The notes beneath the pieces are model-generated. The model saw only the letters and a list, made by a program, of their open reading frames with translations, had not been told where the DNA came from and made no database searches. From the NCBI RefSeq assembly GCF_020923435.1, contig NZ_CP087263.1, forward strand, positions 2,065,970 through 2,129,969: a stretch of 64,000 nt of DNA. Reading direction: 5' to 3'. The position numbers and the translations under genes were made by a program. This document shows, one piece after another, positions 1 through 64,000 of the stretch. Position 1 is the first letter of the stretch, and each line of letters starts with the position of its first letter. Source of the DNA: Brevibacillus humidisoli (GTDB lineage Bacteria > Bacillota > Bacilli > Brevibacillales > Brevibacillaceae).

Positions 1-98
1 CCCTGAAACGACGCTTGACTGATCACTTCGATTTTACCGTTGACAGCGGCTACCCCGATGCTGAACAGAATCAAGATCAGCCAGATGAGATTAAGCAT
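1..98 (-). CDS. spmA: Spore maturation protein SpmA, 5' part only
   Basis: Only the first 32 codons lie in the window; the gene runs off the left edge. The readable N-terminus (MLNLIWLILILFSIGVAAVN) is hydrophobic and resembles the first membrane segment of SpmA, a membrane protein required in the spmA-spmB pair for spore core dehydration in Bacillus. The start codon lies inside the end of dacB, with an 8-base overlap (the ATG sits just before the dacB TAA), so the two are probably translationally coupled. The dacB-spmA order is the same as in B. subtilis. The identification rests on a short N-terminus plus synteny. Confidence 0.75.
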   Translation of the reverse strand, partial: MLNLIWLILILFSIGVAAVNGKIEVISQASFQ

Positions 99-1272
99 CC
101 AGGATCCCTCCCGCCATGATCTTCCAGATCATCTGCCAGATGGATTTGTCGGGGGAGACGGATGATTCCACTTTAAGGGTCGGTTTCGCTTCCTGGACGG
201 AGAGTGGAATTTGGCCGATTCTCTGATTGCCCAAGAAGATCTGCAGGTAGCCAACATGCTGATCGATCATCGAACGATCCAAGTGATGTTTGAACAAATA
301 GACTCGTGAAGAGATTGCTGCCACTTCTTCCTCTTTTAACGGGTACGTAAAATCAGCTTGACTGGTCAGAATAAGGTTCTGGTCGCGTTGATCAATGGTC
401 ACATCTGGATCAACTGTATCACCTTTGTTTGCAATCTTAACCGGCTGAAACTGTTCAAATCCCCAGTTCATCAGACTCATCGAATCGTTCCAATCATCTG
501 GTGCGTTAAGGGTGACCACAGCCAACTGTCGTCCGTCTCTGGTCGCGGACGAAGCAAGGCAGCGTTTGGCCAATCGGGTGTATCCCGTTTTGATGCCATC
601 CGCCCCTTTGTAGAGAGTCAGCATCTTGTTTTTATTCTGCAGACGACGCCCCCACTCTTCTCCTTGCCAGGGAATGTTCTTTACCTTTGTGGCTACGATC
701 TTTTGAAATTCCGGATGTTTCAAAGCGTACGCAGACAGCTTCACCATGTCCTCCGCCGTAGAGTAATGCTGGTTGCTATTGTCGAGGCCATGTGGATTCA
801 TAAAGTGGGTATGTGTCATCCCGATCATGGCTGCTTTCTCGTTCATCATGTAGACGAATCCTTCCAATGATCCACCCACGTGCTCGGCGATTGCGACTGC
901 CGCGTCGTTTCCCGACCGCAGCATGAGACCATACAGCAGGTCTTCCAAGGTGAGGCGTTCCTCTTTTTTGAGATAGATCGAGGAGCCTTCCACGCCAACC
1001 GCATGATCAGGGACGAGGACGATATCTTTCAGGTTTCCTGACTCAATCGCAACAATCGCGGTCATAATCTTCGTCAAGCTGGCAATCCGCATTTTTTTGT
1101 CGGCATTTTTCTCATACAGAATACGCCCCGACTGTACGTCGATCATCGCTGCCGTCTCAGCCGACACGTGCGGAGGGGCGGCTGCTGCCAGACCAGCATC
1201 TGGGGAGGCGAGCAGCCACTGACAAAACAGAAAAACGACCAGTACGCGGGACAAGCGCCTTCGGAACATCAT
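91..1272 (-). CDS. dacB: D-alanyl-D-alanine carboxypeptidase, DacB-type (PBP5*)
   Basis: Serine DD-carboxypeptidase (peptidase S11) that trims the terminal D-Ala from peptidoglycan stem peptides. The DacB type acts in the mother cell on spore cortex. The active-site motifs are all present: SLTK near residue 65, SGN near 120 and KTG near 228. A signal-peptide-like segment lies at residues 8-32. I chose the ATG at 1272, preceded by GGGGGAG, over the longer frame (to 1356), whose extra 28 residues do not look like a leader. The C-terminal part (residues 260-393) fits the usual beta-rich stalk domain. It lies 84 bp after scpB and overlaps spmA, so it is probably co-transcribed with both. The DacB assignment (over DacA or DacF) comes from the scpB-dacB-spmA order. 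Confidence 0.88.
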   Translation of the reverse strand: MMFRRRLSRVLVVFLFCQWLLASPDAGLAAAAPPHVSAETAAMIDVQSGRILYEKNADKKMRIASLTKIMTAIVAIESGNLKDIVLVPDHAVGVEGSSIYLKKEERLTLEDLLYGLMLRSGNDAAVAIAEHVGGSLEGFVYMMNEKAAMIGMTHTHFMNPHGLDNSNQHYSTAEDMVKLSAYALKHPEFQKIVATKVKNIPWQGEEWGRRLQNKNKMLTLYKGADGIKTGYTRLAKRCLASSATRDGRQLAVVTLNAPDDWNDSMSLMNWGFEQFQPVKIANKGDTVDPDVTIDQRDQNLILTSQADFTYPLKEEEVAAISSRVYLFKHHLDRSMIDQHVGYLQIFLGNQRIGQIPLSVQEAKPTLKVESSVSPDKSIWQMIWKIMAGGILDA

Positions 1273-1356
1273 CACGTTCTCCCCCATATCCTTTGTTTCG
1301 GCGGAATACTTGGTTTGTACAAAGTATATGGGGACGAGACGTCTGATATACCGCAA

Positions 1357-1953
1357 CTAATCCTGCGTCTGGTCGTTTCTGTCTGCTTCTGCTTTGGCAA
1401 ACAAGGCTGCCGCTTCGAGATGAACCTCATCCAGATTAATGTTGACAGGAGGTTCCGGCAAATCGCTCAACTCGCGCAAACCGAAATACTCCAGAAACTC
1501 CTTTGTCGTGCCGTAGAGGATCGGACGTCCGATTCCCTCCGCCCGTCCTACCTCACGGATCAGCAGCTTGGACAAGAGGGTATGAATGGCCTTTTCACAC
1601 TTTACGCCGCGGATCTCTTCGATATCGGAACGGGTAATCGGCTGTTTGTAGGCGATGATCGCCAAGGTCTCCAGCGCTGCCTGAGAGAGAGAACCGTGAC
1701 TCGGTGATGAAGCCATCCGTTCAAAGTACGGTGCATGCTCGGGAAGCGTGGTAAACTGATATGCCTTTGCGACTTCAACGATTTGCATCCCCCTGCCAGA
1801 ACGGCGAAAGTCGGCTTTCATATCTTCGATCAAATCGATTACGGTAGGCTCGTCCAATTCGACAATCTCCGCGATCTGTTTCGCTTCGATTCCCTCGTCG
1901 CCGGCAAGAAACAGCAGTCCCTCAATGACTCCCTTCAACTTGTCGTAATCCAT
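1357..1953 (-). CDS. scpB: Segregation and condensation protein B
   Basis: ScpB is the winged-helix accessory subunit of the Smc-ScpA-ScpB condensin that compacts and segregates chromosomes. The sequence shows the family pattern: an N-terminal winged helix (KGVIEGLLFLAGDEG) and a second one around ALETLAIIAYKQPITRSDIEEIRG, quoted here only in part. The ATG at 1953 was chosen because it follows GGAGGAGGCG at proper spacing and gives the usual N-terminus; the frame open to 2028 adds residues that merely shadow scpA. It overlaps the end of scpA by about 32 bases, as expected for coupled translation. About 198 aa, normal for the family. Confidence 0.93.
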   Translation of the reverse strand: MDYDKLKGVIEGLLFLAGDEGIEAKQIAEIVELDEPTVIDLIEDMKADFRRSGRGMQIVEVAKAYQFTTLPEHAPYFERMASSPSHGSLSQAALETLAIIAYKQPITRSDIEEIRGVKCEKAIHTLLSKLLIREVGRAEGIGRPILYGTTKEFLEYFGLRELSDLPEPPVNINLDEVHLEAAALFAKAEADRNDQTQD

Positions 1954-2710
1954 CGCTCTCGCCTCCTCCTGCCTCAGCATACGTACAGATGAGAATATCG
2001 GAAAACAACCGGCTTTGCATGCACGCAATCTGCTTGGCCTTCATCAGTTCGAGAATGGCGAGAAAGGTGGTCACGATCTCCGTCTTCGTGGCACGCTCCG
2101 AAAAAAGCTGGGAGAAACGGACGGACCCTCCGCCCACCTCCACCATTTCTTTGATCTCCCGCATCCGGTCCTTGACCGAGATCTCGTCACGTGACACGCT
2201 GGCCAGCGGTTCCGGCTGCAGTCGTCGTTTGTACAACTTCTCCAGGGCAGACAACATATCGTAGAGCGTAACGTTAAGCACCGGCTGTTCTTCTCGGATG
2301 TACGGACTGAGATCCTCTGCCGGACGGGTAAACACCTGACTCCGTCCCGTCTCCATCTCTCGCAGATGCTCAGCGATCATTTTATACCGTTTATACTCCA
2401 GCAACCGCTGTACCAATTCATCACGCGGATCTGCCTCTTCCACGTCCATGTCAAACAGCGGCTGGAAGACATGCTCCTCTTTTTTGGGCAGCAGCATCTT
2501 GCTTTTGATCGACAGCAGTGTAGCCGCCATCACAACAAACTCGCTTGCTACCTCCAACTGCCGTTCCTGTGCTTCCTCCAGTATCTGCAGATACTGCTCG
2601 GTAATCTCGGCTACCGGGATGTCGTAGATATCCACCTCCGCCTTGTCGATCAGGTGCAGCAGCAGATCGAGCGGCCCTTCAAATGAATCCAGTTTGACAC
2701 TGTATGCCAC
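1922..2710 (-). CDS. scpA: Segregation and condensation protein A
   Basis: ScpA is the kleisin subunit that bridges the Smc heads. The N-terminus (FEGPLDLLLHLIDKAEVDIY) is the highly conserved ScpA signature, and a C-terminal winged-helix segment (VRFSQLFSERATKTEIVTTF) is clear. The length of 262 aa is typical. It is the first gene of the scpA-scpB-dacB-spmA run and overlaps scpB by about 32 bases. A 49-bp gap separates it from the upstream site-2-type protease gene; I see no terminator there, so the protease may be co-transcribed. Confidence 0.95.
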   Translation of the reverse strand: MAYSVKLDSFEGPLDLLLHLIDKAEVDIYDIPVAEITEQYLQILEEAQERQLEVASEFVVMAATLLSIKSKMLLPKKEEHVFQPLFDMDVEEADPRDELVQRLLEYKRYKMIAEHLREMETGRSQVFTRPAEDLSPYIREEQPVLNVTLYDMLSALEKLYKRRLQPEPLASVSRDEISVKDRMREIKEMVEVGGGSVRFSQLFSERATKTEIVTTFLAILELMKAKQIACMQSRLFSDILICTYAEAGGGESDGLRQVEGSH

Positions 2711-2759
2711 GCGCCATCCCGCCTATCTCACGATGTTCTTTTCCTCTGTCGGCCCCTGC

Positions 2760-3428
2760 TTACATCCCAAGGATCAAGAGGGCGATGTACTGCACACCGA
2801 TCAGCACCCATTGCAACGGGACCCCCAAGATGGTACTGCCCAATCCCGGAATGAAGATGAGCAGCAGCAGCAGCCACGGGCCGTACATCTCAAACTGGTA
2901 GAAATAGCGGTCCCAACGGCGCGGAGAGAGAAAACGCAGAATCTTGGAGCCGTCCAGCGGATGGACGGGCAACATGTTGAAGACCATCAGCCCACAGTTG
3001 ATCAAAACGCAAAAGAACAGCGTATAATCCAGTGCAAATGCCGCTTTCTCCCCCATCGTCTCCAGTACGCCCGATTGGCGGACAGCCAGGAAAAGAACCG
3101 CAAATAGAATGGCCAGAATCAGGTTGATCAGTGGACCAGCCGCCGCAACGTAGACAATTCCTAGACGCTTGTTGCCCCGAAACTGCAGCGGATTGAACGG
3201 AACGGGCTTGGCCCAGCCGAACGGCCCAAACAGTATCAGGATCAAGCCGAACGGATCAATGTGCGGGATCGGGTTAATGGTCAAGCGTCCCTCCCGCTTG
3301 GCCGTATCATCACCCAGCTTCCAGGCGACATATGCGTGTGCCCATTCATGCAGCGAGAACGCAATCACGAATGCAATCATCCGAAATGGTACCGTCTTCC
3401 AATCAAAGTGAAAGAAATTAAAATCCAT
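2760..3428 (-). CDS. Site-2 protease family (M50) membrane metalloprotease
   Basis: Intramembrane zinc metalloprotease of the compact YwhC/Rip3-like M50 group, about 222 aa with roughly six membrane segments. The zinc-binding HEWAH motif is at residues 27-31 inside the first helix. The third ligand motif (LPVHPLDGSK) is near residues 152-161. No PDZ or CBS domain is present. Substrates cannot be read from the sequence; relatives cleave membrane-embedded segments. It sits directly upstream of scpA on the same strand. It differs from the second M50 gene in the window (23-24 kb), which has a HELAH motif and a different architecture. Confidence 0.85.
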   Translation of the reverse strand: MDFNFFHFDWKTVPFRMIAFVIAFSLHEWAHAYVAWKLGDDTAKREGRLTINPIPHIDPFGLILILFGPFGWAKPVPFNPLQFRGNKRLGIVYVAAAGPLINLILAILFAVLFLAVRQSGVLETMGEKAAFALDYTLFFCVLINCGLMVFNMLPVHPLDGSKILRFLSPRRWDRYFYQFEMYGPWLLLLLIFIPGLGSTILGVPLQWVLIGVQYIALLILGM

Positions 3429-3722
3429 CTACATCCTCCCGGGAAATACATCGGCTTCCAGTTATGTATCCAGTTCTGTTATGGAACAAAAATCGCTAAC
3501 TATTAGCATACCAGCAGATATTCGCCGTTACAAGAACGGAAACAGCAAAAAACACGGTTACGTGCGCTTCTATCCGATACGTACCTTGCAGATTCTGCAG
3601 AACATTTTGAAAACGGATATTTTTTGCTTATTTGTATACAATTTTTTACCGTTTATGCCGATTATACTTGATAGACCGTCTCAATTGGTGGATTGTATCT
3701 TTCATTTGTGGAGGATTACAGA
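3429..3722. other. Divergent intergenic region
   Basis: About 290 bases between the minus-strand protease and the plus-strand Lrp-type gene. It is AT-rich towards the Lrp-type gene and should hold both promoters. A TTTACC and GATTATACT pair near 3645-3670 might form a plus-strand promoter, but the match is weak. I see no ORF, repeat or structured RNA. Confidence 0.4.
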
Positions 3723-4175
3723 GTGGATCACATTGATAGACAAATCTTGGAGCGGCTGCAGACAGACGGCCGCATCTCGCTAAGCCAGCTGTCAAAAGAA
3801 CTGAACCTGAGTCGGCCCAGTGTAGCCGAACGAATGCGAAGATTGCAGGACAAAGGGATTGTGGAAGGCTTCACCGCCCGCATCTCTCGCACGGCAATCG
3901 ACAGAGGAATCCTGGTATTGATACAGATCGGCGAGCTGAAGACGGATGGTGGATGTTTTGAGGAATATGTAAAAACAGACCCTGACATCATGGAGTGTCA
4001 TCGTGTCACCGGCGGCAGCAGCTACATGATAAAAGCCGCCGTCTCTTCGATGGAACGACTCGAAGCACTGGTTGACCGTCTCATTCCTTATGGACAAGTC
4101 AATACGTCGATCGTCCTCTCCTCACCAGTATCCAGGCGGATTTTGCTTCCAGCCGACGAACATCCGCAACCTTAA
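3723..4175 (+). CDS. Lrp/AsnC family transcriptional regulator
   Basis: Feast/famine regulator of about 150 aa. An N-terminal winged helix-turn-helix (DRQILERLQTDGRISLSQLS, then LSRPSVAERMRRLQDKGIV) is followed by a RAM/ligand-binding domain containing the usual HRVTGGSSYMIKA-type strand. I chose the GTG at 3723 because GGAGG sits eight bases upstream; the ATG at 3693 has no ribosome site. Such proteins bind amino acids and control their transport or metabolism. It is transcribed away from the protease gene and has no obvious partner operon, so its target is unknown. It is distinct from the Lrp-type gene at 31.5 kb. Confidence 0.85.
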   Translation: MDHIDRQILERLQTDGRISLSQLSKELNLSRPSVAERMRRLQDKGIVEGFTARISRTAIDRGILVLIQIGELKTDGGCFEEYVKTDPDIMECHRVTGGSSYMIKAAVSSMERLEALVDRLIPYGQVNTSIVLSSPVSRRILLPADEHPQP

Positions 4176-4231
4176 CTTACATGTGAGTCCCACAGCAAGC
4201 AAAAGACGCTTCCCCATCCGCATAAAACCTA

Positions 4232-4268
4232 AGCCGAATCGTGCCCGGTCGGTCTTGCCGATTCGGCT
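4232..4268. terminator. Bidirectional hairpin between convergent genes
   Basis: Perfect 10-bp inverted repeat (AGCCGAATCG / CGATTCGGCT) with a 17-base loop, between the Lrp-type gene (+) and the lipoprotein gene (-). The T-run is weak on both strands, being slightly better on the minus strand. It is a plausible terminator for both genes. Confidence 0.5.
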
Positions 4269-4292
4269 CTTCCCGGCGGATTGGAAAAGCGA

Positions 4293-4718
4293 TCAATCTG
4301 CAATAGGTTGATCTTTCTTTGTTACGCGATATTGTTGAACGGCCCATATGCCTGTGGAATCTTTTTTCACTGGCTGGATAAGACTGATCTCGACAGTACT
4401 GCCATCTTGTAAAGTAGTACGGAAGAGTTTCTGATCATTTGCTTCCGTTTCAACTTCTTGTAGGGTCGGATCTTTCACATCTAGTTGCTTGCTTACAAAG
4501 AGCTTGGCTACGTAATGTGGATCAAGCCAATCAGGAACATGCCCGTTATCCACCTCGTGTTGTAATTGTTGAATCTCCTCTTCGTCAATAGCAACTTGCT
4601 TCCACTTATTTTCTTCTTCCTGTACCGTCTTGTCTTGTTGCTGACAACCAACTGTTGCCAGCATAACCACCAGGATCACCCGTATCCAAAACCAGAGGTG
4701 ATGGTACGTGAGAGTCAT
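4293..4718 (-). CDS. Putative lipoprotein of unknown function
   Basis: About 141 aa. I chose the ATG at 4718, two bases beyond the stop codon of the upstream gene, because it gives a hydrophobic signal segment (WFWIRVILVVMLATVGC) ending in a lipobox-like TVGC at about residue 25; the -3 threonine is unusual. The mature part is charged and soluble: an acidic, Glu/Gln-rich stretch (residues 30-60) precedes a small domain with beta-strand character. I do not recognise the family. The near-overlap with the secreted protein gene upstream means the two are almost certainly one transcript and probably act together at the cell surface. Confidence 0.6.
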   Translation of the reverse strand: MTLTYHHLWFWIRVILVVMLATVGCQQQDKTVQEEENKWKQVAIDEEEIQQLQHEVDNGHVPDWLDPHYVAKLFVSKQLDVKDPTLQEVETEANDQKLFRTTLQDGSTVEISLIQPVKKDSTGIWAVQQYRVTKKDQPIAD

Positions 4719-4719
4719 C

Positions 4720-5691
4720 TTACGGTAGATCACTGTACCGTACCCACATCCATGCGCTTTCTTTTTCACCGAGACCTAACTTGGTAGCAACCTGCCTAGC
4801 CAAATCAATGCCTGCAGGATTAGCCACAGTCCTGCCGTATTGATCTTTGCCATTGTTGTAATTATTGTAGTAGGCTGCCTCTGCCTCTGGTTCCCCCAAC
4901 CCCAGATCTTGAAACATTCGTCGCTCGTTCGCATCATCAGCAGAATCCCAGTAGTTGTCATCCCTATTCCAAGGACCATTTTCGTTCACTTTTACATCTA
5001 GCACACTCTTCCCCTTTGCTTCATGGTATACATTAACCGTATACGGTGTGTTTTTGTAATACTTTTCGTATGAATCTGGAATATCACCCCACCATCCCCG
5101 ATTTGCAAATTTTACATATCTGTCTGGTAAGGCAACCTCACTTGCCGTTTCAGCGTCAAACTGGGTAGCATATACATACACTCGATCAATACTTGACATT
5201 TCCGAGAACTGGGATCTTATCTGCTGAAGTACTTTGGAGCGATATGCCTGCTCTTCCCTCCACCATTCTTGAACCCAGGAACGGAATTGGGCATACTTTT
5301 TATCACCGAGCAAATTGTGAACCTCCTCATCCGTCTTCTTGAGAATGGTGTCGACTTGCTCGTTAAACGACTGCACATCCTCTTTGGAGAGGATCTTACT
5401 GCCATCCCCAGGTGATCGTTCTTTCTGAACAATGTTTTCATGTTCTACGGAAGCTAATTCCTTCATTTTTTTCATTTCTTTATCACTCAAACTTAATTTA
5501 TTTTGCAATTCTTTTACATCTTCTTTCAATTTATCATCGACAGTCCAGAGCAAATAGTGTAAAACTTCTTTCTTACCCCATGGATCATAGTTGTTAGGGA
5601 CAACGTTTGCGGTTACTGCTTGACCATGAAAGAAGACTCCAACACTTAACAAAAGAGTTGCCAAAACAACAAAAAAGCCCTTTTTTCTCAT
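4720..5691 (-). CDS. Secreted protein of unknown function
   Basis: About 323 aa with a clear signal peptide (residues 1-28, cleavage near GQAVTA). A lysine/glutamate-rich helical region with coiled-coil character follows (about 45-165), then a C-terminal domain (about 190-323) rich in W, Y, N and D. The C-terminal domain carries a pattern (GPWNRDDNYWD, then GEPEAEAAYYNNYNNGKDQ and NPAGIDLA) that I recall, without certainty, from other uncharacterised extracellular Firmicutes proteins. No catalytic motif is recognisable. Two start choices exist (GTG at 5700, ATG at 5691); AAGGAG fits either. It is the first gene of a two-gene operon with the lipoprotein. Confidence 0.65.
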   Translation of the reverse strand: MRKKGFFVVLATLLLSVGVFFHGQAVTANVVPNNYDPWGKKEVLHYLLWTVDDKLKEDVKELQNKLSLSDKEMKKMKELASVEHENIVQKERSPGDGSKILSKEDVQSFNEQVDTILKKTDEEVHNLLGDKKYAQFRSWVQEWWREEQAYRSKVLQQIRSQFSEMSSIDRVYVYATQFDAETASEVALPDRYVKFANRGWWGDIPDSYEKYYKNTPYTVNVYHEAKGKSVLDVKVNENGPWNRDDNYWDSADDANERRMFQDLGLGEPEAEAAYYNNYNNGKDQYGRTVANPAGIDLARQVATKLGLGEKESAWMWVRYSDLP

Positions 5692-5869
5692 CGTCACCAC
5701 TCTCCTTACAAATTATTCTGAGATACTCAAGGTGTCTGTGAAGCAAAGAATGGGTAATACCTGGGTTACTTTGACGTTATGTTATTTCTAACCACCATTC
5801 TCCCCCATTTATAAGATAAAATAACACACACAACCTTACGTGAAAATAGTTCGGATTGAATTTTTTGTA

Positions 5870-5901
5870 AAATAAAGCAAACACACCCTTTTTGGGTGTG
5901 T
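5870..5901 (-). terminator. Intrinsic terminator downstream of ppiB
   Basis: Perfect 8-bp stem (ACACACCC / GGGTGTGT) with a 5-base loop, followed on the minus strand by a T-rich tract. It lies 80 bases beyond the ppiB stop. The rest of the 5702-5981 gap holds only AT-rich sequence that presumably contains the promoter of the secreted-protein gene. Confidence 0.7.
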
Positions 5902-5981
5902 CGTGTGCCGTGGTCTATTTGCACTCTTTAAATAGTTAAGCAAGATCTTGGATGACCAGATTCCTCTATTGAATCAAGCGC

Positions 5982-6416
5982 TTACTCTTGCCCTACCGTA
6001 ACTATTTCCATTTTGTCCCCTTGCTTGATCTGATCTACATGTTCCATCCCCTGGGTCACCTTGCCGAACACGGTGTGGACTCCGTCCAGATGGGGAAAGG
6101 AATCATAGCAGATAAAAAACTGGCTGCCTCCCGTATCCTTTCCTGCATGGGCCATCGACAGAGCCCCCCGTTCATGCTTGTGCGGATTGCCTGCTGTCTC
6201 GCACTTGATCGTATAACCGGGGCCACCGGTTCCTGTTCCGTGCGGGCAGCCTCCCTGGGCCACAAAGCCGGGAATCACACGGTGAAATGTGAGCCCATTG
6301 TAAAAACCTTCGTTGGCAAGCTTCTCAAAATTAGACACAGTGCCGGGGGCTGCTTCTTCATGCAGTTCCAGTACGATTTCTTTGCCGCCTTCCAGCGTAA
6401 TCTTCGCTTGTTTCAT
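5982..6416 (-). CDS. ppiB: Peptidyl-prolyl cis-trans isomerase B (cyclophilin)
   Basis: Cytoplasmic cyclophilin of 144 aa that catalyses prolyl isomerisation in protein folding. The cyclophilin core motifs are all present: [13 protein letters not shown] with the catalytic Arg, the [11 protein letters not shown] strand, the [17 protein letters not shown] segment and [11 protein letters not shown]. There is no signal peptide or anchor. It is a single-gene unit with a terminator 80 bases downstream. Its position near lysA and spoVA is shared with B. subtilis. Confidence 0.93.
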
Positions 6417-6495
6417 CCCAAGCCCTCCTTGTCAGATATCCCCTCTATCTTATCCCTTCCCCAGAACACAATCAAGGTCCGCAGAGCATGCGCGA

Positions 6496-8793
6496 TCAGG
6501 AGACCTGGTTTCCATCTAGGTGAGGAGCTGCTGCATCTGCCAGGTGATCCTGACGATCGGAGACGTAGACGGTACCCGGTCTGCGTTTTGCTTCCTGCTT
6601 CACAATTGCGGCCCGCTCTGAAATGTGCTCCACCGATTGGTCAACGGAGGGTCTGATCAAAACGCCTGCCATTGATATGGACAGATCCGGGGGTTGCTGT
6701 CCATCCCGTTTATACTTACTGTAGATTTCCTGAAAAGCAGTGGGAAAAGAGCGGGAAATCTCCTCTGTGATCGCTTCGACCCGCTCTGATGTACTGATCA
6801 GGATGAAGTCGTCTCCCCCAATGTGACCGATGAATTCGCTTCCCTCCCCCTCGTTGTGAATACTCTGCTCCAATAGTTGGGCGGTGCGGCGAATGATCTG
6901 ATCCCCCACTTCAAAGCCGTAGCGATCATTAAACCACTTGAAACGATCGAGATCGCAATAGACCACCATAAACTCGCTTCCCCCCTCCAGGCGGCTCTGC
7001 AGTTCCCGTTCTATCGCGTTGTTTCCCGGCAGGCCGGTCAACGGATTGGCAAACGTAGCCATCTCCAGACGGATCGTCGTCATTTTGTCCAGCAGCGCTT
7101 GTACCGATACGACTCCCAAATAGCGGTCCTCATCGTCGATAATGATGACGACGTCGTAGAGATGATACGTTTCCCTAGCCATCGCTCTCCGTGCCACTTC
7201 ACTGATATTTTCATTGCTCTTTACAATCAGCGGATTGCGATTCATCATCTGGGCTACAGGGCGCTCGTAGTACAGTGCGATACCGTATTGGCCTCCTAGC
7301 ACCTGATATAATTGAAACCGCATCACAAGTCCGATCGGCTTGTCCTCTTCCAGTACGACGATCGACTCAATCCGCTGGTTTTGTTCAAAGATATGGTGAA
7401 CCTCCCGCACTTTCGTCTGACAATCAACACAGCTTGTCTTGGTGATGATCTCGCCCACTTGCGGCGCATACATCCGTTGATAACGATATACCTCCTGCCG
7501 CTGCTCTTGCATTTGGTTGATCTGGTTCATCGCCGCCCCACTGGTTGACGTCAACCCTTTTACCGGCTTGCCAACGTAGTACCCTTGTGCATAAGGAACG
7601 CCCAGTTCGATCAAGGTTTGCAGTTCGCGCTCTGTTTCTACTCCCTCTGCGATGATCTGGCACTTCACTTTGTCCGCAAACTGGACGAATGTCTCCAGTA
7701 GAGCCTGTTTGATCGTATCGACATCAATGTTGCGAATGAGGGACATATCGAGTTTGATGTAGTCCGGGTAGATTTCGGCAATCGACTCTAAGCTGGAATA
7801 ACCCGCACCAGCGTCATCGACAGCAATCAGATACCCCTTGCGCCTGTATTCTTCAATAATCTTGCGAAACATTCGGTAGTTGGTAATAGCATGACGCTCC
7901 GTAACTTCCAGGACGATGTTGTTCGGGCTAAGGCCCATTTCATCCAACCACTTAAACAGATTGCCCCGCAGTAAATACGGATCGTCAATCGCACGAGGAT
8001 CGAGATTGATAAACAGCTTCTCAGACGGCTTCACATAACGGAGATGCTCCAACGCCCGCCGACGACAAATCTGTTCGAGGCGAAAAACGGTATCTGTCTC
8101 TTCCGCGTATGCAAACAGAGAGCCAGGAGAGTAAAACTGACTCTCCTCCGGTCCACGCGCTAATGCCTCCCAACCAAGTGGGATACCGTCACGCAGAGAG
8201 ACAATCGGCATATAGACCGTGTGAATCGCCTCCTCGTAGAGAATGCGATGGTACTGGGTGATACTCGCATACTTCTCGGAGGTCAGCCCGTACTTGGCCA
8301 TGTGTACGGCATGACGTACAGTGGTATAGATCTCCTTGGTGATGTCACGTCCAGGGAATACCGCGTAGCCGATGTGTATGCGCAGATCGCCGCGGCTGAA
8401 TAACGGACTTTGCTGGTTCAACAGATTCTCGATTCGCTCCTGAAAGCTAATCGACAACAGCCGGTACTCTTCATCGCTTTTGATGAAGGGAAACGAGACG
8501 TAAACAGCGTAATCGTCCCCCCATAAATTTTGTACTCCCAACAGTTTTCCCGCCGCATCAAACAAATTTCTGGAGACGGCGTACAAAATTTTTTCGAATC
8601 GCTGCAGCAAATGTTTGGCAGCCAGATCACCGTATCGCGTCTCCACCTCTGTCAGCTTGACGATATCAACATAAAAAAGCAGCACCGAAGCTCCTCTGGC
8701 GATCTCCTGACTAATCAGAGACTTCAGGCGCATCTTTTTTTCCGTAAGAAAAATCGGCTGTTCCCGCAGCAGACGAAACCAACGTGACAACAT
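6496..8793 (-). CDS. Cyclic-di-GMP enzyme: GGDEF-like, EAL, CBS pair, GGDEF
   Basis: 765 aa with four regions. Residues 1-170 form a degenerate GGDEF-like domain (WGDDY in place of GGDEF). Residues 190-430 form an EAL phosphodiesterase with the catalytic set present (EALAR, NLDP, EVTER, DDAGAGYSSL, KLD, EGVET). Residues 460-590 look like a CBS pair, which often senses adenine nucleotides. Residues 600-740 form a GGDEF domain with GGDDF. No RxxD inhibitory site precedes GGDDF. No membrane segments are seen, so it is probably cytoplasmic. Both synthesis and hydrolysis of c-di-GMP are possible; the EAL side looks more certain. It stands alone between ppiB and lysA. Confidence 0.88.
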   Translation of the reverse strand: MLSRWFRLLREQPIFLTEKKMRLKSLISQEIARGASVLLFYVDIVKLTEVETRYGDLAAKHLLQRFEKILYAVSRNLFDAAGKLLGVQNLWGDDYAVYVSFPFIKSDEEYRLLSISFQERIENLLNQQSPLFSRGDLRIHIGYAVFPGRDITKEIYTTVRHAVHMAKYGLTSEKYASITQYHRILYEEAIHTVYMPIVSLRDGIPLGWEALARGPEESQFYSPGSLFAYAEETDTVFRLEQICRRRALEHLRYVKPSEKLFINLDPRAIDDPYLLRGNLFKWLDEMGLSPNNIVLEVTERHAITNYRMFRKIIEEYRRKGYLIAVDDAGAGYSSLESIAEIYPDYIKLDMSLIRNIDVDTIKQALLETFVQFADKVKCQIIAEGVETERELQTLIELGVPYAQGYYVGKPVKGLTSTSGAAMNQINQMQEQRQEVYRYQRMYAPQVGEIITKTSCVDCQTKVREVHHIFEQNQRIESIVVLEEDKPIGLVMRFQLYQVLGGQYGIALYYERPVAQMMNRNPLIVKSNENISEVARRAMARETYHLYDVVIIIDDEDRYLGVVSVQALLDKMTTIRLEMATFANPLTGLPGNNAIERELQSRLEGGSEFMVVYCDLDRFKWFNDRYGFEVGDQIIRRTAQLLEQSIHNEGEGSEFIGHIGGDDFILISTSERVEAITEEISRSFPTAFQEIYSKYKRDGQQPPDLSISMAGVLIRPSVDQSVEHISERAAIVKQEAKRRPGTVYVSDRQDHLADAAAPHLDGNQVS

Positions 8794-8871
8794 GGGGATT
8801 TATTCCTCCTTCAATAGACCCATTATGGCAGTCAACTTTGAAGGAGATGTGAACCACTCATAAATATTCAA

Positions 8872-8905
8872 TAAAAAAACAGTCCTTCATCAAAGAAGAA
8901 CTGTT
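8872..8905 (-). terminator. Intrinsic terminator of lysA
   Basis: An 11-bp stem (AACAGTTCTTC / GAAGGACTGTT, one G-U pair) with a 5-base loop, followed on the minus strand by TTTTTTT. It lies about 12 bases after the lysA stop. Confidence 0.88.
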
Positions 8906-8916
8906 GATTCATTCTG

Positions 8917-10239
8917 TTATCTCTGAAGCTGAACGCTATCCGGGACGCGATCCAGACGAATCAAGTCGTCCAATGTTTCCCGCTCCACAACCAACCGCGC
9001 ATTCCCGTCTTTGACGAAAACCACTGCTGGTCGCGTGATCCGGTTGTAATTGTTGGCCATCGCATATCCATAGGCTCCGGTACAGGGAACAGCCAGGATA
9101 TCGCCAGAGCTGACGGGTGGCAGGGGCACGTCCCAGATCAGCATATCACCAGATTCACAGCACTTGCCGGCAATGGAGACCTGTTCACTTGCCTGTTCGT
9201 TCATCCGGTTGGCTACTGCAGCTTCATACTTGGCCTGGTAAAGTGCAGGCCGCAAGTTATCCGTCATGCCCCCGTCTACAGCAACGTATTTGCGAACGCC
9301 AGGTATCTCTTTTACCGATCCAATCTGATACAAAGTGGTGCCGCTCTCACCGACAATACTGCGGCCTGGCTCGATCCACAGCTCTGGGTAGGGGATCTTC
9401 CGTTGGTCAAACTCCCTCCGCACCGCTTCCGTCATCGATTGGATGTATGCCGCCGGTTCGCGAGGTGTGTCCCCCTCGACATAGCGGATTCCATATCCGC
9501 CACCAAGATTGACCACCTGGGCCGTATATCCCGTCGACTCGCTTACCTCTCGTAGAAACTCAGCAATATGGGCGACGGCCGCCACGAATCCGTCCGTCTC
9601 AAAAATCTGTGAACCGATGTGGCAGTGTACGCCCAACAGTTCCAGTGCTTCTCCCTGCAAACTTGTACGAATCGCTTGCAGCGCCTGCCCACTCTTCATG
9701 TCAAAACCAAACTTGGAATCCTGCTGACCAGTGGAAATGTATTCGTGTGTGTGTGCCTCCACTCCCGGAGTAATCCGCAGCAGAACCGATGCTGTTTTTC
9801 CCAGTTCTTTGGCCAGGAGATTGAGCATCTCCAGCTCGTAAAAATTATCAGCGACAAAGCAGCCAATCCCTGCCTCCAGGGCCATTGACAGTTCTTCCAA
9901 CGATTTGTTATTGCCGTGAAAGTGAATCCGCTCGGCAGGGAACCCAGCCTTCAAAGCTGTGTACAGCTCACCAGCTGAAACCACGTCAAGCGACAGTCCT
10001 TCCTCCTCGACCAGTCTGCAGATCGCCATGGTGCAGAACGCTTTGCTTGCATAGGCAACCTGAAAAGAAAAACCGGTATCTTGAAACGCTCTGACAAACG
10101 CCCGGCAGTTGTCGCGAATCAGCTGTTCATCATATACATACAGCGGCGTACCGTACTCCTTGACCAGTTCCATCACATCACAGCCGCCAATCTCGAGATG
10201 ACCTTGGCTGTTTATCCTGCTGGTACCATGTAAGTACAT
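8917..10239 (-). CDS. lysA: Diaminopimelate decarboxylase
   Basis: PLP enzyme that decarboxylates meso-diaminopimelate to L-lysine, the last step of lysine synthesis. About 440 aa. The alanine-racemase-type barrel carries the PLP lysine motif (VAYASKAF, near residue 60), the HCHIGSQ strand, the glycine-rich phosphate loop (NLGGGYGI) and the C-terminal CCESGD active-site loop. The ATG at 10239 was chosen because GGGGGAGGAG precedes it at good spacing. It lies downstream of spoVAF as in B. subtilis. The 230-base gap before it holds a promoter-like pair and a terminator, suggesting control by attenuation (see separate entries). Confidence 0.95.
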   Translation of the reverse strand: MYLHGTSRINSQGHLEIGGCDVMELVKEYGTPLYVYDEQLIRDNCRAFVRAFQDTGFSFQVAYASKAFCTMAICRLVEEEGLSLDVVSAGELYTALKAGFPAERIHFHGNNKSLEELSMALEAGIGCFVADNFYELEMLNLLAKELGKTASVLLRITPGVEAHTHEYISTGQQDSKFGFDMKSGQALQAIRTSLQGEALELLGVHCHIGSQIFETDGFVAAVAHIAEFLREVSESTGYTAQVVNLGGGYGIRYVEGDTPREPAAYIQSMTEAVRREFDQRKIPYPELWIEPGRSIVGESGTTLYQIGSVKEIPGVRKYVAVDGGMTDNLRPALYQAKYEAAVANRMNEQASEQVSIAGKCCESGDMLIWDVPLPPVSSGDILAVPCTGAYGYAMANNYNRITRPAVVFVKDGNARLVVERETLDDLIRLDRVPDSVQLQR

Positions 10240-10281
10240 AATCTTCTCCTCCCCCACCCTCGCTCAATTCCGTATCATATA

Positions 10282-10312
10282 AGAAAAACAACTGACGCAA
10301 TGACGCCAGTTG
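10282..10312 (-). terminator. Terminator in the lysA leader, or end of the spoVA operon
   Basis: A 9-bp stem (CAACTGGCG / CGTCAGTTG, one G-T pair) with a 6-base loop, followed by TTTTTC on the minus strand, 43 bases upstream of the lysA start. A CAGTTGC segment near 10366-10372 is complementary to the 5' arm, so an alternative antiterminator pairing is possible. It could instead simply end the spoVA transcript. Confidence 0.7.
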
Positions 10313-10426
10313 CTCGATAGGTCCATTCTACTGCGACAAGTCCTTGCTGAACATGGGCGAAGCAACTGTTCAGTAGGAGTTGTCTGACTCTACTTGCACG
10401 TTCGGCGAACCATGCTGCTTCTCGTT

Positions 10427-10456
10427 ACTATACCACAGCGCGAGACAGCTTGACAA
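10427..10456 (-). promoter_or_regulatory. Candidate sigma-A promoter for lysA
   Basis: TTGTCA (10451-10456), 18-bp spacer, TATAGT (10427-10432), just past the spoVAF stop. A transcript from here would run through roughly 110 bases of leader before reaching the terminator at 10282-10312. Confidence 0.55.
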
Positions 10457-10468
10457 TGGGAGATCATC

Positions 10469-11950
10469 CTATTGGCGAAACGGGTTCTGCGGCTTGACAA
10501 TGCTAGGTCTCGTTTTCTTGTACGGGATGGCCATCCGGATCAGCACATCCTTCATAGCCTTGTGGTCAAACGGGATAAAGGGCCACAAGTATGGTGTGTC
10601 CAATGAACGGGTGAGCGCAAGGACGATCAAAACGAGCGTCATCCCAAGCACAAATCCAGGAACCGAGAAAAAGCCTACCATCAGCAGCAAAAACATCCGA
10701 ACCAACCGATTGGCCAGACTCAGTTCATAACTAGGTGTTGCAAACGTGCCGATCGCCGCTACAGCTAGGTAGAGAATCACTTCCGGCGTAAACAATCCTA
10801 CTTTCATCGCCACTTCGCCAATCAGGATAGCCGCGATCAAGCCCATCGCTGTTGCTAATGGAGTAGGCGTATGAATCGCAGCCATTCGCATTAGATCTAC
10901 GCCTAATTCCGCCATGATAAACTGGGCAATCAAGGGCACACTGCCCTTTTCTTTGACACCGATGTAGTCCAGTTGTTCAGGAACTAGTGAGGGATGCAGT
11001 ACCAAAAGCGCCCATAGTGGAAGCAAAAAGATCGAGGCGATGATGCCAAAAAATCGAACCCAGCGCAAATAGGCACCAACAACCGGCGTCTGCCTGTATT
11101 CCTCAGCGTGCTGAACGTGATGGAAGTAGGTGGTGGGCGTAATCATGACACTAGGTGAGGTATCGACGAAAACAAGGACATGCCCCTCAAACAGGTGGAT
11201 AGCCGCTACATCCGGACGCTCCGTGTAGCGAACCAGCGGAAACGGATTCCACGATCTTCGGATAATGAACTCTTCCACCGTCTTTTCGGCCATCGGAATC
11301 CCGTCAATGTCGACATGTTGGATGCGATCCTTTAAGGCAGTGATCAGTTTCGGATTGGCAACGTCTTTCAGATAAGCCAGCGCTACATCCGTTTTGGAGC
11401 GCTTACCCACCTTCATGATCTCAAATCGCAGCCGTCCGTCACGTATCCGTCTCCGGGTGAGAGCTGTGTTGACAACGAGGGTTTCCGTGAAGCCGTCGTG
11501 CGCACCGCGGACTACTTTTTCCAGGTCTGGTTCTTCTGGAGTACGTCCCGGATACTTTTTGGAGTCGAGGATGATGGCCTGCTGCTCCCCTTCAATGACC
11601 AAACCGACTTGTCCCATCAGCACTTTATCCATGAACTCGTCGGTTGTCCCCACCTTCTCCATCTGGTAGAAGGGGATATATTTGTGGTACAGCTTCTCCA
11701 ACTCTTCGGTATCCAGTTGGCTGCCTTCCACATTGTTCAGGTCGCGCAGCACCATCGTTACAATTTCATTGTCGGCAAATCCATTAATGTAGTACAGAAC
11801 AATTCGCCGTCCGCCCACCTTCAGCTCATGAGCATCGATGTCAAAACTCTCGCCGACTCCCAGTTTCGCATCCAGATATTCTTTATTTTCATCCACGTTG
11901 GTCGATATGGGTCGACTCTCCCCTTCTTTGTTCCCCCGCAGGCTTGTCAT
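10469..11950 (-). CDS. spoVAF: Stage V sporulation protein AF
   Basis: About 493 aa, related to the A subunits of GerA-type germinant receptors. A large soluble N-terminal part (1-290) is followed by five or so membrane segments (about 300-440). It belongs to the forespore-expressed spoVA operon, whose products form the dipicolinic acid channel of the spore inner membrane; SpoVAF is accessory for germination. The ATG at 11950 has AAAGGAG upstream, and the frame open to 12064 only shadows spoVAEA. It overlaps the 3' end of spoVAEA by about 60 bases and is the last gene of the operon. Confidence 0.93.
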   Translation of the reverse strand: MTSLRGNKEGESRPISTNVDENKEYLDAKLGVGESFDIDAHELKVGGRRIVLYYINGFADNEIVTMVLRDLNNVEGSQLDTEELEKLYHKYIPFYQMEKVGTTDEFMDKVLMGQVGLVIEGEQQAIILDSKKYPGRTPEEPDLEKVVRGAHDGFTETLVVNTALTRRRIRDGRLRFEIMKVGKRSKTDVALAYLKDVANPKLITALKDRIQHVDIDGIPMAEKTVEEFIIRRSWNPFPLVRYTERPDVAAIHLFEGHVLVFVDTSPSVMITPTTYFHHVQHAEEYRQTPVVGAYLRWVRFFGIIASIFLLPLWALLVLHPSLVPEQLDYIGVKEKGSVPLIAQFIMAELGVDLMRMAAIHTPTPLATAMGLIAAILIGEVAMKVGLFTPEVILYLAVAAIGTFATPSYELSLANRLVRMFLLLMVGFFSVPGFVLGMTLVLIVLALTRSLDTPYLWPFIPFDHKAMKDVLIRMAIPYKKTRPSIVKPQNPFRQ

Positions 11951-12527
11951 GTTTACCACCCCACTCACTCCTTTCCAGAATCCATTCCACTGCTTTCCGC
12001 GTAACCGGGCAGCCGCGGCGAACGCTGTCTTTCCCCTGCATCTTTCCGATATCGCCGATTCCAATCACACAAGGAATCCGATATTTGTTGAGGATATCGA
12101 CAGTATCACCGTAGATTCGGTTCTCCAGATGCTTGGCCGGATTTCCGTCTTTGTCGACTGCTTCCTCAATGATGTTGCCTTTGTTGTCTACGGAATACTT
12201 GACACTCGTGCCATGCACCCAGCGCGTATTGGAGGCAACGGCAATCACGCCAAGGACCTCCACATCAGGATGGAGCATCACATACTCGATCGCTTGCTCT
12301 CCAAGGCCGCGACCGTAATTCCCATTGTCATCAAACATGACCAATACGGGGTCGGCAGCAGCTTGCTTGATTAGCTCCACCACCTGTGATCCGCTCAGCG
12401 GCGTTGGGTTGCCTGCAGACAGCGAAATACATCGTCCACCCACCTGCTTGGCTACCGTCTCGATCGCCCGCTGGGCAACATGATCACCATCGGTGATAAG
12501 AATTACTTTGCGGGACTTCTCTCCCAT
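11889..12527 (-). CDS. spoVAEA: Stage V sporulation protein AEA
   Basis: About 212 aa, soluble. It shows the SpoVAEa pattern: KVILITDGDHVAQRAIETVA at the N-terminus, then SGSQVVELIKQA and VMFDDNGNYGRGLGEQA. Its role within the SpoVA set (DPA movement and germination) is not well defined in the family. The ATG at 12527 with GGTGG upstream gives the conserved N-terminus; GTG codons a few positions earlier are alternatives. It follows spoVAE after 22 bases and overlaps spoVAF. Confidence 0.88.
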   Translation of the reverse strand: MGEKSRKVILITDGDHVAQRAIETVAKQVGGRCISLSAGNPTPLSGSQVVELIKQAAADPVLVMFDDNGNYGRGLGEQAIEYVMLHPDVEVLGVIAVASNTRWVHGTSVKYSVDNKGNIIEEAVDKDGNPAKHLENRIYGDTVDILNKYRIPCVIGIGDIGKMQGKDSVRRGCPVTRKAVEWILERSEWGGKHDKPAGEQRRGESTHIDQRG

Positions 12528-12549
12528 ATGTTCCACCACCACATGCTGG

Positions 12550-12900
12550 TCACCCTCTCGGCTTGAAGAGCAGCGAAGCAAGAAATCCAAAAACAATCGC
12601 AGCGGATATACCAGCACTGGTAACCTCAAAGATACCTGTCAACACCCCGACAATACCGTGCTGCTCGGCTTCTGCTATCGCTCCGTGGTACAACGAGTGT
12701 CCGAAACTGGTAATCGGTACAGTAGCTCCTGCACCGGCAAACTCGATAAATGGATCGTATACACCGACAAAGTCGAGCACGACACCTGCAACAACGAGTG
12801 TACTCATCACGTGGGCCGGTGTCAGCTTGACCACGTCCAGCAGCAGCTGGCCAATCACACAGATCAAGCCGCCCACCACAAATGCGATTACATACTCCAC
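12550..12900 (-). CDS. spoVAE: Stage V sporulation protein AE (AEb)
   Basis: About 116 aa, with four hydrophobic segments and the SpoVAC/AE family motif ([20 protein letters not shown]; later [15 protein letters not shown]). It is one of the membrane subunits of the spore DPA channel. The GTG at 12900 was chosen because it gives the family N-terminus (EYVIAF) and AAGGGG lies upstream. A two-copy short repeat (12915-13017) separates it from spoVAD and ends right at its ribosome site. Confidence 0.93.
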
Positions 12901-12914
12901 TGCTCTTACCCCTT

Positions 12915-13017
12915 CCAATGAACTGGCGCTGCTTCGTCGATTTACTTCCTAGCAAGCCAGAATCTGAAGTGCCCTGGAGAGGGTACTTCCAATGAACTGG
13001 CGCTGCTTCGTCGATTC
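12915..13017. repeat. Two-copy short intergenic repeat between spoVAD and spoVAE
   Basis: A 30-base sequence beginning TTCCAATGAACTGGCGCTGC is present at 12915-12944 and again, perfectly, at 12988-13017, with 43 unique bases between (73-bp period). The copy nearer spoVAE ends at its ribosome-binding region. Unit and spacer both resemble the three-copy array at 53.2-53.4 kb (shared features: ACTGGCG, GCTGC, CGTCGA, ACTTCCT, AGCCAGA, AAGTGCCC), so the two sites belong to one dispersed repeat family. Confidence 0.85.
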
Positions 13018-13043
13018 CACTTGAAAACTACTGTCGTTTTGCA

Positions 13044-14078
13044 TCAGAATACTTCCAAGGCTACGGCGTGAGCAATACACGGGATGGAACTACCCTGTTG
13101 GTAACTAACCGGACTAAGAAGCGCTCCTGTCGCACAAACCAGAACCTTATTCAGTTGACCTCTCTGCAGTTGGGAAACGAGATAACCATACGTAACGGCA
13201 GCGCTGCTGGCACATCCGCTCGCACCGGCAAACACCTGCTGTTCCGGCGAATAGATCATCAACCCGCAGTCATCGTAGACGTGTTCCAGATCAAATCCCT
13301 CCTTGCGCATCAGCTCCTTGGCAATCGGGTACCCCACCGCAGCCAGGTCACCCGTGACGATCAGATCGTAGTCCTGCGGTTGACGCTGAGTATCGCGAAA
13401 ATGGGCCGCCAGTGTGGAAACAGCTGCAGGAGCCATCGCTGTGCCCATGTCATAGGGATCGGTAATACCCAAATCCAAGACTCGTCCCAACGTCGCGTAG
13501 GTTATCGCAGGACCGCTCCCATCTCTTCCCACCAGAGCAGCACCTGCGCCAGTCACCGTCCACTGTGCGGATGGCGGTTTTTGTCCACCGTACTCAGTGG
13601 GATAGCGGTACTGGCGCTCTGCGGTGGCATTGTGACTGCTGCAGGCTGCAATCACATGGTCGGCGAATCCGGCATCTACCAGAGCAGCTGCATTAGCCAA
13701 GGTCAACATCGATGTGGAACATGCGCCATACATGCCCATGAGCGGCATTCCCAGCAACTCTGCAGCAAACGATGTCGTGATATTTTGGTTGAGCAGATCA
13801 CCTGCGAGAATCAGGTCCACATCCTCTTTAGACAGTCCGCCCTTCTCAAGGGCGATTGTGACGGCATCTTCCATCAGTTTTCGTTCGGCTTTTTCCCACG
13901 AATCCTGACCGGCATACAGATCGGAATGAACCTTGTCAAAAAAGGTTGCGAGCGGACCTTCCCCTTCTTTCGGGCCAACGACGGCCGCTGATGCTTTCAA
14001 ACGCACATTACCAGTAAATTTCCACGTTTGCTTTCCAAGTTTTCGCGATGGCGCAGTCAGGTTTGTCACAACTGACAC
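13044..14078 (-). CDS. spoVAD: Stage V sporulation protein AD
   Basis: 344 aa, thiolase-fold protein that binds dipicolinic acid in the SpoVA complex. The thiolase-like nucleophile region (MYGACSTSMLTLANAAALVD) and the AACSSHNATAERQ segment are clear. The family is thought to have lost enzymatic activity. There is no membrane segment, so it is peripheral on the spore inner membrane. It lies 10 bases after spoVAC in the spoVA operon. Confidence 0.96.
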   Translation of the reverse strand: MSVVTNLTAPSRKLGKQTWKFTGNVRLKASAAVVGPKEGEGPLATFFDKVHSDLYAGQDSWEKAERKLMEDAVTIALEKGGLSKEDVDLILAGDLLNQNITTSFAAELLGMPLMGMYGACSTSMLTLANAAALVDAGFADHVIAACSSHNATAERQYRYPTEYGGQKPPSAQWTVTGAGAALVGRDGSGPAITYATLGRVLDLGITDPYDMGTAMAPAAVSTLAAHFRDTQRQPQDYDLIVTGDLAAVGYPIAKELMRKEGFDLEHVYDDCGLMIYSPEQQVFAGASGCASSAAVTYGYLVSQLQRGQLNKVLVCATGALLSPVSYQQGSSIPCIAHAVALEVF

Positions 14079-14088
14079 CTCCTCCCCA

Positions 14089-14562
14089 CTAGGCCAGCCC
14101 GAATAAGCTCTTGATCAAGCCAGCGATGAAGGCCGCCACTACTCCAAATACGATCACCGATCCAGCTAGTTTAAACATATTTCCGCCTACTCCCAGCACA
14201 TACCCCTCGCTGCGATGCTCAATTGCCGCTGATGCAATCGAGTTGGCAAAGCCCGTCACAGGTACGGCTGAGCCTGCTCCGGCATACTGACCAATGTTGT
14301 CATATACACCCAGGCCCGTCAGCAGAACGGAGAGAAAGATCAGCGTTGCCACCGTTGGATTGCTGGCTGTCTTCTCCGTAAAATCAAAGACGGCGATGTA
14401 AAAGTTCTGCAGCCCCTGACCAAGCAGACAGATCATTCCACCAACCCAAAAGGCCCGCCAGGAGTTGAGCAGTACATTGCGTCTTGGCTGAAACCTCGCT
14501 GCCTGCTGCTTGTACCGTTCCTTGGTCAGCTGCTGGAGCCGCTGATTGGATTTCGTCGCCAT
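14089..14562 (-). CDS. spoVAC: Stage V sporulation protein AC
   Basis: 157 aa membrane protein with a basic N-terminus and about four hydrophobic helices. The SpoVAC/AE signature (FWVGGMICLLGQGLQNFY; GAGSAVPVTGFANSIASAAI) is strong. SpoVAC is the mechanosensitive channel subunit for DPA release. A 106-base gap separates it from spoVAB; I see no terminator there. Confidence 0.95.
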   Translation of the reverse strand: MATKSNQRLQQLTKERYKQQAARFQPRRNVLLNSWRAFWVGGMICLLGQGLQNFYIAVFDFTEKTASNPTVATLIFLSVLLTGLGVYDNIGQYAGAGSAVPVTGFANSIASAAIEHRSEGYVLGVGGNMFKLAGSVIVFGVVAAFIAGLIKSLFGLA

Positions 14563-14668
14563 CGCTGATCACATCCTTTCTACATAACGTTTTGACGGTA
14601 TCGAGTTGATTTGCACAGATAGTTTTCCTGTTTCCAGACGAATCTATAAGCGGATTTTATTACCACAC

Positions 14669-15088
14669 TCATAAATGGAGCAACCACTGCAAACCTGAAC
14701 CCAGCACCTTGCCCAAAACCATTGCCATCAGCAGGGCGATGATATACCGATTCATCCGCAACCGCTTAGCGAGAATGGGAAAAACGTTGAGGACTTCAGT
14801 CAAGCCGGCCGCCAGCATCCCAACAAAGATCCCCGCAAACAATCCCCAAAAAAGTGTTGTGTAACGGCTAGCGTTGTACTTGAGATGAAAAAAATCGGTC
14901 ACGGTGAAAAACAGAGCCCCACAGACCAATGCCCACTCGTACCACCTGATATAGCGGCGGCTATTGGTTAGCTGCGTCAACCTGGGAATAATGTCGAGAA
15001 CGGTTATAAAGGCAACCAGGCCGCTGCCGACGGCCAATCCTCCACCCAACCCTACCACGATCAGCAAGAATAGCTGGATCATGCTCAT
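14669..15088 (-). CDS. spoVAB: Stage V sporulation protein AB
   Basis: 139 aa integral membrane protein with four predicted helices and the family N-terminus (LLIVVGLGGGLAVGSGLVAF). It is part of the DPA-uptake complex. The start overlaps the spoVAA stop by four bases, indicating coupled translation. Confidence 0.93.
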   Translation of the reverse strand: MSMIQLFLLIVVGLGGGLAVGSGLVAFITVLDIIPRLTQLTNSRRYIRWYEWALVCGALFFTVTDFFHLKYNASRYTTLFWGLFAGIFVGMLAAGLTEVLNVFPILAKRLRMNRYIIALLMAMVLGKVLGSGLQWLLHL

Positions 15089-15702
15089 GGTTTGGTCTTT
15101 TCGTTCTCCTTGTTTTCGTACTGCAAGTAGTACTGGTCAACGTTTTGCTGATAGAGAAACAATTCCACTTCCAACGGACTTGGTTCTTCATTGATCCGCT
15201 TTCGAAAGAGATGATTAAAAAACAGCACCATCCCCAATCCGATCCCCAAAGAATAGGGAATCTGCAGCAGCAGCGGCTGTTGATTGTGCTCACCCGTAAT
15301 CAGATAGTAAAGTCGCTGATGGACCTGAAGCATGCTGACATCCGTGTGAAAGTTCATGATGGCTAATCCCGAGCCGATAAACAGAACCACCCACACAAAA
15401 CCTACCAATAATAAATTGGGATTCCGGTGCGGACGGGCCACTTCCACGATTATTTGTGGTGCACCCTGAACCTCTAGTGGCACTTCGGGAAGCATCTGCC
15501 GCAACTTGCCGATCACCTGCATAATATCAATGATAATCAAATCCCCATCTTCCGGTTTGACTTGGTAAACGTGCAGTTTGGCGATACCCTTTTCTTTTTC
15601 TCCATCCCAGTACAGCTGGCAGATATCGCCAAGCGAGATCACTGCACCTGGTTTGACTGACAGACGCTTGCGCAGGCGCAGATACAACGGCTCGCTCATC
15701 AA
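15085..15702 (-). CDS. spoVAA: Stage V sporulation protein AA
   Basis: 205 aa. The N-terminal soluble domain (1-95, with VISLGDICQLYWDGEKEKGI) is followed by two membrane segments (about 97-120 and 150-180). First gene of spoVA. It is preceded by GGAGGG and by a sigma-F/G-type promoter centred about 45 bases upstream, consistent with forespore expression. Confidence 0.93.
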   Translation of the reverse strand: MMSEPLYLRLRKRLSVKPGAVISLGDICQLYWDGEKEKGIAKLHVYQVKPEDGDLIIIDIMQVIGKLRQMLPEVPLEVQGAPQIIVEVARPHRNPNLLLVGFVWVVLFIGSGLAIMNFHTDVSMLQVHQRLYYLITGEHNQQPLLLQIPYSLGIGLGMVLFFNHLFRKRINEEPSPLEVELFLYQQNVDQYYLQYENKENEKTKP

Positions 15703-15732
15703 GCTCCCTCCTCTGACAGGCTGGTTATAGGC

Positions 15733-15762
15733 TAGTATGTGCCCCGGACAACAGGAAAATGC
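15733..15762 (-). promoter_or_regulatory. spoVAp: Sigma-G (or sigma-F) promoter of the spoVA operon
   Basis: GCATT (15758-15762), 18-bp spacer, CATACTA (15733-15739). CATACTA matches the sigma-G -10 consensus (CATNHTA) completely, and the -35 matches GHATR in four of five positions. It lies between the sigF terminator and spoVAA, where B. subtilis has its sigma-G promoter. Confidence 0.8.
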
Positions 15763-15803
15763 AACAGGCGCGCGACCCTGACCCCCATGCCAAGAAGGAG
15801 GAC

Positions 15804-15840
15804 AAAAAAAGACCAGATCAAGCTACTGCTCAATCTGGTC
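15804..15840 (-). terminator. Terminator overlapping the end of sigF
   Basis: A 13-bp stem (GACCAGATTGAGC / GCTTGATCTGGTC, with G-U pairs) and a 4-base loop, then TTTTTTT on the minus strand. The 5' arm encodes the last sigF codons and the TAG lies in the loop and 3' arm region, so the coding end and the terminator are the same sequence. It separates spoIIA from spoVA transcription. Confidence 0.9.
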
Positions 15841-16578
15841 GCGTATCGTTTTTAAGATTCGTTTTTCCAACCGAGAAACCTGCACCTGTGAGATGCCCAG
15901 ACGCTCCGCTACCTCCGACTGCGTCTGATCCCTGTAGTACCTGAGGTAGACGATCAGTTGTTCTCGCTCGCTCAGCCGACTGATCGCATCTTTGATCGCG
16001 ATCTTGTCAAACCATTTTCCCATGTTGTCATCAGCAATCTGATCAATCAGCGTGATGGGATCTCCGTCGTTTTCAAACACGGTTTCGTGGATCGAAGAAG
16101 GTGCCCGGCTTGCCTCTTGGGCAAACACAACATCTTCCGGGCTGATGCCCAGCGCTTCGGCCACTTCGCCCACAGTAGGCGAACGTCCGAAGTGCTTATA
16201 CAGCTCGTCTTTGGTGCGGCGCACCTTGTTGGCCGTCTCTTTTAGCGAACGGCTTACTTTTACCGTCCCATCATCTCGCAGGAAACGCTGTATCTCGCCG
16301 ATAATCATCGGCACTGCGTAAGTGGAAAACTTGACGTCATAGTTCAGGTCAAACTTGTCCACGGCTTTCAAAAGCCCGATACAACCGATCTGGAACAAGT
16401 CATCCGCTTCATAGCCACGGTTGATAAACCGCTGTACGACTGACCACACCAAGCGGATGTTGCTGTTTACCAGACATTCGCGGGCCTCGGCATCCCCGCT
16501 TTGACTCTTTGCAATCAACTTTTTTACTTGTTCATTCGTCAAAAACGGCTGACCTGGTTGTTTGATTTCAGCTCCCAT
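15823..16578 (-). CDS. sigF: RNA polymerase sigma-F factor (SpoIIAC)
   Basis: 251 aa, first forespore-specific sigma factor. The sigma-70 regions are all readable: region 2 (NIRLVWSVVQRFINRGYEAD; DLFQIGCIGLLKAVDKFDL), region 3 (GRSPTVGEVAEALGISPEDV) and region 4 with its helix-turn-helix (QSEVAERLGISQVQVSRLEK). The SpoIIAB anti-sigma factor, encoded 10 bases upstream, holds it inactive until SpoIIAA is dephosphorylated. Its likely targets here include dacF and, partly, spoVA. Confidence 0.97.
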   Translation of the reverse strand: MGAEIKQPGQPFLTNEQVKKLIAKSQSGDAEARECLVNSNIRLVWSVVQRFINRGYEADDLFQIGCIGLLKAVDKFDLNYDVKFSTYAVPMIIGEIQRFLRDDGTVKVSRSLKETANKVRRTKDELYKHFGRSPTVGEVAEALGISPEDVVFAQEASRAPSSIHETVFENDGDPITLIDQIADDNMGKWFDKIAIKDAISRLSEREQLIVYLRYYRDQTQSEVAERLGISQVQVSRLEKRILKTIRDQIEQ

Positions 16579-16588
16579 GGCATTACCC

Positions 16589-17035
16589 CTAGTTTTGCAT
16601 GGCTTTTGCGAAGGAGAGACGCTTGGTCATGCGTATTCTCGTTCCTTTTCCGACGCTGGTTGCCACCTCGATTGAATCCACAAAGTTCTCCATAATGGTA
16701 AAACCCATACCCGATCGTTCCAGCTCCGGCTTTGTCGTGTACAGCGGCTGCATCGCTTGATCCAGGTCGTCGATGCCCTTCCCGTTATCTTCAATGACCA
16801 GTTCAATTAAGTCATCCTGGATCGATACCTCAATGTAGACGATCCCCTCCGGATTTTCTTCGTATCCGTGGATGATGGCATTGGTGACCCCTTCTGATAC
16901 GACCGTCTTGATCTCTTCCATCTCCTCCATCGTCACATCCAACTGGGAGATAAACGATGCGACAGCGACACGGGCAAACGATTCATTTTGGCTGAGGGCA
17001 GCAAACTGGAGGCGCATGAAATTCCGCAGACTCAC
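16589..17035 (-). CDS. spoIIAB: Anti-sigma-F factor, serine kinase
   Basis: 148 aa GHKL-fold protein that binds sigma-F and phosphorylates SpoIIAA. The N-box ([15 protein letters not shown]), G1 box ([10 protein letters not shown]) and G2 region ([15 protein letters not shown]) are present. I chose the GTG at 17035 directly after the spoIIAA stop, with GGGGGTGG upstream; an ATG six codons later is possible. Middle gene of spoIIA. Confidence 0.96.
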
Positions 17036-17386
17036 TTACGCCACCCCCAATACGTGCAAAGCTTCTGCTTCGCTCTCACGAAACTTGATCACTTTAAACA
17101 GTCCCGACATTTCGAAGATCCGTTGAACGGTCGGATTGATCGAACAAACAACCATCTCTCCCGAACGGGCTGATACCTGTTTATACCGCCCAAGAATCAC
17201 ACCGATTCCGGAACTGTCCATAAACTCCAGGTCTTTTAGACTTAGTACAATGTGACGTATATCCGCATTACGAAGAACCTCATCCACTTTGTTACGCAGA
17301 TCGTTAGCCGTGTGATGATCCAGCTCTCCTCGCAGGCGAACGACGAGAACATCGTGTTTCGTCTCCATGTCGACAGACAGACTCAT
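17036..17386 (-). CDS. spoIIAA: Anti-anti-sigma factor
   Basis: 116 aa STAS-domain protein. The phosphorylatable serine lies in [13 protein letters not shown] (second Ser of the pair, near residue 57). When unphosphorylated it displaces sigma-F from SpoIIAB. The ATG at 17386 was chosen, with GAGGAG about ten bases upstream; the frame open to 17485 reads through the dacF terminator and is not coding. First gene of spoIIA. Confidence 0.95.
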
Positions 17387-17422
17387 GTTCGGAACACTCC
17401 TCTTCCCGTTGATAGACTCTCT

Positions 17423-17448
17423 TTTCTCCGCACCAGCAGGCAATTCCT
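17423..17448 (-). promoter_or_regulatory. Candidate sigma-H promoter of spoIIA
   Basis: AGGAATT (17442-17448) matches the sigma-H -35 consensus exactly; after 13 bases GAGAAA (17423-17428) is a partial match to GAATWW. It lies 37 bases before the spoIIAA start and after the dacF terminator. The B. subtilis spoIIA operon is transcribed by sigma-H with Spo0A; I could not place a clear 0A box. Confidence 0.5.
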
Positions 17449-17466
17449 CCCAGTCGACAAAAGAAC

Positions 17467-17507
17467 AAAAAAATCGAGAAGCCATGTCGATTCCGGGACA
17501 TCTCGAT
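17467..17507 (-). terminator. Terminator of dacF
   Basis: A 7-bp outer stem (ATCGAGA / TCTCGAT) with further pairing inside (GTC/GAC), followed by TTTTTTT on the minus strand, 16 bases beyond the dacF stop. It separates dacF from spoIIA. Confidence 0.75.
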
Positions 17508-17522
17508 TCTTTGCGTAGATTG

Positions 17523-18701
17523 TCAGGAGTGATAGTGGATCAAGATTTGCTTGGATGTTCGCTTGAGAATCTCCCACAGGCTTGCTTGCTGTATCGTTTT
17601 TTCCGGATGCAGATCGATACGGGCAACCTCGACTCCATCCTTTTTGATGAATATATGACCGATCACCTCTTCCTTTTTCAAAGGAGCCTGGACAAATGAC
17701 TTGACCACCACTTCCCGTGTAAACATCTCCGGTTTTTCGCCGCGTTTGGTAAGCAGACTCACATCTTGCGAGGTGACCGCATTGACTAGCGGTTCTCGTC
17801 CTTTATCGACCGAAAGCTGCTTTACGGGTTCCCCTTTTTTGTAGATAGGGTACACTTGGTAATGATTAAAGGCGTAGTTGAACATGGCGGTTACTTCACT
17901 GTTGCGTGTTTTGGTGTCCGGTTCGCCAAGCACCACGGCAATCACCCGCATGTTGTTCCGTTTCGCCGTAGCGGACAGGCAGTATTTGGCTTGTGAGGTG
18001 TAGCCCGTTTTTAAACCGTCTACCCCCTCATAAAAACGTACCAGTCGATTGGTATTGACCAACCAGAATGGATTGTTGCTTTCCTTGCGAAGGTAATCCT
18101 GATAGATTCCCGTATACTTGGTGATCAGTTCGTATTTCAGCAGTTCTCGCGACATGATCGCGATGTCGTGGGCGGTTGAGTAGTGGTCGGGAGCGGGCAG
18201 TCCGTTCGAGTTGACAAAATGGGTGTTTTTCATCCCCAACTGCTTGGCCCGCTGGTTCATCTTGGCGACAAACGCTTCTTCTGTTCCGCCGATGTGCTCA
18301 GCCATTGCTACGGAAGCATCATTGCCGGACGCGACCGCGATTCCTTTGATCATATCTTCTACGGTCATCGTTTCACCAGCTTGCAGGAAGATCTGCGAGC
18401 CACCCATGGAAGCAGCGCGTTCACTGGTTCGCACGGTATCCGTCAACTTCAACTCTCCGCGGTCAATCGCTTCCATGATCAACAGCAGGGTCATAACCTT
18501 GGTGATGCTGGCTGGAGGCAGTTTTTGGTGACTGTTTTTTTCGTACAGAACGGTTCCTGAATCCATCTCCATCAGAATGGCTGAGGTGGCCTTTGGCGCC
18601 ATATTCAACTCAGGAGCTGCTTCCGATGCAGCCAGGACTGGCGAGGAAAAAAAGACGAAACAAAGGATGGTACAAACCAGACTGCGATATCTGCTTTTCA
18701 T
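17523..18701 (-). CDS. dacF: Forespore D-alanyl-D-alanine carboxypeptidase
   Basis: About 392 aa, peptidase S11, with signal peptide (residues 1-25). Active-site motifs: SITK near residue 65, SGN near 125 and KTG near 231. DacF helps set cortex cross-linking and is made in the forespore. The ATG at 18701 follows GGAGGG at proper spacing. A good sigma-F promoter lies 30-60 bases upstream. The IS element begins seven bases beyond that promoter, so expression is probably intact. It is a paralogue of the DacB-type gene at the window start. Confidence 0.92.
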
Positions 18702-18730
18702 GACGCTCTCTTCCCTCCATTTCATGCTCT

Positions 18731-18762
18731 TATTCTCTCCAAGGATAGAGGAAAATATTCAC
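18731..18762 (-). promoter_or_regulatory. Sigma-F promoter of dacF
   Basis: GTGAATA (18756-18762), 15-bp spacer, GGAGAGAATA (18731-18740). The -10 matches the sigma-F pattern GGNRANAMTW, and the -35 contains the GNATA core. The left end of the IS is at 18769, leaving six bases of native sequence upstream of the -35. Confidence 0.75.
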
Positions 18763-18897
18763 AAAAAAGAGGGTGTCCCAAAAGCCATGAATAATGGCTG
18801 AGGGATCCCCCTTTTTTTTCAATCTAGAAAAACAAAAAGAAACCATCCTTTGGTAAAATGTAAGTGCGACCCAACACATACAAAAGGAGTGGTTTCT

Positions 18898-20466
18898 TTG
18901 TACATTCAATATACCATGGATCAACTTTGTTTACCAATGGATGTAGAAGAGGACATTCCCGCCAATCATCTCGTTCGTGTGGTCAACGCCGCTGTCAATC
19001 GTCTCGACGACGCCATCTTTGACGCGGCTTACCCCGGAGGCGGACGAGACAGCTATCACCCCAAGATGCTCACCAAAATCATCATCTATGCCTACACCCA
19101 GCGCATCTACTCTTCTCGCCAGATTGCCAAGGCCGTCCGTGAAAACATAATGTTCATGTGGATCGCAGGCAGACAACGTCCGGACTTCCGCACCATCAAC
19201 CGCTTTCGCTCGGAACGAATGAAACCCGTACTGGAGACTGTGTTTACCGCCATTCTTCAATTCTTGGTCGAGGAGAATTACGTGCAGCTGGAGCATTACT
19301 TTGTGGACGGTACCAAGATCGAAGCCAATGCGAATCGGTATACGTTTGTTTGGGGAAAGGCTGTCGTCAAGCACAAAGCCAAGCTCCAGGAGAAAGTGAA
19401 GACCTTGTTTGCCACCATTGAGGAAGCCGAAAAGCAAGAAGAAGGAGCGCACGGGGGCCAAGATCTTCGCGAGCTGGGCGAGTCCTCTACCCTCACAAGT
19501 GAAAAGCTGGAGCATGCCGTCAAGCAATTGGAGGAACGCCTGCAGGAGAAGCCAAAAGACAAGCCACTAAAGAAGGCGGTTCGCACCATCCGCAAAGACC
19601 TGCTTCCTCGCCTCCAAAAGTATGAAACACATGAGAAGATACTAGGCACTCGAAATAGTTACAGCAAAACGGACCCTGACGCTACCTTTATGCGAATGAA
19701 GGAAGACCACATGCGAAACGGCCAGCTCAAACCTGGCTACAATGTGCAGATTGGCACCGAAAATCAATTCATTGTCGGCTACAGTGTGCATCAGCGGCCG
19801 ACCGATACGCGCTGCTTTATCCCTCATCTTGAAAAAGTAAAGGCGCAGATCGGAAAGCTACCGAGAAGCGTCATCGCAGATGCGGGTTATGGCGGCGAAG
19901 AGAATTATGACTATCTCGAACAAAACGAAGTCGAAGCCATCGTCAAATACAGCACGTATCACCGCGAAAAAAGCAAGGCATGGCAAAGGGACATCAGCAA
20001 GATCGACAACTGGACGTATAACAGTGAGCAAGATACGTGGACATGCGCAGCGGGGCAAACCCTCCATTTCCGAAGAGAGAGCAAGGAGAAAACGGAAAGT
20101 GGATACGAAATCGTGTACCGTCATTACAGAAGCGCCGGTTGCGAGGACTGTCCGTTGAAGTCTCAGTGTACGAAAGCCCAAGGCAATCGCGAAGTCAAAG
20201 TCAGCATGAAGTATTTGCGGCTAAAGAACCAAGCAAAGCAGAAGCTCCGCAGCGAAGAAGGGTATGCCCTGGCAGTGAGGCGCATGATTGAGCCGGAGCC
20301 CGTGTTTGGTGCTATGAAGAACAATCGAGGGTTCAAAAGGTTCCTGCTTCGAGGCTTACCGAAAGTAAGTCTGGAGGTCGGGTGGCTTTCCCTTGCCCAC
20401 AATTTGCTCAAGAAGGCTGCAGTGGACGCCCAAAGACAAGGAGCTAAGCGAGAACAGGTCGCTTAG
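18898..20466 (+). CDS. IS1182-family DDE transposase
   Basis: About 522 aa. The N-terminal DUF772-type domain (DYHPKMLTKII-like region, residues 35-120) is followed by the DDE core: first Asp in HYFVDGTKIEANANRY, second in VIADAGYGGEENY, Glu in the MIEPEPVFGAMKNNRG region. A cysteine cluster (CEDCPLKSQC) lies before the last motif. A lysine/glutamate-rich coiled stretch (about 160-240) interrupts the core, as is common in the family. I chose the TTG at 18898, eight bases after AAGGAG, instead of the upstream ATG at 18850. The frame is intact, so the element may be active. Confidence 0.9.
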   Translation: MYIQYTMDQLCLPMDVEEDIPANHLVRVVNAAVNRLDDAIFDAAYPGGGRDSYHPKMLTKIIIYAYTQRIYSSRQIAKAVRENIMFMWIAGRQRPDFRTINRFRSERMKPVLETVFTAILQFLVEENYVQLEHYFVDGTKIEANANRYTFVWGKAVVKHKAKLQEKVKTLFATIEEAEKQEEGAHGGQDLRELGESSTLTSEKLEHAVKQLEERLQEKPKDKPLKKAVRTIRKDLLPRLQKYETHEKILGTRNSYSKTDPDATFMRMKEDHMRNGQLKPGYNVQIGTENQFIVGYSVHQRPTDTRCFIPHLEKVKAQIGKLPRSVIADAGYGGEENYDYLEQNEVEAIVKYSTYHREKSKAWQRDISKIDNWTYNSEQDTWTCAAGQTLHFRRESKEKTESGYEIVYRHYRSAGCEDCPLKSQCTKAQGNREVKVSMKYLRLKNQAKQKLRSEEGYALAVRRMIEPEPVFGAMKNNRGFKRFLLRGLPKVSLEVGWLSLAHNLLKKAAVDAQRQGAKREQVA

Positions 20467-20480
20467 CTCCTTTGTTTTTT
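20438..20480 (+). terminator. Transposase terminator
   Basis: Perfect 14-bp stem (AAGGAGCTAAGCGA / TCGCTTAGCTCCTT) with a 7-base loop, followed by TGTTTTTTG. The transposase stop codon lies within the 3' arm. Confidence 0.92.
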
Positions 20481-20558
20481 GTTTCTTCCGAGACTTATCT
20501 AATTTTTTTTCTGATGAGGTCGTTCCTAAGTTTACTTTTGGGACACCCTCGTTAGTCC

Positions 20559-22664
20559 TTACGAGATGACGAACCGTTTCACTTGTTTGGCTAGATCGTC
20601 GGCTAGTTTCTTCAGATTCTCTACGTTTTCCGTCATCTGGGCAATCGAGTCAAGCTGCTGATCGATCGTCCCCACTACGCCACCGATGGAGCCGTTGATT
20701 TCATCTGACATGGCAGAGAGTCGCTGCATGGAGGAGATGACCACCTGATTGCCCGCCGCCATTTCCTCCGAGGTAGCCGTCATCGCTTCACTCTGTTCGG
20801 CAGCTGACTGAATCTCCCGGAGAATGTGCTGGAAAGACTCCCCTACTGTTTCGACTGCGTTCAGTCCGTCGCCAACCATTTGTACGACTTGGTCCATGTT
20901 GCCGCTCATATCAGTAGCTTCTTCGTTAATCGAGTGGGCGATGTTGGCAATTTTTTCTGAAAAGGCACTGCTTTCCTCCGCCAGCTTGCGTACCTCGCTG
21001 GCCGCTACGGAAAAACCTCTCCCCGCTTCTCCCGCGCGTGCCGCTTCGATTGCAGCATTGAGCGCAAGCAAATTCGTCTGGGATGCGATCGTCGTAATCA
21101 TCTCCACGATGCTGGTGATCTCCTTGGCTCGGTCGCGGAGGCTGTGCATCCGTTTTGTCGTCTGCTCCACTTCCGTAGTTACGTTCCTCACTTTGTCGAT
21201 TACTTCTTGTACCAGGGTGACTCCGCTCTGTGCACGTTCAAATGTACGAGTGGTCGCCGTTGAAGTAGACTCGGCTGCAATCGCCACCTGTTCGACGCCC
21301 TGTGAGATCTCTGTCACGGTGGCAGCTGCTGACTGGACCTCTTTCGTCTGCTGACCGACCCTCTCCGAAATCACACCAATATTGTCGGAGATCTGATCAA
21401 CAGCCTGCCGGTTTGATTGGGCGAACACATGGAGATCCTCTGCCGCTTCGTTTAGATGAGAGGCTTGCCCCTGTACCAAAGAGATCAAACCGCGTAGTTC
21501 CCCTACCATCCGGTTCATCGTTTGGCCAAGCAGTGCCAATTCATCGTTTCCGCGCACATCTACCTGTATATTGAAGTCTCCACTGCCGATGCGCTGCATG
21601 TCCTGGGCGATCTGATGAAGGGAGCGGCGAATGCGCCGTGCAAACCACCAAATGCAAAGTGCAGCCAGCAAGATGATCGGAATACTGATCAGCAGGAAAA
21701 ACTGCCCCATATGATCCACTTCACCGTAAATCTCATCAACGGAGGTGGTAAGCACGATGTTCCAGCCAATGGAAGGGATTGGCGCAAATGCAGCAAAGGA
21801 AGAATCACCGTTTCGGTCATAGATCAAACTGCTGCTTTGCTGCTGTTTCATCCGTTCCAACATTTCCTGATAAGCAGGATCTTTGTGCAGTTCCAGCGTG
21901 TTGTTGTGTTTGGTGTCACGATGTGCGATCACCAAGCCATTTCCATTGACCATGTAGGCGTATCCCTGCTCCATGAATGGAATCGCGGATACTTTATCGA
22001 TAAGCTGCTGAATGGAGAAGCCGACAACGAGAACACGACTCGGGTCACTATTTTGATCACCGATTGGAGCTGCGATGTAGAGGACGCTTCGCTCCGCACC
22101 GGGGACAATTTCTTCATCTGATATGTATGTCGCTTTGGTTTGCACAGCCTGTTTAACGTACTGTTTGTCGACAAAGTTCTCATCGATTTTGCCTGTCAGC
22201 GAAAACAACTGTTGGCCTGTCGTTCCGTTCAACAGGAATACCTTGATCACCTCTGGATGGCTTTGCGCCAAGAGACGGAACTGCTCCAGAATCAACGTCT
22301 CCAAATCGGTGGTCATCACCCGTTTGGATGCCGTCGCTTTCGTCGAGTTGATCAATCCTTGCAACCATTCTTCCGTGCTGGCACTGTGCTGCTCTGCCAA
22401 CATTTTAGCCTGTCTGGAGGTTATGCTCATCAACGTTTCTTTGGAATACGTCAAGGCAATGAATTGAGATAATACCATAATAAGGATGACAAGAACAATT
22501 CCAAACCCAACCATCTTTCTGGCAAGCGAACCGTTCATTTGCTTCATCTGCTCCGGTTTGCCATCTTCGTTTGACCATTGCTTCTTCTCTTTGCTCCCCA
22601 ACAGCCGACTCCACCCTTTTTGACTAGGACCAAGGAACTCTCTTTTTTTCGTCGTGGTCATCAT
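20559..22664 (-). CDS. Methyl-accepting chemotaxis protein
   Basis: About 701 aa. A charged cytoplasmic N-terminal tail of about 50 residues precedes membrane segment one (51-71). An extracellular dCache-type sensor follows (about 75-320), then a second membrane segment (about 330-350), HAMP domain, and signalling domain with the conserved hairpin tip ([20 protein letters not shown]). The ligand is unknown; dCache sensors often bind amino or carboxylic acids. The ATG at 22664 follows GAAAGGGGG. The IS sits eight bases beyond the stop and has replaced whatever followed. It is the only chemotaxis gene in the window. Confidence 0.92.
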
Positions 22665-22822
22665 GAAGCCCCCTTTCATACATGCCGGATCCAATAATAA
22701 ATTCTCTTTTTCCCGTAAAAATCCTTCTTTTGAACCAATTTTCCATCAGGTCTTCTGGATCATTCCCTTGTATCCTTTTTCATTTGCAGTAGCTTGAACA
22801 GAGGTTACTTAGAAAAGACCAT

Positions 22823-22859
22823 AAAAAATAAGACGGGTTCCCTAATGAGAAGGGATCCC
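22823..22859 (-). terminator. Terminator at the end of the RiPP-like cassette
   Basis: A 9-bp stem (GGGATCCCT / AGGGAACCC, one mismatch) with a 7-base loop, then GTCTTATTTTTT on the minus strand, 70 bases after the M50 stop. It separates the cassette from the chemoreceptor gene. Confidence 0.7.
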
Positions 22860-22928
22860 CTCTGTCGTTGTTCATCAATCTCACATCATTGCTTTCTTGG
22901 TCTTCCTTGCTTTTTTGCTGCTGTTTTT

Positions 22929-24012
22929 TTATGTTGGATCGACTAAGAGGCCGAACGTTCGGTAACCCGCTGCAGCCGCTTCCGCTCTTGATACGTACGA
23001 CACTACAATGATAAATGGCACAAGCGTGAGCAGGATCAGCAGCATGCCATCCACAAACGCCCACGAGAAAATGGATTGATGATATATGTTGCCTACAATT
23101 CTGACGATGAAGTCGATGGCGATTTGAAGTTGAAACGCGTAAAAGAACCAAACCGTCCATCCCAAGCCAAAAAGATAAAACCAACCGTACCATTGAATCA
23201 CCTTTTTTTCATGATCGGTTACATACTCCCACATGGCTAGCTCATCGTCCGAGAGTCTAAAGAAAAACCTGCGCAAATAAAGCCTTGTGTTGGCGAGCAA
23301 GTTCTGACAGCGGAACAGTGTAGTAAAAACGTAATATATGTCGGTCTCCATAAAAAACATGAATTGAAAAACGAGCGACATGATGATGATCAGATTCACC
23401 ATCTGCAAGAAGGCAACGACCTCGATGGGGACCGAAAGCCACCCTACATCGTGTGCAAACAGAACCCAGATTCCAAGGGACAAAAAAGTCACATCCCATG
23501 CCATCCCCGCGAAGTAGGCCCGGTATCGTTTTGCAGGGGGAAGCAGCACGATATTGGACATGTTTGTTTCAGCAACGGCAAAAACAAGCCGATGGCTGAG
23601 TCCGATGCGACTGCCCACTCCGAGGGAACGAGCGGCCATCAAGTGAGCCAATTCGTGTAAAAAGACCAGCACCCAACCTGTGGCAAAAGCAACAATCAGG
23701 GATATGGACAGGGAAGGGGAGAAAAACAGATCGGCATGCTGTGGAATCAACCCTGGCTGCAGCAGACAAAGCAAGACAGCGGAGAGAAATAGGATGAGAT
23801 ATAGACCAAACGAGATACGAGTTTTTCTTCGACGATTTGTTTCACTTCGGCGACCGTCTTTCCCTGATCAAGCAGATGAATAATCTGTACTCCGATAGTC
23901 GGGGTACAATGTAGTTGCTCACATCGGGTCGGCCAATTAAGATTTCCTCCTCGTTCTCCTCTCTAGACTGCAACTCGTGCATGATGAGGATGCTGTCTTC
24001 CGATACCTGCAC
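22929..24012 (-). pseudogene. M50 membrane metalloprotease with damaged N-terminal recognition domain
   Basis: The C-terminal 280 residues read as an intact polytopic M50 protease: HELAH zinc motif near the start, about seven membrane segments, ending LLVDPT. The true start appears to be the GTG at 24012, with AAAGGAG upstream. From there about 37 codons read well (SEDSILIMHELQSREENEEE and on to NYIVP). The reading then continues in a different frame from about 23910 (IGVQIIHLLDQGKTVAEVKQ), and the membrane part is in a third frame from about 23830 (RKTRISFGLYLILF). The middle segment looks like part of a PqqD-like peptide-recognition domain, and some of it seems deleted. No start codon with a ribosome site would give the intact protease half alone. 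Confidence 0.7.
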
Positions 24013-24029
24013 GGTCAGCACTCCTTTCT

Positions 24030-25208
24030 CTATCCTCTACGAACGAATTCGGGAATGCCCGTATCATATTGCCCCAGTACTTGAAAGATACGGTGTTCAC
24101 CCGTCCCCCTCCCGCATGTCGGGCAATCGGCTTCATTCCTTCCCCATTCGATGACTGTATTCTTCTCAAAGGTATGTAAACGAATCGAGATGATTTTATT
24201 CAGAGACTGAACCTCTGCAATCCCCGTTATCAGATTCATCGCTTCTGCTGCGATCATACCGGTTGTGATCATCACATTGGGACAGACAGCGGCGGTGGGG
24301 TGGCGATAATTGGATTCCATCACTTCTGATAAAAAGCGAGGATAGCTCTCTTCCCTGCTGCGGTGCAAATGCAGGCAATCGACACAACCGGTCTACCCGG
24401 GAATGATGGTGTATACCATTCCCTCTGTCAGATTGATGCCTCCCCCGATCAAGGGAATACCCAGCTCTACACACGCCTGGTTGACCATACGCTGCAGAAT
24501 GACAAATGGTTGATCAGCGGCTAGCAAGACAAGATCGCTCCCTTGTATCGCTGTACGAATCTCGTCTACCGATCTCAATTGGACAGAAAGCGTCTCAATC
24601 GCAAGGTCAGAATTGAACTCATTGACGAAGGTTTGAGCAACCTCTATCTTTTTGCGTCCTATATCACCCTCTTTAAACATGAACTGCCGGTTTAAATTAC
24701 TCAACTCTACTGTATCAAAATCCAAAATCCGGATATGGCCAAATCCCAGCCCGGTCAAATTAACCAGAATACTGGAGCCAAACGCTCCCATGCCAAGGAC
24801 AGTGACCCTTGTTTGCAAAAGCTTTTCCTGTACGGCGTACGGACTGTAGTGTGCATCGGTAAAAAAAGAGAAATAGCGAACGTTGGCTTTATATCTCTCC
24901 CGTTGCCGATCTGTCAAGCTATTTTGGGTGCCGAACGATTCATTCTCGATAAACCCAAGAGTATTTAATTCATCAATAGCCTCCTGAACATCTTCCAAGT
25001 CTAACTCCCGATACTTCAACAACAGCTCGTTGTGAATCACTTCCACCGATCGACTTCCATCCAACATTTTTGTCAGTTCGCTTACAAATCCTATTTCATC
25101 TTCTACATCAACCGCAATCCCGGGAACATCGCCCAGACGAAGCGAACGATCGTCAAACCGGTAAATGGGGTGAATCGCTTTAAATTTGGGATACAAATCT
25201 ACCGCCAC
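24030..25208 (-). pseudogene. E1-like (ThiF/HesA) adenylating enzyme, RiPP-type, with in-frame amber stop
   Basis: A 392-codon frame interrupted only by a TAG at 24393-24395 (codon 272). Residues 1-100 look like a winged-helix peptide-recognition domain of the PqqD/RRE type (FRFDD-like start, acidic helices, then ELNTLGFIEN). Residues 130-392 form the E1-like fold: GMGAFG nucleotide loop near 139-144, DFDTVELSNLNRQ near 163-174, and a four-cysteine zinc site (CVDC at 275-278, CPTC at 362-365). Such enzymes adenylate peptide C-termini or assist YcaO cyclodehydratases. The GTG at 25208 was chosen because GGGGGAGGAG precedes it and the earlier ATG (25268) lies inside a hairpin. Without read-through the product loses its zinc site. 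Confidence 0.78.
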
Positions 25209-25238
25209 TCGCCTCTCCTCCCCCAAAAATGAAGTAAG

Positions 25239-25273
25239 AAGAGAGACGGCATAAGACCATGCCGTCATCTCTT
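25239..25273 (-). promoter_or_regulatory. Strong hairpin between candidate precursor and E1-like gene
   Basis: A 14-bp stem with one bulged base: AAGAGA-T-GACGGCAT, loop GGTCTT, ATGCCGTC-TCTCTT. It lies 37 bases after the small ORF and 31 bases before the E1-like start. No long T-run follows directly, so it is more likely a partial terminator or mRNA-stabilising element than a full stop. RiPP operons often use such a hairpin to make more precursor than enzyme. Confidence 0.8.
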
Positions 25274-25309
25274 CGTGTCAAAAACCTGAACGTGATTCAT
25301 CTGAGGTGT

Positions 25310-25372
25310 TTAAACGTTGGACGTGAAAACCGTCGTGCGAACACTTTCCACTTTTTTTGCCTTAATTTTCAT
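25310..25372 (-). CDS. Candidate RiPP precursor peptide, 20 aa
   Basis: ATG to TAA encodes MKIKAKKVESVRTTVFTSNV. It begins about 38 bases after a near-consensus promoter and is followed by a strong hairpin and then the E1-like enzyme with a recognition domain. The composition (basic leader-like first half, Thr/Ser/Val-rich tail ending Asn-Val) suits a small modified peptide. The ribosome site is weak (GTGAG about 12 bases upstream), which counts against it. I recognise no homologue. The call rests on position and architecture. Confidence 0.5.
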   Translation of the reverse strand: MKIKAKKVESVRTTVFTSNV

Positions 25373-25416
25373 AAATTCTAAACTCACAAAATATTTTGTA
25401 TTTTATTACAATTTTT

Positions 25417-25444
25417 ATTATAAAGACAATCCTGTGCCTGTCAA
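25417..25444 (-). promoter_or_regulatory. Sigma-A promoter of the RiPP-like cassette
   Basis: TTGACA (25439-25444), 16-bp spacer, TATAAT (25417-25422): both hexamers match consensus exactly. The surroundings are very AT-rich. It points at the 20-codon ORF and the E1-like gene and lies beyond the opp terminator. Confidence 0.85.
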
Positions 25445-25485
25445 TAATATTTTTTTGATTTAAGATTTTTTGTTTTGCTCCAAGG

Positions 25486-25533
25486 AAAAAAAGAGCCTGA
25501 AAATCGGTACTTTATCATACCGATCCCCAGGCT
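25486..25533 (-). terminator. Terminator of the opp operon
   Basis: Stem AGCCTG...ATCGGTA / TACCGAT...CAGGCT with a small internal loop, then TTTTTTTCC on the minus strand, about 95 bases beyond the oppF stop. Confidence 0.88.
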
Positions 25534-25625
25534 ATAGAAACAATTCCTGCTTTTTTTGTCCTACACGGTCACTATCTAGTAGACAGTCGACAACTACCTA
25601 ATCGTGTGTACGATTTCAACATGGA

Positions 25626-26585
25626 CTAACTGTACAGATGACAAGCCGCATAGTGTCCTGGCTCTACCTCTTTCCACACTGGTTCGATCTCCGCACACTC
25701 CGGCATTGCTTTCGGACAGCGAGTCCGGAAATGACAGCCGCTCGGCGGGTTCATCGGGCTAGGGACATCACCTTCCAGGACAATCCGCTCCCGCTTCCGC
25801 TCAATCTCCGGATCCGGGATCGGAATCGCTGACAGGAGGGCTTGTGTATAAGGGTGGAGCGGTTTGTCGTACAACTTGTCGCTCTCAGCAATCTCCACCA
25901 TTTTCCCCAAGTACATCACGCCGACACGGTCGGAGATGTATTTCACCATTGACAGGTCATGGGCAATAAACATGTAGGTCAAGCCCATTTTTTCCTGAAG
26001 TTGTTCCAACAGATTGACTACCTGCGCCTGCACCGACACATCAAGTGCCGAGATCGGCTCGTCACAGACAATAAACTTCGGCTCTACCGCCAAGGCACGG
26101 GCAATCCCGATCCGCTGACGCTGTCCCCCGGAGAATTCATGAGGGAACCGGTTCATGTGCTCAGGGTTTAGGCTGACGAGCGAAAGCAGTTCTTGAATCC
26201 GCTCTTTCCGTTTTTGGCCTGTTGCCAAGCCGTGGATGTCCAATGCCTCTCCGATGATGTCGCCAACGGTCATCCGCGGGTTAAGGGATGCGTACGGGTC
26301 TTGGAAGATCATCTGCATGCTGCGCCGCATCGCCTTCATTTCCTGTGCATTCAGCTGATTGATGTTTTTGCCGTCAAATATTACTTCGCCTGCTGTCGGC
26401 TCATACAGACGCAGAATGGTTCTGCCTGCCGTCGACTTTCCGCAGCCTGATTCACCTACGATCCCCAGCGTTTCGCCACGCTTGATATCAAAGGTGATGT
26501 CATTGACCGCCTTTAACGTATGGTCGCCTACTTGAAAGTATTTCTTCAGGTTGCGAACCTGTAACAACGCTTCTTGATTTGACAA
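25626..26585 (-). CDS. oppF: Oligopeptide ABC transporter ATP-binding protein OppF
   Basis: 319 aa ATPase: Walker A GESGCGKS, signature [14 protein letters not shown], Walker [13 protein letters not shown] and switch His (IAHDLS). The C-terminal oligopeptide/dipeptide domain has paired cysteines ([14 protein letters not shown]), as in OppD/OppF. It pairs with OppD to power import of peptides delivered by OppA. Last gene of the operon, 15 bases after oppD. The substrate is assigned from family only. Confidence 0.93.
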
Positions 26586-26600
26586 AGTTGCCCCTCCTTC

Positions 26601-27596
26601 CTAAGAACCAACTCGGCTTTGTGCGAGCGGATGCTGCAGCCAACAAGCCGTCTTTTGTGTTTTGCTTACCTCACCTAGTTCGGGATCGATCTCCTGGCAC
26701 ACCTTCATCGCTGACTCGCAGCGGGCAGTGAATCCGCAGCCCACCGGCGGTCTCAACAGGTCCGGCGGCGTACCGAAGATCGGGGTAAGCGGTTCGTCCT
26801 TGTTCAGGTCGAGGCGCGGAACTGAACGAAGCAGCCCTTTTGTATAGGGATGCTGCGGGTTGTAGAAAATATCGTCAACCGTTCCAGTTTCAATCACTTT
26901 CCCGGCATACATGACGATGACCCGGTCACAAACCTCGGCAACAACCCCCAAATCGTGGGTAATCAAGATAATGGAGGTATCCATTTTCTGCTGCAAGTCT
27001 TTCATCAGTTCAAGGATCTGCGCCTGAATGGTCACGTCAAGTGCTGTCGTCGGCTCGTCGGCGATCAACAGCTTGGGTGAGCAGGCGAGCGAGATCGCGA
27101 TCATCGCACGCTGACGCATTCCACCGGAAAATTGGTGAGGGTACTGATCGATCCGTTTATCCGGCTGAGGAATCCCAACCATCTCAAGCAGTTCAACAGC
27201 GCGGCTGCGAGCTGCCGATCTACTCATTTTCTGGTGCTTGATCAAGCCTTCAACGATCTGGTTTCCTACCGTCATCGTTGGATTAAGGGATGTCATCGGA
27301 TCCTGGAAGATCATGCCGATATCTTTTCCGCGAATTTCTTCCATGTCCTTGTTCGATTTTTTGACTATGTCCTGCCCTTGAAAGAGGATTTCCCCTGATT
27401 TGATTTCACCTGGAGGCATCGGGATCAGCTTCATCAATGATTGTGCGGTCACCGACTTCCCACAGCCGGACTCGCCGACAATCGCCACTGCCTCCCCTTT
27501 ATTCACGTGAAAGTTTACGCCGCGAACAGCTTTTACTTCACCGGCATAGGTGTGAAAAGATACGTGCAGATCGTTTACTTCGAGTATGCGCTCCAT
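26601..27596 (-). CDS. oppD: Oligopeptide ABC transporter ATP-binding protein OppD
   Basis: 331 aa ATPase: Walker [14 protein letters not shown], signature SGGMRQRAMIAISL, Walker B LLIADEPTTALD and switch His (ITHDLG). The C-terminal domain ends with a CGFTARCESAMKVC cysteine pair. It forms the nucleotide-binding heterodimer with OppF. The gene begins 11 bases after oppC. Confidence 0.93.
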   Translation of the reverse strand: MERILEVNDLHVSFHTYAGEVKAVRGVNFHVNKGEAVAIVGESGCGKSVTAQSLMKLIPMPPGEIKSGEILFQGQDIVKKSNKDMEEIRGKDIGMIFQDPMTSLNPTMTVGNQIVEGLIKHQKMSRSAARSRAVELLEMVGIPQPDKRIDQYPHQFSGGMRQRAMIAISLACSPKLLIADEPTTALDVTIQAQILELMKDLQQKMDTSIILITHDLGVVAEVCDRVIVMYAGKVIETGTVDDIFYNPQHPYTKGLLRSVPRLDLNKDEPLTPIFGTPPDLLRPPVGCGFTARCESAMKVCQEIDPELGEVSKTQKTACWLQHPLAQSRVGS

Positions 27597-27607
27597 TATG
27601 CTCCCCC

Positions 27608-28522
27608 CTATTTCCGCAGTTTTGGATCTACGGCGTCGCGTATACCGTCACCTAACAAGTTAAATGCCAGCATGGTGATACTGATGAATATAGCCGGGAA
27701 CAGCAAACGCCACGGGTAGTAGCGCATCGCAGATAATCCCTCGGAAGCCATCGTTCCCCATGATGCGACCGGTGCGGAAACACCAAGACCGAGGAAAGAA
27801 AGGAAGGACTCCGTGAAAATCGCCTGCGGTACGGTCAGACTGAGCGTAACCAGAATCGGGCCCAGTGCGTTTGGAATCAGGTGTTTGAAGATAATCCGTG
27901 CATTGTCCGCCCCCAGTGAACGAGCCGCCAGTACGAATTCCTGGGCTTTTAACTGTAGAACTTGACCACGCACGATCCGAGCCATCCCGATCCAACCGGT
28001 AATGGTCAAGGCGATAATGATTGTCCCCACCCCAGGTGAGAGCACAACCAGCAACAGGATAACGACCAGGAGGTACGGTACAGCGTACAAAATATCGGCA
28101 AAACGCATCATGTACTCGTCGACTCGTCCTCCGAAGAACCCAGCAATACCGCCCCAGATCACCCCGATGATCAAATCTATGATCCCGGCGGCAAATCCTA
28201 CCTCCAGCGAGATCCGGGCCCCATGCCAGATACGGACGAACACGTCACGTCCCAGATCGTCGGTGCCAAACCAGTGTTCAGCAGACGGCGCTTTGTTCTT
28301 ATTGGTTAATTCAGTCGTATAATAATCGTGGGAGCTGAAAAACGGTACGAGAATGGCACAAAGCATCAGCAGGATCAGAAAGACCAACGAGGCCATCGCT
28401 ACCTTATTCTTTTTCAGTCGGCGCCACGCATCTGCCCAAAAGGAAAGGGACGGACGCTTGATTTGTTCGGCCTCGTGAAGATCTACAGAGATGGGCTGGA
28501 AATGTTCTTTTGTCAGTTGCAT
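27608..28522 (-). CDS. oppC: Oligopeptide ABC transporter permease OppC
   Basis: 304 aa, with a cytoplasmic N-terminal tail, one membrane segment (about 38-60) and five more in the permease domain. The EAA-type loop that contacts the ATPase is seen as LAARSLGADNARIIFKHLIPN. Pairs with OppB. Confidence 0.93.
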   Translation of the reverse strand: MQLTKEHFQPISVDLHEAEQIKRPSLSFWADAWRRLKKNKVAMASLVFLILLMLCAILVPFFSSHDYYTTELTNKNKAPSAEHWFGTDDLGRDVFVRIWHGARISLEVGFAAGIIDLIIGVIWGGIAGFFGGRVDEYMMRFADILYAVPYLLVVILLLVVLSPGVGTIIIALTITGWIGMARIVRGQVLQLKAQEFVLAARSLGADNARIIFKHLIPNALGPILVTLSLTVPQAIFTESFLSFLGLGVSAPVASWGTMASEGLSAMRYYPWRLLFPAIFISITMLAFNLLGDGIRDAVDPKLRK

Positions 28523-28529
28523 CGCTATC

Positions 28530-29462
28530 CTACTCCTTTCCGCCGCCGGCCAGTTTAATCCGAGGATCGACTAACGTATACGCCAGGTCGACCAACAGTA
28601 CGAGAACCACGAGAATGATAGCGTAAAAGACAGTCGTTCCCATGATCACCGTATAGTCACGGTTGCTGATCGAGATCACAAACTCACGTCCCAAGCCAGG
28701 AACACCGAAGATCCGTTCTACGACAAACGAACCGGTGAGAATATTGGCGCTGAGCGGGCCCAGGTAGGTGATAACCGGCAGCAAGGCATTGCGAATCGCA
28801 TGCTTGACAGTAGTTGTAAAGGTACTTAGTCCCTTCGCCTTGGCCGTCTTGATGTAGTCCTGGCTCATCACCTCAATCATGTTGGAACGGGTCAACCGAG
28901 CGATAAAGGCCAGTGGCAGTGCTGCCAACGCAAATGAGGGTAGTACCGTATACTCAAACCCTTCCCACTGAGCGATCGGAAACCAGCCTAATTTGATCGA
29001 AAAGATATATTGGTAAAAAGAGGCGAGAATAAAGTTGGGTACGGACAGCCCCAACACGGCAATCACCATCGCTGAATAGTCCTGCCATTTGTTGTGTCGC
29101 AAAGCTGCAATCACGCCGAGGGTGATTCCACCGAAGATCGCAATGGCGAGAGATTGCAAGCCCAGATGCAAGGAAACGGGAAAGCCGCGTTCAATGATCT
29201 GATTAACAGTGGATGATTTCTCTTTAAAAGATGGCCCCAGATCCCAGGTAACGACCCGGCCCAAATATTCAACGTATTGCTCATAGAGCGGTTTATCCAA
29301 ACCATAGTACTTGTTTAGTGCCGCCTCAATCTCTGGTGGTACCTGTCTCTCTGCGGTGAACGGTCCGCCTGGCACAGCCTGCATCAGCCAGAACGTGGCG
29401 GTGACGATGAGAAACAGCGCAACGATCATGTATACAATGCGCTTGCCGATATAGCGAATCAA
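28530..29462 (-). CDS. oppB: Oligopeptide ABC transporter permease OppB
   Basis: 310 aa with six membrane segments; the EAA-type motif reads [20 protein letters not shown]. The N-terminus ([20 protein letters not shown]) is typical of DppB/OppB. The gene is separated from oppA by 245 bases holding a long hairpin, so oppBCDF is probably expressed at a lower level than oppA. Confidence 0.93.
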
Positions 29463-29611
29463 TGTGACTTACCCCCTCATGTGGATTAGCTGCTTTCACT
29501 TCCCATTTTCACACTGCCGGGTGAGTGCGCCCCCACAGTGCAAAAATCGATTGTGGAATAACCCCATCCGGAGCGATGCTCTCCTGTTTTCTCTCTCTAT
29601 TTTTTGAACGG

Positions 29612-29659
29612 TCTGCAAAAGTTAAGGTATATGGTGACCCATATACCTTAACTTGCAGA
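29612..29659 (-). promoter_or_regulatory. Long hairpin between oppA and oppB
   Basis: Arms TCTGCAA-AA-GTTAAGGTATATGG and CCATATACCTTAACTTGCAGA form about 21 paired bases around a 4-base loop. Only a short T stretch follows on the minus strand. It probably acts as a partial terminator or 3'-end protector that raises oppA mRNA over the membrane genes. The rest of the 29463-29706 gap shows no ORF. Confidence 0.8.
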
Positions 29660-29706
29660 ACCTTGCGTGGATCTAGTTACACGCGTTTATTCCAATGGGT
29701 GTTTTC

Positions 29707-31371
29707 CTATTCGATATAAGCCCACTTGTAATCTACGTTGCCAAGTCCGCCGACGAGAACGCCTTTTACATCTTCGTCTTTCACCCAGGACATGGTATAG
29801 AAGTAGATCGGTGCAACAGGCATTTCTTCCATAAAGATCTGCTCGGCTTCAGCCAATAGCTTTTTGCGCGCTTCCGGATCGGTCTCAACCGCGGATTTGT
29901 TCAGCAGTTCCTTGAACTTCGGATGCTCCCAGCGCGTATCGTTGTTACCGCCGTATTTGTCTTTAAACAGCTCAAGGAAGTTGATGGGATCGTTGAAGTC
30001 ACCCAACCAGCCCATCCGGCCGATTTGATAGTTCCCTTCATGCAGATCCTCGATATACACTTTCCACTCGGTGTTTTTCAGGGTAACATCTACGCCAAGC
30101 GCTTTCTTCCACTGGTCTTGGATCGCTTCCGCAATCTTTTTGTGCCCGTCGTGGGTGTTGTACGAGAGCGTTATCGGCGGCAGTTCGGAAATGCCCAACT
30201 CTTGCATACCCTCTTCAAGCAGCTTCTTGGCTGTTTCTACGTCGTTGTCCTTGAAGAACGGTTCCGTGTTCAGGTTCATCGACGGAGGTACCGCACCCAT
30301 TGCTGGGATTTCACCCGCTTGCGTTACGTTGTCTACGATCATTTGACGGTTGATCGCATAGGCAAAAGCTTTGCGGACCTTCACGTTGTTGAACGGTTCT
30401 TTTTCCGTATTAAACTTGTACCAGTAGGTACCGGCGATCGGCTGGGTGGTCAGTCTGCCTTCATCGCGCAGCGCCGGGATGGCATCCAGCGGAAGGTCGC
30501 CTGTCGGTTCACCGGCCCAATCCAACTCACCGTTTTCATACATGGACAGCTCGGTGCTCAGATCCTCGATCATCGCGAATTCGATGCGGTCCAGCTTCAC
30601 GTTCTCTTTGTCCCAGTAGCTGTCGTTCTTCACCAGGACCAGCTTGCTCTTATGTTCCCAGGTCTCCAACTTGAATGGACCGTTCCCTACGTGCGTTGCC
30701 GCTTCGGCAGCCCATTTCGGATTGGCTTCAACTACTTTTTTGTTGACCGGATAGTAGGTGTAGAATGCGGTCAGTTCCAGGAAGTAAGGTGTCGGGTTTT
30801 CCAGTTCAACCTGCAGGGTCTTGTCGTCCAGCGCTTTGACGCCGACCTGGTCAGCGGTTACACCCTCCTCACCCTTGTTGAACTTCTCACCGTTTTTGAT
30901 GTAGTAGAGCTGGTATGCATAGTTGGAAGCAGTCGCCGGGTCGAGTGCCCGTTTCCATGCGTATTCGAAATCGTGTGCTGTTACCGGGTCGCCGTTGCTC
31001 CAAGTAGCACCATCACGAATGGTAAAGGTGTATGTCTTCAGGTCCTCCGACTTCTCAATCTTTTCGGCAACAGACGGTTGGGGAACTCCATTCTCGTCGA
31101 GACGAGTCAAACCGTCAAACGTAGCCCGCACGATGGCACCGGAAGTAGAGTCTTCCGCAAGTCCTGGGTCAGCGGTCGGCGGTTCGGAGTGAAGGTTGGC
31201 CCGCAAAACCTGAGGCTTATCGCTTTCACCAGCAGCTGGTTGTTCTTGTTGCGTGGTGTCACCGCCGCTGTTGTTGCCTTGCGACGCGGACTGATCGCCG
31301 CCTCCGCAACCCGCTAGAGCCGTACCAAGAACCAGAACGGAACTTACCAATGCAAACACACTTTTTTTCAA
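29707..31371 (-). CDS. oppA: Oligopeptide-binding lipoprotein OppA
   Basis: About 554 aa. A signal peptide ends in the lipobox LAGC (near residue 21), then a low-complexity Ser/Gln/Asn linker, then a solute-binding protein family 5 domain with typical motifs (LRANLHSEPPTADPGLAEDS, WSNGDPVTAHDFEYAWKRAL). I chose the TTG at 31371 with GGGGGT upstream; the ATG five codons earlier is an alternative. TTGACA at 31434-31439 may be the -35 of its promoter. Divergence from the neighbouring Lrp-type gene is not present: both are on the minus strand and the regulator lies upstream. Confidence 0.93.
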   Translation of the reverse strand: MKKSVFALVSSVLVLGTALAGCGGGDQSASQGNNSGGDTTQQEQPAAGESDKPQVLRANLHSEPPTADPGLAEDSTSGAIVRATFDGLTRLDENGVPQPSVAEKIEKSEDLKTYTFTIRDGATWSNGDPVTAHDFEYAWKRALDPATASNYAYQLYYIKNGEKFNKGEEGVTADQVGVKALDDKTLQVELENPTPYFLELTAFYTYYPVNKKVVEANPKWAAEAATHVGNGPFKLETWEHKSKLVLVKNDSYWDKENVKLDRIEFAMIEDLSTELSMYENGELDWAGEPTGDLPLDAIPALRDEGRLTTQPIAGTYWYKFNTEKEPFNNVKVRKAFAYAINRQMIVDNVTQAGEIPAMGAVPPSMNLNTEPFFKDNDVETAKKLLEEGMQELGISELPPITLSYNTHDGHKKIAEAIQDQWKKALGVDVTLKNTEWKVYIEDLHEGNYQIGRMGWLGDFNDPINFLELFKDKYGGNNDTRWEHPKFKELLNKSAVETDPEARKKLLAEAEQIFMEEMPVAPIYFYTMSWVKDEDVKGVLVGGLGNVDYKWAYIE

Positions 31372-31460
31372 CGTTACAACCCCCATTACTTTTGTTTATT
31401 TTCTGAACTTACAAAAAGCGAACCAATGCCTGCTGTCAAGAGAGGCATCAACCCCTTTCG

Positions 31461-31937
31461 TTATATGACCACCTCGTCGTGACGAACAAAGGAGATTGAA
31501 TCCTTATACCGCTTTAACTCAAGTGACACGTCGGCAGCAAGGATACCCTCAATCTGTGAGAGACGTTCGTTGACGAAGGTAATTAACTCTTCGTTGTCCT
31601 GGAAGCAGGCTTGGATAATCAGGTCGTGCTTGCCGCTAAAAGCTCCAACAAAATACACCTCCGGCAGTTTGCACAACTCTTCTGCAACGTTTTGCTGGAG
31701 CCCGAGCTTGGTGGTAAGCCCGACAATGGTCTGTACATGCAGGCCCAACTTGCTGGGATCGGTATGAATACTAAAACCAAATACACCCTCCTGCAGCAAC
31801 CGGGTAATTCGCGATCGTACCGTTCCCTCGCTGATCCCCAACTGATGCGCAATTTCCGTGTAAGCAGTCCGTCCGTCCTGCCGCAGGATCTGCAGAATTT
31901 GCTTGTCTACCTGATCGATTGTCTTCTTCAATCCCAA
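31461..31937 (-). CDS. Lrp/AsnC family regulator, likely for the opp operon
   Basis: 158 aa. Helix-turn-helix at residues 10-60 (KQILQILRQDGRTAYTEIAH, then LGISEGTVRSRITRLLQEGV) and a C-terminal RAM domain (YFVGAFSGKHDLIIQACF). It is encoded just upstream of oppA on the same strand, so it probably controls peptide uptake in response to an amino acid. Its own promoter (TTGACA at 32045-32050) overlaps a palindrome that may be its operator. It is less than typical in identity to the Lrp-type protein at 3.7 kb, so it is not a recent duplicate. Confidence 0.88.
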   Translation of the reverse strand: MGLKKTIDQVDKQILQILRQDGRTAYTEIAHQLGISEGTVRSRITRLLQEGVFGFSIHTDPSKLGLHVQTIVGLTTKLGLQQNVAEELCKLPEVYFVGAFSGKHDLIIQACFQDNEELITFVNERLSQIEGILAADVSLELKRYKDSISFVRHDEVVI

Positions 31938-32008
31938 ACCACTCCGTTGTGTCTAAGCATGCAGCAGATAGATGACTGATTTCGATATGGGAATATAGCT
32001 TGCGCATT

Positions 32009-32050
32009 TTTTACGAAAAACGTAAAATTCCTTAACAATTTAGCTGTCAA
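32009..32050 (-). promoter_or_regulatory. Promoter and candidate operator of the Lrp-type gene
   Basis: TTGACA (32045-32050), 17-bp spacer and TTTTAC (32022-32027). The -10 is one arm of a perfect palindrome TTTTACG-TTTTT-CGTAAAA (32009-32027), placed where an autoregulator would block initiation. The remaining 31938-32234 gap is very AT-rich without ORFs. Confidence 0.5.
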
Positions 32051-32234
32051 ATTTAAAATATACTGATTTGATAACGGTGTCAACGAAATTTGGCGGGCTA
32101 AAAAATAAAAAATTATAAACTGAATCCTAACAATAAATATTTTTTTGCAAATGCAGCCCAATCCATTCAAGCTGCTACTATTCAATTCAGTCTATTTAGA
32201 ATAAACTGTAAATATACATGTGGAGGTGGGCTCT

Positions 32235-32459
32235 ATGAAGTATTGCACTCATTGTGAAATCCCTGTCGTCCCTTTGAAAAAGATCGGGTTCCGCTCGTTG
32301 CTAAAGGGAAAACTGGTTAGGGAATTTTGTCCCCGGTGTTCCCGCGACAGCTTTTCCACGCTGGAAGCATACGTCTCTCCCTTCACGTCCAACTGTGCTC
32401 ACCCTACAAGTGATTTGATCGTCGATGAGAGAAATTCTATGCAAAAACTTAGGAAGTAA
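32235..32459 (+). CDS. Small zinc-ribbon-like protein, unknown function
   Basis: About 74 aa. Two CxxC pairs (CTHC near residue 3 and CPRC near 35) can bind one zinc ion. The segment between them is basic and hydrophobic (LKKIGFRSLLKGKL). The ATG at 32235 follows GGAGGTGGG. It is a single gene on the plus strand between minus-strand genes. I do not recognise the family. An inverted repeat follows it at 32487. Confidence 0.6.
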   Translation: MKYCTHCEIPVVPLKKIGFRSLLKGKLVREFCPRCSRDSFSTLEAYVSPFTSNCAHPTSDLIVDERNSMQKLRK

Positions 32460-32486
32460 GATTGGGTCAGGAATCGCATGGAAATC

Positions 32487-32513
32487 AGGGAGAGAGCTAT
32501 GAGCTTTCTCCCT
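32487..32513. terminator. Hairpin between convergent genes
   Basis: A 12-bp stem (AGGGAGAGAGCT / AGCTTTCTCCCT, one G-U) with a 3-base loop, between the zinc-ribbon gene (+) and pdp (-). No long T-run follows on either strand, so it is at best a weak shared terminator. Confidence 0.5.
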
Positions 32514-32520
32514 GTTCCTA

Positions 32521-33831
32521 TTACGAAGCACTCACAACGTCATAGATCAATCTCTGTGTACTACTTGATTGATCAACGATTTCCAGAGCTGATTCTATTT
32601 TCTTAATCGCTTGTTCCGCTTTTCCAAGGTCATTTGCATGGATTTCAGCCAGTACTCCGCCTTTTTCCACTGCATCTCCTACTTTATTATTCAACAATAT
32701 CCCGACAGTTAAATCAATAGGGGTCTCTTTGGTTACTCTTCCTGCACCTAGTAATACTGCTGCCTGCCCTATTTTTTCTGCATCCATTTGGGATAGATAA
32801 CCGGAGCGGGAAGCAAGTAGCTGCCGTGTATAGGCTGCCTGTGGCAGACGATCCGGCTCGTAAACAAATGCCGGATCGCCTCCCTGTGCCTGTACCATCT
32901 CCGCTAGCTTGGCGAGTGCTTTGCCGTTCTGCAGCATGGTTTGCAAACGTTGATAGGCGGCTTCCAACTCCGTCTCTTGGCCGGCCAGCAACAGCATATG
33001 CGCTCCTATTGTGAGAGCGAGATCTTCCACATCTCGCGGCCCCTGACCGGAGAGCACGGCAATTGCCTCCTTCACTTCCAGTGCGTTTCCGACTGCAAAT
33101 CCGAGCGGCTGATTCATGTCACTGATCACGGCAACTGTCTGCCGCCCTACATTATGACCGATCTGCACCATTGCCTGAGCCAATTCGTTAGCCTGGTCCA
33201 ATGTTTTCATAAATGCACCTCGGCCTACCTTCACATCGAGTAAAATGGCGTCTGCTCCCGCCGCAATTTTTTTTGACATGATCGAACTGGCGATCAACGG
33301 AACAGCTTCCACCGTCGCTGTCACGTCCCGTAGGGCATACAGCTTTTTGTCAGCAGGGGTCAGGTTCCCGGACTGGCCGATGATAGCCAAGCCGGCGTCT
33401 CTTACCTGCTGAAAAAATTGATCACGGCTAAGTTCCACCTGAAAACCGGGGAACGATTCCAGCTTGTCAATCGTCCCGCCGGAAAAACCAAGCCCGCGGC
33501 CCGACATCTTGGCAACAGGAATGCCGGCCGCCGCCACCAGCGGGGCGACGATCAGCGTCGTTTTATCCCCTACCCCTCCCGTACTGTGCTTGTCAACTTT
33601 GCAGCCAGGAATCGGCGACAAATCGAGCTGTTCACCAGACTCGGCCATCTGCAGGGTAAGTTCTGCCGTTTCCTGCGGGGTCATGCCCTGGAAGAAAACG
33701 GCCATCGCCCAGGCTGACATCTGGTAGTCGGGAATCGACCCATCCGTGTATCCACGAATGATGAAGGCAATCTCTTCTGGTGCATAGACACCACCGTCTC
33801 GCTTCTTGGCGATCAAGTCCACCATGTTCAT
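32521..33831 (-). CDS. pdp: Pyrimidine-nucleoside phosphorylase
   Basis: 436 aa, thymidine/uridine phosphorylase family. It cleaves pyrimidine nucleosides with phosphate to base and (deoxy)ribose-1-phosphate. Signature residues: KVDKHSTGGVGDKTTLIVAP, SGRGLGFSGGTIDKLES, and the DVKVGRGAFM segment. AGGAGG lies nine bases before the ATG. It is the last gene of a nucleoside-salvage run with two purine nucleoside phosphorylases and deoB; four bases separate it from the preceding gene. Confidence 0.94.
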   Translation of the reverse strand: MNMVDLIAKKRDGGVYAPEEIAFIIRGYTDGSIPDYQMSAWAMAVFFQGMTPQETAELTLQMAESGEQLDLSPIPGCKVDKHSTGGVGDKTTLIVAPLVAAAGIPVAKMSGRGLGFSGGTIDKLESFPGFQVELSRDQFFQQVRDAGLAIIGQSGNLTPADKKLYALRDVTATVEAVPLIASSIMSKKIAAGADAILLDVKVGRGAFMKTLDQANELAQAMVQIGHNVGRQTVAVISDMNQPLGFAVGNALEVKEAIAVLSGQGPRDVEDLALTIGAHMLLLAGQETELEAAYQRLQTMLQNGKALAKLAEMVQAQGGDPAFVYEPDRLPQAAYTRQLLASRSGYLSQMDAEKIGQAAVLLGAGRVTKETPIDLTVGILLNNKVGDAVEKGGVLAEIHANDLGKAEQAIKKIESALEIVDQSSSTQRLIYDVVSAS

Positions 33832-33835
33832 CCGG

Positions 33836-34657
33836 CTACACCTCCTGTATGATCGCTCTCATCAAGGCGATGAAGCGAGGACGGGTACGGTTGGCCACCG
33901 CTACCACCTGCTCATGCGTCAGCGGCTCTAATTCTTCGCCGATTGCCATATCTGTCACGCAGGAGATCCCTAGCACTTTAAGCCCGCAGTGACTGGCTGC
34001 GATCACTTCAGGGACGGTCGACATCCCGATGGCGTCGCCGCCGAGCCGTGCCAGCATCGCTAGCTCGGACGGTGTCAGATAGGTGGGACCGCTCGCACCG
34101 CAGCATACGCCTTTGTGGATGACGATCCCTGCTTGCTCGGCCTTCTCCTCTGCCAGTGACACTAACTCCGGTGTGTAGGCGCTGGACATGTCGGGGAAAC
34201 GAGGCCCGAACTCGTCTAGATTGGGACCGATCAACGGATTGTCACCCATCATGTTGATGTGGTCGGTGATGATCATCAAATCCCCCGGAGCAAAGGAGCG
34301 GTTCATGCCGCCGCAGGCGTTAGTGACGATCAGGGTCTCAACACCCAGTTCCCTCATCACGTAGACAGGGAAGATCACGGTTTGCATGCTGTGCCCTTCG
34401 TAATAGTGAAAGCGGCCCTGCATCGCAATAACCGGAGTGCCCGAGAGCATCCCCATCACCAGTTTTCCTGCATGTCCGGCCACTGTGGAGGCAGGGAAGT
34501 GCGGAATCTCTCCAAACGGGATCGTGACAGGGTTGTCAATCTCATCGGCTAATACGCCAAGTCCAGAACCCAAGATCAGCCCTGCACGTGGTTTCAGCTG
34601 CATCTTGGCAGATATGTATGCTGCCGTCTCGCGGATCTGCTGCAATCGATTGGTCAT
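33836..34657 (-). CDS. Purine nucleoside phosphorylase paralogue with N-to-D purine-site change
   Basis: 273 aa, trimeric PNP family (GLILGSGLGVLADEI, MQGRFHYYEGHS, NACGGMNRSFAPGDLM). It follows a second PNP gene by 12 bases. At the position where 6-oxopurine-specific PNPs have Asn (TN in human PNP), this protein has Asp236 in SCVTDMAIG. The usual YETPAEIR is YLTPSELA. Methylthioadenosine phosphorylases carry Asp here, so a preference for 6-aminopurines or another nucleoside is possible. That is an inference from one site. Otherwise all phosphate-loop residues look intact. Confidence 0.88.
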   Translation of the reverse strand: MTNRLQQIRETAAYISAKMQLKPRAGLILGSGLGVLADEIDNPVTIPFGEIPHFPASTVAGHAGKLVMGMLSGTPVIAMQGRFHYYEGHSMQTVIFPVYVMRELGVETLIVTNACGGMNRSFAPGDLMIITDHINMMGDNPLIGPNLDEFGPRFPDMSSAYTPELVSLAEEKAEQAGIVIHKGVCCGASGPTYLTPSELAMLARLGGDAIGMSTVPEVIAASHCGLKVLGISCVTDMAIGEELEPLTHEQVVAVANRTRPRFIALMRAIIQEV

Positions 34658-34669
34658 CGTGGCGTCCTC

Positions 34670-35479
34670 CTACATCCTGCCAACAATATCCTGTACGAGC
34701 GAGAGAAACTTCTCCTTCACCCGCTCCGTCGTCTCCATCACTTCTTCATGAGACAAGGGCTGCTCCAAAATCCCTGCTGCCACATTGCTGATGCAAGAGA
34801 TCCCGAGTACTTCGATACCGGCGTGACGGGCGACAATAACTTCCGGTACGGTTGACATCCCTACTGCATCACCACCCAGCGTACGCAACATCCGAATCTC
34901 AGCAGGCGTCTCGTAACTGGGCCCAAGCAGACCGACGTATACTCCCTCCTGCAAGGGGATGTTCAATGCTGCAGCTGACTCCTTGGCAAGAGCGCGCAGT
35001 CGTTTGGAGTACGCCTCTGACATATCCGGGAAGCGGACACCCAACGTATCGTCATTGGGACCGATCAACGGATTGCGGAAGGTAAAATTGATATGATCGG
35101 TGATCAACATCAAATCGCCTGGCCGGTAATCAAAGTTGATGCCGCCAGCTGCATTGGTCACGACAATCTTGTTCACCCCAATCGCCTTCATCACGCGGAT
35201 CGGGAAGGTAACAGCGTCGAGACTGTGCCCCTCGTAATAGTGGAAGCGACCCTGCATCGCCACCACCGTCTTGCCGCGGAGCTTCCCAATCACCAATTGT
35301 CCTTTATGCCCTTCTACCGTCGACTTGGTAAAATGGGGAATCTCCTCGTAAGGAATCCGGACGGCCTCTTCCACTTCATCTGCCAGCACACCAAGTCCCG
35401 ACCCGAGCACCAGACCAATCTCCGGCTGTGCGTTTATCTTGCTTTCTATGAACGTTTTTGCCTGTTCGATTGCATTCAT
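34670..35479 (-). CDS. punA: Purine nucleoside phosphorylase (inosine/guanosine type)
   Basis: 269 aa. Phosphate-binding GLVLGSGLGVLADEV, MQGRFHYYEGHS, NAAGGINFDYRPGDLM and LLGPSYETPAEIRML are all canonical, and the purine-site Asn is present (Asn232 in SCISNVAAG). It should convert inosine and guanosine with phosphate to base and ribose-1-phosphate, feeding DeoB encoded just upstream. This is the orthologue expected beside deoB in B. subtilis (there called pupG). Confidence 0.93.
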   Translation of the reverse strand: MNAIEQAKTFIESKINAQPEIGLVLGSGLGVLADEVEEAVRIPYEEIPHFTKSTVEGHKGQLVIGKLRGKTVVAMQGRFHYYEGHSLDAVTFPIRVMKAIGVNKIVVTNAAGGINFDYRPGDLMLITDHINFTFRNPLIGPNDDTLGVRFPDMSEAYSKRLRALAKESAAALNIPLQEGVYVGLLGPSYETPAEIRMLRTLGGDAVGMSTVPEVIVARHAGIEVLGISCISNVAAGILEQPLSHEEVMETTERVKEKFLSLVQDIVGRM

Positions 35480-35508
35480 CGCTTTCCTCTCCTTCTCTCA
35501 AGATTGAT

Positions 35509-36684
35509 TCATATCTCGTTTAAAAAGCTCGTGCCAATCTCCGGCATAGTTACACCGAAGTTGTCGGCAATCGTAGCGCCTATATCGGCAAATGTCTCGC
35601 GCACTCCAAGCTGACTGGCCTGCCCCGTGTTGTTGGCGTAGACCAGCAGCGGCACATACTCCCGGGTATGGTCCGTTCCATGGTGTACGGGATCATTACC
35701 ATGGTCGGCCGTAATGATCAACAGATCGTCTTCTTCAAGAGCTGCGAGCAGTTCCGGGACGCGCGCGTCGAATTCCATCAGCGCCCGTCCGTATCCTTCC
35801 GGATCGCGCCGATGGCCGTACTTTGCATCAAAGTCGACGAGATTGACAAAGCTGAGCCCTTCAAAGCTCTCTCTCATCGTCTTCAGCAGTTGATCGACTC
35901 CATCCATGTTGTCATCAGTCCGCATCTCACGGGTAACCCCTTCGTTCGCATATATGTCAGCTATCTTGCCGATCGCAATCGAGTCGTAGTTGGCATCTTG
36001 CAACCGATTCATCACGGTTGGCCCAAACGGTTTGACGGAATAATCATGTCGGTTGGCCGTGCGGGTAAACGAACCGGGCTGGCCGAGGTAAGGTCTGGCG
36101 ATCACTCTGGTGACAGCAAACTCATCGCGCAACGTAAGTTCACGGGCGATCTCACAAATCCGATACAACTCGTCGAGCCCAATCACCTCTTCGTGCGCCG
36201 CAATCTGCAGCACACTGTCAGCCGACGTATAGACGATCAAATCACCCGTTTTCATCTGGTGCTCGCCCAGTTCCTCAATGATCTCTGTCCCGGATGCCAC
36301 TTTGTTCCCTACCACCTTGCGCCCCGTCTTTTCTTCCAGCAATCGGATCAAGGCATCGGGAAAGCCATCCGGATAGGTGCGAAACGGCTTGGACACATGA
36401 AGTCCCATTATTTCCCAGTGGCCGGTCGTTGTATCCTTGCCGACGGAAATTTCCTTCATTTTCCCCCAGTGCGCTTTTGGGTGCTCTGTAGGGGGCACAT
36501 TGCGCAGTGGCTCAATGTTGCCGAGCCCCAACGATGCCAGATGGGGCAGGGCAAAAGATTCTACTCGTTGGGCGATGTGGCCCAGCGTATGCGCACCTTC
36601 ATCGCCAAATGCGGCAGCATCGGGCAGTGCGCCAATTCCGACACTGTCCAGTACGATTAAAAAAACACGACGAAAACGCGGCAT
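35509..36684 (-). CDS. deoB: Phosphopentomutase
   Basis: 391 aa, alkaline-phosphatase superfamily. It converts (deoxy)ribose-1-phosphate from the phosphorylases to the 5-phosphate. Metal-binding signatures: [17 protein letters not shown] at the N-terminus, [13 protein letters not shown], and [14 protein letters not shown] with HGTDHTREY at the C-terminus. First gene of the salvage operon; it lies 66 bases after xerD, a gap with short TATG and TTTG tandem runs. Confidence 0.95.
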
Positions 36685-36750
36685 CGTATCCCTCCTATGT
36701 ATGTATGTTTGTTTGTTTGACTGACGTCTGCCAACAGTCTGAAAAAGAGA

Positions 36751-37635
36751 TTATGCTCTCGGATGCGTTTTGGCATACACATCCTTGATCCGCGTACGTG
36801 TCACGTGCGTATAGATCTGAGTAGTGGAGATGTCGGCATGACCGAGCATTTCCTGTACGGAGCGCAGGTCGGCCCCATTCTCCAGCAGGTGTGTAGCAAA
36901 CGAATGACGCAGTGTATGCGGCGTGATTTCAGTCCGTATGTTGGCCTGCTGCGCGTATTTTTTGATGATTTTCCAGAAGCCTTGTCTGCTGATCCGTTTG
37001 CCCAAATGGTTGAGAAAGAGGGCCGTCTCCGTCTTTCCCTTGAACAGACGGGGACGGCCGGTTTCCATGTATTGGCGGACGATTTCAATCGCAATTTTGC
37101 CAAGTGGTATAATCCGCTCTTTTGAGCCTTTTCCCATACACTTGAGAAATCCCATCTCAAGATTGACATCGCCCAGGTTCAGATTGACCAGTTCAGACAC
37201 TCGAATACCTGTCGCATAGAGCAGTTCCAGCATCGCCTTGTCACGGATGCCGGCCGGATGATGAAGGGGCGGTCCTTCGAGCAGGCGCTCTACCTCGTCG
37301 ATGGTTAACACTTTTGGCAGCCGTTTTTCAATCTTGGGGGTCTCCAGGTGAATGGAGGGATCTTTGTCCAGATACTTATCGCGCACCAAAAACTGATAAA
37401 AAGCGCGAATCGAAGCCATGTTGCGGGACAACGTCGCCGTAGCCCGTCCTTTTTCCTGCAGCATCATCAGATAGCCAACGATGTGGGCTCGGCTTGTCTG
37501 CTCAATTTGCTCAATCCCCTGATCACGCAGATACGATACATACATCACCAAATCGCGCTGGTACGATTCAAGCGTATTGGCAGCCAACCCTTTTTCGACT
37601 GCTAGAAAGTGGGTAAAGTTGTCGATCAGCAAGTC
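36751..37635 (-). CDS. xerD: Tyrosine recombinase XerD
   Basis: About 294 aa. The N-terminal SAM-like domain (residues 1-90) is followed by the catalytic domain with Arg in [48 protein letters not shown] with the nucleophilic Tyr. It resolves chromosome dimers at dif with XerC. The ATG at 37635 follows GGAGAG at good spacing; the frame open to 37695 lacks a site. Position before deoB matches B. subtilis ripX. Confidence 0.94.
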
Positions 37636-37752
37636 CATCGGGTGCTCTCCTTCAATTGGGTGGATTTCACTATTGCATTCCACACCTGTTCCCAAATTCC
37701 TCTTTTTGCACGAGTCACCGTGGACTGTGGCCTTTACTACCGAGCACTGTCC

Positions 37753-37992
37753 CTATTCTCCTACCAGATAAAACAGCTGCAGGCGCTCCAGATACCAATC
37801 GAGATCAGTCGAGCTATTCTCCTGCAGCAAACGAACCACTTTGACAGCATTGCCCTGCGGTTCACGATACGGGTTTGCCGGCAAAAAGTTTTCCGACAGA
37901 AACGTGACGATTCCATAGCCCAACAGTGAACAGGTCACAAACACGAGAAAGAAGCGAACGACGTCCATGATTCGTCGAAATCTGCCGCCCAT
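37753..37992 (-). CDS. yqzK: YqzK-type small membrane protein (DUF4227)
   Basis: About 79 aa. One membrane segment (DVVRFFLVFVTCSLLGYGIV, residues 10-29), then a soluble tail with the ENFLPANPYREPQGNAVKV pattern and WYLERLQLFY. The function is unknown. It was identified by pattern and by its place between the fur region and xerD, as in B. subtilis. The ATG at 37992 has GGGGGAT upstream; an ATG eight codons earlier is possible. Confidence 0.82.
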   Translation of the reverse strand: MGGRFRRIMDVVRFFLVFVTCSLLGYGIVTFLSENFLPANPYREPQGNAVKVVRLLQENSSTDLDWYLERLQLFYLVGE

Positions 37993-38056
37993 CGATATCC
38001 CCCATTCGTGAAACAAGCCCTATGCTCAAGTCTATGCGCTCTCTGTGGACGTCATG

Positions 38057-39190
38057 TCAAACCGGTACACCGGCAAGAACGTCACTCAGAGGAGTATAGG
38101 GCAGATTGAGAGAAGTGGCGACGGCTTCGTATACGACCCGTCCGTCAATTACGTTGACACCGCGTGCCAGTTCCTTGTTTTCGCGAATAGCTCGTTCATA
38201 TCCCTTGGTTGCCAACTGCAGCCCGTACGGAACGGTCACATTGGACAGTGCAAACGTGGACGTGCGTGGCACTGCGCCAGGCATATTGGCGACCGCATAG
38301 TGAACGACTCCGTGTTTGATGTAGACGGGATCACTGTGGGTGGTGATCCGGTCTATCGTCTCGATCGATCCCCCCTGATCAATCGCGACATCAACGATAA
38401 CCGAACCTGGCAGCATTTGTTTCACCATCTCCTCGGTGACGAGCCGGGGAGCGCGAGCACCCGTCACGAGAACGGCACCAATCAGCAGATCGGCCTCTTT
38501 TACCATCTCGGCGATATGATGGGGGTTGGACATCAGGGTGCGGATTCGACCGTGGAACAGGTCGTCCAACTCGCGCAACCGATCAGCGTCGATGTCCAGC
38601 AGGGTTACTTCCGCTCCTAACCCCATCGCCATCTTGGCTGCATTGGTGCCGACAACGCCCCCGCCGATGATCACGACCCGCCCTGGCAGTACTCCGGGAA
38701 CCCCGCCCAGCAGAATGCCCTTGCCGCCGTGCGGTTTCTCCAAAAACTGTGCCCCGACTTGTACCGACATCCGTCCAGCTACTTCGCTCATCGGGGTGAG
38801 CAGCGGCAGAGAACCGTCCTTTGACTGGACGGTTTCGTAAGCGATCGCAACTACTTTTTTCTCTATCAGTGCGTGCGTCAACTCCGGTGCGGCTGCGAGA
38901 TGGAGATAGGTAAACAAGATCTGATTGTCACGGAACCGTTCATATTCTTCCGGCAGCGGCTCCTTCACTTTGCAAATCATCTCGGCCCGCCCCCACACTT
39001 CAGCCGCATCGGAAACGATTTGCGCTCCCGCCCGCTGATATTCCTCATCGGAAAATCCGCTTGCCAGCCCGGCCTCTGTCTCAACCAGCACATCGTGACC
39101 AGCCTGGCTATAGGCAACGACACCAGCGGGTGTAAGTCCCACCCTGTTCTCATTATTTTTGATTTCTTTCGGAACCCCAATGATCATCTC
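38057..39190 (-). CDS. ald: Alanine dehydrogenase
   Basis: 377 aa, NAD-dependent; it oxidatively deaminates L-alanine to pyruvate and is needed for normal sporulation in Bacillus. Signature features: [20 protein letters not shown] at the start, the catalytic Lys in ICKVKEP, the Rossmann loop [20 protein letters not shown] and the [20 protein letters not shown] segment. The ATG at 39190 follows GGAGGCAGAG. It is inserted here between fur and yqzK, after the fur terminator, so it has its own promoter. Confidence 0.95.
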
Positions 39191-39247
39191 GTCTCTGCCT
39201 CCTATGACATGATGTACGTTCTTATCATGTCTCAGAGGGACAGTTTG

Positions 39248-39278
39248 CAAACAAAAACTTCTCTCGTAAAGAGAGAAG
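39248..39278 (-). terminator. Terminator of fur
   Basis: Perfect 8-bp stem (CTTCTCTC / GAGAGAAG) with a 5-base loop, then TTTTTGTTTG on the minus strand, a few bases beyond the fur stop. Confidence 0.9.
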
Positions 39279-39281
39279 CGG

Positions 39282-39743
39282 TTACTTGAAGTCGTCGAGA
39301 TTCACTTTGTCGATGCAACGGTGGCAAATGCCATAAAAATTGAGCCGGTGATCCAATATGGAAAAGTTGTATGCGTTTCGCACCCTATCTTCTGCCCCGC
39401 CAAGCAAATCTTCAAAGATTTCATCCACCGTTCCGCAGTTCATACAGATCAAGTGATGGTGATGGCGCTCGGCGTTGTCGTCACGGAGATCGTAACGGGC
39501 TACACCGTCTCCAAAGTTCATTTTATGGATGACGCGCAGTTCACTCAACAGTTCCAACGTACGGTAAACCGTAGCAAGGCCGATCTCAGGGGCTTTCTCT
39601 TTCACCAGCATGTAGACGTCTTCCGCACTCAGATGGTCTTCTTCGTGCTCGAGCAATACGCGAACCGTGGCCTCCCGCTGCGGTGTCAGCTTATAGTTAC
39701 GGGAATGCAGCTGCTGTTTAATTTTTTCTATTTTATCTTCCAT
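39282..39743 (-). CDS. fur: Fur family transcriptional regulator
   Basis: About 153 aa. Winged helix at residues 10-80 ([34 protein letters not shown]), [11 protein letters not shown] metal motif and a second CxxC (CHRC) near the C-terminus for structural zinc. Probably the iron-responsive Fur, given its place between spoIIM and ald/yqzK; PerR or Zur cannot be fully excluded. The ATG at 39743 follows GGGGAGGGG. A Fur/PerR-like box lies above its promoter. Confidence 0.92.
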
Positions 39744-39780
39744 AAAAATGCCCCTCCCCGTGCGCATGAAACCTGTTCCT

Positions 39781-39838
39781 ATTATAGAGGAGCGGCTTGG
39801 AGTAAGTCAAATACGTTATCAAGTGATAATTATTCTTA
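39781..39838 (-). promoter_or_regulatory. fur promoter with Fur/PerR-like box
   Basis: TTGACT (39805-39810), 18-bp spacer and a perfect TATAAT (39781-39786). Upstream, TGATAAT-T-ATTCTTA (39824-39838, read on the plus strand) matches the 7-1-7 Fur box at 12 of 14 positions and the PerR box at 11 of 14. The box overlaps the last codons of spoIIM. It suggests autoregulation or PerR control. Confidence 0.65.
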
Positions 39839-40462
39839 ATTAAGCACGTAACGCATCAGGTGAGGCGAGACAAACGTCTCGAACAGAGCAGCCATCGTCA
39901 TCACACCCAGCATGGCCAGAGAGATACAGGTGTAGCTCAGAAAGTGAGGCAGGATTTGACCCTGTCTGGTCAGCAGCCGGGTGCGAATTAATCGAAGGGA
40001 AAAAGAGATGCCGGCTACGCCGACGATCAGCAGCGCAGGGACGACCAACATGTTTTGCGGTAGAACGCCTGCAAGCGAAAAGGTGACACCCTGCCACTTT
40101 AACTGGTTGACCAAGAAACCGACAGTAAAGCCGACGATCAACCCTTTTAAAAACAATAGCAGCAGAATAACCGGCAGGCCGATAATCGACAGACCGAAGA
40201 CCCACATCACCGCTACCGTCTTCAGATATTGTCCGAAAGACTGTTGAAAGTGCTGATTGGTCTCAGGAATACCCTGGTCACTCACACTGCCGAAAAAGTA
40301 CTGGAGAAAAGAGAGCAATTCCTGCTTCTGTTCTGCCGCTAATGCGTTGACGATCAATGTCCCAAAGATAATCCCCATCGCAAACAAGACGATGGTAAAC
40401 AGGTAAAGAGTCCGGTGTTCCACAAGGTAGAGCTGGATGGTTTGCCCAAAGCGATTGCGCAC
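39836..40462 (-). CDS. spoIIM: Stage II sporulation protein M
   Basis: About 208 aa with five membrane segments. SpoIIM is the scaffold of the DMP complex that remodels septal and engulfing peptidoglycan in the mother cell. The family pattern is clear (LFAMGIIFGTLIVNAL; LKGLIVGFTVGFLVNQLKWQ; PQNMLVVPALL). The GTG at 40462 was chosen because GGAGGCGAGCAGGC precedes it. Followed directly by the fur promoter; preceded by the endonuclease Q gene. Confidence 0.93.
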   Translation of the reverse strand: MRNRFGQTIQLYLVEHRTLYLFTIVLFAMGIIFGTLIVNALAAEQKQELLSFLQYFFGSVSDQGIPETNQHFQQSFGQYLKTVAVMWVFGLSIIGLPVILLLLFLKGLIVGFTVGFLVNQLKWQGVTFSLAGVLPQNMLVVPALLIVGVAGISFSLRLIRTRLLTRQGQILPHFLSYTCISLAMLGVMTMAALFETFVSPHLMRYVLN

Positions 40463-40564
40463 GCCTGCTCGCCTCCTGATCGCTGGATACTGTATCTCTA
40501 TGCAATCAAGTGGACAAGTATGACAAGCAGCCGCTGGCGGCAAGCTCGGCCTATGCTGGCGGTC

Positions 40565-41752
40565 TTATGCAAGTGGACGGTCAATCCGGCCATATACACC
40601 GGCCCCTCCTGTTTTGATCGGGAGTTGACCGGCTCTTGCCAAGCCGATCAGATGGGCTGTTTTCTCCCCGACGACCACTGCCAGATCAGACTGACTGGCT
40701 CGATGCAGCACATTCATCTCGGTGCCAAATGCAGTATACAGTTTGCCGATCGTCTTCGGGCCTAGTCCCGGCACAAACTCAAGCGGGATCTGCTCTACAT
40801 AAGGCGGACGATGTCCCGGATGGTTACCAGCCGGCAGATCGGCAAGCTGGGCGATCCGCTCTTCTACTCCTCTGACAATTGCACGAAATCCACAAGCCGG
40901 ACATCGTCCATCCCCTTGTTCAGGCAGCGGAGATTGGCAGGCTTGGCATCTCGTTTGATGATATTTTCCAAGACGAGGGTGCAGTCCGTAATTGGTCCCA
41001 ACGCATCGCCCCTCCTCCCGTCGCAGTACCTTGAGCCACTCGGCAAACGTTGGCTCCGCCATCCGTACCTGCTGGTACTCGCGACCGATCTTGGCCAACG
41101 AGTGAGCATCGGAGTTGGTAAGATATGTCTTGTCGTGCAGTTCGCTGATCCGGTCTGCCATCTCCGTGTTGGCACTAAGCCCCAACTCCACTGCGTAAAT
41201 CAGAGCCGGATCAGCAAGCTCGCTCAGCCGATCGGCGCAATTGCCGTAATACCCCTTATGTGGTGTAAAGATATGCGCCGGTACAACCACCCCGCCTAGC
41301 TCTGTGGTGTACTCCTGCAGTTCCCTCACTGTCGCACCGATCCGCTGGGAGCTAAGCTGTACGTTTTTACAGCGATCGGCCAACCAACGGGTGAAGCGCC
41401 TCATCTCTTCGAGGGAAGGAAGATAGCACAGAAAATGGGCCTCCCCGCGCCCAGCCTCCTTGATCTCCACCTCGCAGCCGAGAATCAACGTCGTCTGTTT
41501 GTAACGAATGCCGCCTTCCGGGAGCGGCGCTGCCTGACCTTGGGCAATCAGATCCTCCAATTCAACCTGCACCTCTGGCGAATGAGCGTCGATAATCCCG
41601 ATCATGTCCATCCCCTTTCGCTCAGACGACTCCTCCAGAATGCGGGTCAAGGTAAGCTGACGGGATGCGGTGATCTTGACCGGCTTTCCGCTCCATGTCC
41701 GACCGATGTGAATATGCATGTCGCAGAAATAGCTGGGAAGCGCATTAACCAC
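40565..41752 (-). CDS. Endonuclease Q family protein
   Basis: 395 aa. A PHP-type nuclease domain (DMHIHIGRTWSGKPVKI start; GIIDAHSPEVQVELEDLI; NSDAHSLAKIGREYQQ) occupies residues 1-250. A four-cysteine zinc finger (CQAC and CPAC, about 275-300) and a helix-hairpin-helix-like region (LEFVPGLGPKTIGKLYTAFG) follow. EndoQ cuts DNA 5' of deaminated bases such as uracil and hypoxanthine. B. subtilis has a homologue (YqxK) in this neighbourhood. It overlaps the end of nudF by eight bases. Confidence 0.88.
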   Translation of the reverse strand: MVNALPSYFCDMHIHIGRTWSGKPVKITASRQLTLTRILEESSERKGMDMIGIIDAHSPEVQVELEDLIAQGQAAPLPEGGIRYKQTTLILGCEVEIKEAGRGEAHFLCYLPSLEEMRRFTRWLADRCKNVQLSSQRIGATVRELQEYTTELGGVVVPAHIFTPHKGYYGNCADRLSELADPALIYAVELGLSANTEMADRISELHDKTYLTNSDAHSLAKIGREYQQVRMAEPTFAEWLKVLRREEGRCVGTNYGLHPRLGKYHQTRCQACQSPLPEQGDGRCPACGFRAIVRGVEERIAQLADLPAGNHPGHRPPYVEQIPLEFVPGLGPKTIGKLYTAFGTEMNVLHRASQSDLAVVVGEKTAHLIGLARAGQLPIKTGGAGVYGRIDRPLA

Positions 41753-42311
41753 GTTGTTTCAACACCCGATTCTCCCAGGCGAACAAAGCGAGCACCGTCT
41801 TGGCGTCCCGGATCTCCCCCGTCTCATGCAGCGTCTTTGCTTCTTCCATGGTTAGTTCCAATACGTCCACGAACTCGTCTTCATCCGGCTGTGCCGCCCC
41901 CGGCTGCAATCCAGTTGCCAGGTAGAGATGGAGCAGCTCATCGGCGAAGCCAGGCGAGGTATAAAACGAGCTTATATGGGAAAACTGTTCTGCTTGATAG
42001 CCTGTTTCCTCAGCCAACTCCCGCTTGGCACAGTCGAGCGGATCTTCCCCGGGTTCCAGCTTGCCGGCGGGAATCTCAACGATCGTCCGCTCCAGTGGTT
42101 TGCGGAACTGGCGCACTGCTACCAGCTTTTCATCGTCTGTGAGCGCCAGAACGGCAACTGCTCCCTGATGATTGACGATTTCGCGCTTGCCGGTTTTCCC
42201 GTTGGGGAGCAGCACTTCATCCACTTTCACCTTGATAATTCGTCCGTCGTAGATCTGTTCGCTACTGATCGTCTTCTCGTAAAAGCGGTCCGTATTCCGC
42301 ATGATTTCCCC
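41745..42311 (-). CDS. nudF: ADP-ribose pyrophosphatase (Nudix)
   Basis: 188 aa. A complete Nudix box is present (GKLEPGEDPLDCAKRELAEE followed by TGY). The N-terminal strand pattern (SSEQIYDGRIIKVKVDEVLL) is that of ADP-ribose pyrophosphatases. It hydrolyses ADP-ribose to AMP and ribose-5-phosphate. The ATG at 42311 has GGAGGGG upstream; the frame open to 42401 lacks one. First gene of the nudF-endoQ-spoIIM run. Confidence 0.92.
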   Translation of the reverse strand, partial: GEIMRNTDRFYEKTISSEQIYDGRIIKVKVDEVLLPNGKTGKREIVNHQGAVAVLALTDDEKLVAVRQFRKPLERTIVEIPAGKLEPGEDPLDCAKRELAEETGYQAEQFSHISSFYTSPGFADELLHLYLATGLQPGAAQPDEDEFVDVLELTMEEAKTLHETGEIRDAKTVLALFAWENRVLKQRG

Positions 42312-42401
42312 TCCAAAAAGGTGTTCTACAGTGATCGTAAGCTCCATAGAGTAGCAACAGGATTGCTTGTCCCATCTCATCATAACAGGAGGCGTTGTCA
42401 A

Positions 42402-42542
42402 ATGAAAACCTATACCGATCTACATCACCTGCGTCTGGTCGGAAAAGCATGGGAAATCCGCGCTACTCTGCGCCGTCTGTCAAACAAGCCCATAACGTTG
42501 CAAGAGTGGCTAGCTCGTCTCGATCGGGCGGTACAGCGCTAG
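42402..42542 (+). CDS. mciZ: MciZ-like inhibitor of Z-ring formation
   Basis: 46 aa, too short for most gene callers. ATG preceded by AGGAGG at nine bases. The core LVGKAWEIRATLRRL closely matches B. subtilis MciZ as I remember it (LVGKAWEIRAKLKEY), a sigma-E-controlled mother-cell peptide that caps FtsZ filaments during sporulation. The tail (ITLQEWLARLD) matches the MciZ C-terminal hairpin in pattern. It is divergent from nudF and its last 80 bases run antisense to the end of the DUF3866 gene. A clear sigma-E promoter was not found. Confidence 0.8.
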   Translation: MKTYTDLHHLRLVGKAWEIRATLRRLSNKPITLQEWLARLDRAVQR

Positions 42543-43725
42543 CCCCCTGCTGCTGTCTGCCGCTGACAGTCAGTTCATCTGAAGCGACCTGTCTGGAGCT
42601 GTTCGCTTCCCGATCAGCCCAACTGCGACAAAAATCGGCTACCTGTGCCGCCACATAAGCGGTCTGTAATGGAGCGGGATCATGCTGGATTCCCCTGCCC
42701 ATCGTCGTGATCGATTCCGGGTAGTCCCGTTGAACCCTAGCAACCGTCTCCAGTGAAGGAGCAGCAGCAGATAGGCGGCAATGGTTTTGGTACAGGTTTG
42801 CCCGTCGCTCCTGCTCGCCGATCACTTTGTCCCGCTCATCACCAAAATGAGGTACTGGCACCAGTGAGGGCTGCAGAACAAAGCGTTTCAACAGGGTCAA
42901 GGTATGATGGCTCATGCCATAGTGACGGCTGCGCCGATCAGAAAAACTGATCCGCGGCACATAGATTGGAATGCCTCCCAGCAGGGAGACGGCGTGGATC
43001 GCTTCAGCCAACTGCATGCCAGAGAACCCGTACGGTGTACCGGTTCCAACTACACCCGGCCCCAGTATGCAGAGGATGAACTGCCCGTTGGTCACATGCT
43101 TGGCCGCTAGCAATCCTGTATAGAGATTGACCGCTTCGAGGTCGCCGCCCCAGGCGTGTCCGGTCGTTACTGTCGCTTCCAGGTGTCCCTGCTGCTTGAG
43201 GTGTCGGACATGACGGCTCAGTGCGATGGGTAGGGAAGCGCCATCTGGCATCACATAGACGATTCGCGCCTGCGGACGAATCCGCTTGAGTGTGAGCACA
43301 AGAAACGGCAGCAGACTATGCAGTTCTCCGATTAGCACTGGCGTTCGCTCCAGGTGACGTGACTCGTCCAGGAACACATCGTGCCATGGGCTGTTTTGCT
43401 CCTCCACCGCATCTACCGTCAACTGCCAAGGAGAGTATCGCATCTTTACAATATGTCCCCAATCGGTAGGATGGTAATCTGTAGGCCTCTTTGTCCACCT
43501 GCCGATGACGAAGTGACTGCCTCCCGTACCCAGTCCCATCCGCACAGCGGTAACATTGAGCAGCACTTTGTCGCCTGCCGCGCAACGCTCTTTGCCACTG
43601 CAGAAATAGATTGCCCGCTCTGGCTGTTCGCCCGCTCGCTCCGCTCCACACCTTACCTCTAAGATCTGCATTCTTGCATCTTCCTCTACCACGCTTAGCA
43701 CCGTACCGGTAACGACCTCAAGCAT
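42463..43725 (-). CDS. DUF3866 family protein
   Basis: 420 aa, of the uncharacterised DUF3866 family found in Bacillales and actinobacteria. N-terminal beta-rich part (1-85: MLEVVTGTVLSVVEEDARMQ), then an alpha/beta region with GHAWGGDLEAVNLYTGLLAA and GPGVVGTGTPYGFSGMQLAE, probably a ligand or nucleotide site. No membrane segments. The function is unknown. The 3' end is unusually low-complexity (Gln/Ser/Ala) and overlaps mciZ on the opposite strand, hinting that the last 25 residues are a late extension. Confidence 0.82.
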   Translation of the reverse strand: MLEVVTGTVLSVVEEDARMQILEVRCGAERAGEQPERAIYFCSGKERCAAGDKVLLNVTAVRMGLGTGGSHFVIGRWTKRPTDYHPTDWGHIVKMRYSPWQLTVDAVEEQNSPWHDVFLDESRHLERTPVLIGELHSLLPFLVLTLKRIRPQARIVYVMPDGASLPIALSRHVRHLKQQGHLEATVTTGHAWGGDLEAVNLYTGLLAAKHVTNGQFILCILGPGVVGTGTPYGFSGMQLAEAIHAVSLLGGIPIYVPRISFSDRRSRHYGMSHHTLTLLKRFVLQPSLVPVPHFGDERDKVIGEQERRANLYQNHCRLSAAAPSLETVARVQRDYPESITTMGRGIQHDPAPLQTAYVAAQVADFCRSWADREANSSRQVASDELTVSGRQQQGASAVPPDRDELATLATLWACLTDGAE

Positions 43726-43784
43726 TCGGCTCCCCTCTTTCCGTTTTCTCCCTAGATCGTATGCCGGACAGGAGGAGGAGATAC

Positions 43785-43825
43785 AAAAAAGAGGCCGGGC
43801 CTTTCGTTTTCCCTCTGCCTCTTTT
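43785..43825 (-). terminator. Possible terminator downstream of the M20 peptidase
   Basis: Short GAGGC/GCCTC stem with partial inner pairing, then TTTTTTGT on the minus strand, 33 bases beyond the peptidase stop. The stem is weak. Confidence 0.45.
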
Positions 43826-43857
43826 CCATTTGTTATGTAGCCTCTCTGTCGGTCTTC

Positions 43858-44973
43858 TTACGCCAATGACTCTTCGACTAAGGCCAGAACAAGTTCCGAT
43901 GCCTTATACAGCTCCTCCAGCGGCATCCGCTCGTTGGTCGTATGAATCTGTTCATATCCGATCCCAAAGTTCACCGTAGGGATGCCAAATCCGTTAAACA
44001 CATTGCCATCGCTGCCGCCACCAGAACTGCCCAGTTTGGGCTCTCTGCCAATCCGTTTAACAGCAGCAATGGCTTTGGCCACGACAGGCGTATTCTCATC
44101 GAACTTAAATCCATGGTACATGAACATCACTTCGTTCTCACAACGGGCTCCCATCTCCGCTGCAGCCGACTCAAAAGCTTCGGTCATTTTCTTTACCTGG
44201 GCCTCCAGCTTTTCCATCACCAGGCTGCGCGCTTCCGACCAGACCTCTGCATAGTCGGATACGATGTTGTATGCCTTGCCACCCTCAAATCGTCCGATGT
44301 TGGCCGTCGTATCTTCGTCGATCCGCCCCAGCGGCATACGGGAAATGGCTTTGCTCGCCACATTGATGGCACTAATGCCATCTTCCGGATTGACACCAGC
44401 ATGAGCCGCTTTGCCGTAGATCTTGGTGACGATCCGATACTGCCCAGCTCCTGCAGCGATGATCTCTCCCACTTTTCCATCAGAATCCATGATAAAGCCC
44501 ATTTCCGCTTTCAACAGTGAGCTGTCCATGGCCCGGGAACCGACCAATCCCGATTCTTCCCCAACCGTGATGACCACCTGAATGGTGGGATGAGGCAGAT
44601 TTTTCTCCTTTAATGTGCGGATTGCTTCAAAGATGGCAGCGATCCCAGCTTTGTCGTCCGCTCCCAGGATGGTCGTTCCGTCCGAGTAGACGTACCCGTC
44701 GCGAATCGTTGGTTTCACCCCATTGCCGGGAACCACCGTATCCATATGGCTGCTGAACAAAATGGTCGGTCCCGTCGCCGTGCCGGGAAGCGTAGCGATC
44801 AGGTTGTTGGCCTCATGGCCTGTTTTGGCTGCTGCCTCGTCTTCTTCGACAGTAAACCCCATAGCATGCAGCTTCTCTTTGATTACCTTGGCAATCGCCG
44901 CTTCATGTTTGGTCTCGCTATCGATCTGGACCAACTCCAGAAACTCTTCCAGCAAACGCTCTTGATTAATCAA
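43858..44973 (-). CDS. yqjE: M20 family peptidase (PepT/YqjE-like)
   Basis: 371 aa zinc peptidase, tripeptidase-like. Metal-binding motifs: FSSHMDTVVPG, LGADDKAGIAAI, VGEESGLVGSRAMD and a C-terminal GIGYEQIHTTNERM. A lid domain lies between about 180 and 290. It follows the carboxyltransferase gene as in B. subtilis yqjD-yqjE. There is no signal peptide, so it acts on imported peptides in the cytoplasm. Confidence 0.9.
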   Translation of the reverse strand: MINQERLLEEFLELVQIDSETKHEAAIAKVIKEKLHAMGFTVEEDEAAAKTGHEANNLIATLPGTATGPTILFSSHMDTVVPGNGVKPTIRDGYVYSDGTTILGADDKAGIAAIFEAIRTLKEKNLPHPTIQVVITVGEESGLVGSRAMDSSLLKAEMGFIMDSDGKVGEIIAAGAGQYRIVTKIYGKAAHAGVNPEDGISAINVASKAISRMPLGRIDEDTTANIGRFEGGKAYNIVSDYAEVWSEARSLVMEKLEAQVKKMTEAFESAAAEMGARCENEVMFMYHGFKFDENTPVVAKAIAAVKRIGREPKLGSSGGGSDGNVFNGFGIPTVNFGIGYEQIHTTNERMPLEELYKASELVLALVEESLA

Positions 44974-45057
44974 TCGTAACCCTCCTACTTATCTCGATCA
45001 AATCAGTGCCCTCACGCCACTCCAGTATAGCGTATCTCCCGGGTTCTTCCAAGCAGG

Positions 45058-46614
45058 TTAGAGCGGGATATTGCCATGCTTCTTGGCCGGACGGCTCTCC
45101 TGCTTGCCGGCCAGCATCTCCAGCGATTGCTTCAGATGTTTGCGCGTCTCCCGAGGATCGATCACATCATCCACCATGCCGTGCTCCGCCGCCACATACG
45201 GGTTGGCGAACTTTTCACGGTATTCGGCGATTTTCGCCTGGCGGACGGCAGCAGGGTTGTCACTCTGCTCGATTTCCCTGGCGAAGATAATATTGGCTGC
45301 CCCCTCTGGTCCCATCACGGCAATCTCTGCATTTGGCCACGCGTAGACCACATCTGCTCCAATCGCTTTGGAGTTGAGCGCCACATATGCCCCGCCGTAG
45401 GCTTTGCGGGTAATTACGCTGATTTTGGGCACTGTTGCTTCCGAGTAGGCATATAAGATTTTGGCACCGTGCCGGATAATCCCGCCGTGCTCTTGATTAA
45501 TGCCGGGGAAGAACCCAGTCACGTCGACAAAGGTGATCAGTGGGATGTTAAACGCGTCACAGGTACGGATAAAGCGGGCCAGTTTATCTGATGAATCGAT
45601 GTCCAGCCCGCCCGCCATCACTTTCGGTTGGTTTGCTATCAGACCGACGCTCTGTCCATCGATCCGACCAAAACCGACCACGATGTTTCGCGCAAAGTTG
45701 GGCTGTACCTCCAGGAAGTTGCCGTCATCTACGATCAGTTTGAGCACATTCTTCACATCGTACACTTTTGTGCCGGCTACTGGCACCAGTTCGATCATCT
45801 CTTCCAGCCAATCTCCCGCTTCCCCCTGATAAGGAATTCGTGGCGGAGCTTCCCGGTAATTTTGCGGCAGGAAACCGAGCAGTGTACGAACCTGCTCCAG
45901 CACCTCCGGCTCGGTTGGAGCGCTAAAGTGGGCGTTCCCGCTAATCGCGGAATGGACACTGGCTCCGCCCAGATCTTCGCTGCTGATCTTTTCACCCGTG
46001 ACCGTCTCAATCACTTTCGGTCCGGTGATAAACATCTGGGAAGTTTTTTCCACCATAAAGACAAAATCAGTGATCGCTGGAGAATAGACAGCCCCGCCGG
46101 CGCAAGGTCCCAGAATGACGGAAATCTGCGGAATCACCCCGGAGTAGATCGAATTGCGATAAAAAATGTGACCATAGCCGTCCAGTGAGACGACGCCCTC
46201 CTGAATGCGAGCGCCGCCAGAATCGTTTAATCCAATGACCGGTGCGCCGTTTTTGGCGGCAAGATCCATAACCGAGACGATCTTCTTGGCGTGCATCTCG
46301 CCGAGCGCACCGCCGAACACAGTAAAGTCCTGGGCAAACACGTAGACCAAACGACCCTCTATCTTGCCGTATCCGGTCACCACTCCCTCGCCTGGTCCTT
46401 CCAACTGATCCATGCCGAAGTTGGTTGCCCGGTGCTTGACAAACGGGTTCAACTCGACAAACGTCCCTCGGTCCAGCAGGATGTCGATCCGCTCCCGCGC
46501 AGTCAGTTTGCCGCGGTGGTGCTGGGCCTCGATCCGCTTGTCACCGCCGCCCAACTCTATTTTGCGTTTTCGCTCGTACATCTCATCGATCTTTTGGTAC
46601 ATCTCCTCACTCAT
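45058..46614 (-). CDS. yqjD: Acyl-CoA carboxylase carboxyltransferase (propionyl/methylmalonyl type)
   Basis: About 518 aa, fused N- and C-terminal crotonase-fold carboxyltransferase halves ([60 protein letters not shown]). It transfers carboxyl from biotin to propionyl-CoA, or acts in methylmalonyl-CoA decarboxylase. No biotin carboxylase or carrier gene is adjacent. The ATG at 46614 follows AAGGAGGAG and overlaps the end of the fused B12/epimerase gene by eight bases, so they are co-translated. Confidence 0.9.
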
Positions 46615-47452
46615 CTGTCGTCTCCTCCTTGCTCTGCTGCGGGTACTGGCACAGTTCAAACAAAACGCCATTCGCCTGTTTCGGGTGCAGAAAAGCGATC
46701 AGTGCCTGATGCGCCCCTTCCTTTGGCGTCTCGTGGATCAGCCTGACCCCACCTTCCCGCAGCGTGGCCAAACGCTGCTCGAGATCGTCTACTTCCAGTG
46801 CGATGTGATGAATTCCTTCACCGCGTTTCGCCAAAAACGAAGCGATCGGACTATCCGGGCCAAGCGGTTCCAACAGTTCCAGACGCGTGTCACCAATCCC
46901 GAGAAACGCCACTTTTACCTGCTCACTCGCTACCTCTTCCTGCCCGAGCAGGGGCAGTCCCAACTGACCACAGTAAAAAGGCAGAGCCGTCTCAATCTTG
47001 TTGACGGCAATCCCGATATGGACTATTTTTTTTGGTGGCTCAACAAAACGCGTCTGCTTGGGCTTCACGCGCTCCCGGATAAAGCCGGCAATCTCTCTGG
47101 TGGGTGAACCAGGCGTAAAAATCTTGGCGATGCCTTGTGACTCCAGATAGGGAATATCTTCGTTCGGTATGACACCGCCCCCTACCACCAGGATGTCATC
47201 CGCTTGCTGCTCTCTCAGCAGCCGAACCACTTCGGGAAAGAGCTCGTTATGGGCCCCTGACAGGCACGACAGCCCAATGCAATCAACATCCTCCTGAATC
47301 GCCGCGCTGACGATCTGCGCAGGTGTCTGACGCAGTCCGGTGTATACCACTTCCATTCCCTCATCGCGCAGAGCCTGGGCGATGACCAAAGCCCCACGGT
47401 CATGACCATCCAAGCCTGGCTTGCCAACGAGTACGCGAATCTTTCTCTCCAT
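46607..47452 (-). CDS. Fused methylmalonyl-CoA mutase B12-binding domain and methylmalonyl-CoA epimerase
   Basis: 281 aa. Residues 1-135 form the cobalamin-binding domain of methylmalonyl-CoA mutase, with the DxHxxG motif in [15 protein letters not shown], the [18 protein letters not shown] segment and [13 protein letters not shown]. Residues 142-272 are a vicinal-oxygen-chelate epimerase ([47 protein letters not shown]). The two are usually separate proteins. The mutase catalytic subunit is encoded 38 bases upstream. The fusion would place racemisation and rearrangement of methylmalonyl-CoA in one complex. Confidence 0.9.
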
Positions 47453-47490
47453 GCCTACTATTCCCCCTTGCTACTTTGGCTGAGGCTGTA

Positions 47491-49143
47491 TCAGACTGCA
47501 CGATATTCCCCGAAGACCTCGCGCAGTACTCCACAGATTTCACCGATGGTGGCGTACTGCCGCACACAATCGAGGATCAGCGGCATCAGGTTTTCCGCCC
47601 CGGCGGCACCCCGACGCAACCGAGCGAGCGTTTGCTCTGCTGCGCTGTTGTCGCGTCTAGTCCTCAGAGCATCCAGCTTTTCTTTTTGCCTCCTGCCCAG
47701 CGTTGGATCGACACGCAGCAGTTCCGGCTGCGCCTCATCTGCGATCTGGAAACAGTTCATTCCAACGACCAGTTCTTCTCCTGCTTCGATCCGGCGCTGC
47801 GTTTCATACGCCTGCTTGTGGATCTCCCGCTGCATGTAGCCGGCCTCCACTGCTGCCACCGCACCGCCCATCTGTTCGATTTTTTCCATGTATTCCAATG
47901 AGCGCAGTTCGATTTGATCAGTCAGGTACTCGATGTAATAAGAGCCGGCCAACGGGTCCACGGTATCCGTAACACCGCTCTCATAGGCGATGATCTGCTG
48001 TGTCCGCAGTGCGATCCGCGCTGATTCTTCGGTGGGCAGGGCAAGTGCTTCATCGCGCGAATTGGTATGCAGGCTTTGCGTGCCACCCAACACAGCGGCC
48101 AGCGCCTGAATCGTCACCCGGACGATGTTGTTGTCCGGCTGCTGAGCGGTCAGAGTGGAGCCGCCTGTCTGGGTGTGAACGCGAAACTGCCACGATTTGG
48201 GATTCTTCGCCCCATACCGCTCCCGCATCAAACGTGCCCACATGCGACGGGCCGCACGGAACTTGGCGATCTCCTCCAGAAAATCGTTGTGTCCGTTGAA
48301 AAAGAAGGAGAGCTGTGGCGCGAACTGGTCAATGTCCAAACCGGCCTGCAATGCCGCCTCCACATAGGCAATCCCGTCTGCGAGAGTAAAGGCGACCTCC
48401 TGAACGGCCGTTGCCCCGGCCTCGCGGATGTGGTAGCCGCTGATACTGATCGTATTCCACTTCGGCACATGCTCGGCACAGTAGGCAAAGATGTCCGTAA
48501 TCAGGCGCATTGACGGTTTGGGCGGGAATATATATGTACCTCGCGCGATGTACTCTTTCAGTATATCGTTTTGGATGGTGCCCGACAGCTTTGTTGAGGG
48601 GATCCCCTGCTTTTCCGCGACAGCGATGTACATCGCCAGCAGCACAGAAGCTGGCGCATTGATCGTCATCGAGGTACTGACCTTGTCAAGCGGTATCCCG
48701 TTGAGCAGTGTCTCCATGTCCTCCAGGGAGTCTATGGCCACCCCCACTTTCCCTACTTCACCGGCAGCCATCGGATCGTCTGAATCGTATCCGATCTGTG
48801 TCGGCAGATCAAAGGCAACACTTAATCCGGTCTGCCCCTGTTCCAATAAATAACGAAACCGTTTATTCGTCTCTTCTGCGGTGCCGAAACCGGCATATTG
48901 CCGCATCGTCCACAGTCTCCCGCGATACATCGTAGGCTGTACACCACGGGTGTAGGGATACTCACCGGGAAAACCAAGCTTTTCCATGTAAGCGTCATCA
49001 ATCTGATCGGGCAGATAGAGACGATCCACCTCGATGTCGGAAGAGGTAGCGAACCGTTCCTTTCGCTCCGGCACTTTTGCCAATCGTGCCGCTACCTGCT
49101 GTTGCCACTCCTGATAGAGTTGGGTAAAATCTTTGTTGGACAC
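47491..49143 (-). CDS. Methylmalonyl-CoA mutase catalytic subunit
   Basis: 550 aa, barrel domain only; its cobalamin domain is on the next gene. Typical segments: [59 protein letters not shown] and [19 protein letters not shown]. It interconverts methylmalonyl-CoA and succinyl-CoA with adenosylcobalamin. I chose the GTG at 49143 (GGGGGG seven bases upstream). First gene of an operon with the fusion, carboxyltransferase and peptidase genes. No MeaB-like chaperone gene is adjacent. Confidence 0.93.
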
Positions 49144-49218
49144 ATATTTTCCCCCCGTTTCTCCTGGATTGTGAATTCCGTTTCTTTTTTGGCCAATCGG
49201 TGAGAAACCTTCGTATCA

Positions 49219-49246
49219 ATTCTAGCACAGCTTGCCGGTTTTTCAA
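49219..49246 (-). promoter_or_regulatory. Candidate sigma-A promoter of the mutase operon
   Basis: TTGAAA (49241-49246), 16-bp spacer, TAGAAT (49219-49224), about 80 bases before the mutase start. Confidence 0.6.
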
Positions 49247-49357
49247 TAAATCGGTGATCTCTATACTGACCGGTTTAGACAGCAGTGAGTGTTTCTGAAT
49301 GATTGTAGCAGCTGATAGTTACATCCAACACGCAGTTTCATAAAGGAGGCAAGAAAG

Positions 49358-49447
49358 ATGAAACGATCGACAGCGATGAAGGTGGTTATCATATTGCTGG
49401 TGTTGTCGCTGGTCATCCCTACCTTTTTGATGGCCCAGCCTTGGTAG
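49358..49447 (+). CDS. Tiny single-pass membrane protein, Prli42-like
   Basis: 29 aa, ATG preceded by AAAGGAGGC at good spacing and followed by a strong terminator. A basic N-terminus (MKRSTAMK) is followed by one membrane helix (VVIILLVLSLVIPTFLMA). Its size and pattern recall Prli42 (DUF4044), the membrane anchor of the Listeria stressosome, which is widespread in Bacillales. The assignment is by pattern only. It has its own transcription unit. Confidence 0.6.
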   Translation: MKRSTAMKVVIILLVLSLVIPTFLMAQPW

Positions 49448-49465
49448 GGCAAGCACCACAACCAA

Positions 49466-49508
49466 TAAAGACTCCTCCCACGAGGTGTTCGTGGTCGAGG
49501 AGTCTTTT
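49466..49508. terminator. Bidirectional terminator
   Basis: An 11-bp outer stem (AAAGACTCCTC / GAGGAGTCTTT) with an inner CACGA/TCGTG pairing; T-run on the plus strand and A-run before it. It serves the tiny membrane gene (+) and the acidic secreted protein gene (-), whose stop is 15 bases away. Confidence 0.9.
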
Positions 49509-49522
49509 GTGCTACAAACCGT

Positions 49523-51571
49523 TTACTTGTACATCACGATGCTGGAAGTCGCACCATCCCATCCAAGCGTATACTTCAGCGTGTCGGAGACGAAGCGGAT
49601 CGGCAGCATCGGCATGCCTTCTTTTACCTGGACGGCAACCGGCAGTCTCACTGTCGTCTGGCCGATCATGGCAGTATCGGAACCGACGGTGAAGCGGATC
49701 ACAGTGGAGCCGCTGACAACCACGGCCGAGTTGCCGTTCCACTGTGTGCTAAGCCCCAATGCGTCCCGGAAGAACTGGGCTGGTACTAGTGTGTTCCCGT
49801 TTGCCGTGTACGGGGCAACGGCCAGCGCATGTGATTGGCCATTTTTGGTAAAGGAAGCCACGTTTAGTTTTAAGCGGGCTGCGTCTGCGGGAACCGGCGG
49901 TGGCACATTGACGCCGCCAACCCCGACAGAGCGTACAAACAACGGTTCGCGCTCTTCGGAGGAATAGACGCCGATGCTGTAGGCTTTCGCTGTCGACGGT
50001 GTCTTAATGTTGGCTGTCTCGGCGATTGCCAGACTAACCGCCGCATTGGCGTACAGATCTTGAGACGGATAGATCACCACATTCTGTCCCCGCGTGGTCA
50101 CGTAGCTGGGAGCCAGTCCATTCACTTTGACATGGGAGGCGTTAATCGCAGTTGGCACGGCAAACTCAGCAGGAATCGCCAGTTCCAGGAAGTCCTGGCC
50201 GCGGGTGAGTGGTGCCGCCAATCCTTTGATACCTACGGTAATCGCCGTTGGCGTGTTTAGTGCCGTTTTGGACAGCGTGACGGTAGCGGTACTGTTGTCG
50301 ACCGATCCATTTGGTACGGAAATCATCGTACCGCTAATGGAGAAGTTTTTGGACTCGATCGTTGTGCCAGCCATCTTCACCGACAGTTTATAGTTGCCGG
50401 CCGATTTCGGATTGGTGATGTAAGCATCTTTTGAGAACGCCACTTTTACGTTGTTGTCCGGGGTGAAGCTAAACGGCGTGGAAATGTATACTTTGTTTCC
50501 GTATACCCAAACACTGCTCGCTTTTGATCCGTTAATGGTGACACTTGCCGGTGCTATGTAGCTTGGGACCATTTCGCTCGACGGGAACTCCACCTGAATC
50601 TCGTTGTTGTAGGAAAGTTTTTTACTGCCGAGATCCACTTCAAAGCTGTAGGAAGAGTTGGCCCCTACTGACTTATCAGACAGGTCGACGGTGAAATCGG
50701 TGCTGGCAGAACTGCTGGAGCCTTTGATCTCAAACTCTTCCGATTCGTAGTCTTCTCCGTCATACTCGATCTCGATCGTATAATCCCCTTTACTGCTTGG
50801 ATTTTTGAGGCCGGCAGCTTTTTTGAATTCGATTTTGAGGTCATCGTCACCGTCCACATCATCAGGGATTTCGATGTCTACCTCATCACCGTTTACATCG
50901 ACGTCTTCCGCTTCTTCACCGTTAATTTCTACGTCATCTGTGTCAATGCTGCTGGGGAGCATGTCGTCATCAGGGAATTTGACGGTGATCGTTTTTCCTT
51001 TTTTCAGCTCGTCGCTGCCCTTCAGGTCAAATTTCCCCAAAGTGTAGGAGGTTTTGGCACCTGCGTCATCTTCGTCGATGTCGACGGAGAACTCTTCATC
51101 GTCGTCATCGTCTTCCTCGATGTCCACATCGAAGGTTTTCCAGCTTTCGTGCTCCGTCCTTACTTTAACATAAAACTCGCCGTCTTTATCCGGATTGGTA
51201 ATCCCGTCCTTGATCTCAATCTCTACGTCATCGCCGTCCTCCAGATCTTCCGGAACCTCAATCACAATCTCATTCTCGCGGTCATCCACCTCTACCTCAT
51301 CGGCATCATCACCGTTCACCTCGATGTCCCGCTCATCGATATTGTCGTCTATCTCATACTCATCTTCAAAACGAATGGTGATCTCATCACCCTTCTCGAG
51401 ATCATCCTCTAAGGTAAATGTAATCGTATATTTACTCTCTTCGTCCGCTTGATCTGTCTCTGGATCTACATCTAAATCATCAATGGCATAGGCTTGCGGT
51501 GCAGCAACGAACGTACTTGCTGCAACTGTAGCCGCGAGTACAAACGAAAGTCGCTTTTTTGTCTTCTTCAT
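49523..51571 (-). CDS. Large secreted acidic repeat protein with copper-amine-oxidase N-like domain
   Basis: About 682 aa with a signal peptide ending near residue 29 (PQAYAIDD). Four tandem beta-sandwich-like units of 115-130 residues follow (about 30-150, 155-285, 290-415, 420-550), each with a Y-I-F strand, a VNG turn, an IP or ISTP strand and an NP...G.Y motif. Units one and two are extremely acidic (runs of D and E); units three and four are Ser/Ala/Thr-rich and nearly neutral. The C-terminus (about 565-682) is a copper-amine-oxidase N-terminal-type domain (LVPAQFFRDALG; LPIRFVSDTLKYTLGW). Probably a cell-surface protein, perhaps calcium-binding. ATG at 51571 follows GGGGAGGAG. Confidence 0.75.
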   Translation of the reverse strand: MKKTKKRLSFVLAATVAASTFVAAPQAYAIDDLDVDPETDQADEESKYTITFTLEDDLEKGDEITIRFEDEYEIDDNIDERDIEVNGDDADEVEVDDRENEIVIEVPEDLEDGDDVEIEIKDGITNPDKDGEFYVKVRTEHESWKTFDVDIEEDDDDDEEFSVDIDEDDAGAKTSYTLGKFDLKGSDELKKGKTITVKFPDDDMLPSSIDTDDVEINGEEAEDVDVNGDEVDIEIPDDVDGDDDLKIEFKKAAGLKNPSSKGDYTIEIEYDGEDYESEEFEIKGSSSSASTDFTVDLSDKSVGANSSYSFEVDLGSKKLSYNNEIQVEFPSSEMVPSYIAPASVTINGSKASSVWVYGNKVYISTPFSFTPDNNVKVAFSKDAYITNPKSAGNYKLSVKMAGTTIESKNFSISGTMISVPNGSVDNSTATVTLSKTALNTPTAITVGIKGLAAPLTRGQDFLELAIPAEFAVPTAINASHVKVNGLAPSYVTTRGQNVVIYPSQDLYANAAVSLAIAETANIKTPSTAKAYSIGVYSSEEREPLFVRSVGVGGVNVPPPVPADAARLKLNVASFTKNGQSHALAVAPYTANGNTLVPAQFFRDALGLSTQWNGNSAVVVSGSTVIRFTVGSDTAMIGQTTVRLPVAVQVKEGMPMLPIRFVSDTLKYTLGWDGATSSIVMYK

Positions 51572-51814
51572 GTTCTCCTCCCCAATTCTAGTAATCGTTC
51601 TCATTCTAGCATAGTTGTACCAGCAGAGGCACGAACCAACAAGAGAATTTAATGAATCTTTATTTAACCTAAGCCGCTCAAATAAAGATATCCCATAATG
51701 TATGACGCACAGGTGAGGAAAAGGTTACATATTTTTTTAAAAAATTTTCATAACTGCTTCTTTTTTTGGGTCTTTTTTCGCACTCCGTTCGCTGAGTGCG
51801 AGGGAGTGTATCTG

Positions 51815-51850
51815 AAAAAAACCAAGGCGTTTTCAGCCTTGGTTTTTTTC
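51815..51850. terminator. Bidirectional terminator after bkdB
   Basis: Stem AACCAAGGC / GCCTTGGTT with a 7-base loop, flanked by A7 on one side and T7 on the other, 26 bases past the bkdB stop. Serves the bkd operon on the minus strand. Above it, 51605-51814 holds the AT-rich upstream region of the acidic protein gene and a small GCACTC/GAGTGC inverted repeat. Confidence 0.88.
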
Positions 51851-51875
51851 CCTTCTCGACAGTGTAGATCTCCAC

Positions 51876-53204
51876 TTAATACAGAGCGGTATCCGGTCCG
51901 ATCGATTCCAACCGCCGCTTGACCGCCTGCAGGAATCGGCCGCAGATCAATCCATCGAGAACCCGGTGGTCAAGTGACAGACAGAGATTGACCATAGAAC
52001 GGATGGCTATCATGTCCTCGATAACGACAGGGCGTTTAACGATCGACTCGACACTTAGAATCGCCGCCTGTGGCGAATTGATGATGGGCATCGACAGCAC
52101 GGAGCCAAACGAGCCAGTATTGTTCACGGTGAACGTGCCACCGCTCATATCATCCATGGTCAGCTTGCCGGCCCTGGTACGAGCGGCCAGGTCTTCGACC
52201 GCTCTGGCAATCCCGTAGATCGATTTCTGGTCGGCATCTTTGATGACAGGCACAAAAAGAGCTTCATCGGTAGCGACAGCGATCGAAATGTTGATATTCT
52301 TTTTGACAATAATGCTGTCCCCTGCCCAGGTAGCGTTCAGCATCGGATATTCTTTCAATGACTCGACCACAGCCTTAATAAAAAACGGCAGGAACGTAAG
52401 GTTCACACCTTCTTTTCTCATGAATTCGTCTTTCACCCGATTGCGCAACTGGACCAGATTGGTGACATCCACCTCCACCATCGTCCAAGCGTGCGGCGCC
52501 TCGTGTTTGCTCTGTACCATGCGGTTGGCAATCGTCCGACGAATCGCGCTGACCGGGATCACCTGATCGCCTTCAGCAGTGGAAACATCATGGGCTCCTT
52601 GCCCAATCTGCCCAGCAGTGGACAGATGGGCGGACTGCTCTGCTGTCTCATGAACCAGTCCGCTATTTGCAGGGATGGCGTCTGTATACTGCTGGGATGC
52701 CTCCACAGGCAGACCACCCTGATCAACTACCTTTTGCACATCTTTACGGGTGATTCGTCCGCCTGCACCCGTTCCTTTGATCTTCATCAAATCCAGGTTG
52801 TGCTCCTGCGCCAAGCGCATGACCGCCGGAGAGTACCGCTGTTTTCCGGACCGGTCCCGCTCTTGGCCGGTCGACTCCCTAGCAGATCCCGCCGACTCAG
52901 CAGGTTGCACCGAGGCGCTCGCATCAACTTCTCCCCGCCCGGGAGAGGGATCGCCAGCCTCTGCTCCACCCTCGTCAATATACAAGATCAAAGTGCCTAC
53001 TTCTACCGTCTCCCCTTCCGGCACTACAATCTCCGCCACCTTGCCGGAGACGGTTGACGGTACCTCCGCATTTACTTTATCTGTCGTCACTTCGCACAGC
53101 GGATCGTACTTGTTGACGACATCACCTACTTTAACGAGCCACTTGGAGATCGTGCCTTCCGTTACACTCTCCCCCAATTGCGGCATCAGCACACTCGTAG
53201 CCAT
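51876..53204 (-). CDS. bkdB: Dihydrolipoamide acyltransferase E2 of branched-chain 2-oxoacid dehydrogenase
   Basis: 442 aa. One lipoyl domain (residues 1-78, lipoylated Lys in EVTTDKVNAEVPS), a linker rich in Ala/Ser/Gln, a peripheral-subunit-binding domain (about 120-160, YSPAVMRLAQEHNLDLMKIK), then the catalytic domain with HRVLDG near the C-terminus. Transfers branched acyl groups to CoA. It is the last gene of the bkd operon. A three-copy repeat array lies in the gap before it and ends right at its ribosome site. Confidence 0.93.
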   Translation of the reverse strand: MATSVLMPQLGESVTEGTISKWLVKVGDVVNKYDPLCEVTTDKVNAEVPSTVSGKVAEIVVPEGETVEVGTLILYIDEGGAEAGDPSPGRGEVDASASVQPAESAGSARESTGQERDRSGKQRYSPAVMRLAQEHNLDLMKIKGTGAGGRITRKDVQKVVDQGGLPVEASQQYTDAIPANSGLVHETAEQSAHLSTAGQIGQGAHDVSTAEGDQVIPVSAIRRTIANRMVQSKHEAPHAWTMVEVDVTNLVQLRNRVKDEFMRKEGVNLTFLPFFIKAVVESLKEYPMLNATWAGDSIIVKKNINISIAVATDEALFVPVIKDADQKSIYGIARAVEDLAARTRAGKLTMDDMSGGTFTVNNTGSFGSVLSMPIINSPQAAILSVESIVKRPVVIEDMIAIRSMVNLCLSLDHRVLDGLICGRFLQAVKRRLESIGPDTALY

Positions 53205-53215
53205 TTCGCTCCTCC

Positions 53216-53400
53216 TTCATACTGGCGATTGCTGCGTCGAATACACTTCCTCGCTGAGCCAGATCCAAGTGCCCTCGGGTACTTCATACTGGCGATTGCT
53301 GCGTCGAATACACTTCCTCGCTGAGCCAGATCCAGGTGCCCTCAGGTACCTCATACTGGCGACTGCTGCGTCGAACGAACTTCTCTGCAGCCAGACCCGA
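53216..53400. repeat. Three-copy 67-bp tandem repeat between bkdAB and bkdB
   Basis: Units start with TCATACTGGCGAYTGCTGCG at about 53217, 53284 and 53351 (67-bp period). The first two are nearly identical; the third is truncated and diverged. Each unit has ACTTCCTCGCTGAGCCAGAT and AAGTGCCC or GGTGCCC. It resembles the pair at 12.9-13.0 kb. Read on the minus strand, the copy nearest bkdB runs straight into its GAAGGAGGAG ribosome site. Confidence 0.88.
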
Positions 53401-53409
53401 GTACCCCTA

Positions 53410-54393
53410 TCAAAAGTGAGCCAGTTCACGCATCGCTTCCAAAACACTGTCCGGGGTCAACATAAAAAACTTCTCCAGCGACGGACTGTAGGGCATGGCC
53501 GGTACGTCCGGACCGCACAGTCGTCTGATCGGGGCATCCAGATCAAACAGACAGTGCTCTGCGATGATGGCGGCTACTTCGCCACCAACGCCGCCCTCTT
53601 TGTTGTCCTCGTGTACAATCAGCACTTTTCCCGTTTTCGAGGCAGCTTGCATAATCGCTTCTTTGTCTAGAGGATACAGGGTCCTGAGGTCGAGGATATG
53701 GGCGCTGATCCCTTCCTGAGCCAGTTTTTCCGCTGCCTGCAGGGCAAAGTGGAGAGTAAGCCCGTATGAAATCACCGTTATGTCATCTCCTTGCCGCTTT
53801 ACGTCGGCTTTGCCAATAGGCAGGACATAATCAGTTTCCGGTATTTCTCCCTTGATCAGACGGTAACAGCGCTTATGTTCAAAAAACAGCACCGGATCAT
53901 TGGCACGTATCGCTGCCTTCAACAGCCCTTTGGCGTCATAAGGAGTAGACGGGGCAACTACTTTCAATCCGGGGATATTGGTAAACATAGCCTCCACGGA
54001 TTGCGAATGGTAGAGGGCCCCGTGCACTCCACCGCCAAACGGTGCACGGATAGTGATCGGGCAGTTCCAGTCATTGTTGGAGCGATACCGCATTTTCGCC
54101 GCTTCGTTGACGATTTGGTTGACCGCAGTCATGATAAAGTCAGCAAATTGAATCTCAGCGATCGGGCGCATTCCATACGCTGCTGCACCAATCGCTACAC
54201 CGGCAATCGCCGATTCCGCCAGCGGTGTGTCAATCACCCGCTCTTCGCCGAATTCTTCGATCAGCCCGTTTGTTGCCCGAAATACGCCTCCGCGAACACC
54301 AACGTCTTCTCCCAGCACGAACACGCTGGGGTCTCGCTGCATCTCTTCACGCATCGCTTGGGTAACTGCATCAATAAACGAAATCACTGCCAT
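53410..54393 (-). CDS. bkdAB: Branched-chain 2-oxoacid dehydrogenase E1 beta subunit
   Basis: About 327 aa, transketolase-fold beta subunit (ISFIDAVTQAMREEMQRDPS; GEDVGVRGGVFRATNGL; IPGLKVVAPSTPYDAKGLLK; LRTLYPLDKEAI). With BkdAA it decarboxylates 2-oxoisovalerate, 2-oxoisocaproate and 2-oxomethylvalerate using thiamine diphosphate. ATG at 54393 preceded by GAGGGGG; 14 bases after bkdAA. Confidence 0.94.
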   Translation of the reverse strand: MAVISFIDAVTQAMREEMQRDPSVFVLGEDVGVRGGVFRATNGLIEEFGEERVIDTPLAESAIAGVAIGAAAYGMRPIAEIQFADFIMTAVNQIVNEAAKMRYRSNNDWNCPITIRAPFGGGVHGALYHSQSVEAMFTNIPGLKVVAPSTPYDAKGLLKAAIRANDPVLFFEHKRCYRLIKGEIPETDYVLPIGKADVKRQGDDITVISYGLTLHFALQAAEKLAQEGISAHILDLRTLYPLDKEAIMQAASKTGKVLIVHEDNKEGGVGGEVAAIIAEHCLFDLDAPIRRLCGPDVPAMPYSPSLEKFFMLTPDSVLEAMRELAHF

Positions 54394-54407
54394 CTCTCTC
54401 GTCCCCC

Positions 54408-55409
54408 TCACGCCTCATATACGTGGTCCAGTGCCGATTCCGGAGTTGGGTACGGTGCGTTTTCCGCATACTCCGTGGCCTCATCCACTTCTGCCTGGAC
54501 ACGTTCAGCGATCTCACGCTCTTTCTCCTCGTCCATCACACCTGCTTCTTTCAGGTAGGCGGCAAACTGCAAGATCGGGTCTTTTTTGCGCGCCTCATCT
54601 ACTTCCTCTCTGGTACGGTAGGTGCGATCATCATCGTCACTGGAATGGGGAACCAACCGATACGTAATCGCTTCAATCAGTGTGGGCCCTTCACCAGCCC
54701 GGGCGCGATCCACGGCCTGCTTCATGCTCTCATACACAGTGAGCGGGTCGTTCCCGTCAATCGTAATCCCCGGGAAGCCGTATCCAGCGGCCCGGTCCGA
54801 TACCCGCTCGCAGCCGAGCTGCTTCGTGACCGGCACCGAAATCGCATATTTGTTGTTTTCACAGAAGAAAATAACGGGAAGCTTATGCACGCCGGCGAAG
54901 TTGGCACCCTCGTGAAAATCTCCCTGGTTGCTTGACCCTTCCCCAAAAGAGGTAAACACCACCAAGTCTTTTTTCTGCATCTTGCCGGCCAGTGCAATGC
55001 CGACTGCATGGGGAACTTGGGTGGTAACCGGACTGGAACCTGTCAGGATGTTGTATTTTTTGCTGCCAAAGTGGCCGGGCATCTGCCGTCCGCCGCTGTT
55101 CGGATCTTCCGCCTTGGCGAATGCGGACAGCATGCAGTCGCGTGCTGTCTGGCCGAACACCAGCACCATCGCCAGATCACGGTAATACGGACAGAGGTAG
55201 TCTTTATCCTTTTGCAGGGCAAACGCCGCACCTACCTGTGCTGCCTCCTGCCCTTGGCAGGAGATGACAAACGGCACTTTTCCTGCCCGGTTCAACAGCC
55301 ACTGTCGCTCGTCAATCCGACGCGCCAGAAGCATATAATAATACATGTCAAGCACCTGTTGGTCAGTCAAGCCTACAGCGGCGTGACGGTTTTGGGTCGA
55401 TTTTGTCAT
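54408..55409 (-). CDS. bkdAA: Branched-chain 2-oxoacid dehydrogenase E1 alpha subunit
   Basis: 333 aa. Thiamine-diphosphate motif reads FGEGSSNQGDFHEGANFAG, ending in CENN, and the regulatory-loop region contains YRLVPHSSDDDD. The substrate type is taken from the operon (leucine dehydrogenase, lpd, E2) and from the BkdR activator. Lies 20 bases after lpd. Confidence 0.94.
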   Translation of the reverse strand: MTKSTQNRHAAVGLTDQQVLDMYYYMLLARRIDERQWLLNRAGKVPFVISCQGQEAAQVGAAFALQKDKDYLCPYYRDLAMVLVFGQTARDCMLSAFAKAEDPNSGGRQMPGHFGSKKYNILTGSSPVTTQVPHAVGIALAGKMQKKDLVVFTSFGEGSSNQGDFHEGANFAGVHKLPVIFFCENNKYAISVPVTKQLGCERVSDRAAGYGFPGITIDGNDPLTVYESMKQAVDRARAGEGPTLIEAITYRLVPHSSDDDDRTYRTREEVDEARKKDPILQFAAYLKEAGVMDEEKEREIAERVQAEVDEATEYAENAPYPTPESALDHVYEA

Positions 55410-55429
55410 CGGTATGCCCCCTTTATCAA

Positions 55430-56851
55430 TTAACTATGAATGGCGATTCCTTCAACGGCCAGCGCCGCTTCGCCAATCGCCTCGGACAGAGCGGGATGCG
55501 GATGGATCGCATGTGCGATCTCCCAGGGAGTTGCATCCAGCACCATCGCCAAACCTGCCTCGGAGATCAGGTCAGTCACGTTGGGTCCAATCATGTGCAC
55601 GCCCAACAAATCGTTTGTTTTGGCATCAGCAACCAGCTTGACAAAACCGTCGTTTTCACCGAAAACAAGTGCCTTGCCGAGCGGTTTGAAGCTGAACTTG
55701 CCTGTTTTGATCTCGTAACCCTGTGCCTTCGCCTCCGCTTCGGTCAGGCCAACACTGGCGATCTCCGGGCGGCTGTATGTACAGCGGGGCACCTTGGCGG
55801 GATCGAGCGGCTCTGGCGACAAACCAGCCATATGTTCAACAGCAATCGTGCCTTCACGGGCAGCGACATGAGCTAATTGGAGCCCGCCGATGCAGTCGCC
55901 GATCGCGTAGATGTGCGGCTCCGCCGTTTGGTAGTAAGCATTGACGGCGATCGCTCCCTGCTCTAGCTTGATCTCGGTCGCTTCCAATCCCAGACTCTCT
56001 ACATTAGGCTTTCGTCCGACGGAGACCAACACCTTCTCCGCCTCGAAACGCTGTTCACCCTCTCCGATAACAGCATGAACCTCTACGCTTCCCTCTGCTT
56101 TTTTCAGCGTGTCCGGCAGAACTTTGGCCCCGGTCACCACTTTTACCTTCCGCTTTTTCAACAGTCTGGTCATTTCACGGGAAATCTCTTCATCTTCGAG
56201 GGGCAAGATGCGCTCTGCATACTCCAGGATGGTCACCTCAACGCCAAAATCGCTTAACATCGAAGCCCACTCAATTCCAATCACACCTCCGCCGACAATC
56301 AAGATCGACTGAGGCAATTGGTCTAGCTGCAGCGCCTCGTCACTGGTAATCACGTATTCTCCATCAATTGCAAGTCCTGGCAGTGAACGCGGACTGGAAC
56401 CGGTCGCAATCATCAGAAAACGTGGGACAATCATCTCCTGTTCACCGTCTGCCATCTCCACACGCACGGCACCCGCCTGCGGCGAAAAAATCGACGGCCC
56501 CATCACCCTGCCGTATCCCTGATACAGCTTGATGTTGCCCTTCTTGATCAGATATTGTACGCCTTTATGCAGTTGGTCGATAATCCCTTGCTTGCGAGTC
56601 TGCACCTTGGAAAAGTCGAGGCTGACGTTTTCCGCGAGAACCCCGTACGCTTCACTCTGTTTCATCGTCGCATAGACTTCGGCGCTTCTCAACAACGCCT
56701 TCGACGGTATACAGCCGCGGTGCAGGCATGTACCGCCCAGCTTCTCCTTTTCGACGATTGCGACGCTCATCCCCAACTGTGCAGCGCGAATCGCTGCCAC
56801 ATATCCTCCTGTGCCGCCGCCAAGTACAACAAGATCATATTCTTGAGACAT
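55430..56851 (-). CDS. lpdV: Dihydrolipoyl dehydrogenase E3
   Basis: 473 aa flavoprotein. FAD loop VVLGGGTGGYVAAIRAAQLG, redox disulphide GGTCLHRGCIPSK, NAD loop ILIVGGGVIGIEWASML and C-terminal HAIHPHPALSE. It reoxidises the dihydrolipoyl group of E2. The ATG at 56851 follows AAAGGAG. A 197-base gap with a GC-rich hairpin separates it from bcd. Confidence 0.94.
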   Translation of the reverse strand: MSQEYDLVVLGGGTGGYVAAIRAAQLGMSVAIVEKEKLGGTCLHRGCIPSKALLRSAEVYATMKQSEAYGVLAENVSLDFSKVQTRKQGIIDQLHKGVQYLIKKGNIKLYQGYGRVMGPSIFSPQAGAVRVEMADGEQEMIVPRFLMIATGSSPRSLPGLAIDGEYVITSDEALQLDQLPQSILIVGGGVIGIEWASMLSDFGVEVTILEYAERILPLEDEEISREMTRLLKKRKVKVVTGAKVLPDTLKKAEGSVEVHAVIGEGEQRFEAEKVLVSVGRKPNVESLGLEATEIKLEQGAIAVNAYYQTAEPHIYAIGDCIGGLQLAHVAAREGTIAVEHMAGLSPEPLDPAKVPRCTYSRPEIASVGLTEAEAKAQGYEIKTGKFSFKPLGKALVFGENDGFVKLVADAKTNDLLGVHMIGPNVTDLISEAGLAMVLDATPWEIAHAIHPHPALSEAIGEAALAVEGIAIHS

Positions 56852-56972
56852 AGGGCTAATCTCCTTTATATCAGTTTGCCGTCGCATACCCCTAGTACGC
56901 TCCCAAGCCACTGTATCCTGCCTTTTCACAGGACTGGCCAAGATGCGCAAACTGGCTATCTGCCATCATCGG

Positions 56973-56997
56973 GCGGCTGCCGTGTAGCAGCCGCCGC
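56973..56997 (-). promoter_or_regulatory. GC-rich hairpin between bcd and lpdV
   Basis: GGCGGCTGC / GCAGCCGCC stem around a 5-6 base loop, without a T-run. It probably acts as an mRNA-processing or stability element and allows bcd to be expressed above the E3/E1/E2 genes. In B. subtilis the butyrate kinase gene (buk) lies at this point; no trace of it is seen here. Confidence 0.55.
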
Positions 56998-57048
56998 AAC
57001 GACCAAATGCGAGAAGAGGCAAATCCTTACCTCTCCCATCATACCTGA

Positions 57049-58143
57049 CTATCTGGATAAAATCGACTTTTCGTTTCTCACAAACATACTGCGGGAGCTG
57101 GCGATCCGGGCGATTCGCTCTTCTGCCATTCGGTCAGCCGCCTGATAGGAGGGAATCCCTTCACGCTCGGCAATTTCAAACAAACGCATGATATTATCGT
57201 AGATCCCTTCTACTTTTTTCAATGCCCTTTCACGGTTGTACCCCTGTAATTCGTCAGCGACATTGATCAATCCTCCAGCATTGATGACGTAGTCCGGAGC
57301 ATAGATAATCCCCTTTTCGTGGATCAGATCGCCATGGCGCTCTTCTTTCAACTGATTGTTCGCTGCGCCGGCAATCACCTTCGCCTTGAGCAGCGGAATG
57401 GTGTCGTCATTGACCACTGCACCCAGTGCACAGGGTGAGAAAATGTCGCACTCGACAGAAAAGATCTCCTGAACGCCGACTGCTTTGGCTCCAAAGTCGG
57501 CCACCGCTCTGCTGACATTTTCCTCATTGATATCGGTAACCACCAAGTGGGCTCCTTCTTCATGCAGGTGCTTGCAGAGATTGTATGCGACATTGCCTAC
57601 CCCTTGTACAGCGACTACCTTGTCTGACAAACTGTCGCTGCCATAAGCCACCTTGGCCGCTGCCTTCATCCCGCGATAGACGCCGTATGCCGTCACAGGC
57701 GACGGATTGCCGCTGGAACCAAATGCAGGAGAGACGCCTGTGACAAAATCAGTCTCTTCGTGGATCATGTCCATATCTGCGACGGTGGTTCCCACGTCCT
57801 CAGCGGTGATATAACGCCCATTCAACCCTTGAATATAGCGGCCAAATGCACGGAACAAGGCTTCACTTTTGTCTGTTTTGGGGTTGCCGATAATGACTGC
57901 TTTTCCACCTCCGAGATTAAGTCCGGCTGCGGCTGCCTTATATGTCATGCCACGCGCCAGACGCAGTGCATCAATAACTGCCTCTTCCTCGGAGTTGTAG
58001 GTCCACATCCGGGTTCCTCCGAGAGCCGGCCCCAGTGTGGTATCGTGAATTGCAATAATCGCCCGCAAACCTGACGATTGATCATGGCAAAGCAGCAGTT
58101 GTTCATAATCATACCGTTGCATGTATTCAAAAATCTGCATCAT
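57049..58143 (-). CDS. bcd: Leucine dehydrogenase
   Basis: 364 aa, NAD-dependent amino acid dehydrogenase. Substrate loop [13 protein letters not shown], catalytic Lys in [12 protein letters not shown], Rossmann loop [20 protein letters not shown]. It deaminates leucine, isoleucine and valine to the 2-oxoacids used by the Bkd complex. First gene after the sigma-54 promoter. GGAGGG precedes two adjacent ATG codons. Confidence 0.95.
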
Positions 58144-58226
58144 CGGTCCCTCCGTCGTTCGGTCTCATTCTGAAACAGCTTCATAGCATATAGGGTTTAC
58201 TCTCATTACATCCACTATGTAGCTTT

Positions 58227-58242
58227 TGCAATGAGCGTGCCA
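58227..58242 (-). promoter_or_regulatory. Sigma-54 promoter of the bcd-bkd operon
   Basis: TGGCAC-GCTCA-TTGCA (58242 down to 58227): exact match to the -24/-12 consensus with correct 5-base spacing. Start of transcription expected near 58215, about 70 bases before bcd. A cre-like TGTAAGCGCTTTAT at 58258-58271 (12 of 14 matches) just upstream could allow CcpA repression, at low confidence. Confidence 0.93.
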
Positions 58243-58305
58243 AAACGGAGATAAAAATGTAAGCGCTTTATTTTTGGTGCTCCCTCGCTGCCAGCCCATA
58301 AAGAA

Positions 58306-58345
58306 GCACGCAAAAAGATGCAGGTTGCTGCAACATTTTGCGTGC
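58306..58345. promoter_or_regulatory. Candidate BkdR upstream activating site
   Basis: A 40-bp imperfect palindrome: perfect 10-bp outer arms GCACGCAAAA / TTTTGCGTGC and inner TGCAG / CTGCA. It is centred about 110 bp upstream of the predicted start of transcription, where enhancer-binding proteins usually bind. It could alternatively end bkdR transcription, but no T-run follows. Confidence 0.6.
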
Positions 58346-58371
58346 AAGAAAATGCACAAGCCATTTTGTTT

Positions 58372-58389
58372 ACATAATAATTATTATGT
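58372..58389. other. Perfect 18-bp AT-rich palindrome
   Basis: ACATAATAATTATTATGT, between the bkdR stop and the putative activating site. It resembles an operator for a dimeric regulator; which one is not clear. Confidence 0.5.
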
Positions 58390-58440
58390 TATGAAGATAA
58401 CATGCACACTTTGGATCAGAGTAACAGATTTTGCTACCTG

Positions 58441-60492
58441 CTACTCGATACCAAGCTTCTCCAGCTTGTAGTAGAGGCTGCGGATCGATATCCCTAGGCG
58501 ACGGGCTGTCTCCGTACGGTTTCCCTCACAAGCGGCGAGCACTGTGGCGATGTGCTTTCGCTCCGCCTCCTCCAATACCTCTTTCAAAGAAAGCGCAGCT
58601 GCCGTAGAGGACCTACCCCGCTCTCCAGCCGCTTCTTCCAGGCTGCTGCCGAGGGGCGGCAGATGCTCCGGCTCAATGCACGTTTCGCTGAACTTCATGT
58701 TGATCATCGCCCGCCCCAGTACATTTTCCAACTCCCGCACGTTTCCCGGCCAGTGATAAGCGCGTAGAATCTGCAGCGTCTCGTCCGCGATTTGCTTGAC
58801 GTTACGACCGTACTCCTGGTTGTGCTTGCGCAGCACGTGCATAACCAGCGGCCTGATATCTTCCTGGCGCTGCCTGAGCGGCGGGATGTGGATGGGGACC
58901 ACTTGAAGCCGGTAGTACAAATCCTCGCGGAACCGGCCTGCTTGAATTGCCGATTCCAGGTTCACATGGGTCGCCGCGATCACCCGCACATCGATCGGTG
59001 TTGCCTTGGTCGCGCCGACACGGACGATTTCCCTCTCTTGCAGCACCCGCAGCAGTTTGGCCTGCATGCTCATGGAGAGCTCGCCAATCTCATCGAGGAA
59101 AATCGTACCGCCGCTGGCTTCCTCAAACAAGCCGCGCTTCCCGCCCCGCCTGGCCCCGGTAAACGAACCTTCTTCATAGCCGAACAGTTCGCTTTCTAGA
59201 AGGGATTCTGAAATGGCCGCACAGTTGACCCGGATGAACTGGTTGTACTTCCGTTCACTGGCGTTGTGAATCGCGTGGGCAAACAACTCTTTTCCCGTCC
59301 CCGATTCGCCCCGCAGCAGGACGGTCGCTGGTGTCAGTGCCGCCTTTTTGGCTTGTTCGATGGCCACCCGCATCGGCTCACTCTCACCAGTGATTTCTTC
59401 AAACGTGTACTTCGCCTCTAGCGTACGGATGATCCGTTTCGCCTTCTCCAGTTCTTCGGTTAAGCTCTTAAACTCGGTAATATCGTGGATCACACCGACA
59501 CTGCCTTTTAATACCCCATCGACCATCACCGGCGCGACATTGACAATCACGTCCTTCCGCTTTGGTCCTAGTTTCATCGGAACGCCCCGCACCGGCTTTT
59601 GTGTCTTCAACACCTGCATGTGCATGCTCTCTCCCTCCGAGATGTCGACGGTAGCCGGTTTTCCGATCACATCTTCTTCGGTAAGCCCGGTAATCCGAGT
59701 GTAAGCCGGGTTGATCAGCAGACCGTTTCCGTCACCATCTACAACGGAGATTGCTTCATCTGAGCAGTTGATGATCGCCTGCAGCATGCTTTTCAATTCC
59801 TTCAAATCGGTAACTTCTTCTGCCAGGCTCATGATCTCGGTAATGTCACGGAAAACAGCTACAGCACCAACAGGCTCCCCGCGTTCGTCCCGCACCGGAA
59901 CGCGGTTCGTGATAATCCGTGTATGGTTAGGCAAGACCTGCTCCTGATTCAACTCCGGCTGTCCCGTCTCTAGCACAATGTGCAGGCGGGTATTGGGAAT
60001 GCTCGCGGACGCTTCGGTGCCCAGTACGTCCTTTGCCTTGATTCCCATCAATCGCTCTGCTGCTTTGTTGAACAAGGTGATAATACCCTGTGCGTTAACG
60101 GCGATAATCGCGTCATGCGTGGAGTCCAGCATCGTATCGTATTCCCGCTGACTGTCCGTCAGTTTGGCGATCAACTGCTCACGCTCATGGATCAAACGCA
60201 TAATCAGGCTGGTAAAGGTACCGGGAATCAATACGGTAGCGTCCGGTTTCTTGTGCAAAATATCTTCATAAGCGACTGGGTCTCCCGTCGCTTCCAAAAT
60301 CACGTCCACTTGTGCCAGATACGGTTGGTAATCGGTCGCCACTTCGATGCCATACTCCCTTGCCAGGGCGAGCCCCGGCGCATCCTGACGACGGTCGACC
60401 AATGCGACCACCTGAATCTTCTCCATTTTCTGCAAAACCTGCAAAAGAGCTGTTCCACCTCGACCTGCTCCGACGATCAGGAGTTTATGCAT
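58441..60492 (-). CDS. bkdR: Sigma-54-dependent activator BkdR
   Basis: About 683 aa. An N-terminal Rossmann-like dinucleotide-binding region (1-105, LLIVGAGRGGTALLQVL), two PAS domains (about 118-220 and 235-345), an AAA+ domain (about 370-600) with Walker A GESGTGKE, sigma-54 loop GSFTGA and Walker B GTIFLDEIGE, then a Fis-type helix-turn-helix (NRTETARRLGISIRSLYYKL). It should activate the adjacent bcd-bkd operon on branched-chain amino acid signals. ATG at 60492 after AGAGGTGAGG. Confidence 0.93.
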   Translation of the reverse strand: MHKLLIVGAGRGGTALLQVLQKMEKIQVVALVDRRQDAPGLALAREYGIEVATDYQPYLAQVDVILEATGDPVAYEDILHKKPDATVLIPGTFTSLIMRLIHEREQLIAKLTDSQREYDTMLDSTHDAIIAVNAQGIITLFNKAAERLMGIKAKDVLGTEASASIPNTRLHIVLETGQPELNQEQVLPNHTRIITNRVPVRDERGEPVGAVAVFRDITEIMSLAEEVTDLKELKSMLQAIINCSDEAISVVDGDGNGLLINPAYTRITGLTEEDVIGKPATVDISEGESMHMQVLKTQKPVRGVPMKLGPKRKDVIVNVAPVMVDGVLKGSVGVIHDITEFKSLTEELEKAKRIIRTLEAKYTFEEITGESEPMRVAIEQAKKAALTPATVLLRGESGTGKELFAHAIHNASERKYNQFIRVNCAAISESLLESELFGYEEGSFTGARRGGKRGLFEEASGGTIFLDEIGELSMSMQAKLLRVLQEREIVRVGATKATPIDVRVIAATHVNLESAIQAGRFREDLYYRLQVVPIHIPPLRQRQEDIRPLVMHVLRKHNQEYGRNVKQIADETLQILRAYHWPGNVRELENVLGRAMINMKFSETCIEPEHLPPLGSSLEEAAGERGRSSTAAALSLKEVLEEAERKHIATVLAACEGNRTETARRLGISIRSLYYKLEKLGIE

Positions 60493-60606
60493 TCCCTCAC
60501 CTCTTTTCCGCATCCTCCCCAATTGTACCCCATTTTACGGTTCAATGGACAAGGGCGGAGGAATGTTTTAAGATGAGTGATAGTGTAAAAAAAGGATGTG
60601 ACTGCG

Positions 60607-60882
60607 ATGCTGGGCCAAAAGCTGGTTGCTCTGTTGATTATGCTGGTACCGGCTGCAATTGCCGTATACGGAATCAAGTTGATGCGAGACACGTTTTACC
60701 TCGCCTTTGATCCAGAATACACCGGTGGGAGCTTGTGGGGGCCATTCTTGTTTGGACTATTGCTTTTTGTCGTACCTGTCTTCTTTATCGGAGGGTTCAT
60801 CCTGCACCACGACCGCAAGCGGAACCGCGTCCAGCCCCGCTTTATGAAGCGGGAACCGGATGAAGAAGATGAAGAAGTGTAA
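60607..60882 (+). CDS. yqzF: YqzF-type membrane protein (DUF2627)
   Basis: About 91 aa with two membrane segments (residues 5-24 and 48-70) around a conserved RDTFYLAFDPEYTGGSLWGP loop and a highly acidic tail (EPDEEDEEV). Function unknown. It lies divergent from bkdR, as in B. subtilis. ATG at 60607 preceded by AAGGATGTG. A terminator follows at 60907. Confidence 0.85.
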   Translation: MLGQKLVALLIMLVPAAIAVYGIKLMRDTFYLAFDPEYTGGSLWGPFLFGLLLFVVPVFFIGGFILHHDRKRNRVQPRFMKREPDEEDEEV

Positions 60883-60906
60883 CCGAGAGAATAAAGGATG
60901 GGCGTC

Positions 60907-60949
60907 ACCTGTCCCGGCTGTATTTCCAGCTGTGGGCAGGTCTTTTTTT
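60907..60949 (+). terminator. Terminator of yqzF
   Basis: Stem ACCTGTCC-CGGCTG / CAGCTG-TGGGCAGGT with one wobble and a 6-base loop, then CTTTTTTTG. Confidence 0.88.
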
Positions 60950-61012
60950 GCTCCGCTAGCGAGGCTGCAGGCAACTTGGGAAAAATGATGGCCAGAAGAG
61001 GCAAAAAAACAG

Positions 61013-61043
61013 TTGAACTTGACGTTACGTCATCTTTTATACT
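61013..61043 (+). promoter_or_regulatory. MerR-type promoter with dyad operator
   Basis: TTGAAC (61013-61018), an unusually long 19-bp spacer, TATACT (61038-61043). The spacer contains a perfect dyad TGACGT-T-ACGTCA (61020-61032). This is the layout expected for MerR-family autoregulation. Confidence 0.8.
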
Positions 61044-61074
61044 ACTACTCATACAACAGAAAGGGAGAAGCGTT

Positions 61075-61827
61075 ATGGACATGATTTCGATCAAAGAATT
61101 GAAACGGAAGACCGGAATCACCGACCGTACACTGCGTTATTACGATTCGCTCGGATTACTGCGGCCGTCCGGGAGCACACCCGGAGGGCACCGTCTCTAT
61201 TCGCAGCAGGATATAGAGAAGCTCTATGTGATCCTGTTCCTCAAACAGCTTGGATTCCGCCTGTCTGACATTCAACAGATGCTGGACATGCAGACGTGGA
61301 GTTGGGAAAGCTATCTGGAAAGACAGTTGCAACTGGTGCGTGAACAAATAGCAGAGTGGCAGGTGAGAGAACGGCGCCTGCAGGAGATCGTAACCATCGC
61401 CCGGTTTGAGGGAGGCTTGAAAACACCACTACTCTATGAATTGATCCAATTATCCATGCAGCCATCCTCCGTGCGCGACGAGTTCCGCAAAACCCATTTT
61501 AGCGAGAAAGAACGGGAGCTGATCCTCCGTCTGCCCAATACGGCACGAAATGACGAGGTGAGCCGTGAATGGATGGGGTTGCTTGATGAAGCACGCCGAC
61601 GACTACGGGACGATCCCGCTTCCCCGGAAGTGCAGCAGCTTGTGGAACGGATGATCATAAGTACGGAGAAGCTGCTCGACGGAGACGAACAGCTGATGAA
61701 GAAGTTGTGGGATATTCGGAAGTCACCGGAGCAATCACGCCAGATGCATTTGTATCCCCTAGAGCCAGAACTGCTAGCCTTTCTCGACAAAGCGTTCGAC
61801 ATCTACGAACAGCGACATACAAAGTAG
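61075..61827 (+). CDS. MerR family transcriptional regulator
   Basis: About 250 aa. Winged helix at residues 1-70 (ISIKELKRKTGITDRTLRYY; LRPSGSTPGGHRLYSQQDIE), a coiled-coil dimerisation helix (about 78-120) and a 130-residue C-terminal domain that is all-helical and rich in Glu/Arg/Leu, recalling TipAS-like effector domains. ATG at 61075 follows AAAGGGAG; the frame open to 60898 crosses the yqzF terminator and is not coding. It probably autoregulates and controls the membrane protein 39 bases downstream. Confidence 0.88.
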   Translation: MDMISIKELKRKTGITDRTLRYYDSLGLLRPSGSTPGGHRLYSQQDIEKLYVILFLKQLGFRLSDIQQMLDMQTWSWESYLERQLQLVREQIAEWQVRERRLQEIVTIARFEGGLKTPLLYELIQLSMQPSSVRDEFRKTHFSEKERELILRLPNTARNDEVSREWMGLLDEARRRLRDDPASPEVQQLVERMIISTEKLLDGDEQLMKKLWDIRKSPEQSRQMHLYPLEPELLAFLDKAFDIYEQRHTK

Positions 61828-61866
61828 CCGCTTGTATCATAGAAGCGAAAGACAAGGAGTGGAACA

Positions 61867-62520
61867 ATGGTCGATTTTGTCCTAGATCATAAATGGACGT
61901 TTTTTGTTCTTGGCGAAGTCATTTTCTGGGGCAGTATCCTCAGTTTCTTATTCTTTCGCTACTGGTTAGGGTTGGTTGGATACAGCAGCGTGTTTCTTCT
62001 CCTGTTCTTGGCCAGCGATCTCTGGCTGCTGTTTATCGGGGTGCTTGATTATTTGCGTACAGGAACCATTGAGACCTTCCAAGTCGTCATCTTCCTGTTC
62101 CTTCTCTACGCTGTGGTATACGGAAAGAAAGACTTGGCGCGACTCGACTCTTTTGTCAGAAGACGGGTGGCGACGTGGAAAGGCATCCCTTTGCCTGATG
62201 AAGAAACAGGTCAGATGAAACGAAGCTCGTACGGCTTTGCCCATACTCGGAAGGAATTGCGAAAGTTTGCGATCCACCTCCTGCTGTACATCGTCGTGAT
62301 GGGTGGTATGGCCCTGCTCTTCGGACTGCGCAGCATCAGTGAACTGCCTGCCGAGCCAGACGTTCCCCTGCCCGTGCGGTATGCCTTGAGCGGATTTTTT
62401 CAGAATGAGACAGCTAGTTTCTTCGGCCGGATCTGGAGTGTCGTCTTATTGATAGACGGAATCATCACCCTATCTTACGTCGTCTTTCCGAAAAAGAGGA
62501 GAGAAAAAAGCCATTACTGA
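61867..62520 (+). CDS. Membrane protein of unknown function
   Basis: 217 aa with about five hydrophobic segments (residues 10-30, 35-58, 70-88, 137-157, 190-208) and a basic loop at 90-135. I do not recognise the family. The ATG follows AAGGAG at good spacing, and the gene is downstream of merR on the same strand, so it is probably its target. It converges with the next gene, with 12 bases between. Confidence 0.65.
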   Translation: MVDFVLDHKWTFFVLGEVIFWGSILSFLFFRYWLGLVGYSSVFLLLFLASDLWLLFIGVLDYLRTGTIETFQVVIFLFLLYAVVYGKKDLARLDSFVRRRVATWKGIPLPDEETGQMKRSSYGFAHTRKELRKFAIHLLLYIVVMGGMALLFGLRSISELPAEPDVPLPVRYALSGFFQNETASFFGRIWSVVLLIDGIITLSYVVFPKKRREKSHY

Positions 62521-62532
62521 AGGGGACATGGC

Positions 62533-63408
62533 TTACACCGGCCGTCCCCACTCATCAAGTCGCCTAAGCAGCGGAACCGCTTCGATAATCCGGGTAAACG
62601 AGATCATCTCGGCCAGCAGGTGCAGTACAATCAAGACGATCAGTACGGCTGCCTTGGCCGTAAACGGCAGTACCAGCAACGAACCAAACCCTAGCAAAAA
62701 CCCAAGGTAGTTGGCCCCTGCATCTCCCAGCATCATCTGTCCGCGAGCATCGGGACCAAAAAAAAGAATGCTGGCTGTCATCACCGGTAGGATCCATACC
62801 CAGACGGCAGGAGAAAAGAGTAAGGAAGGAACGGTAGTCAGCAAGGCGGCTGCTGACAGCCAAAAGGCTTTGAGCGCCCGTGTTGGACGCAGGTCAAATA
62901 AATTGATCAAGTTGCTGAATAGAGCCAACAGCCCGGCATGAACCAGGACCTCCTCTACTCCTTGTGAGAGGGCGATGCTGAGCAGCAGTGCCGTCAATCC
63001 GCCCCCTACACATTTGACCAGACCGCTGGTTAGCCGCCGCTCCGACCAGAAAGCATGGAGATGTCCGCGGAACCCCTTGTTGCTCCCATCGTTGGCCCGG
63101 TCATCCTGCCAGCCTAATAGCAGCATGATCAAGGACCCGCAGCAGAACAAGAGAAACGTCGGCCCATCTACGACGATGCCGCCGGTCAACCAGCCAAGAC
63201 TGGTCACGATCAGCATCGCAAGCGTCGCTGCACTGGCCAGCAGCATCCCCCCAGAAGTGGGAATCCGCTTGTTTCGATAATTTCTGCGCACCAATCCCTG
63301 GCGAATTAGTCCCCACCTAAAGCGGCGATAGCACAGGAGGTGGCAGCACACGGGAATCAGCACAGAGAGAAGCAGCAGCCAGGAGGTGTCTCTCCAACTC
63401 CCGCTCAT
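62533..63408 (-). CDS. MraY/WecA-like polyprenyl-phosphate glycosyltransferase (family 4)
   Basis: About 291 aa, ten or so membrane segments. Family motifs: RIPTSGGMLL near residue 50, LGWQDDRAND, FSNLINLFDLRPTRALK and LGDAGANYLGFLLGFG. It should transfer a phosphosugar to a polyprenyl carrier in wall, teichuronic or capsule synthesis; true MraY or TagO assignment is unlikely from divergence and context. It overlaps the upstream GT2 gene by one ATGA. The frame open to 63492 lacks a ribosome site. Confidence 0.8.
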   Translation of the reverse strand: MSGSWRDTSWLLLLSVLIPVCCHLLCYRRFRWGLIRQGLVRRNYRNKRIPTSGGMLLASAATLAMLIVTSLGWLTGGIVVDGPTFLLFCCGSLIMLLLGWQDDRANDGSNKGFRGHLHAFWSERRLTSGLVKCVGGGLTALLLSIALSQGVEEVLVHAGLLALFSNLINLFDLRPTRALKAFWLSAAALLTTVPSLLFSPAVWVWILPVMTASILFFGPDARGQMMLGDAGANYLGFLLGFGSLLVLPFTAKAAVLIVLIVLHLLAEMISFTRIIEAVPLLRRLDEWGRPV

Positions 63409-64000
63409 GCCTTCAGCCCCTCTTTCCACTTTTGCCCCAGCGCGCGGCCAATCGCGACAAACTCTCGGCCGCGGTGGAGAAAACCGTGCCAATCGTTTCC
63501 GGTCTGGCGATGTGTAAAGGGTACCGGTACTTCTTTCACCGAATACCCTGCTCGCAGTGCATCCACCGTCAAGCCTACTTCCACACCAAAGCCCTCATCC
63601 AGTTTTCCAACGGCATGCAGCACTTCTCTGCGCACAGCCCGTTGACCTGACAACGGCGCCATCGCGTGAAAGCCGGTCAGCCAGCGGATGCCCTGCCTGG
63701 CCAACCCTTTGGCCAACCCCAGTCCCGCTTTCCGCAGGGGGGCGGGTAGTTGGGCAATCGCCATGTCACACTCTCCGGCGAGCACGGGGTAGATCAGATG
63801 ATGCGCCTCACCGGCACTTTCCCGCAAATCGGCGTCCAACAACACAACGATCTCCCCGGATGCGGCGTTCCATCCTGTCTGCAATGCCTTCCCCTTGCCC
63901 CTGTTTCCATCATGGCACAGGACCCGGCCAGCCAGATCGGCAGCCAGGATAGCCGTTTCATCTCGACTGCCATCGTCAACCACAATCAGTTCGTCACAAG
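63405..64000 (-). CDS. Glycosyltransferase family 2, N-terminus cut by window edge
   Basis: At least 198 codons; the frame is open to the right edge. GT2 features: CDELIVVDDGSRDETA (first Asp pair), GNRGKGKALQTGW, IVVLLDADLRESAGEAHHL with the DxD metal site, and FGVEVGLTVDALRAG. No membrane segment is seen in this part. Coupled to the family-4 enzyme by an ATGA overlap, so the two probably act in one pathway: one loads the carrier lipid and the other extends or transfers sugar. Confidence 0.8.
   Translation of the reverse strand, partial: CDELIVVDDGSRDETAILAADLAGRVLCHDGNRGKGKALQTGWNAASGEIVVLLDADLRESAGEAHHLIYPVLAGECDMAIAQLPAPLRKAGLGLAKGLARQGIRWLTGFHAMAPLSGQRAVRREVLHAVGKLDEGFGVEVGLTVDALRAGYSVKEVPVPFTHRQTGNDWHGFLHRGREFVAIGRALGQKWKEGLKA

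Follow-up and report, generated by a model that had tools for sequence, protein, structure and literature searches.

The locus described here, which lies in a 64,000-nucleotide stretch of the Brevibacillus humidisoli genome (the window), is probably the decayed remnant of a compact RiPP cassette that combines a precursor peptide, an adenylating E1-like enzyme with a recognition domain (RRE-E1) and an M50-like membrane protease with a recognition domain of its own (RRE-M50), which would cut off the leader and release the product. The conserved genes and their order, the domains, the active-site motifs and the decay in the window genome were computed directly. All of the parts listed in the initial annotation of this DNA, namely the promoter, the 20-codon ORF, the 14-bp hairpin, the E1-like and M50-like genes and the closing hairpin, are present on the minus strand (Table 1). 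The E1 gene begins with a GTG codon at 25208, just downstream of a ribosome-binding site (GGGGGAGGAGAGG), and the M50 gene likely begins with a GTG codon at 24021, 8 bases past the E1 stop codon. The closing hairpin (22863-22831) is absent from the terminators given by a consensus scan. Since the peptide, the gene order and the hairpin between peptide and E1 gene are also present in relatives, the parts of the cassette are more than a chance assembly.

Table 1. Parts of the cassette in the window, from the promoter to the closing hairpin.
Feature	Position	Strand	Remarks
Promoter-like site, TTGACA-16-TATAAT	25417..25444	-	12/12 consensus matches
20-codon precursor peptide ORF, MKIKAKKVESVRTTVFTSNV	25310..25372	-	open frame; leader common to relatives; no Shine-Dalgarno sequence
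14-pair hairpin between peptide ORF and E1 gene	25240..25272	-	-19.7 kcal/mol, z -5.2
E1-like (ThiF family) gene, N-terminal PaaA-like recognition domain	24030..25208	-	in-frame TAG at 24393-24395
M50-like membrane protease gene, N-terminal PqqD-like domain	22929..24021 (about)	-	HELAH; broken frame
Terminator-like hairpin followed by a T-rich tail	22831..22863	-	-17.4 kcal/mol, z -3.3

The window copy is decayed, and both of its enzyme genes are broken. The initial annotation mentioned neither the E1 stop codon, nor the frame break and loss in M50, nor the missing ribosome-binding site of the peptide. Alignment with intact relatives shows that E1 homology resumes in the same frame past the TAG codon (24395-24393) and that M50 homology is spread over three frames, being interrupted by a frame break near 23903 and by a junction near 23820. 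Approx. 50 residues found in the relatives, which make up the remainder of the PqqD-like domain plus a linker, are gone at this junction. Moreover, a GGAGG-like Shine-Dalgarno sequence (AGGGGG in L044) precedes the peptide in the relatives compared, whereas the window peptide has none. It is highly unlikely that the copy is still functional and that its stop codon and frame breaks are sequencing errors or recoding. The promoter, the hairpin and the peptide frame are all preserved, and outside the lesions E1 and M50 retain 49-57% identity to their relatives, as would be expected of a working copy; however, the lesions in the two enzyme genes are independent, one of them is the loss of approx. 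50 residues, and the peptide lacks a ribosome-binding site. Sequencing error across all three genes is also unlikely because the assembly consists of one contig of 4.9 Mb and is 99.97% complete. The window genome contains no second copy of the cassette: its M50 match is single, and its other E1-like matches show at most 36% identity and fall on the adenylation domain. In the two other genomes of the same genus, neither an E1 of the cassette kind nor an M50 match was found.

An E1 match at E below 1e-40 occurs in 16 of the 39 genomes of the taxonomic family, the window's among them, and a weaker ThiF match in all 39. Those 16 genomes are also the ones matched by the M50 profile (A2), at E up to 1e-12, and an M50 gene lies downstream of E1 in 16 of the 17 family E1 loci that were fetched, the exception being L055. 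Of 398 genomes sampled across the class, 35 matched the profile, including 19 from other families; in a phylum sample it matched two of 398, including that of the window. The outside-family set comprised 21 stretches (L099, L101-L120) from 18 of the 19 genomes, the weakly matching G595 being left out. E1 and M50 stand side by side, with M50 downstream, in seven of these stretches, from six genomes, and are one gene apart in L114, while 13 encode a PqqD-M50-like protein with no cassette E1 in the stretch. Because five paralogous M50 loci within the family (L095-L098, L100) also lack an E1, the M50 protein is not specific to E1. In a tree of 26 E1 proteins, the window E1 groups with those of the family loci and L101 (group A, support 100/99), and group B is well supported (100/100). 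A scan of a genome-contig collection yielded a single remote Helicobacter locus. A Priestia koreensis plasmid carries three identical precursors, E1, a binding protein, M50 and an MFS gene; in more distant plasmid relatives, E1 is followed by ABC genes (Niallia taxi, Sporosarcina) or an MFS gene (Macrococcus bovicus). A viral origin was considered and rejected, as a viral-contig collection yielded no M50 relative and its 12 E1 matches are all partial, with at most 41% identity.

The peptide upstream of E1 is 18-24 residues long and consists of an MKI..KKVE-like leader and a variable tail. At least one such precursor precedes E1 in 19 of the 24 E1 loci, so the short ORF singled out in the initial annotation is indeed conserved. 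In L106 the sequence begins within the apparent last codons of a precursor, and in L104 the precursor region reads N; no precursor was found within 700 bp in L050, L052 and L053, though both E1 and M50 are present there. Ten loci encode the peptide MKIQAKKVESVRTTAVAA, identical even in its tail, and L039 encodes MKIQAKKVESVRTTLLNAT. Single copies are found in L102, L105 (with a TTG start), L108 and L109, two copies each in L055 and L101, three in L054 and nine in L051, among which seven different tails occur; in L055, the precursors and E1 have no adjoining M50. An exact DNA pattern for the leader occurs in 14 of the 16 cassette genomes of the family (G031 and G033 are missed) and in none of the other 23, and the reversed pattern in none of the 39. 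In G032, the precursor lies approx. 180 kb away from E1. Class-wide, the pattern matched 20 of 398 genomes, 15 of which carry the cassette and five of which have ORFs that look unlike precursors; since it also missed seven cassette genomes in this sample and the reversed pattern matched six genomes, the leader pattern is informative inside the family and hardly above noise beyond it. A chance short ORF was rejected on the grounds that the leader is conserved in relatives and that the pattern tracks the cassette genomes of the family.

A stable hairpin separates the peptide from E1 in all 19 of the relatives' loci with an adjacent precursor, which would fit expression of the peptide at a higher level than the enzymes. 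The tails end in Val in the window and in A, V, T, S, I, Y or C in relatives, with Asn seen solely in the L106 fragment. The AVAA tail has no side-chain nucleophile, the tails of L101 contain Cys pairs (e.g., AECVAC), and the other tails are mostly devoid of both Cys and Glu. Six of the seven clade-B loci with a visible tail have a His three residues from the end, which is not found in the three peptides of L054. Given a tail without a nucleophile, the Cys pairs of L101 and the clade-B His, the tails provide clues to the chemistry rather than an answer. On the bolder interpretation given below, the latter two features hint that more than one ring or conjugate chemistry may be used in one cassette type.

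The open part of the window E1 matches the Pfam ThiF family at E 2.8e-42. The recognition domain that the initial annotation proposed for this protein is supported by a profile of the N-terminal 96 residues (15 sequences), which matches PaaA at E 5.3e-11, the next match being at 0.047. The full E1 profile matches PaaA at E 2.7e-48 over positions 3-348, recognition domain included, and MccB at E 4.1e-46 from position 97 onward. Single E1 N-termini give weak and mixed Pfam matches at E up to 0.1 (PqqD in 4/15, PaaA-like_N in 4/15); thus, the predicted domain appears convincing from the profile alone and less clear from single sequences. In the E1 alignment (A1), residues R172, K185 and D230, which are also found in the MccB alignment, are invariant, and the CxxC pairs almost so. 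A structure predicted from the single sequence of the window E1 upstream of its stop codon (24396-25208) reached a pLDDT of 36.6. It is scarcely credible that the enzyme is part of a conjugation system of the ubiquitin-like or anti-phage type. PADLOC E1-E2 models match its adenylation domain (best E 2.8e-17), but these matches span the ThiF domain common to such enzymes, and the M50 protein has no PADLOC match. In addition, the N-terminus of E1 is predicted to be a peptide-recognition domain, the conserved neighbours are the precursor and M50, and inspection of the ORF lists by eye revealed no gene for an E2, JAB or ubiquitin-like protein.

The window M50 protein matches Pfam Peptidase_M50 weakly, below the cut-off (E 0.0064), and shares 51-57% identity with the M50 proteins of relatives across most of its length. 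In eight M50 relatives, H171, E172 and H175 of the HExxH motif and T275-D276 of the TD motif, whose Asp is presumably a metal ligand, are invariant; 5-7 hydrophobic segments were counted in each of the three relatives checked. A second recognition domain, at the start of M50, was also part of the initial annotation, and this suggestion is supported, though weakly. The N-termini of nine of 13 members match Pfam PqqD at E up to 0.1 (best 6.1e-6), with one member, L050, exceeding the curated PqqD cut-off, but the N-terminal profile has no significant match among solved structures, where PqqD chains appear at E 0.68 and 0.95. The E1 and M50 N-terminal profiles align with each other (probability 76, E 2.3e-5).

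From these features we infer where the peptide reacts and what is formed, how the product is cut off and released, and what it does; it may act as a small signal or antagonist that is secreted. In intact copies, the leader of approx. 14 residues (MKI..KKVE....T) would be bound by the recognition domain of E1, which would turn a carboxylate of the peptide, most likely that of the C-terminus, into an acyl-adenylate. A ring, an amide or a nucleotide conjugate could then arise in the tail of 4-10 residues. Via its own recognition domain, M50 would subsequently cleave between leader and modified tail at the membrane and release the tail; release by M50 would account for the lack of a conserved exporter gene next to the cassette. 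The evidence counted for this scheme comprises the co-occurrence of E1 and M50, the conserved leader with its variable tail, the match of the E1 recognition domain to PaaA, the ATP-site residues, the M50 motifs, and the precedents of adenylating ThiF-like RiPP enzymes and of EpeP. Counted against it are L050, L052 and L053, with no nearby precursor, the distant precursor of G032 and the failure of the exact pattern in G031 and G033, the near-noise performance of that pattern outside the family, L055, with no adjoining M50, the E1-less PqqD-M50 proteins, the MFS-like gene near the L039 M50 and the MFS gene after the M50 of the Priestia plasmid.

The peptide might instead be a reused scaffold, as in pearlin-like pathways, with E1 activating the C-terminus of the precursor for the attachment of a small group and M50 clipping off the modified C-terminal residue or residues. 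The identity of the whole peptide, tail included, in ten loci would fit such a role; however, tails differ strongly both between and within loci (as in the nine copies of L051), unlike what is expected of a reused scaffold, and no peptide aminoacyl-tRNA ligase gene was recognised by eye in the ORF lists. A scaffold is thus rather unlikely, and cleavage of a modified tail from its leader is preferred.

The genes around the cassette were mostly identified by eye from mechanical ORF lists, and few were scanned with profiles. A YcaO match is present somewhere in 13 of the 16 cassette genomes, including the window genome, whose single match lies 1.2 Mb from the cassette, and G004, in which the distance is approx. 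52 kb. E1 could, in principle, be a mere leader-docking partner of a YcaO enzyme encoded elsewhere, as in azole-type RiPPs, and it does weakly match SagC-type and TOMM models. Nevertheless, three of the cassette genomes (G030, G032 and G033) gave no YcaO match, which contradicts such a partnership unless their E1 proteins are idle. Moreover, the ATP-site residues are kept in E1, and Cys is absent from most tails, L101 being the exception. The chance that E1 merely docks leaders for YcaO is therefore very small, and the earlier view of a system that works without YcaO agrees with these distributions. None of the three outcomes that the initial annotation named as fatal to its reading was borne out.

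In 23 E1-M50 loci, inspection by eye of the gene following M50 revealed neither a conserved exporter nor an ABC transporter gene on the same strand directly after M50. In eight of the loci L040-L049, M50 is followed on the same strand by a TPR-like gene; in L039, it is followed by a TetR-like gene and then, 0.8 kb past M50, by an MFS-like gene. An ABC-type ATPase gene lies on the opposite strand in L054, the contig ends soon after M50 in L105, and various genes are found in the other loci. The peptide importer next to the window cassette, which the initial annotation allowed may be a coincidence, has no counterpart beside most relatives in the ORF lists inspected by eye, though L050, L052 and L053 adjoin oligopeptide-binding-lipoprotein-like genes.

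A bolder interpretation, put forward tentatively, is that the cassette represents a self-sufficient two-enzyme RiPP class in which RRE-E1 provides the sole modification and RRE-M50 both releases and exports the product, with no transporter, immunity gene or regulator and with one leader serving two recognition domains. L051 would then represent an amplification to nine precursors with different tails, i.e., a small peptide family. With just two enzyme genes, an occurrence across the family and in scattered other genera, and precursors short enough to synthesise, the cassette lends itself to direct tests of its chemistry. Such tests could also show whether M50 proteases are able to substitute for exporters and how a single leader is read by two recognition domains.

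RiPP enzymes of the RRE-E1 type bind a leader and adenylate a carboxylate, which is then attacked by a nucleophile (PMC12150305; PMC12250964). The published products of ThiF-like RiPP enzymes differ widely and include a phosphoramidate, a bicyclic core, a thiolactone, an imide and an indolylamide (PMC12250964, PMC12150305). With its RRE-ThiF fusion, a short precursor beside the enzyme and no YcaO partner in three of 16 genomes, the cassette belongs, judging by sequence, to this described kind, which comprises microcin C, pantocin, enterofaecin and ind; its adenylation chemistry is presumed by analogy. Of the combination of adenylation chemistry and membrane proteolysis that the initial annotation did not know as a described class, the adenylation-based part is thus already described.

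The best solved relative of the cassette E1, both over the whole protein and in the isolated recognition domain, is PaaA of the pantocin A pathway, whose precursor PaaP (30 residues) likewise has an N-terminal leader (PMC12250964). However, PaaA acts on two Glu side chains of the core and is adjoined by the oxygenase PaaB and the exporter PaaC (PMC12250964), whereas cassette tails mostly lack Glu (AECVAC of L101 being an exception) and M50 takes the place of these neighbours. CxxC pairs, present in the cassette E1, are lacking in PaaA in the alignment. No EE, as in the Glu-Glu-Asn core of pantocin A, occurs in the tails of the window or of the relatives compared, and no PaaB-like gene was recognised by eye. 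Microcin C resembles the cassette in having a short precursor, MccA, and an RRE-E1, MccB, with a C-terminal CxxC pair, as also reflected in the MccB profile match. In contrast to the cassette tails with their various ends, the C-terminal residue on which MccB acts is Asn (PMC12250964).

Enterofaecin is similar in its 21-residue precursor, EnfA, with a basic leader, and in its RRE-E1, EnfB, with activation of the C-terminal carboxylate (PMC12250964); the likeness of EnfB is one of description. It differs in its WW-I-type tail and its several ABC transporter genes, and no M50 is named in the accessible text of that article (PMC12250964), in which the term "M50" does not occur. A peptide ending in WWIII is encoded on the Niallia taxi plasmid, whose E1 is 35% identical to that of L039, whereas no W is present in the cassette tails of the window or of the relatives compared. 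The Streptococcus ind cluster resembles the cassette in its small set of a precursor (IndA), an RRE-E1 and a metalloprotease (PMC12150305); the genes named in it are IndA, IndF and IndP. However, IndP belongs to the M16 proteases and is accompanied by a transporter (PMC12150305), whereas the cassette has an M50 protein that itself bears a putative recognition domain, and no transporter gene is conserved beside it. Further RRE-ThiF groups are placed in Figure S1 by the same paper (PMC12150305).

Membrane M50 proteases adjoining RiPP precursors are, by description, represented by EpeP, TglG and TmoG (PMC10885120). Both cleavage and export have been attributed to EpeP, and TglG and TmoG cut at the C-terminus (PMC10885120). 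In contrast to these systems, no radical SAM epimerase or tRNA-dependent ligase was recognised by eye beside the cassette. Searches of open-licence papers, including PMC12710340, yielded no description of a precursor combined with an RRE-E1 and an RRE-M50 in the absence of a transporter. Thus, relative to the adenylation-based RiPPs already described in the accessible texts of PMC12250964 and PMC12150305, what appears to be new in the cassette is its RRE-M50 partner, with no conserved adjoining exporter gene.

Window-like PqqD-M50 membrane proteases occur in gene settings that contain no E1 enzyme gene. At locus L107, from a genome outside the window's family, a gene whose membrane-protein product carries, by Pfam scan, MASE12 and HD domains is directly followed by the PqqD-M50 gene, and the same order, with a MASE12/HD-like membrane protein and without E1, was recognized by eye in L099, L110, L111, L113, L115, and L116. 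The MASE12-HD neighbour is a second gene context for the protease. The third is a TPR-repeat neighbour: at L096, a paralogous M50 locus within the family, the PqqD-M50 gene precedes that of a TPR-repeat protein (Pfam scan of the L096 gene) of approx. 700-750 residues, and inspection by eye found this arrangement, with a TPR-like protein and likewise lacking E1, in L095, L103, L117, L118, and L120.

Coordinates of loci and neighbouring genes
Feature	Location	Setting	Remark
MASE12-HD and PqqD-M50 genes	L107:5962-8440		no E1
PqqD-M50 and TPR-repeat genes	L096:4487-7930		no E1
Precursor/E1/M50 cluster	L051:7590-10163	genome G030	minus strand
Leader-pattern match	G032:C1:2715967-2715992	in L131	precursor-like ORF MKIQAKKVEQVSPTLMTSV
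Precursor/E1/M50-like gene set	L137:4540-8725	Priestia koreensis plasmid	
21-residue ORF with WWIII end	L133:4802-4867	Niallia taxi megaplasmid	without annotation
IS1182-family transposase gene	window 18850-20466		
OppF-like and OppD-like genes	window 25626-27596		

In the family locus L051, nine short precursors that share a leader and differ in their tails accompany two E1 genes and a single M50 gene, and in the family genome G032 a solitary precursor-like ORF lies approx. 180 kb away from the E1-M50 pair. The window cassette itself is flanked by the transposase gene, approx. 2.4 kb past it, and, immediately upstream of its promoter and on the same strand, by peptide importer genes, one OppF-like and the other, as judged by eye, OppD-like.

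More distant relatives are carried on plasmids. That of Priestia koreensis encodes three identical 24-residue ORFs together with E1, binding protein, M50-like (annotated as 'hypothetical protein'), and MFS genes. On the Niallia taxi megaplasmid, the 21-residue ORF precedes a gene for an RRE-E1-like enzyme and others for ABC transporters, a set that, with the WWIII ending of its ORF, resembles the published WWIII type.
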